Below are positions 1 to 21,266 of a stretch of 21,266 bases of DNA, one piece after another. Source of the stretch: a virus; IMG/VR virus record IMGVR_UViG_3300034022_001554, positions 1 to 21,266 of that record; one strand, 5' to 3'. A program made the translations under genes and the position numbers. How positions within the stretch are numbered: position 1 is the first letter of the stretch; every line of letters starts with the position of its first letter. A model generated the notes under the pieces. That model did no database searches. It was given only the letters and a program-made list of their open reading frames with translations, and was not told the DNA's origin.

Positions 1-253
1 TTTCAGAGAGAGCCTGCATAAATTGAATTGTAGTAAATAGGTTGCCGCCCGGGCAATTGATATGAATTTTAACGACATCAGACGGTCGACTATTTCGTAT
101 GTCATGAAACCACTCTATATAGTCAGTCGCGTCACCAATCTCATCTGATAGATAATATTCCTTAACTGATCCATATTCGCTTGTAAAGCAATCAGTAACG
201 CCGCCCTTTAGGAGATCTAGTAGGCCTTTATTTTGTATAGTTTGTTTATGCAT
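1..253 (-). CDS. ClpP-like serine peptidase, N-terminal part (runs off left edge)
   Basis: The first 84 residues are visible and the gene continues beyond the left edge. The visible part ends with KIHINCPGGNLFTTIQFM, which matches the ClpP/crotonase-fold segment (usually INSPGG) that forms the oxyanion region before the catalytic Ser. The Ser and His of the active site would lie outside the window, so activity cannot be judged. The ATG at 253 lies inside the last codons of the exonuclease gene, an 8-base overlap that suggests translational coupling. ClpP-like proteins in phages are sometimes prohead proteases and sometimes accessory peptidases. In a T4-like phage the head protease is normally gp21, so the role here is open. 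The family call is fairly firm; the function is inference. Confidence 0.75.
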   Translation of the reverse strand, partial: MHKQTIQNKGLLDLLKGGVTDCFTSEYGSVKEYYLSDEIGDATDYIEWFHDIRNSRPSDVVKIHINCPGGNLFTTIQFMQALSE

Positions 254-941
254 GTCCAAATAATTTTTTCGTGTTGTATTCATTTATAATTTCTAATAAA
301 TCTGTCGTCCAGGCATCTCGTTTTTGTACAAAGACCAGCGGTTCTTGATGACTTTCTACAGCCATAACAATTACACCCTGATCTACCGGAATGCCAGTGC
401 GCTCTTCGCACATAATTGCATATGCTGCCATTTGAATAAAGTAATTATTAATCTCATTGACAGTCTTTACTCGAGAGCTTGTCTTAAAATCGATTATGCT
501 CTTACGCCCATCAAACTCTGCAACAAGATCAACGCGTCCAGCCAAACCAAGGTGATCAGAGTAGAGTGGAGACTCTTGAAGATATATGTTATCAACCCTA
601 AGATCTAGAATAGGTTTTATAACATTAAACATGTCTTTTACATGTGGCATCTCGGTGTCAGAAAAATATTTTTCTTCATTGTCAATGTAACGTTCAGCGA
701 CTAGATGCAATGCAGTACCTCGCGCACATGCATGTCGTGACACTCTATTTGCTTCGGCCTCACCAACACGAGCGCGCCACTCATGCAATGCAGCTTTGCC
801 CCGAACACCAAGTACTGTAGTAATGCTAGGGTACGACTTTCCAGTTGGTGTCTTATAGACTCGCCCAGACGCAGATGTTACTGCCTCGAGATCTGAATAC
901 CCTAAATCAATTGGGGTATGGGTGAAAATCTTTCTATTCAT
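246..941 (-). CDS. PD-(D/E)XK exonuclease, MGME1/RecB-like
   Basis: A 231-residue protein with the RecB/Cas4/MGME1 form of the PD-(D/E)XK nuclease fold. Visible motifs are a conserved His in TALHLVAERY (about residue 79), the metal-binding Asp in GLAGRVDLVAEFDG (D138), the IIDFKTS core (D151 and K153), and a helix YFIQMAAYAIMCEERTG carrying the Gln-Tyr type motif. The family cuts single-stranded DNA ends in a metal-dependent way and is common in marine T4-like phages. The ATG at 941 is preferred to an upstream TTG at 956, because it overlaps the stop of the preceding gene as TAATG. It lies downstream of a small basic protein gene and overlaps the ClpP-like gene. Assignment to the nuclease superfamily is strong; the exact polarity of digestion cannot be read from sequence. 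Confidence 0.88.
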   Translation of the reverse strand: MNRKIFTHTPIDLGYSDLEAVTSASGRVYKTPTGKSYPSITTVLGVRGKAALHEWRARVGEAEANRVSRHACARGTALHLVAERYIDNEEKYFSDTEMPHVKDMFNVIKPILDLRVDNIYLQESPLYSDHLGLAGRVDLVAEFDGRKSIIDFKTSSRVKTVNEINNYFIQMAAYAIMCEERTGIPVDQGVIVMAVESHQEPLVFVQKRDAWTTDLLEIINEYNTKKLFGHA

Positions 942-1105
942 TATATGGCATCCCAATCAACAAACATTTTTTGTTGTATTTCCTTGTCTTTTCGACTGTC
1001 GTCAAAGCGACTTTTCTTATGTTTTTTGTTATTTGCCTGATCATTAATGTCATCATAATAACCATTTTGCTTTTTCTTGTCTCTATTTTTTCTGCTTCGT
1101 CCCAT
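941..1105 (-). CDS. small highly charged conserved phage protein, 54 aa
   Basis: A 54-residue gene starting MGRSRKNRDKKKQNGYYDD and ending KMFVDWDAI. It has a very basic N-terminal half (KNRDKKK, NNKKHKKSR) and an acidic-aromatic end. Its ATG at 1105 follows the stop of the zinc-ribbon gene by three bases. Its stop overlaps the ATG of the exonuclease gene as TAATG, so it fits exactly between two real genes. Similar short Lys/Arg-rich proteins sit beside DNA-processing genes in marine T4-like phages. A nucleic-acid or nuclease-partner role is possible, but only inferred from charge and position. Confidence 0.72.
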   Translation of the reverse strand: MGRSRKNRDKKKQNGYYDDINDQANNKKHKKSRFDDSRKDKEIQQKMFVDWDAI

Positions 1106-1108
1106 ACG

Positions 1109-1366
1109 TCAACGGGTTTCTATTTTAGTTTGTCTTCCACTTGCTTTTTTTACTTTATTTAATACGTCATTCCAACCAGAACCTGCTCGTTGAAGGACAG
1201 TCTTTCCTCCCTCATAAGACACCGCGAGGGAAACTACTCCCCGCTTAACACATTCCGTCTTAGAGCATTGTGGACACGGTAGAGCGATAGGAAGATCACG
1301 ATCATTCATGAATTGCGTTTCTTCCCATCGTGCGTTGCATTCAACGCAAAAGTAATCGTATCTCAT
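1109..1366 (-). CDS. FmdB-like zinc-ribbon protein
   Basis: An 85-residue protein opening with MRYDYFCVECNARWEE and a second knuckle ALPCPQCSKTECVKRG, giving a CxxC (C7, C10) and CxxC (C31, C34) zinc ribbon of the FmdB/CxxC-type regulatory family. The C-terminal half, with GGKTVLQRAGSGWNDVLNKV and a basic end, looks like a conserved phage-specific extension. It starts one base after the stop of the upstream gene and is followed after three bases by the 54-residue gene, so it belongs to one operon. Zinc binding is well supported by the Cys spacing. A regulatory role is only a family label; no DNA-binding helix is obvious. Confidence 0.75.
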   Translation of the reverse strand: MRYDYFCVECNARWEETQFMNDRDLPIALPCPQCSKTECVKRGVVSLAVSYEGGKTVLQRAGSGWNDVLNKVKKASGRQTKIETR

Positions 1367-1367
1367 A

Positions 1368-1820
1368 TTATTCTATTCCCAAATTTGGAAAAGCTTTTTT
1401 AACCAACGAAGATGTTAGTACTGGATATTTCTTATGCAGTTGTTTATCCTTCATTGCTATCAAAATTTCAGCGTCTAACGCATGCACGTTTTCAAGTAGT
1501 TTAATAAACGCTGACTCCTTTTTAACCTTATTATATGTATTGTTACCAACTAATAGCCGAACTAGTACATCAATTTGTTTTCTAAGAGGAGAATAGTTTA
1601 CGCCAGCTGGGTTTGGACTTGGTGTATACGGAGGAGCTCCCAGAGGAAGGTCAAATTTTATATCAGACCGAAATGCAGCCTGGAGTATAGTCTTTAACTC
1701 GTACGACTCGTTTTGTTGGAGAATGAGTATGCGATCTGCGGATTTTCCTGCAGCTTGTACCTTCTCAAAAATTTCAAAGGGGTGTTTTGCTTTGTTGTTT
1801 GATGCCGTTTGATGTTTCAT
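1368..1820 (-). CDS. conserved T4-like phage protein (resembles DUF6433)
   Basis: A 150-residue protein without an enzymatic motif that I recognise. The central segment, ILQAAFRSDIKFDLPLGAPP followed by YTPSPNPAGV, and the later LVRLLVGNNTYNKVKKESAF resemble a conserved family of marine T4-like phages often listed as DUF6433. The C-terminal half is helical and basic. It lies between RNase H and a zinc-ribbon protein in a DNA-metabolism operon. A late-type promoter box overlaps the end of the RNase H gene just upstream. Family membership is from memory of the sequence pattern, not from a search; the function is unknown. Confidence 0.6.
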   Translation of the reverse strand: MKHQTASNNKAKHPFEIFEKVQAAGKSADRILILQQNESYELKTILQAAFRSDIKFDLPLGAPPYTPSPNPAGVNYSPLRKQIDVLVRLLVGNNTYNKVKKESAFIKLLENVHALDAEILIAMKDKQLHKKYPVLTSSLVKKAFPNLGIE

Positions 1821-1831
1821 AATGTATGTTT

Positions 1832-2701
1832 TTATTTATGTGTAAAAAATTCTTCTGCGCAGGACATAAGCATATTGCAACGTTTTGAAATAAGATAGTT
1901 GAGTACCTTAGAATTTCCAACCCGTGGGCATTCCGAATAAGCAGTCAAGATTGCAGACTTTATATTTTCTGGTGTTTTACTAAGGTCAATTACAGTACTA
2001 TTTCGGATATAATTACGATACACAACTTCCGGAAGAACTGTTTCTAATTTACCTTCAATTGCTGCGGTGACCCACGTAGCCATCTTTGTTGAACTTAGTG
2101 GAGTTTGACGGGTGCCATCAACAAATACTGTATCAGCCGACAAGACATTTGGAATGCCATCGCCGCTATCGCCACGGAAAATATGCTCATATAGATATCG
2201 CGCGGGATCTTTATCATTTAGTAACTTTTTAGTCATTGGACTGTACTGGGAAACATTATCATACTTCTGAAGTTGAATAAAGTCTTTGTCTGCGCTGATA
2301 ATCATTACCGGCTCATGCTGTCCAAATTCCTGAGTAGACTCTACTAACGTACCAATAATATCATCCGCTTCTGCGCCTTGTACGGTTACAACTGGATAGG
2401 GCATACACTCAGTTATTTCATCGCGTACGGTATTTACAATTGTGAAAATTTCTTTCCAGTCGAGGTCAGATGCCTCGCGACTTTTCTTACGTGATGCCTT
2501 ATATTGTGGGTAATAGTCTTTGCGCCAACTACCACCATCACAGGCTATAACCATATGACCATACTTTTCTCGATACTTGAGATTATACATTCTCAGCGAG
2601 TTTAAGATAATATGTCGCATAAAGTCTTCAGTGATTTTCCCAGGTCGTGATTGAGAAAATACCGCGGAGATTGCGATTCCAGAATAGTCGATTAGTAGCA
2701 T
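1832..2701 (-). CDS. rnh: T4-type RNase H / 5'-3' flap exonuclease
   Basis: A 289-residue protein of the FEN/T4 RNase H family, which removes RNA primers and flaps from the lagging strand. Visible metal-binding acidic motifs are MLLIDYSG (D5), VIACDGG (D55), VQGAEADDIIG (E111, D113, D114) and IISADKDFIQL (D138, D140). The RGDSGDGIPNVLS segment matches the helix-hairpin-like DNA-binding region. The basic stretch YKASRKKSR fits the helical arch. The ATG at 2701 is chosen over a TTG at 2716 because it starts directly at the family N-terminus. A possible sigma70-like promoter fills the gap to the upstream gene. The length is close to T4 RNase H, about 305 residues. It would act with the gp41 helicase encoded at the right end of this window. 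Confidence 0.9.
   Translation of the reverse strand: MLLIDYSGIAISAVFSQSRPGKITEDFMRHIILNSLRMYNLKYREKYGHMVIACDGGSWRKDYYPQYKASRKKSREASDLDWKEIFTIVNTVRDEITECMPYPVVTVQGAEADDIIGTLVESTQEFGQHEPVMIISADKDFIQLQKYDNVSQYSPMTKKLLNDKDPARYLYEHIFRGDSGDGIPNVLSADTVFVDGTRQTPLSSTKMATWVTAAIEGKLETVLPEVVYRNYIRNSTVIDLSKTPENIKSAILTAYSECPRVGNSKVLNYLISKRCNMLMSCAEEFFTHK
1833..1840 (-). promoter_or_regulatory. late promoter-like box CATAAATA
   Basis: CATAAATA on the minus strand matches the T4 late consensus TATAAATA at 7 of 8 positions. It lies 12 bases before the ATG at 1820 and overlaps the stop codon of the RNase H gene. Confidence 0.4.
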
Positions 2702-2707
2702 AATGTG

Positions 2708-2736
2708 ATTATACAATATAGTGACTTAAATGTACA
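2708..2736 (-). promoter_or_regulatory. possible sigma70-like promoter upstream of RNase H
   Basis: On the minus strand TGTACA (2731-2736) is followed by a 17-base spacer and a perfect TATAAT (2708-2713), six bases before the ATG at 2701. This would give an almost leaderless transcript. The -35 match is only 4 of 6, so this is a tentative call. Confidence 0.35.
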
Positions 2737-3168
2737 CTACTTTTTCCATAAAACTTTAACATGAGCGCTGTGTATTTTTACACCAATAAATTCGTTGTAA
2801 AAATCATCAGTTAGCAACACTTCCCTATCAAACTGTTCCTTTGCTTCCATATAAGACAACTCGCCTTTAGACTTGCCAAGATATATTATTCGACGAATAA
2901 AGTCTGATTTGCGAAACTCTACAAGCTCCTTTACTTTTTCGCTGCTACCATAGTATTTTTCCCAGTCGCTCTGTACACACTTTTTTCTTTTGCGAGTTTT
3001 GCCTTTTAGTGGAGCTAGTTTTTTCACACTAGATATTAGTTTTTTTCCGATATATTTTTTACCATTTAGGCTATCAGTTATTTCATACACAAACCCAATG
3101 TATCCTTCATCAATTTTATCTTGGGCAAGTTCACGAGTAAATGGAAGTTCATTGTATAACCAAGTCAT
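2737..3168 (-). CDS. GIY-YIG-like putative nuclease
   Basis: A 143-residue protein with GFVYEITDSLNGKKYIGKK at residues 25-43. This matches the first two strands of the GIY-YIG nuclease fold, with GFVY in place of GIY and YIG intact. Downstream are a basic stretch (KGKTRKRKK), DWEKYYGSS, and EAKEQFDREVLL, which could supply the catalytic Arg/Glu region. Similar single-domain proteins are a conserved T4-like phage family. It is not the same as T4 DenA in sequence. It is free-standing within the operon, and neither flanking gene is interrupted, so a selfish homing role is not evident. Fold assignment is moderately sure; substrate and activity are unknown. Confidence 0.65.
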   Translation of the reverse strand: MTWLYNELPFTRELAQDKIDEGYIGFVYEITDSLNGKKYIGKKLISSVKKLAPLKGKTRKRKKCVQSDWEKYYGSSEKVKELVEFRKSDFIRRIIYLGKSKGELSYMEAKEQFDREVLLTDDFYNEFIGVKIHSAHVKVLWKK

Positions 3169-3178
3169 AATCTATATA

Positions 3179-3379
3179 TCAGAGGTCATCAGCACTAGAG
3201 TCGTCTTCTGTTCCATAGGCTCGATGGGTTCCGCAGAATGGGCAATATTCTGGGTATAACTCCTCAGGCTCTAGATCTTCAAAATCTTCTTCGTCGTCAC
3301 AATAATATTTATCAGTTTCGTCGTCCCAAGAGACTTCATAGACATATTTGCATTTGGGGCATCGATTATTTTCTATCAT
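3179..3379 (-). CDS. small acidic zinc-ribbon protein
   Basis: A 66-residue protein with two Cys pairs: NRCPKCKY near the N-terminus (C7, C10) and EYCPFCGTH (C46, C49). An extremely acidic linker (DDEEDFEDLEPEELYPE) separates them, and the tail is also acidic. The arrangement is a split zinc ribbon of rubredoxin or CxxC type. The acidity argues against direct DNA binding and suggests a protein-interaction or adaptor role, which is inference. The ATG at 3379 is preceded nine bases earlier by a late-type box GATAAATA that overlaps the stop of the small membrane protein gene. Confidence 0.7.
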   Translation of the reverse strand: MIENNRCPKCKYVYEVSWDDETDKYYCDDEEDFEDLEPEELYPEYCPFCGTHRAYGTEDDSSADDL

Positions 3380-3388
3380 GAGTATTGT

Positions 3389-3396
3389 TATTTATC
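3389..3396 (-). promoter_or_regulatory. late promoter-like box GATAAATA
   Basis: This box matches TATAAATA at 7 of 8 positions on the minus strand. It lies 9 bases before the ATG at 3379 and overlaps the TGA of the preceding gene. Confidence 0.4.
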
Positions 3397-3580
3397 AATT
3401 AAAATTTTCATCGTTGCATTCGCCACGCCTTTCAAAATAGCAACATATTGCCGCGATGGGCCAAAATACCAACAGTAAAAGCGCTGATACTATCATGAAT
3501 ATTGCTACGAATGGTATTACTACAAACATACCAAGGGCATACCAAAAAGGTGGAAGTTTTATACAGTTTTTACCCCTCAC
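3395..3580 (-). CDS. small single-pass membrane protein
   Basis: A 61-residue protein with a long hydrophobic span from about residue 11 to 47 (FWYALGMFVVIPFVAIFMIV and onward). It could be one long or two short transmembrane helices, with a short basic N-terminus and a charged tail (FERRGECNDENFN). The start is a GTG at 3580 that overlaps the end of nrdA by 11 bases, with no clear ribosome-binding site, so the true start is uncertain. An internal ATG at about residue 18 would cut into the membrane span. No holin or antiholin motif is diagnostic. Its position directly after nrdA, inside an operon, supports a real gene; the function is unknown. Confidence 0.55.
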   Translation of the reverse strand: MRGKNCIKLPPFWYALGMFVVIPFVAIFMIVSALLLLVFWPIAAICCYFERRGECNDENFN

Positions 3581-5225
3581 ATGTGCTACAAGTTAGGATT
3601 GAACGAGCAAGTTCCTGAGAAGGGTTTGCACTGCGTTGATAGTATAATGACTTGATGCCTTGTTGCCAAGCAAAGATCATCAATTCGCTGACTTCCTTGG
3701 GTTTAGTGTTGGGTGGGATCATTACGTTGAGCGACTGTCCCTGATCAATAAACTTCTGACGAGCTGCTGCCTGAATAACAATCTCTTTTTGAGAGATTTC
3801 GCCAAATGTTTTAAAGACATCCTTCTCGTCCTGAGTCAAAAATTCTAGATGTTGAACAGAACCGCCATGAGATAACACATCTTTCCATACCTCAAGTGTA
3901 TCTTGACCCTTGCTCTTAAGAAGCTTAGAGAGGTAAGGATTTTTAAAGGTAAATTTGCCCTTGGCAAGGTCCTTGGTAAAGTAATTGCTGTTAAGCGGCT
4001 CAATCGAGGGCGACACTTGTCCGAGGATAAATGAACTTGAGGTTGTAGGTGCCACGGCCAAAGTCGTGCTATTACGACGGTTGTATCCAACTAATAATGG
4101 AGGTTCTCCGTACATCGTTGCCATCTGGGTAGAGGCGTCGTCGCTCTCACTGCGAAGAGACGAAAAGATTTCAGTATTGAGCAGTTTGGCTTCCATTGAT
4201 TCAAACGCGATCATCTTACTTTGCAGCAATGAGTGCCAACCGAGGACACCAATTCCGATGGCGCGCTGATTGATTGCGAACTTTCTCGGCGAATCCATAA
4301 AGGGAATATCGGCGGTCTTATCAATAAACTCAGTAATCACTGAATCCAAGAAAAGGTTAAGCGTCACGACGGCGTCAGTGTCTTTTAATTCATCCCACCG
4401 CTCAAGGTTAATCGATGAAAGACAGCAAACAAACGATTCGTCGGTCGCATTTGACAAAAAGATCTCGGTGCAAAGATTACTATGATTAATCTTGAGCCCT
4501 TTGTCCTTGTAAACCTGGGGAGCTGCGTTGTTGGCAGTATCAGTGAAAAACAAGTATGGATAACCAGATTCGAAACGCTTCTTGATGACCTGACCCCAGA
4601 TCTTACGCTTGTCTTTATCGCCTCCAAGCATACTATTCATCCAATCATCCGTGATAGTAACTCCGATCGATAGGTCCTGAATCGAGTTGCCTTCTCCGCG
4701 AATCTTCAAGAATTCCTCGATGTCTCCATGATCGATTGGCAGATAAGCCGCGAATGATCCTCGCCGAACGTTGCCTTGCGAGACAACATTCATTAGCTTG
4801 TCATAAAGTTCCATAAAATGGACTGATCCAGTAGATGTTCCGCCTGTCGAGATAGGTGCTCCACGACTACGCAAAGCGCCAAAATATGCTGAGGTGCCAC
4901 CACCCGATTTGGTCATCATTCCAATTTCGGCAAGCTTATTGCCTACAATTTCCTCAAGGCGATCGTCAATGTAAGAGCCAAAACAAGAGATTGGCAAACC
5001 ACGCTCACGGCCAAAGTTACTCCAGACTGGTGAAGATAGTGAGAAGAATCCCCGATGCATATAAGATTCAAACTTATCTGCAAATCCAGGAATCTGCAAA
5101 TATCGTTCCGCTGCCTCAGCAATGTCTCGAATTCGCTGTTCTGGTGTTTCTCCCTCAATTAAATATCCACGCTCTAAAAATTTTTGCGAGTCCTTGTTTA
5201 GCCAATAAATTTCCTTGTTACTCAT
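3570..5225 (-). CDS. nrdA: class Ia ribonucleotide reductase large subunit (short form)
   Basis: A 551-residue R1 subunit that reduces ribonucleotides to deoxyribonucleotides together with NrdB. All catalytic landmarks are visible: C81 (PISCFGSY), the NLCTE triad N250/C252/E254, the second redox Cys in SFVCCLSSINL (C267 or C268), the paired Tyr of the radical path Y528/Y529 (SLYYQRS), and the C-terminal relay pair CSTC (C546, C549). It is much shorter than E. coli NrdA (761 residues). The N-terminal ATP-cone is absent, since the protein starts close to the core barrel, so dATP feedback inhibition through that domain is not expected. It lies downstream of nrdB; T4 has the reverse order. The gene is complete, with no intein. 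Confidence 0.95.
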   Translation of the reverse strand: MSNKEIYWLNKDSQKFLERGYLIEGETPEQRIRDIAEAAERYLQIPGFADKFESYMHRGFFSLSSPVWSNFGRERGLPISCFGSYIDDRLEEIVGNKLAEIGMMTKSGGGTSAYFGALRSRGAPISTGGTSTGSVHFMELYDKLMNVVSQGNVRRGSFAAYLPIDHGDIEEFLKIRGEGNSIQDLSIGVTITDDWMNSMLGGDKDKRKIWGQVIKKRFESGYPYLFFTDTANNAAPQVYKDKGLKINHSNLCTEIFLSNATDESFVCCLSSINLERWDELKDTDAVVTLNLFLDSVITEFIDKTADIPFMDSPRKFAINQRAIGIGVLGWHSLLQSKMIAFESMEAKLLNTEIFSSLRSESDDASTQMATMYGEPPLLVGYNRRNSTTLAVAPTTSSSFILGQVSPSIEPLNSNYFTKDLAKGKFTFKNPYLSKLLKSKGQDTLEVWKDVLSHGGSVQHLEFLTQDEKDVFKTFGEISQKEIVIQAAARQKFIDQGQSLNVMIPPNTKPKEVSELMIFAWQQGIKSLYYQRSANPSQELARSILTCSTCEG

Positions 5226-5241
5226 AATCTAAAGTTATATA

Positions 5242-5295
5242 TCATTTTTCTAAAGCCAATTTTGCAGCCTTCCGACGAGCCCATGCTTCACTCAT
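5242..5295 (-). CDS. possible 17-residue peptide between nrdB and nrdA
   Basis: In the 79-base gap between nrdB and nrdA a short frame runs ATG to TGA, encoding MSEAWARRKAAKLALEK. The ATG comes nine bases after the nrdB stop, behind an A-rich run, without a clear Shine-Dalgarno. The peptide is a plausible amphipathic basic helix. It may be a real micro-peptide, a coupling leader for nrdA, or chance. Confidence 0.22.
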   Translation of the reverse strand: MSEAWARRKAAKLALEK

Positions 5296-5304
5296 TTTTT
5301 TTAC

Positions 5305-6303
5305 TCAATCACCAAATATTGAATCTTCGTCAAAACATTGATTTTTCTTAGAATATTCTACTGGTCTCGACGAGAAAAAATCCGTCATATTGTTTCCAAG
5401 TAGCTCTTCATCAAACCAGACAGTCTTTGATAGCAATGTTTGATCTATATCTACAAATGGTGCTGGCATCGAGATTTGTTTCATGGACTCGTTGATACGA
5501 TTCTTAATAAACTCCTTTAGGATAGGTGCTGACAAGGATTTTTCATCAATTCCATTTACCATCCAATCCACAATCTTACTCTCGGCAGAAAAAGCTTCTT
5601 GCGCTGCATCAGCAATACGCTTCTCAAGTTCCTCATCAAACAACTCGGGATGCTCTTGGCGAATGGTATTAATAATTTGAACGCCAACCAATGCATGAAT
5701 GTTTTCTTCGTTACGAGTATATTTTACCTGCTGATCAGTATCCTTCATAACATTCTTAAAACGAGCAAAGTGATTGATTACATAGAACTGCGAAAAGAGC
5801 GAAACATTTTCAACAAAGAGCGTAAAGAGGATGATCGCATACAGATACTGCTTTTTAGAATCCTTATAGAAGCGATGGGTGTATTTGCGAAGGTACTTGA
5901 CTCGTCCTTGAATCCATTCAAGCTTAAGGTTTTCCTCGAAAATATCCTCTAATTCTAGGACCGAGAGAAGGCGCTCATATGCATTGTTATGAATTACCTC
6001 AGTGTTTGCCATAACATAACCAAGATCCTGAAGGGCAGGATGTGGTAGGTTCTCCCCAAGTTTAGCCCAAAACGTTTTTACCGCAACCTCAATTTGTCCA
6101 ATGGCCGAGAGGGTACGCACAACGATTTCGCGCTCCTGATCGTTAAGTTCTACCTTAAACTGTTGAACGTCACTCTTAAAATTGAATTCTTTGTCGGTCC
6201 AAAAACCATTGTGCATTGCCTCAATGAACTGTTCTGTCCATGGATAATAGTTAGGTTTACGACTTATTTGTTCTTCAAAGATGCTGTGTTGTGTGGTATT
6301 CAT
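5305..6303 (-). CDS. nrdB: class Ia ribonucleotide reductase small subunit
   Basis: A 332-residue R2 ferritin-like protein that makes the tyrosyl radical needed by NrdA. Metal ligands can be placed as E72 (GQIEVAVKTFW), E102 and H105 (NTEVIHNNAY), E165 (FVENVSLF), E200 and H203 (NEENIHAL). The radical Tyr is Y109, four residues after H105 as in E. coli (H118, Y122). The first ligand is Glu rather than the Asp of E. coli and T4, which places it with R2 sequences carrying a QIEVAVKTFW helix. The C-terminal tail ending SIFGD is the expected docking peptide for NrdA. It is first in its operon, directly after a terminator and a sigma70-like promoter. Confidence 0.95.
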   Translation of the reverse strand: MNTTQHSIFEEQISRKPNYYPWTEQFIEAMHNGFWTDKEFNFKSDVQQFKVELNDQEREIVVRTLSAIGQIEVAVKTFWAKLGENLPHPALQDLGYVMANTEVIHNNAYERLLSVLELEDIFEENLKLEWIQGRVKYLRKYTHRFYKDSKKQYLYAIILFTLFVENVSLFSQFYVINHFARFKNVMKDTDQQVKYTRNEENIHALVGVQIINTIRQEHPELFDEELEKRIADAAQEAFSAESKIVDWMVNGIDEKSLSAPILKEFIKNRINESMKQISMPAPFVDIDQTLLSKTVWFDEELLGNNMTDFFSSRPVEYSKKNQCFDEDSIFGD

Positions 6304-6337
6304 ATTGGAAAATGTTTATGCTATGTAGCATATATGT

Positions 6338-6365
6338 ATTATATACAAAAAAGGTGAAGTGTAAA
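6338..6365 (-). promoter_or_regulatory. sigma70-like promoter for nrdB-nrdA
   Basis: On the minus strand TTTACA (6360-6365) and a perfect TATAAT (6338-6343) are 16 bases apart, 35 bases before the nrdB ATG. The -35 lies inside the distal arm of the preceding terminator. This fits expression of nrdBA by host-type RNA polymerase early in infection. Confidence 0.6.
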
Positions 6366-6381
6366 TCTTTTTTTACACTTC
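6347..6381 (-). terminator. intrinsic terminator after the upstream gene
   Basis: Perfect 10-base arms GAAGTGTAAA and TTTACACTTC (6356-6365 and 6372-6381) enclose a 6-base loop. On the minus strand they are followed by ACC and six T (6347-6352). The first arm contains the stop codon of the 98-residue gene. It ends the middle-block transcript just before nrdB. Confidence 0.75.
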
Positions 6382-6669
6382 GTGTGATTCATTCATAGCA
6401 CGTTTACGTATACTACGAAGTGCACCATTTGTAGAGTCACGTAGCACAATTGTGTGTTTGCTATTATTTTTAGCATAACTATACAGCGCCCTTTGTTGCT
6501 CATCTTCCATATTTAGATACTTACTCCAACGTTCAAATTTATTTCGTCCCGTTTCGAAGCGCCTAAAAATATCAGTGGGTACATTAAACAGTCTCCACGT
6601 CGCTCCACTTTTAGGATAGTCTGACGCTGGCATTGCAACGTCACCAGTAACTACTTCTTCATTTTTCAT
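6373..6669 (-). CDS. conserved phage protein of unknown function, 98 aa
   Basis: A 98-residue protein with an unremarkable N-terminus followed by a conserved-looking core: TWRLFNVPTDIFRRFETGRN, then KFERWSKYLNMEDEQQRALY, and a basic end NGALRSIRKRAMNES. The composition suggests a compact helical protein able to bind nucleic acid. I recall similar proteins in marine T4-like phages but know no function. Its ATG overlaps the stop of the 194-residue gene as ATGA. Its stop is embedded in the terminator hairpin, so it is the last gene of that transcript. Confidence 0.68.
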   Translation of the reverse strand: MKNEEVVTGDVAMPASDYPKSGATWRLFNVPTDIFRRFETGRNKFERWSKYLNMEDEQQRALYSYAKNNSKHTIVLRDSTNGALRSIRKRAMNESHEV

Positions 6670-7250
6670 TGAGTAATATCGTGTTGAGTTATGAGTACCT
6701 TTTGCTTTGTTTTACAATGCGTGGCGCAAAATACATTTATGCCAAAAATATTTCCAACCGGCGCGGAGTTTTCCTCTACAACTATTGCCGTTTTCTTGTA
6801 GGCTAATACTTCTCCCGTTAATCTTAATGGCAAGTCTCGTACCAATGTATATGTTCCTGCGCGTAAGCTATTATCTTCAGCGAGATACCAAAAAGACTCT
6901 TCAAGCCGCATAGTACGCGGATCAATCCCAGTGGTTTCTTTTAGAGCTTTCGCCAACGCCCTATCAGAAATTCCAGTTTTTTCTTTTATGAGATATAGAG
7001 CCGCAAAATATGAAGCAAGTGTAGTTTTACCGAAAGGGAGTACGTTAAGCATTCGCTTAAGGTTAAACACTAGTTTATGAAAAATGTTATACTTACTTTT
7101 CTCTTCACTTGTTTCTGGCTTTCTTAATACTTTGCCATCTGCATCTATAAGTCCCATTTTATAGGCTCCAGTTTTTATCCATGGTGTGGTGAGTAGACGC
7201 AAAAATCTAAATGCGTAAACTGTGTCTGTTGTGCGTGTTAGGAGTCCCAT
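6666..7250 (-). CDS. conserved phage protein, possibly virion-associated
   Basis: A 194-residue protein with no enzyme motif that I recognise. The N-terminal half is basic and aromatic (AFRFLRLLTTPWIKTGAYKM, FHKLVFNLKRMLNVLPFGKT), followed by an Ala-rich hydrophobic helix ASYFAALYLIKEKTG. The C-terminal half is a beta-rich domain with EVLAYKKTAIVVEENSAPVG. Similar proteins recur in marine T4-like phages, where I believe they are sometimes listed as structural. It overlaps the next gene as ATGA and follows the DUF7207-like gene by four bases. The structural role is only a suggestion. Confidence 0.65.
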   Translation of the reverse strand: MGLLTRTTDTVYAFRFLRLLTTPWIKTGAYKMGLIDADGKVLRKPETSEEKSKYNIFHKLVFNLKRMLNVLPFGKTTLASYFAALYLIKEKTGISDRALAKALKETTGIDPRTMRLEESFWYLAEDNSLRAGTYTLVRDLPLRLTGEVLAYKKTAIVVEENSAPVGNIFGINVFCATHCKTKQKVLITQHDITQ

Positions 7251-7254
7251 ATTT

Positions 7255-7623
7255 TTAAATTCTTTGAAGTGTTCGAGCTACGTATAGGTCAATAGGTATA
7301 TTTATATACTCTCCTTCTGGAATATAATTTAAGTATAGCAAGAAGGTTTTTAATGCGGGCCAGCTGTGTTCATTTACTCGGTTAAAACACATACGAGTTG
7401 CAGCTTCAGGATAAAACATATTATGAAATATAATAATATGGTTTAATATTAATCGCTCCTGAAGTATGTTCTTGTCCTGATACTTCTTAAATAATTTTTT
7501 AATATACTTTAAATGAGATAGGTCGTCATGAAACTCCTTTATGTCTAAGCAACGGGGGTTGTTATAATGTTTAGCAGCATAGACTAAAAAATTTTTATCA
7601 TTTAACTCATTTACCAACTGCAT
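7255..7623 (-). CDS. conserved T4-like phage protein (resembles DUF7207)
   Basis: A 122-residue helical protein. NFLVYAAKHYNNPRCLDIKE, LKYIKKLFKKY, ERLILNHIIIFHNMFYPEAA and ALKTFLLYLNYIP form a pattern I associate with a small family shared by T4-like phages (DUF7207), for which no function is known to me. No metal or nucleotide site is visible. A near-perfect late box TATAAATT lies five bases before the ATG, which would give an essentially leaderless mRNA. Confidence 0.65.
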   Translation of the reverse strand: MQLVNELNDKNFLVYAAKHYNNPRCLDIKEFHDDLSHLKYIKKLFKKYQDKNILQERLILNHIIIFHNMFYPEAATRMCFNRVNEHSWPALKTFLLYLNYIPEGEYINIPIDLYVARTLQRI

Positions 7624-7628
7624 AATAT

Positions 7629-7636
7629 AATTTATA
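7629..7636 (-). promoter_or_regulatory. late promoter-like box TATAAATT
   Basis: The box matches TATAAATA at 7 of 8 positions on the minus strand, five bases before the ATG at 7623. Confidence 0.4.
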
Positions 7637-7643
7637 TCGCTTT

Positions 7644-7958
7644 TTATTTCGACAATAAATCAGTCACAGTCTGTCCCTTTTCCCAAAATTTGCAACTCCA
7701 ATAACGAGCTTTCCACTTTGGACCGAGATCAGTATCGCACTGATGCCGGGCACGAAAGTTTTTTAATCTCTCTGGGTCGTCTCGTTTAATTTCTGCCTTT
7801 GGATCACCAAATCCAAGTTTAATTACATTGCCCTTTTCGTTGCGTACATAGACATAAAATTTATGTTTTTCGTCAGTACTGCGAAATGGATTATTAAGAG
7901 TTACTTGTCGACCATCATACTCAGTCTCTTCAAGCACATATTGCTTAAAACTTTTCAT
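7644..7958 (-). CDS. conserved phage protein with capsid-targeting-like leader
   Basis: A 104-residue protein starting MKSFKQYVLEE, a leader very like the T4 capsid-targeting sequence MKTYQEFIAEA, with a possible gp21-type cut after VLE. The body contains KFYVYVRNEKGNVIKLGFGD, then a strongly basic and conserved RRDDPERxxxFRARHxCD-type segment (here KRDDPERLKNFRARHQCD) and KARYWSCKFWEKGQTV. The Cys and His spacing could bind a metal. The ATG at 7958 is chosen over one at 7973, because it overlaps the upstream stop as ATGA and puts the leader at the N-terminus. Such proteins are widespread in marine T4-like phages; the function is unknown. Confidence 0.7.
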   Translation of the reverse strand: MKSFKQYVLEETEYDGRQVTLNNPFRSTDEKHKFYVYVRNEKGNVIKLGFGDPKAEIKRDDPERLKNFRARHQCDTDLGPKWKARYWSCKFWEKGQTVTDLLSK

Positions 7959-9286
7959 ATGATTTGATACCATGCAAGGCTGCCTGTATATTTTGTATTT
8001 GTGCCAGTTGATGTAATTGCAACAGTATATGTGTCAGACACTCCAGCTATAGTTCTTCCAAGTTGTAATGCAATATCACCAGCAATAGTTGCACCAACGC
8101 TTCCACTATTACTCGTGAAATATCCAGTCTTAACCAACACACCACCAGTGATGGTTGATACACTAGTCGTAAATTCGGTTGTCGCACAATGTGCATGTGT
8201 TGCCCATGTAGGAGCGGTGCCAAATGTGGCATTGCGAAGTAAAGCCCATTGATATGATTTATTACTTTCTCCTAGCAATTCAACGTCAGTAGGAATAATT
8301 ATACCATCAGTTTTGCCTGTAGTCAATCGTATTGAAACTACATTATAAAATAACCCATCCGTGGCAGCAATACGAAGATTGGCATTTGATATATTAGTTG
8401 ATGCTAATTGGTTGTATGTAATGCTAGTTGGATTAAAACCGCCTTCACTAATTACAGTATTACATATTTGCTTAACATATGGACTGGTTGTTCCAGTGTT
8501 GGTCAGCTCATATCTTATAGGCAATACTGCTGTTGTCATATAAGAAGTAGCATTTAAATTATCATTATGAAATGTATGTGCTACCACCATTTTTCCATCG
8601 ACAATAAAACCACATCGTACATCACCAACACCAAGCCATTCAATATCCATCCAGAAGATATTAGCCTTTGATACATCTAGTGTTCGGCCGCTAGTTCCAG
8701 TGCCATTAAACTTATCGCCATTCCAATTTGCTTGTTCAACCGCAAAATCAACTGAGCTACCAGTGCCGGCAGTAACACTGTCCGAGCGCAATACAAGGCG
8801 CAATCCACCACCATTACGTGGTGTTACTGCATTAGGCGCACCATTTGTTTGTTCAAGAAATATTCCATTGTCAGCATTAAAATAACCAATCTTTTGTGTA
8901 ACTGTTTTGGAGTTGGTCAATACAGCTGTGCTAAAAGAAAAACTATACATCAGCAACAATGACTTGCCTGGCTGATATGGAAATACTACATTACTTTGTC
9001 GTATCACAGTCCCTGCGCCTGCGGGCGCAGTAAGGTTTACTGCACTTTCATTTTCAACATATGTTGACGCCCCAGTACCAGACAGAGAATTATTCCATTT
9101 ATTATTTTCGACATAACGATGTTGACTGTCAAATAGTGTATATGGTTCGGCTACTCGGGCACGGCCAAAGCCATCAAATGCAGTTGAAGTAGACGTTGCC
9201 GATGAAGTAGCATTGCTGGTAAATCCATTGTCGAGATAATCCTCAATCTTGCGAGAAAGAGTGCGATCTTTGGTATAGTGTGGCAT
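7955..9286 (-). CDS. putative virion structural protein (beta-rich, large marine phage family)
   Basis: A 443-residue protein rich in Thr, Ser, Gly and Asn, with long beta-strand-like segments and no enzyme motif. Characteristic phrases are FDGFGRARVAEPYTLFDSQH near residue 40, FPYQPGKSLLLMYSFSF, KIGYFNADNGIFLEQ, NIFWMDIEWLGVGDVRCGFI and LPIRYELTNTGTTSPYVK. This combination recurs in virion proteins of many marine phages. It is preceded by a late-type box five bases before the ATG, and its stop overlaps the next gene as ATGA. It could be a head decoration, neck or tail-fibre component; the sequence alone does not decide. The C-terminal third, from about residue 340, may be a separate receptor- or fibre-like domain. 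Confidence 0.68.
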   Translation of the reverse strand: MPHYTKDRTLSRKIEDYLDNGFTSNATSSATSTSTAFDGFGRARVAEPYTLFDSQHRYVENNKWNNSLSGTGASTYVENESAVNLTAPAGAGTVIRQSNVVFPYQPGKSLLLMYSFSFSTAVLTNSKTVTQKIGYFNADNGIFLEQTNGAPNAVTPRNGGGLRLVLRSDSVTAGTGSSVDFAVEQANWNGDKFNGTGTSGRTLDVSKANIFWMDIEWLGVGDVRCGFIVDGKMVVAHTFHNDNLNATSYMTTAVLPIRYELTNTGTTSPYVKQICNTVISEGGFNPTSITYNQLASTNISNANLRIAATDGLFYNVVSIRLTTGKTDGIIIPTDVELLGESNKSYQWALLRNATFGTAPTWATHAHCATTEFTTSVSTITGGVLVKTGYFTSNSGSVGATIAGDIALQLGRTIAGVSDTYTVAITSTGTNTKYTGSLAWYQII

Positions 9287-9291
9287 TTTGT

Positions 9292-9299
9292 TATTTACA
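9292..9299 (-). promoter_or_regulatory. late promoter-like box TGTAAATA
   Basis: The box matches TATAAATA at 7 of 8 positions, five bases before the ATG at 9286. Confidence 0.35.
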
Positions 9300-9357
9300 T
9301 TTTAAATTTGTTTGATATAATAATATAAATTCCATTCAATAAAAGCTTCCCAAATAT

Positions 9358-9409
9358 CCTATATAAAACCAGCATCCCGAAGGTTCCGGAACGGATGATT
9401 AGATATAGG
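9358..9409. other. two-tier inverted repeat in a 139-base intergenic gap
   Basis: The longest non-coding gap (9287-9425) contains an outer 7-base pair CCTATAT/ATATAGG (9358-9364, 9403-9409) and an inner 5-base pair CATCC/GGATG (9373-9377, 9393-9397) around the palindrome GTTCCGGAAC. No T-run follows on the minus strand, so it is not a clean intrinsic terminator. It may be a processing or stability element downstream of the 243-residue gene. Otherwise the gap is AT-rich, with one late-type box near 9295. Confidence 0.4.
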
Positions 9410-9425
9410 TTAAGGTGAGATAGGA

Positions 9426-10157
9426 TTAATTTTTTGCAACGTTACTTTTTACCTTTGTAAGAATGCTAGTATCACCTGTTATAACTGCTATAAGAGACTG
9501 AAAGGTCGAATTTATAAGATCCTTTTGCGACAGTGATAGAGGCTTATCAGCATCCAACGAACGCATAGCAAGTATAAGTTTAGGAAGATCCTCTTTTGAT
9601 ACAAGTCCAGTTGATGCCAATTGCTTAAAGCGATTCATATCAATTTCTTCGTCGAGGGACTCAGCCTCTTCAGCAACAATGCTTTCAGAAACTTCATAGT
9701 CATCATTATCTACCTGTATGTCATACTTGGCATCAATAGACTCATATGCATTATCAATTGACATATAGATTTGTGAAATAATGGCATGAGTTTCGTCGTC
9801 AATCTCGTCATATTCAGAGAGGGTGTTATAAATCTCGTCTGCCATTTCACAAATATCTTCTAGAAACGTAAGAGTTTCACCAGTCTTATCGCTTGGTTCA
9901 ACGTCTTCAGCTTCTCTTAGGCCGCGAAATACTGCTTTCCAGGCGTTGGCTCTCGCTGCGCGATCAACCTTATCTGCTGAGCGAATGGATGCAGTGGTAT
10001 CAGCATTTAAATATTTTTCCCATGCAGCCTTTATTTGTACTTCAGTATGTGAAGGATACATCTTTTTGTGTTGGGTACTAAAATCATTATAATTAGTGTA
10101 CACCTTTTCAGTAATGACTGCGTCATTCGACGCTAATATTTCAGATAATTTTTTCAT
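9426..10157 (-). CDS. acidic helical phage protein, unknown function
   Basis: A 243-residue protein with three zones. A mixed N-terminal region starts MKKLSEILASNDAVITEK and includes HKKMYPSHTEVQIKAAWEKY. A very acidic helical middle spans about residues 85-172 (FLEDICEMADEIYNTLSEYD, then several Asp/Glu runs). A C-terminal domain runs from about residue 174 (MNRFKQLASTGLVSKEDLPK, KPLSLSQKDLINSTFQSLIA). The middle and C-terminal domains are joined at ESIVAEEAESLDEE, where a gp21-like cut (V-A-E) is conceivable. Acidic, helical, cleavable proteins are typical of T4-like head cores, but this is inference. Its ATG overlaps the upstream stop as ATGA, and a 7/8 late box lies 12 bases upstream. Confidence 0.6.
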   Translation of the reverse strand: MKKLSEILASNDAVITEKVYTNYNDFSTQHKKMYPSHTEVQIKAAWEKYLNADTTASIRSADKVDRAARANAWKAVFRGLREAEDVEPSDKTGETLTFLEDICEMADEIYNTLSEYDEIDDETHAIISQIYMSIDNAYESIDAKYDIQVDNDDYEVSESIVAEEAESLDEEIDMNRFKQLASTGLVSKEDLPKLILAMRSLDADKPLSLSQKDLINSTFQSLIAVITGDTSILTKVKSNVAKN

Positions 10158-11503
10158 GCGCCTTGAATATATTTATTAAAGTTTTCTTTTAGCTCTACAA
10201 GTGAAGAATATGTAGGAGAAGTGAGTGCATATTCATAGAGCGCTCCGGTGTCAATGCAACCAGTAGCAAGTGAAACAATTTTCATGGTGCGAAGAACTTT
10301 AAGACTAACTTGCTCCTTAAGTTTATCATTACTTATCATTTCTTCTGTCATCCACTTAAGACCGCGTTTCTTAGCCTCAGCAGCAGCAGCTTTAAGCTCC
10401 TTTGCAAACTGATCACCCACGCGAGCGGTTGTCCAGTTTATATTTAACCACATCTTAAGGTGTTTATCATCAAACGTTTCAAAACTACGAGCTTCATTAA
10501 TTTCAGAAAACTTCCAATTAGGATTTAAATGTTTCAGTAATGCTGGAATTTTCTTATCATTATAAAACGGATCATAATCGGTGCCGGTAACATCAGAATA
10601 CAATTTTGAGTTCATGTCTTTCAAAGCAATCATTATACTTTGGCCATGACGTAATTGCTTATTTTTACTTTGCACTTTGGTGGCCGCATCAAGTAGATCA
10701 TCAATGAAACTGATTGAAACGGCTTCTTGTACAGCATCTTCTTTTATTCCCGATCCTTCATTAAAATCGATGCCACGACGTTTAGCTTCCTTCTTGGCTG
10801 CCAAGATCTGAGCTCCAAAGACGGCAGATACACTATCATCGGTATCATTTCTTTTGAGCCACTGCTTGAGGTTGGCATCTTTCATCGTGCGGAAATCAAC
10901 AGTCTCTTCAAGATCAACACCTTCCTTAACATATGTGCCTTTAACTGGAACCCTAGGTTCACTAATGCCACGAGAGTATTGTTTTAAATAGTCTTCGGCA
11001 TGATCTTTTGCTTCAGCTGGAGTGTTATAAGATGCTTGACCGAGATACATAGTCTTGCCGGCTTTACTAACAACGTGTGGTCTATATCCACCAAATTGTG
11101 ATTTTTCCGAAGTTGCCATATAATCATTAATGTTAATGGCTTCTTCAAGATCAACACCTTCCTTAACATATGTGCCTTTAATTGGAACCCTAGGCTCACT
11201 AATACCACGAGCATATTGATCCAAATAGTTTTCAGCATGGTCCTTAGCTTCAGCTTGAGTGTTATAAGAAGCTGCTGCAAGGTACGCGGTTTTACCGGTG
11301 TACCTGTTAGTAATAAGTGGACGATAACCACCAAACTGTGATTTTTCCGAACTACATTTATAATCTGATGGATTAATTTTAAATTGTGTTTTGTTCATAT
11401 ATTTTATTATTTTTTGTCCGGGTGTATCTTTTAGGTATTTATACAATAATGCTTTTGTGCCTTCAAAACCGGCACCATATTCTTCATCTAGTTCCAAATT
11501 CAT
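10154..11503 (-). CDS. mosaic phage protein with two sets of internal repeats
   Basis: A 449-residue protein built from repeated modules. Module A occurs in tandem at residues 52-131 and 132-203; both copies begin SEKSQFGGYRP, contain EAKDHAE-YL and end RGISEPRVP-KGTYVKEGVD. Module B occurs at about 204-246 and 340-383, with the pattern F-T---LK-WL, then an Ala/Lys helix ending EAK-RG. Between the B copies lies a unit with YDPFYNDKKIPALLKHLNPN. Acidic linkers such as SEINEA (E337) and AVQEA resemble gp21 prohead-protease sites. The first 35 residues (YGAGFEGTK, KDTPGQK) look like a different small protein joined on. The ATG at 11503 overlaps the nucleotidyltransferase gene by 20 bases; an ATG at 11398 is the alternative. 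The function is unknown. Confidence 0.65.
   Translation of the reverse strand: MNLELDEEYGAGFEGTKALLYKYLKDTPGQKIIKYMNKTQFKINPSDYKCSSEKSQFGGYRPLITNRYTGKTAYLAAASYNTQAEAKDHAENYLDQYARGISEPRVPIKGTYVKEGVDLEEAININDYMATSEKSQFGGYRPHVVSKAGKTMYLGQASYNTPAEAKDHAEDYLKQYSRGISEPRVPVKGTYVKEGVDLEETVDFRTMKDANLKQWLKRNDTDDSVSAVFGAQILAAKKEAKRRGIDFNEGSGIKEDAVQEAVSISFIDDLLDAATKVQSKNKQLRHGQSIMIALKDMNSKLYSDVTGTDYDPFYNDKKIPALLKHLNPNWKFSEINEARSFETFDDKHLKMWLNINWTTARVGDQFAKELKAAAAEAKKRGLKWMTEEMISNDKLKEQVSLKVLRTMKIVSLATGCIDTGALYEYALTSPTYSSLVELKENFNKYIQGA
10170..10177 (-). promoter_or_regulatory. late promoter-like box AATAAATA
   Basis: The box matches TATAAATA at 7 of 8 positions. It lies 12 bases before the ATG at 10157, inside the 3' end of the mosaic gene. 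Confidence 0.35.
10895..11110 (-). repeat. module A, second copy (within the mosaic gene)
   Basis: This encodes residues 132-203 of the mosaic protein. The DNA is closely similar to 11111-11350. For example, a long stretch around TTCAAGATCAACACCTTCC (plus strand) recurs 237 bases away. Confidence 0.85.
11111..11350 (-). repeat. module A, first copy (within the mosaic gene)
   Basis: This encodes residues 52-131 of the mosaic protein, in direct orientation and directly next to the second copy. It has one extra codon in the middle (NRYTGKT against SKAGKT) and differs mainly near that point and in the last ten codons. Confidence 0.85.
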
Positions 11504-12542
11504 GACCTGCTACCCTTTTCATTTGTGCTGTATATTCTTCAAAGTCTGGCTTTTTAGTATAATATTTAATTGTGCGAGAAGAGTCATCTTTGCCTTTAAT
11601 TCTCCATTTATGACCGGCTTTTAAATGTTCTGGATCTGTAACTTTTACAACACGACGGTCATAACCCGCTTCCCAGGTTTCAGACTTTTCGTCTAATGCA
11701 GTTTCCATAATGTCATGGATAAAAAATTTAACTCCCTTTTCAGATTCAAGTGAGGCACACGTTACGTAGTTTGGACCACGACTTTCAATTGTATATTTGC
11801 TGCTATCTCTTTTACAAATTACAACATCACCAACGTTAAAAATTTTACCAGAGATGTAAAGTTCACGCTGTTCACTTAGTGTATCAAATTGTACATGCTT
11901 TCTAAAGTTATGGCTTTCTTTAAGTCCCATACCTTTACGAACAGCATTAAAAAGTTCTTTAGCATCGCCAAACGTTTTTGGTAATCCTTTTGCAAACGTT
12001 TCGAGATCATTTTCAGCTGCTGCGCTTCTCATTTTACTAGCGCTAACAGCAAATGTACTTGTACCAGTATGAGAGTCAACATCGGGGTCACGCTGACCAG
12101 TTGATACTACATTTATGCCATCAGGAAATTTATAATAGCCGTGCGAGCCCTTTATTCCATCATACTTACGCAGCAGGCCTTTAAACTCTTCAACACGGTC
12201 ACTTCCAACAGCAACCGTAAAACGGGTATATCCCTCGTCATATGTGCTTGTAGCTACGTCAAATATATTTTTAACAGATCGATCGAGTATAATGTTACGC
12301 CCATATTGAGGAAACATTTTACGCATAAACTTAATCTTTTCTTCGTAACCAAGTGGATTTTTCTTTGGATCTTCACTTTGAGACGCATATATTCTAAATG
12401 GTTTCCCCTTTGCGAGCTTTGCTATAGCCTCAATATTTTCTTCATGCCCCTTTGTAGGGGGGTTAAAGCGACCAAAAGATACTATAATTTCTGAAGTTTT
12501 TTCTTCAGTGTACGTTTTAAACGATTTTAATTGAATGCTCAT
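11484..12542 (-). CDS. nucleotidyltransferase (NMNAT/cytidylyltransferase-like) with capsid-targeting-like leader
   Basis: A 352-residue protein. After a leader MSIQLKSFKTYTEE, the HIGH-superfamily nucleotidyltransferase domain starts with IIVSFGRFNPPTKGHEENI, where T30-x-G32-H33 is the HxGH-type motif. It has VGSDRVEEF (112-120) and closes with the ribose/phosphate motif VSASKMRSA (S167-R172). Family enzymes transfer AMP or CMP from the nucleotide triphosphate to a phosphorylated acceptor such as NMN. The C-terminal part (about 225-352) is separate and beta-rich (GKIFNVGDVVICKRDSSKYT), joined by a possible gp21 site DTLSEQ (E224). Neighbours are virion-type unknowns, not metabolism genes. 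The acceptor substrate cannot be told from the sequence. Confidence 0.8.
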   Translation of the reverse strand: MSIQLKSFKTYTEEKTSEIIVSFGRFNPPTKGHEENIEAIAKLAKGKPFRIYASQSEDPKKNPLGYEEKIKFMRKMFPQYGRNIILDRSVKNIFDVATSTYDEGYTRFTVAVGSDRVEEFKGLLRKYDGIKGSHGYYKFPDGINVVSTGQRDPDVDSHTGTSTFAVSASKMRSAAAENDLETFAKGLPKTFGDAKELFNAVRKGMGLKESHNFRKHVQFDTLSEQRELYISGKIFNVGDVVICKRDSSKYTIESRGPNYVTCASLESEKGVKFFIHDIMETALDEKSETWEAGYDRRVVKVTDPEHLKAGHKWRIKGKDDSSRTIKYYTKKPDFEEYTAQMKRVAGHEFGTR

Positions 12543-12546
12543 AGTA

Positions 12547-13236
12547 TTATTTTTGACTAAAACGCTTAGTTTCGCGGGCCCGTATTTGAGGTAATAGTTT
12601 GGAAGCCATTGCCTGTATAAGATTTTTTCTACTCGCTAGTGCCTTTTCTACTCGTGATCGCGCAGCAAATGAAACTTCCGATTTGTTTTTTCCGCCAAGC
12701 AAACGCTTTGCGATTAAGGCACGTGCTGCACGGTTAGCACGTGCCTTTAAGACCGCGAATGATGCCCGGCGCCGTGATGCCTTTATGCGACCAATCTTTA
12801 TTCGACTCTTAAGTCGCTTCATAATTTGACGACGCTTTAGGCGCTGCTGAAGAGTTAACTCTTCAGCTACCACATCCTCTTTTAACATACTTAAAACTGA
12901 GTCACGTGCATTTGTTAAAATACTAATTTTATTAGCGGTTGCTTTGTCAGCATCTTGTTTTTTAAGAGTTTCAATTTCTTTATTAATACGACGCAGTTCT
13001 GCGCCCAACTCATATTTTGACATTGTATCATAGACGGACTCTTCTATGTTATGACATTCACAGTCGCATTCGCAGTCTTCTTCTTCACATTCACATTCTG
13101 GATCAGTTTCACTTATCATCCAGTCACGTTTACGTTTCTTGTATGCAGTGATCATAATATCGAGCGGATCATAGACATATGAACCGCCCGTGGGGTCAAC
13201 AGTTAACAAATCTTTTAAACGTAATTCTTTTTTCAT
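12547..13236 (-). CDS. Cys/Glu-cluster and Arg-rich conserved phage protein
   Basis: A 229-residue protein with sharply different parts. Residues 47-62 hold six Cys and one His among Glu/Asp (C48, C50, C55, C57, C59, C61, H62), mostly as CxC units, which could bind metal. Residues 70-120 form a likely coiled coil (ELRRINKEIETLKKQ). From 126 on the protein is a long basic helix-rich domain beginning LTLQQRLKRRQIMKRLKSR, with RIKASRRRASFAVLKARANR and a Lys/Arg tail, a pattern I recognise from many T4-like phages. The junction DVVAEELTL resembles a head-protease site. It is preceded by a perfect late box. A DNA-condensing head protein is a reasonable inference, not shown. Confidence 0.68.
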   Translation of the reverse strand: MKKELRLKDLLTVDPTGGSYVYDPLDIMITAYKKRKRDWMISETDPECECEEEDCECDCECHNIEESVYDTMSKYELGAELRRINKEIETLKKQDADKATANKISILTNARDSVLSMLKEDVVAEELTLQQRLKRRQIMKRLKSRIKIGRIKASRRRASFAVLKARANRAARALIAKRLLGGKNKSEVSFAARSRVEKALASRKNLIQAMASKLLPQIRARETKRFSQK

Positions 13237-13248
13237 ATGCAGATTATA

Positions 13249-13256
13249 TATTTATA
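13249..13256 (-). promoter_or_regulatory. late promoter TATAAATA
   Basis: A perfect T4 late consensus on the minus strand, 12 bases before the ATG at 13236. A further TAAATA lies just upstream. No Shine-Dalgarno is visible between box and start. Confidence 0.65.
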
Positions 13257-13257
13257 C

Positions 13258-13719
13258 TTATTTACCCTTATGCTGCGCCCACAGGTCGGCGTCTGTAGTC
13301 TTTTGAGTAGGTCCACCCATAATAAAAGAATTTGTCCGCGCGAATGCCCACTGGTGTTGTGAGGCGCCGGGACGATGACCAGTTTTCCATGCAGCCATAC
13401 CACGATCAAATACTTTTTTAAGAATGCCATAGGCGATTCCCGTTTTTTCTGACTTTTTACGAAGAGCTTCGATCTCTGCCTCGGCAAGAGTTTCATCTTC
13501 GTCCATGCCGTATTTGTCTGCATAGGCTTTTGTCCATTTCGAAACTTTTGTTTTTGCGTGGGCATCACCTGGGGCAGGTTTATAAGAGTCAGGATCATCA
13601 TCTGACAAATCAGCTTGACGATTAAACTGAGCGCGTCTTTTATCAGCAGTGCTGTCTCCTAGTCCACGATAGTAGCCAGAGTTTTCAAGATATGTTTTAA
13701 ATGACTGTAAGTCGCTCAT
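13258..13719 (-). CDS. conserved phage protein (resembles DUF5824) with leader
   Basis: A 153-residue protein starting MSDLQSFKTYLENSGYYRGL, so it carries the SFKxY leader shared by its neighbours. The N-terminal half is disordered and polar. The C-terminal half holds the conserved block KKSEKTGIAYGILKKVFDRG, then AAWKTGHRPGASQHQWAFAR and NSFIMGG, which I associate with DUF5824 of T4-like phages. Between the halves TLAEAEIEAL contains a good gp21 consensus, L-A-E before Ala (E80). The ATG at 13719 is chosen because it overlaps the upstream TGA as ATGA and has GGGAAAG before it; an ATG nine bases earlier is possible. The function is unknown. Confidence 0.72.
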   Translation of the reverse strand: MSDLQSFKTYLENSGYYRGLGDSTADKRRAQFNRQADLSDDDPDSYKPAPGDAHAKTKVSKWTKAYADKYGMDEDETLAEAEIEALRKKSEKTGIAYGILKKVFDRGMAAWKTGHRPGASQHQWAFARTNSFIMGGPTQKTTDADLWAQHKGK

Positions 13720-14954
13720 CTTTCCCATCCTTTGATGATATTTGGATCAAAGTTATTCTTTGAAAAGGTCATTCGGTCGACAAGCTTGACAACGTTTTGT
13801 TTTATGTGGTCGTTGATAGCAAAGCCTTCCTGTCCAGACACTCTAAATCCATCAGTGGTGCGCACAAAAGTTGCCATCTTTTTAAGTGTTTCAAGCTTGA
13901 CCATAATCATAAGCTTTGCCTCAACAATAGCATTTTGTAATGCATAGACTAGTTCTAGGTTTTTCTTGTTTTCGTCAGAGAAAAACTTCAAAAACTCGTC
14001 ACGCTTTGCAGTTGCACTTGCTTTTCCGGCTTCACTCTTTTTAGACTCAATATCCTTTGCATATTTGTCACCTATCCACTGAAGAAGGTTGCGAACATGT
14101 GCAGCAGTGTCTACTATTGTTTCACCTCGACGCACTAGTGTATTATTAAATGTTTCTAATGTTTGTGCAAGAGTTTGATCTGACTCAATCTGACGAAGGG
14201 TCGACCCACTTATTTTTTGAAAAATCGTTCCAGCGCGTGTTAGTGCAGCAGACAGAGCAGTTGTTTCTTGTGCTGTTAATGTAGCCTTACCAGACAGGTC
14301 ACGTATATAGGTATCAGAAAACCACACATTTGGAGTACGTTTAAGCGTACCAGAATCAAATCCATAGGAGGCTCTCATGCTCTCAAACGAGTCTCCGGAG
14401 TATTGAGTATGAAACATTACTCCTATTTTTGAGGTCTTTATAGTTTTTGCAAGTGCGCTATCAGCCGGAACTGCATATACAATAGTATTTGGCTGGAAAG
14501 TAAGATATTCAACGCCATCAAACTGCTCAACCTTTAAATCTTTTTGAGTGTATGCCAGGTCGCCTTGTAACACCCCCTTAATGCCCAATTTTTTAAACTC
14601 GTTATATGCAACTACAAGTTTTTCTGCAAGGTCTCCACTTGTATCTGCTCGAACTTCGCTTTCACTCTTATATACCTTTGGATTTTTATTAAATATTCCC
14701 TTTTTAGCTACAAAAAATCGACCGTCTGTTGGGTCAGTTCCAACAAATACTGCTGGGGCGCCGTCAAACTTTGCAGCAACGTCATATGACTGCGCACTGC
14801 TTCCGGCTAACATGTCTCTCATGCTGCGTAATGCAATAATTGCTTCACGAGCACCCTTTATTCCGCCATAAAGTACCTGATCCTCAATATGCACCATGTG
14901 CAAATTTTTTCCTTCAGAGGACGCTTCGATTAAATGTTGTTTAAATGTAATCAT
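13716..14954 (-). CDS. putative nucleotidyltransferase/ligase-like protein with KxDG motif and capsid-targeting-like leader (resembles DUF6267)
   Basis: A 412-residue protein beginning MITFKQHLIEASSEGKN, a near copy of the T4 capsid-targeting leader with a cut expected after LIE (E10). The next block LHMVHIEDQVLYGG and AREAIIALRSM leads to VAAKFDGAPAVFVG. There K62-x-D64-G65 resembles motif I of DNA/RNA ligases and capping enzymes, where Lys takes AMP or GMP. It is followed by FFVAKKGIFNK, GVLQGDLAYT (a candidate motif IV region) and FQPNTIVYAVP. The C-terminal half is helical. Similar proteins are widespread in T4-like phages as DUF6267. The ligase link is inference from a few residues. The ATG at 14954 follows the upstream TAA by one base. 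Confidence 0.7.
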   Translation of the reverse strand: MITFKQHLIEASSEGKNLHMVHIEDQVLYGGIKGAREAIIALRSMRDMLAGSSAQSYDVAAKFDGAPAVFVGTDPTDGRFFVAKKGIFNKNPKVYKSESEVRADTSGDLAEKLVVAYNEFKKLGIKGVLQGDLAYTQKDLKVEQFDGVEYLTFQPNTIVYAVPADSALAKTIKTSKIGVMFHTQYSGDSFESMRASYGFDSGTLKRTPNVWFSDTYIRDLSGKATLTAQETTALSAALTRAGTIFQKISGSTLRQIESDQTLAQTLETFNNTLVRRGETIVDTAAHVRNLLQWIGDKYAKDIESKKSEAGKASATAKRDEFLKFFSDENKKNLELVYALQNAIVEAKLMIMVKLETLKKMATFVRTTDGFRVSGQEGFAINDHIKQNVVKLVDRMTFSKNNFDPNIIKGWER

Positions 14955-14957
14955 ATT
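14937..14957 (-). repeat. 21-base direct repeat at a leader start, copy 1
   Basis: Identical over 21 bases to 15508-15528. It spans the upstream stop region and the codons for MITFKQ of the KxDG protein. Confidence 0.8.
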
Positions 14958-15525
14958 AGTTATCATTGGTAATTTCAATACCTTCTTCTCCCAAATTGGA
15001 TACTGTTAAGTTATGCTTTTTAAGTATTGGTAATTTTTTAAGCATAGCCAGATATATCCGAGACCTTTTTGAATTTGATATTTCAACATTTTTATCATCT
15101 TCAGTATCAGTAAGACCACCATGAAAACTAATTGTTAATATTTTTTCTGAATCTTCTTTAAAATATTTTGTAATAAAATCGGTAAGTGTACCATAAATAA
15201 CCGTTGATAATAGTTTTGTTGGATTTTTTAATGATAACAATTCCTCAGTATCAACTTTAATCCAACTTTCTTGCGTCCAATTTTTGGCCGGTTTTGTTTT
15301 TAACAAACGACCGAATGCAATTTTAATTAAATTATTATCTTCCAGCACTGGATCGGCATATTCACTTGTATATTGAACTTTAATGTCGATACCATCAACA
15401 GGTATTGAATAAAAAACTTCCTTTGCCTTGAAATTTTTAGGACTTTCAAATGTATACATGCTATCAAATATTTCTGATAGTGTATCCTCTACTAATTTTG
15501 ATTTGAATTGTTTAAATGTAATCAT
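14956..15525 (-). CDS. unknown phage protein with capsid-targeting-like leader, 189 aa
   Basis: A 189-residue protein starting MITFKQFKSKLVEDTLSEIF. The first six codons are identical in DNA to those of the next gene, so the leader is shared; L-V-E (E13) and L-S-E (E18) are possible protease sites. The body alternates strands and helices (VFYSIPVDGIDIKVQYTSEY, LIKIAFGRLLKTKPAK, LLSTVIYGTLTDFITKYF, LTISFHGGLTDTEDD) and ends NLGEEGIEITNDN. No enzyme motif is recognised. It sits between two other leader-bearing genes with one- to six-base spacing. Confidence 0.62.
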   Translation of the reverse strand: MITFKQFKSKLVEDTLSEIFDSMYTFESPKNFKAKEVFYSIPVDGIDIKVQYTSEYADPVLEDNNLIKIAFGRLLKTKPAKNWTQESWIKVDTEELLSLKNPTKLLSTVIYGTLTDFITKYFKEDSEKILTISFHGGLTDTEDDKNVEISNSKRSRIYLAMLKKLPILKKHNLTVSNLGEEGIEITNDN

Positions 15526-15528
15526 ATT
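15508..15528 (-). repeat. 21-base direct repeat at a leader start, copy 2
   Basis: Same 21 bases as 14937-14957, covering the ATG and MITFKQ codons of the 189-residue protein. Confidence 0.8.
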
Positions 15529-15531
15529 TTG

Positions 15532-15936
15532 TTATCTTCCTACTGCACGTTTTTGTGCATATTTTAATTTATTTTTAATGTGTTTTTTATATGCGGCAGT
15601 ATAAAACTTATAACCAATTCCAGGTATAATTTCTTCAATTCCGCGTAATCCACCGCCAGCAAGTGATGGTGCGCTTGATCCTTTCATTGAAACGTTTAGA
15701 ATTTTACCGTTTTTTAAGAATAATTGAATATCAGTATATGGTTCAGATCCGCTAGACTGTCTACCAGAATATTTTTCGGCATTAATTACTCCCTTTATAG
15801 AACTATCACCACTCTTTATGGTTATTGATTGACCTCCATTTTTCTTAACTGCAGCCTTAACAGCGTCTCTAAATGAAGTCTCTTGTCGTTCAGCAGATGT
15901 GCCGCCTTCTATAATATATTCTTTAAATGATTTCAT
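15532..15936 (-). CDS. phage protein with SAPSLAGGGL domain and capsid-targeting-like leader
   Basis: A 134-residue protein starting MKSFKEYIIEGG, with a good prohead-protease site after I-I-E (E10). The remainder is one domain: AERQETSFRDAVKAAVKKNG, SEPYTDIQLFLKNGKILNVS, and MKGSSAPSLAGGGLRGIEEI, with a basic tail. The adjacent upstream gene carries the same domain. The layout Asp69 in a strand, then a hairpin, then S-x-K85-G in the next strand, resembles nuclease folds of the PD-(D/E)XK type, but the usual Glu is not there, so this is only a hypothesis. The ATG overlaps the upstream stop as ATGA. Confidence 0.62.
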   Translation of the reverse strand: MKSFKEYIIEGGTSAERQETSFRDAVKAAVKKNGGQSITIKSGDSSIKGVINAEKYSGRQSSGSEPYTDIQLFLKNGKILNVSMKGSSAPSLAGGGLRGIEEIIPGIGYKFYTAAYKKHIKNKLKYAQKRAVGR

Positions 15937-16991
15937 ACAATTTTTAACTCTTTACCAGTTGAAGATATTTTATCAACGATAACAATTCGTAAATTTGGTT
16001 TGTTATTATTTGGATTTACAAATAGCAAAGGATAGCCTTCTTTATTTTTCTTAGAATATGTAATTTTTATATTATTACTGTTATCAATATCTCGCTTACG
16101 TATTCTAAAAAAGAAATTTGGAATTTTTTTCATATACTGAGATATTGAATAAAATTCACCATTAATTTTTAATTCACCTGTTTTTTCCAATGTAGATGTT
16201 ACATCCATTTTACCTATATACATATAGTCAACTGGACCACCCATTTGCTTGTTACCAATTAATATTTTTTTAACATATTCGTCAGGTATGCGTATAAAAA
16301 TATCTGGAATAAAGTCTGCATTAATTACAGAATTTTCTGCTAATTTTAAATTATCTTTCAAATATTTATTAATAGTTGAATATAACCGTTTCATTAAATC
16401 TGGAACAGTTACATTTAAACCAACAAGTCCACCACCAGCAAGTGATGGCGCGCTTTCTCCCTTGTTTGAAATTCCATATTTTTTACCAGTTTGTGTTTCA
16501 ATAAAAACATCAATATATGGTTCTTGACCGGCTGGACTTAATCCTTCATTCTTATAGGCTGATTTTATATGAATGTTTTTTCCTAATGACGATACAAATA
16601 CTTTTGAATTTTTATATGCAGCATTATTTAATGCAGCTATCAATCCCAACTCTTGTCTTTCTGAACCTAATCCAGTAGACTTTCCAGCAACTCCTCCAAA
16701 ATCTTTATCTTTATAAAGGTCTGATAATTTATAAAGTTTTTTATCAAGCTCTATTTGCAATGTAGCGTTTGAAGTGCCATTTACAAATAATCTTAAAGCT
16801 GCTTCGGTTAATTTATTTTTACCGTCATACTTTATTATAGAATTACCAATTTTTATTATTACTTTGCCATTACATGCATGCAACTTAGACTTTTCATCCT
16901 TTATTTTAAAAGATCCACCATTATTAACACGCTCAACAAAAACAGAAATATTATTTCTTTTTAATAAATCGCTTTTGCTTATTATGGCCAT
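15933..16991 (-). CDS. two-domain phage protein with SAPSLAGGGL domain
   Basis: A 352-residue protein. The N-terminal part (1-105) starts MAIISKSDLLKRNNISVFVE and ends with KLYKLSDLYKDKDFGGVAGK, a module I recognise from other T4-like phage proteins. The middle (about 109-215) is a paralogue of the downstream protein: SERQELGLIAALNNA, QEPYIDVFIETQTGKKYGIS with D161, NKGESAPSLAGGGLVGL with K177. The C-terminal third (220-352) is strand-rich and basic (FFFRIRKRDIDNSNNIKITY). It has no SFK leader. A perfect late box lies six bases before the ATG and overlaps the stop of the metallopeptidase gene. The function is unknown; a nuclease-like fold is possible. Confidence 0.65.
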   Translation of the reverse strand: MAIISKSDLLKRNNISVFVERVNNGGSFKIKDEKSKLHACNGKVIIKIGNSIIKYDGKNKLTEAALRLFVNGTSNATLQIELDKKLYKLSDLYKDKDFGGVAGKSTGLGSERQELGLIAALNNAAYKNSKVFVSSLGKNIHIKSAYKNEGLSPAGQEPYIDVFIETQTGKKYGISNKGESAPSLAGGGLVGLNVTVPDLMKRLYSTINKYLKDNLKLAENSVINADFIPDIFIRIPDEYVKKILIGNKQMGGPVDYMYIGKMDVTSTLEKTGELKINGEFYSISQYMKKIPNFFFRIRKRDIDNSNNIKITYSKKNKEGYPLLFVNPNNNKPNLRIVIVDKISSTGKELKIV

Positions 16992-16996
16992 AATAT

Positions 16997-17461
16997 CTAT
17001 TTATACTCTCTCAACAATGAGCAGCTTTTGAAAAACTGCAAATAGAGTTCAAGTTCGCGCTCGTCTGCTTCCTTTTCCCACGGCGCAAGTTCATAGTCAT
17101 AGTCTGAGCAGTATATTTTTTTCCAGCGTGCTGCTGAGTGGTTATGTACATAAAAGGATAGTTCTTTACGCACATACTGTTTTAAGTGAACAAATTCATG
17201 AGCAAGTGTGGTAAGCATCATATGGTATGATTCGCAATTATCAAGGCGGATTATATAGTCAAAGTCCGGCTCTTCTTCTCCGCAATATCCACAATCACCA
17301 TATACATTTTCTTTTTTGAGTAAACTTGGAATGCATTGTACCTTTATACGTATTTTACGTACTCGTGGAAGTAACTCCTGTAAATAACTTGCTGATGCTG
17401 CACTTAAAAGTTTTTTTAAGCGACGATCTGAGCGCGTCCCATAAATTTTTATCTTTATCAT
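16997..17461 (-). CDS. HExxH zinc metallopeptidase-like protein (SprT-like)
   Basis: A 154-residue protein with the zinc-binding motif TLAHEFVHLKQYV (H88, E89, H92) and a downstream acidic helix PWEKEADERELELYLQFF that can supply the third ligand (E131). The N-terminal half is basic (RSDRRLKKLL, RVRKIRIK). A Cys pair DCGYCGEE (C57, C60) may bind a second metal. The size and layout fit compact minigluzincin or SprT-like proteins. Its substrate could be a phage or host protein, but nothing in the sequence tells which. A TATAAGTA box precedes the gene, and the hairpin at 17484-17518 separates it from the ATPase gene. Confidence 0.75.
   Translation of the reverse strand: MIKIKIYGTRSDRRLKKLLSAASASYLQELLPRVRKIRIKVQCIPSLLKKENVYGDCGYCGEEEPDFDYIIRLDNCESYHMMLTTLAHEFVHLKQYVRKELSFYVHNHSAARWKKIYCSDYDYELAPWEKEADERELELYLQFFKSCSLLREYK
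16998..17005 (-). promoter_or_regulatory. late promoter TATAAATA
   Basis: A perfect late consensus six bases before the ATG at 16991. The box is also the last codons (Tyr-Lys-stop) of the metallopeptidase gene. A T4-like start site would fall on or next to the ATG. Confidence 0.65.
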
Positions 17462-17470
17462 GACTGCTAT

Positions 17471-17478
17471 TACTTATA
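17471..17478 (-). promoter_or_regulatory. late promoter-like box TATAAGTA
   Basis: The box matches TATAAATA at 7 of 8 positions. It lies nine bases before the ATG at 17461 and directly after the hairpin that ends the ATPase transcript. Confidence 0.4.
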
Positions 17479-17483
17479 GACAA

Positions 17484-17518
17484 CTCTGGGGTCTTAATAA
17501 TTCATCAAGACCCCAGAG
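17484..17518. terminator. perfect 12-base hairpin after the ATPase gene
   Basis: CTCTGGGGTCTT and AAGACCCCAGAG pair perfectly (17484-17495 with 17507-17518) around an 11-base loop, in the 78-base gap between the ATPase stop and the metallopeptidase start. The stem is GC-rich, but no long T-run follows on the minus strand (TTGTCTATAAG). It may be a weak terminator, a processing site, or a 3' end protector. Confidence 0.6.
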
Positions 17519-17539
17519 ACTTAAATTTATAGCAACAGA

Positions 17540-19072
17540 TTATGCGTATGAAGCAATCATTCGAGCAAGGTCGCCATCAGAAACGTCAACTCCAGCAGCA
17601 AGTGCTCCTGCAGCCATATTTAAACCGCGAGATAGTTTACGAAGGTTAGCACTTTGAGCGCTTTTACCTTGACGAAGTAGATCGACAACGTGGACGCGTG
17701 ACTTTTGATCAAGTGTGAGTCCGCCTTCAAGCTTCATATCACCTACAATCTTTTCCATAAAGTCGTAGATTTCTACTTCGGTAGGGTCAATGTTGATAAT
17801 GAACGCACGTGTACGAAGTGCACCATCTGGATCAAGTTTATCGAGGTTTAGGTTTGAGATAAAGATAATCTTACCAGTAAATTCGAAGTAGCGAGGAATC
17901 AATCCTTGATCGAGTATTTCTTCGTCACTCATGTCATCTTCTGGATCGACTACGTTTTTGCCCATCTTGTTCCATACAAGCTTACGAATCTTCTTCGTAT
18001 CGGTAGCAGCCTTTAGCAGGTTACGAGCCTCTTGATCACCAAGTGCATCATCGCTGTCATCAAAGAAAATAATGTCATTCTTGTATCTAAAGAGAAGTGA
18101 ATAAAGACCAGCTGCACTTGCGGAACCAGTATTTTTAAAGTATCCATTGCCGTCACGAAGTCCCATGTCAGCTAAGATTTTTTCGGTTGTATGGGTCTTT
18201 CCTACGCCGCCTTTGCCGGATACAAAGAGTGCATTTGCTGAACCACTTATAGTAAGTTTAACGAGGTTTTCAAGGTCTTTTAATTGGGCCTCGAATGACA
18301 GACGCTCTTTGTCTGCTTCAATTTGTGATACTTCTGGGGAATAGGTATATTTTTCCTTTGCAGCTCCCTTTGAAACAATGCCAGACACAACTCCAATACG
18401 AGCCATAATCTTACCCTTTTCAGACTTTATTTGCTTTAAGTCTTTTGCCTTTCCGACCCAAACATACTTGATGCCTTGCTTTTCAATGTAGTTTGGATAT
18501 GCATGAGAAAGAGCATCAAAAATCTTAACACCAGGGGTGCCATACATGTTATAGATTTTGCTTTTTACAAAGTTTGGGTCAGTCAAATAATCTGCAATTT
18601 CATCAAAAATTGCTTCAAAGTCATGTTTGTTTGCTGCTTCATTTAACACTCCTTCATAGAGTGCAACTTCGTCTGGCATTGACATAATTTTTCCAAGTGT
18701 GGCAGTGCCTGCACTTATAATATCAGCAATGATTGGTAGAGTTTTTACAAGAGATACGCTCTGGTCAAATTCAATATGAAAAGGAACTTCAGTTTTTCCA
18801 TTCCAATAATCAACCGACGTTAAGTTATTTAAACCAACAAGTGAGCTTTGCACCCAGTTAAAACGTATACTTTGATTGCGCTTTGTCGTATACAGACGCA
18901 ATCCGAAACCAGTACCACCCGAATTTGTATATTTTTCTAATCCAGGATATTGGAAAAAGGTAGTTCCAGTCTTCTTCTTAAGATAGCGCTGAATAATAAA
19001 TGCGGCCTTTTCTACAGATGACGTAGAGAGTGCTTCGGTTAAGTAACTTTTAAATTCGGTTAGTTTTGACAT
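17540..19072 (-). CDS. AAA+ ATPase with capsid-targeting-like leader
   Basis: A 510-residue protein. It opens MSKLTEFKSYLTEALSTSS, with a leader and possible cut after L-T-E (E13). Residues 15-145 form a separate domain ending EGVLNEAANK, where L-N-E (E145) before Ala is a second strong gp21-type site. The ATPase domain follows: Walker A SGKGGVGKT (286-293), Walker B DIIFFDDSDD (about 333-342), a sensor 1 region KIIFISNLN, and a DPDGALRTRAFIINI segment with a candidate Arg finger. The C-terminal part is helical and Ala-rich. Family members remodel or move protein or DNA; no known partner is visible. Three late-type boxes precede it, and a hairpin follows it. Confidence 0.8.
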   Translation of the reverse strand: MSKLTEFKSYLTEALSTSSVEKAAFIIQRYLKKKTGTTFFQYPGLEKYTNSGGTGFGLRLYTTKRNQSIRFNWVQSSLVGLNNLTSVDYWNGKTEVPFHIEFDQSVSLVKTLPIIADIISAGTATLGKIMSMPDEVALYEGVLNEAANKHDFEAIFDEIADYLTDPNFVKSKIYNMYGTPGVKIFDALSHAYPNYIEKQGIKYVWVGKAKDLKQIKSEKGKIMARIGVVSGIVSKGAAKEKYTYSPEVSQIEADKERLSFEAQLKDLENLVKLTISGSANALFVSGKGGVGKTHTTEKILADMGLRDGNGYFKNTGSASAAGLYSLLFRYKNDIIFFDDSDDALGDQEARNLLKAATDTKKIRKLVWNKMGKNVVDPEDDMSDEEILDQGLIPRYFEFTGKIIFISNLNLDKLDPDGALRTRAFIINIDPTEVEIYDFMEKIVGDMKLEGGLTLDQKSRVHVVDLLRQGKSAQSANLRKLSRGLNMAAGALAAGVDVSDGDLARMIASYA

Positions 19073-19079
19073 ATACGTA

Positions 19080-19109
19080 TATTTATAATAATATTTATTA
19101 TTATTTATA
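19080..19109 (-). promoter_or_regulatory. tandem late promoters upstream of the ATPase gene
   Basis: The minus strand has perfect TATAAATA at 19080-19087 and at 19102-19109, with AATAAATA between them (19092-19099). The proximal box is seven bases before the ATG at 19072. They fill the 41-base gap after the helicase C-half gene, separating early replication from late expression. Confidence 0.7.
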
Positions 19110-19113
19110 CAAT

Positions 19114-20283
19114 TTACACCTTTATGTCGCTATAGTCTCGACTTTTTCGTTGGCTACTAAATGGGGTGTGCACTGCTGGCGAGGAGTCGCTGTCGTTTGT
19201 AATGTTTGCCATTGGATCAGAAATATCATATAGTCTCATTTTTGCCAGGTCAATGCCAACAGTAAATCGTTTATTTGTTGTTGGGTCGTTATAACGATTC
19301 TTAAGTTGCTTTACCATAATCTGATTCATCTTATCAAGTTGTTCAGTGCGTATAAATGCAAGCATTAAGTCAGCAGTTGCTGGCAGTCCGAAACTTTCTG
19401 AGGTGTCAGTAATTTCGACATCGCTGCTATTAAATCCGCCACGAGTAACTTGAGTCGCACTCCAAATTGGAACGTTAAACTCTACAGCAAGTCCACGAAG
19501 TTCCTCAGCAATACTCTTGATAAAGCTATATGTATTAACACTTCCACTCAATCCTTTAATTCGTGAACTTGCACAAATATTAAGATAGTCAACATAGACA
19601 ATATCAGGCTCAAACTTCTTTTTCAATTTTAGTTCAAGCAGTAGCGCCCTAAAGTGACCGACATGTGCCGCCGCTGTAGGATATTCCTTTACAATTAGTT
19701 TGCCGCGAGTGCGTTTAGACACACTGTCTACTCGTGAATGAAATTCATGTTGAGAAAGGTCTTTAATCTTATCAATACGAATATCAAGTAGATTGGCATC
19801 AATGCGCTCCGCAATCTTTTCCTCAGCCATTTCAAGTGTAATATAGAGTACGTTTCGTCCTTGAGCAAGGGCTGCAGACGCCATATGACACATGCCCAAA
19901 CTCTTGCCGCAACCAGTATTATGCGAAGAAACTCCATCAGTATAATACCTGTGATTTTCGTGATCAACTGTGATATCTACAATTGGAATTTGCTGCCCAG
20001 TTTTCGTAACGATACCAATTTGATACCCATCTTCAGTTAAGTATTCTTGTTTTTTATGTACGAGATCTTTAGCATATTGCCAACCATCAACAGTTTCAAA
20101 CAAATGATTTTCATTAACTCGGATAACTTTGCCGCTATTAAGAAGTAGAATATATTCTTCCCACATTCCTTTATCAACAAATGCTGATACTGGAACAAAT
20201 CCATCTGGAGAATCTACTTCTATAGTGTATCCTTCGTTTAGCAAAGTTTCAACTTCTTTAATTTTAATAGTTTTTTCAGTCAT
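19114..20283 (-). CDS. 41: gp41 replicative helicase, C-terminal half, fused to split-intein C-fragment
   Basis: A 389-residue protein made of an intein C-fragment (1-122) and the C-terminal helicase domain of the T4 gp41/DnaB family (123-389). The extein begins TGCGKSLGMCHMASAA, the second part of Walker A. It continues with LYITLEMAEEKIAERIDANL (catalytic E151), FEPDIVYVDYLNIC (Walker B D232), SATQVTRGGF (Q278), SFGLPATADLMLAFIRTE and MVKQLKNRYNDP. These align closely with T4 gp41. Alone it lacks the N-terminal hexamerisation/primase-contact part and half the P-loop, so it should be inactive until spliced to the product of the gene at 21082. After splicing, Gly is joined to T123 to restore AGTGCGKS. 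The ATG at 20283 has no clear Shine-Dalgarno. Confidence 0.93.
   Translation of the reverse strand: MTEKTIKIKEVETLLNEGYTIEVDSPDGFVPVSAFVDKGMWEEYILLLNSGKVIRVNENHLFETVDGWQYAKDLVHKKQEYLTEDGYQIGIVTKTGQQIPIVDITVDHENHRYYTDGVSSHNTGCGKSLGMCHMASAALAQGRNVLYITLEMAEEKIAERIDANLLDIRIDKIKDLSQHEFHSRVDSVSKRTRGKLIVKEYPTAAAHVGHFRALLLELKLKKKFEPDIVYVDYLNICASSRIKGLSGSVNTYSFIKSIAEELRGLAVEFNVPIWSATQVTRGGFNSSDVEITDTSESFGLPATADLMLAFIRTEQLDKMNQIMVKQLKNRYNDPTTNKRFTVGIDLAKMRLYDISDPMANITNDSDSSPAVHTPFSSQRKSRDYSDIKV
19918..20283 (-). other. split intein C-fragment (IntC, 122 residues)
   Basis: This is residues 1-122 of the C-half protein. The intein Hint fold is visible from VDSPDGFVPVSAFVDKG through the block B region GKVIRVNENHLFETVDGW (H60; the usual Thr of TxxH is N57) to blocks F and G: IVDITVDHENHRYYTDG with H111, then VSSHN with penultimate H121 and terminal N122. 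The +1 extein residue is Thr. No endonuclease domain lies inside. Because nearly the whole intein is here, the partner fragment must be very short. Confidence 0.92.
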
Positions 20284-20299
20284 ATAAAGGTGTGATTTG

Positions 20300-20307
20300 T
20301 ATAAATA
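20300..20307 (+). promoter_or_regulatory. late promoter TATAAATA for the HNH gene
   Basis: A perfect T4 late consensus on the plus strand, 29 bases before the HNH ATG at 20337. It implies that the endonuclease is made late, from the strand opposite to gp41. Confidence 0.7.
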
Positions 20308-20336
20308 TAATTTTAGCCGGAACGGGAATCAATCTC

Positions 20337-21152
20337 ATGAAATTTTACTCTCAACTCTATTATAACCTATGTAATGAAAATGTAAATAACAAAATTCATT
20401 ATTGTAGAGGATCAAACATACATAAACATCATATCATCCCACGACATGCTGGCGGAGGAGAAGACGAGAGTAATTTTACTTATCTTAGTATTAGACATCA
20501 TATAATTGCCCATTTCTTATTATGGAAAATTCATGGAATGGCTAATGATTTGCGATCAATGCATATGTTGGGGGCAAAGTTAACATACGAACAGCGGAGT
20601 ATTGTTGGTAAATGGTGTTATGAAAATAAAATAGGAATGTTTTCATTTAGCAAAGAAGAGAAGGCAGAAATTTCACGAAGAAATGGTAAAATGGCAAAAG
20701 AAAGAGAAACTGGCATTCATAATCCAGAAAACTTTTCAAAATTTGCTTCACTGGGTGGAAAAGCTTCAATAGTTTCACCTAATAACCCATGGACATATTG
20801 GGCCACTCGTGAGGGGAGATCAACTCGAGCAAGTTTGGGGGGAAAATCGCACGTCGGAAAAGTATGGATCCATAAAGATGATGTAATAACACGATGTCTA
20901 TATAGCGAAATTAGCAAAAAAATAGATGATGGGTGGCAATATGGTATGAAAGACGGCGGCAAGGAATATGTAAATAATGGAGAGAAAACATTTCGTATTC
21001 AAACCGAGAAAATATTTGAATTGCTTTTGCGTGGTTGGCAATTAGGAAAGGCACCAAATTACCAACCAGATCGTAAGCGGTCTAAGAAAGAATTTTCTTA
21101 TGAATCCTTACTCGAATTGGAGTCTCAGGGTGAACACAGCCTGCAAGGATAA
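20337..21152 (+). CDS. HNH homing endonuclease in the fractured helicase locus
   Basis: A 271-residue protein and the only plus-strand gene here. The HNH core is NIHKHHIIPRHAGGGEDESN (H31, H32, N46) followed by FTYLSIRHHIIAHFLL (H54, H55, H59), a standard phage homing-endonuclease layout. Basic helical stretches (SRRNGKMAKERE, SLGGKAS, SLGGKSHVGK) look like DNA-binding spacers. The tail has two copies of a repeat ending in GW and G: VWIHKDDVITRCLYSEISKK to DDGWQYG, and YVNNGEKTFRIQTEKIFELL to RGWQLG, as in NUMOD-like units. The ATG at 20337 is preferred to upstream non-ATG starts. Its last 71 bases are antisense to the end of the helicase N-half gene. It lies exactly between the two intein halves. 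Confidence 0.85.
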   Translation: MKFYSQLYYNLCNENVNNKIHYCRGSNIHKHHIIPRHAGGGEDESNFTYLSIRHHIIAHFLLWKIHGMANDLRSMHMLGAKLTYEQRSIVGKWCYENKIGMFSFSKEEKAEISRRNGKMAKERETGIHNPENFSKFASLGGKASIVSPNNPWTYWATREGRSTRASLGGKSHVGKVWIHKDDVITRCLYSEISKKIDDGWQYGMKDGGKEYVNNGEKTFRIQTEKIFELLLRGWQLGKAPNYQPDRKRSKKEFSYESLLELESQGEHSLQG

Positions 21153-21266
21153 TGTTTAGTGTTTTACGAGGGATGCCTCCACCAGTAATTGTATTAAACA
21201 TCTCAAGATCAAATGGGATTTTATCTTCGGTCTTGTGATAAAACTCATATCGCTGATTTATATTTT
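21082..21266 (-). CDS. 41: gp41 replicative helicase, N-terminal half (3' end only), fused to split-intein N-fragment
   Basis: The last 60 residues are visible; the gene starts beyond the right edge. The extein reads YEFYHKTEDKIPFDLEMFNT, then ITGGGIPRKTLNIILAG. This matches T4 gp41 just before its P-loop (KVPFRLPFFNKITKGGL, NKTLNVIMAG). After this Gly comes the 18-residue intein N-fragment starting with Cys, then a TAG stop. The Walker A motif is thus cut after its second residue. The 3' end overlaps the convergent HNH gene by 71 bases. The product needs the C-half made from 20283 to become a helicase. Confidence 0.92.
   Translation of the reverse strand, partial: NINQRYEFYHKTEDKIPFDLEMFNTITGGGIPRKTLNIILAGCVHPETPIRVRIHKKILS
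21085..21138 (-). other. split intein N-fragment (IntN, 18 residues)
   Basis: This encodes CVHPETPIRVRIHKKILS followed by TAG. Cys1 is the expected splice nucleophile, and the CV---TPI-V pattern is a normal intein block A. Ordinary split inteins have N-fragments of roughly 90-120 residues. This very short one matches the atypically split class known from metagenomes (AceL-TerL and VidaL types). Confidence 0.9.

What the first reader, a model, noticed from the sequence alone, without database searches (positions are those of the whole stretch)
19918..21138. gp41 helicase gene fractured by an atypically split intein with an 18-residue N-fragment
Seen in the sequence: an extein ending IILAG, then Cys and 17 further intein residues and a TAG (21082). 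On the other side of an inserted gene, a separate ATG frame encodes the remaining 122 intein residues ending SSHN, then TGCGKS and the rest of gp41. The break falls inside Walker A, so neither half can hydrolyse NTP alone. Established: split inteins at this helicase site (gp41-1, gp41-8) and fractured phage genes are known, and rare inteins split near residue 20 exist (AceL-TerL, VidaL). Inference: this phage makes its replicative helicase only by protein trans-splicing, with a very short IntN peptide.
Basis: partly seen in the sequence, partly recalled or inferred. Interest (0 to 1): 0.95.

Follow-up and report, generated by a model that had tools for sequence, protein, structure and literature searches.

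The report
Split-intein helicase with its own mobiliser
In this phage the replication helicase gene is cut in two by a self-joining protein splicer (a split intein) with a DNA-cutting "homing" gene lodged backwards inside it; the whole unit looks mobile and widespread, and the homing gene's switch region carries a look-alike of the helicase site it probably attacks.

Summary
The - strand gp41 helicase stops after an 18-residue IntN (Cys 21138, TAG 21084-21082) and resumes at ATG 20283 with a 122-residue IntC ending SSHN|TGCGKS, inside Walker A. The inserted gene (20337-21152, + strand, antisense) is an HNH homing endonuclease (HEG). The intein is a homologue of VidaL, broken at the same place. 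It is no freak: I found 45 distinct IntN (14-21 aa); of 59 further HEG relatives, 52 lie antisense between both halves. A relative 93% identical over 2 kb carries the intein uninterrupted, and that allele is predicted to fold as one (pLDDT 94.7). IntN-HEG-IntC has moved as a block between diverged gp41 genes in at least one pair.

New here: the HEG's late-promoter leader contains NIILAG|TG codons, a mimic of the intein-free gp41 junction. Across viral contigs, promoter plus mimic core gave 82 stretches; 68 of 80 listed lead into this HEG (many near-copies), against 10 for a reversed-motif control. This resembles I-TevI's autorepression operator and suggests the HEG targets intein-free gp41. 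Trans-splicing, cleavage and repression are inferred, not shown.

The parts
21139..21264 (-). end of gp41 N-extein (gene runs off the record), ...KTLNIILAG
21085..21138 (-). IntN, 18 residues CVHPETPIRVRIHKKILS (Cys1 = 21138-21136)
21082..21084 (-). TAG stop ending the N-half
   Evidence: same stop in close relatives
20337..21152 (+). HNH homing endonuclease gene (271 aa, phrog_655), antisense to gp41; its 3' end overlaps IntN
20300..20307 (+). T4-type late promoter TATAAATA (consensus recalled) of the HEG; the only exact one on the + strand of the window
20304..20326 (+). mimic of the intein-free gp41 junction, codons N-I-I-L-A-G|T-G, overlapping the promoter (putative operator)
19918..20283 (-). 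IntC, 122 residues, ATG 20283, ends SSHN
19114..19917 (-). gp41 C-extein, TGCGKS..., +1 residue Thr, DnaB-like helicase

Best explanation
The gp41 helicase is made as two polypeptides. The N-half ends in an 18-residue IntN, the C-half starts with a 122-residue IntC; the pair refolds as a VidaL-type class 1 intein (Cys1, NENH block B, HN end, Thr+1) and joins AG to TGCGKS, restoring Walker A (inferred). Most likely the split exists because a free-standing HNH homing endonuclease gene, pointing the other way, sits in the intein at the S1 position. IntN, HEG and IntC travel as one mobile unit between gp41 genes (shown by a sequence block in one pair, hinted in others); the HEG most likely cuts intein-free gp41 across the NIILAG|TG codons (inferred from the mimic in its leader).
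For: Anatomy. Family: IntC vs VidaL 1.2e-10, profile 2.3e-16; counting VidaL's published 16 residues on its chain, it reads IRLTKKG then MIEEKKVTV where the window reads VRIHKKILS* then MTEKTIKI, so the break is at the same place. Fold: the contiguous allele L002, to which the window IntC is 96% identical, gives pLDDT 94.7, and 6vgv is the best PDB match, TM 0.87. Filled and empty pair: L002/L006, 93% identical DNA over 2011 bases from IntC onward, read straight through. Recurrence: 45 distinct IntN, 14-21 aa; HEG antisense between both halves in 52 of 59 loci, beside one half in 6, none seen in 1. Selection: dN/dS 0.06-0.09 for IntC and 0.11-0.16 for HEG, 4 pairs. Mobility: L011 vs L016 are 90-100% identical in 60-base windows from Cys1 to near the end of IntC, 41-85% in the N-extein and 60-86% in the C-extein; fourfold sites 0.10-0.14 inside, 0.56-0.62 outside. 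Mimic. No intron RNA in Rfam.
Against: No splicing, cleavage or binding was measured. Intein models score below their curated cut-offs (NCBIfam intein_Cterm 13.3 vs 15.6 on the window IntC; Pfam Intein_splicing hit 2 of 16 members at E up to 1). L003 vs L011 shows no block of excess identity, so transfer is not seen in every pair. In the tree the contiguous L002 sits beside the window allele among otherwise split rows, so HEG loss with re-fusion, recombination, or a second insertion are all possible; 109 columns is little data. I see no Shine-Dalgarno sequence before the IntC ATG, so how the C-half is translated is not shown.
Confidence: 0.86

Rival explanations
1. The helicase gene is broken: the HEG landed in it and the halves are relics.
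For: Two ORFs with a stop between them. I did not search the incomplete record for a second helicase beyond the ORFs scanned.
Against: IntC dN/dS 0.06-0.09; the same two-ORF layout in dozens of contigs with the catalytic residues kept in the 16 aligned members; gp41 is a core replication gene (established knowledge).
Confidence: 0.04
2. The insert is removed or bypassed at RNA level (intron or translational bypass), so the intein is made in one piece.
For: An insert with a HEG inside is typical of phage introns; a contiguous intein exists in L002.
Against: No Rfam family on either strand at gathering score; with E up to 10 gave one chance snoRNA. The HEG is antisense. Insert lengths differ between gp41 lineages (272 to 915 bases from the N-extein end to IntC) and a start codon stands just before IntC in the split gp41 rows shown.
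Confidence: 0.03
3. The NIILAGTG-like leader is not an operator but a ribosome site, a fossil of gp41 DNA, or chance.
For: In the largest HEG clade the core lies 12-17 bases before ATG and is G-rich. In a profile scan of the window insert at least one of 300 shuffles beat it (best 18.7 vs 15.8), and L011 was not exceptional; in 23 of 39 other inserts the best hit was not in the leader.
Against: In L163 the core stands apart from a good AGGAG. The distance of the 11-base core to ATG varies -12 to -31, so it is not one reading frame. Differences fall on third codon positions: window mimic vs its own gp41 15 of 18 at positions 1-2, 1 of 9 at position 3. Promoter plus core: 68 of 80 listed stretches lead into this HEG; reversed motif 10 stretches in all. 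Other TATAAATA sites: 2 of 112 have the core and both are leaders of this HEG, leaving 0 of 110.
Confidence: 0.3

Closest known systems
VidaL split intein (PDB 6vgv/6vgw)
   Same: Hint fold, break after the second beta strand (S1, PMC13014065 passages), IntN of 16 aa with a KK tail
   Different: VidaL is much nearer to a UvsX-site intein (L036, 1.3e-34); here the host gene is the gp41 helicase at Walker A, IntN 18 aa
Fractured genes with split inteins and a HEG between the halves (Dassa 2009; recalled, paper not held; seen only as a reference and in passages on the MIJ3 PolB split intein with an HNH HEG, PMC6892783)
   Same: two half genes, split intein, free HEG between
   Different: S1 rather than canonical break; HEG antisense, phrog_655; homing-site mimic on its late promoter. 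Whether Dassa's cases share any of these I could not check
gp41-1 split intein (PDB 6qaz)
   Same: same host gene
   Different: other site (TRSG(Y/F)|S(S/N)SDV) and canonical break; gp41-1-like and S1 inteins coexist in L202-L204
I-TevI and its operator (PMC2988022, passages)
   Same: mimic of the homing site overlapping the HEG's T4 late promoter
   Different: I-TevI is a GIY-YIG enzyme in a group I intron; here an HNH enzyme in a split intein, binding untested
T4 MobC/MobD HNH homing endonucleases
   Same: weak similarity of the HNH end (28% over 54% of the window HEG; 46% over 33% of the L191 HEG)
   Different: no listed phage record covers 80% of the window HEG; context different

Membership tests
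Class 1 intein | Cys/Ser1, block B His, block F, penultimate His plus Asn, nucleophile at +1 | tested here: met
   Cys1; NENH; VDITVDHENHRYY; SSHN; Thr+1. Motif names recalled. Family HMMs below their cut-offs.
Class 1 intein | Hint fold | tested here: met
   Predicted, and on the contiguous near-identical allele L002, not on the joined window halves: pLDDT 94.7, best match 6vgv TM 0.87
Split intein | halves in separate ORFs that ligate in trans | tested here: inconclusive
   Separate ORFs met; ligation not testable here
VidaL-type atypical (S1) split | very short IntN ending after strand 2, same break as VidaL | tested here: met
   S1 definition and 15-35 aa range from PMC13014065 passages
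Homing endonuclease | nuclease motif and HEG family match | tested here: met
   phrog_655 6.6e-14; HNH: 9 of 9 members hit PF01844 at E up to 1, but the window is below cut-off (15.6 vs 21.4 bits)
Homing endonuclease | cuts the allele that lacks the element | not testable with these tools
   only indirect: mobile block, mimic
gp41-1 family | same insertion site as gp41-1 | tested here: not met
I-TevI-like autorepressed HEG | homing-site mimic overlapping a late promoter | tested here: met
   that gp41 is the homing site is itself inferred
I-TevI-like autorepressed HEG | binding without cleavage, repression | not testable with these tools
   -

The most novel reading that the evidence does not exclude
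The HEG lodged in the split helicase intein recognises intein-free gp41 at the LAG|TG codons, tolerates third-position changes, and shuts off its own late promoter by binding a built-in mimic of that site: an I-TevI-like control circuit evolved independently in HNH enzymes of split inteins, with a second, hairpin type of leader in sister lineages.
Probability: 0.55. Interest if true: 0.75.

Novelty: new variant of a known kind. Interest (0 to 1): 0.62.

Why it matters
It gives a natural 'with and without' pair (split with HEG, contiguous without), 93% identical over 2 kb, so how split inteins are born or healed becomes testable. It points to where a split-intein HEG binds, read from its own promoter. 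It supplies many new very short IntN, two of only 14 residues, under the 15 called shortest characterised in PMC10189870 (abstract and passages), useful for protein semisynthesis if active.

Tried and rejected
Group I/II intron: no Rfam match. Pseudogene: low dN/dS. Assembly or sequencing fault: the same IntN and stop in a second contig and the layout in relatives. Isolated phages with this gp41 element: none seen. The window IntC hits 297 phage records, all under 60% identity, of which I saw the 40 best: UvsX/RecA, terminase, structural, hypothetical or unannotated places; the L191 IntC hits 12 records, UvsX/RecA, structural or hypothetical. The HEG hits 453 records with none covering 80% (40 listed; 16 records at 60-80% identity over a part were not looked at); the L191 HEG 79 records, all under 60% (30 listed). 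Origin of the L002 linker: no convincing source in the five inserts, the window or L002 itself. Mimic in the Paride UvsX insert: none found, best 14 of 24. Mimic in L027, L030, L033, L034, L039: none. Papers: the listings of searches (titles and abstract starts, often only part of the papers found) showed nothing on a Walker A gp41 split intein or an operator mimic of its HEG; only openly licensed PMC papers are held, so this does not prove absence. I recall that Lake Vida inteins in a T4-like helicase have been named; not verified.

Full report
What is there. The window is a whole 21,266-base virus record. Between them, on the + strand, lies a 271-residue HNH homing endonuclease of phrog_655. 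Its last codons are read from the antisense of IntN and of the end of the N-extein.

What kind of intein. IntC finds VidaL at 1.2e-10; a 16-row profile gives 2.3e-16. VidaL breaks at the same place, counting its 16 published residues on the chain. Passages of PMC13014065 call this position S1 and give VidaL 16 aa and PolB16 15 aa. The contiguous allele L002 is predicted with pLDDT 94.7 and matches 6vgv best. Curated intein models reach only sub-threshold scores, so annotation pipelines may miss it.

How common. IntC relatives: 44 loci in viral contigs. Contiguous at the gp41 site: L002, L006, L025, L028, L029, L031, L032; L036 is contiguous at a UvsX-like site. Scanning the loci then held gave 103 split, 7 contiguous and 5 cut rows, near-copies, the window twice and contigs fetched twice included. 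45 distinct IntN of 14-21 residues were found with a pattern that demands CVHPxT, so odd ones are missed. HEG relatives: 80 of 131 kept; of the 59 beyond the window's own group, 52 lie between both intein halves on the other strand, 6 beside one half (4 IntC, 2 IntN), 1 has none by pattern. Among the 80 gp41 relatives kept of a capped list, 76 are intein-free and 4 carry an intein; the nearest intein-free one, L048, is 73% identical in the C-extein.

Filled and empty site. L002/L006 match the window at 93% over 2011 bases from IntC onward and 89% over 168 bases of N-extein and IntN, but read CVHPETPIRVRHSNCKV-ETIKI without stop or HEG. On a tree of 63 IntC rows L002 pairs with the window (support 96/80) inside a group of nine otherwise split rows (97/99); the labels contiguous/split need 4 changes (drawn with a midpoint root). 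The likeliest reading is loss of the HEG with re-fusion, but recombination or repeated insertion is not excluded. L034 (272 bases from the N-extein end to IntC) and L232 have no HEG detected and are still split; L232 keeps the promoter and mimic.

Mobility. Between L011 and L016 identity jumps at Cys1 to 90-100% and falls again at about the end of IntC; exteins are 41-86%. Fourfold sites: HEG 0.14 and IntC 0.10 against 0.56 and 0.62 in the exteins. Window vs L002: IntC 0.07, C-extein 0.31, N-extein 0.46 (6 of 13 sites). L003 vs L011 shows no such block. So the three parts have moved together at least once.

The mimic. The HEG's late promoter TATAAATA (20300-20307) is the only exact one on the + strand of the window; the - strand has six. 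It overlaps AATATAATTTTAGCCGGAACGGG, codons N-I-I-L-A-G-T-G, which is the gp41 junction with the intein absent. The codon pattern AAYATHATHYTNGCNGGNACNGG hits once in the window and in none of 100 shuffles; the short core GCNGGNACNGG hits twice, expected 0.16. In the window's group it is conserved with changes mainly at third codon positions. L011-type leaders have a stop just upstream in that frame and no ATG, GTG or TTG between, so there it is not kept as protein. Of 54 distinct HEG leaders 31 have GCNGGNAC (one of them, L151, within a leader of the second type below); besides the window's group these are HEGs about 40-52% identical to the window's. In leaders with TATAAATA the 11-base core is in 21 of 42; of 112 other TATAAATA sites 2 had it, and both are leaders of this HEG that my filter missed. 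A scan of all viral contigs for promoter plus core gave 82 stretches; of the 80 listed, 68 lead into this HEG and 68 have an antisense half of the intein (67 have both features), 11 have neither. The reversed motif gave 10 stretches. There are 24 distinct motif strings at the element and 10 in the background, so near-copies inflate the first number. Against it: the strict profile scan was weak for the window (at least one of 300 shuffles higher) and null for L011, L027, L030, L033, L034 and L039; in 39 other inserts the best hit lay in the leader in 16, on the HEG strand in 12 of them. Passages of PMC2988022 describe the same layout for I-TevI, shown to repress itself, with I-TevII and I-TevIII as likely cases. 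I therefore infer, at about 0.55, that the HEG binds intein-free gp41 across the insertion point and controls itself through the mimic.

Second leader type. Fifteen leaders have a hairpin upstream of the HEG start: 96.6% of cells paired, 8 of 10 pairs with changes on both sides, no slid version above 44%; the rows were chosen by eye and the helix read from one of them, which favours it. In 10 of these loci Rfam gave only a tRNA elsewhere in L148.

Noticed in passing
L147-L151, L158-L160, L173, L174, L182, L185, L195, L196, L198, upstream of the HEG: Covarying RNA/DNA hairpin upstream of the HEG start, mostly after a late promoter (8 of 10 pairs with compensatory changes); no Rfam match to it in the 10 loci searched. 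Possibly another control element.
   Followed up: partly
L202, L203, L204 (gp41-1-like IntC only in L174, L025): gp41 carries both this Walker A intein and a gp41-1-like split intein at another site, so the helicase would be assembled from three polypeptides; the S1 IntN was not found in the stretches held of L203 and L204.
   Followed up: partly
L190, L201: IntN of only 14 residues (CVHPETKVKIRFRK, CVHPETKVKIRFKK), under the 15 published as shortest characterised.
   Followed up: no
L206 (Pseudomonas phage Paride OR805295.1, 5971-9016): UvsX split at its Walker A with IntN CLPETAKVKIRLSKKQS and a 477-residue gene of unknown function between, on the same strand: a VidaL-like split intein in a cultured phage; ten similar Pseudomonas phage records are. 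Passages on relative MIJ3 mention only its PolB intein.
   Followed up: partly
L034; L232: Split intein without a detected HEG; L232 keeps late promoter and mimic, as if the HEG was deleted and the split stayed.
   Followed up: partly
window 21085-21149: IntN, and the end of the N-extein, are read from one strand and the HEG C-terminus from the other; the first 33 bases of IntN are identical in window, L017 and L021 although exteins differ.
   Followed up: partly
window 2737-3168, - strand: SegE-type GIY-YIG endonuclease, E=2.6e-30, next to the RNase H gene: a second putative homing gene in the record.
   Followed up: no
L207 (Klebsiella phage Menlow, terminase large subunit): Distant relative of the intein inside a single uninterrupted TerL CDS.
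   Followed up: no
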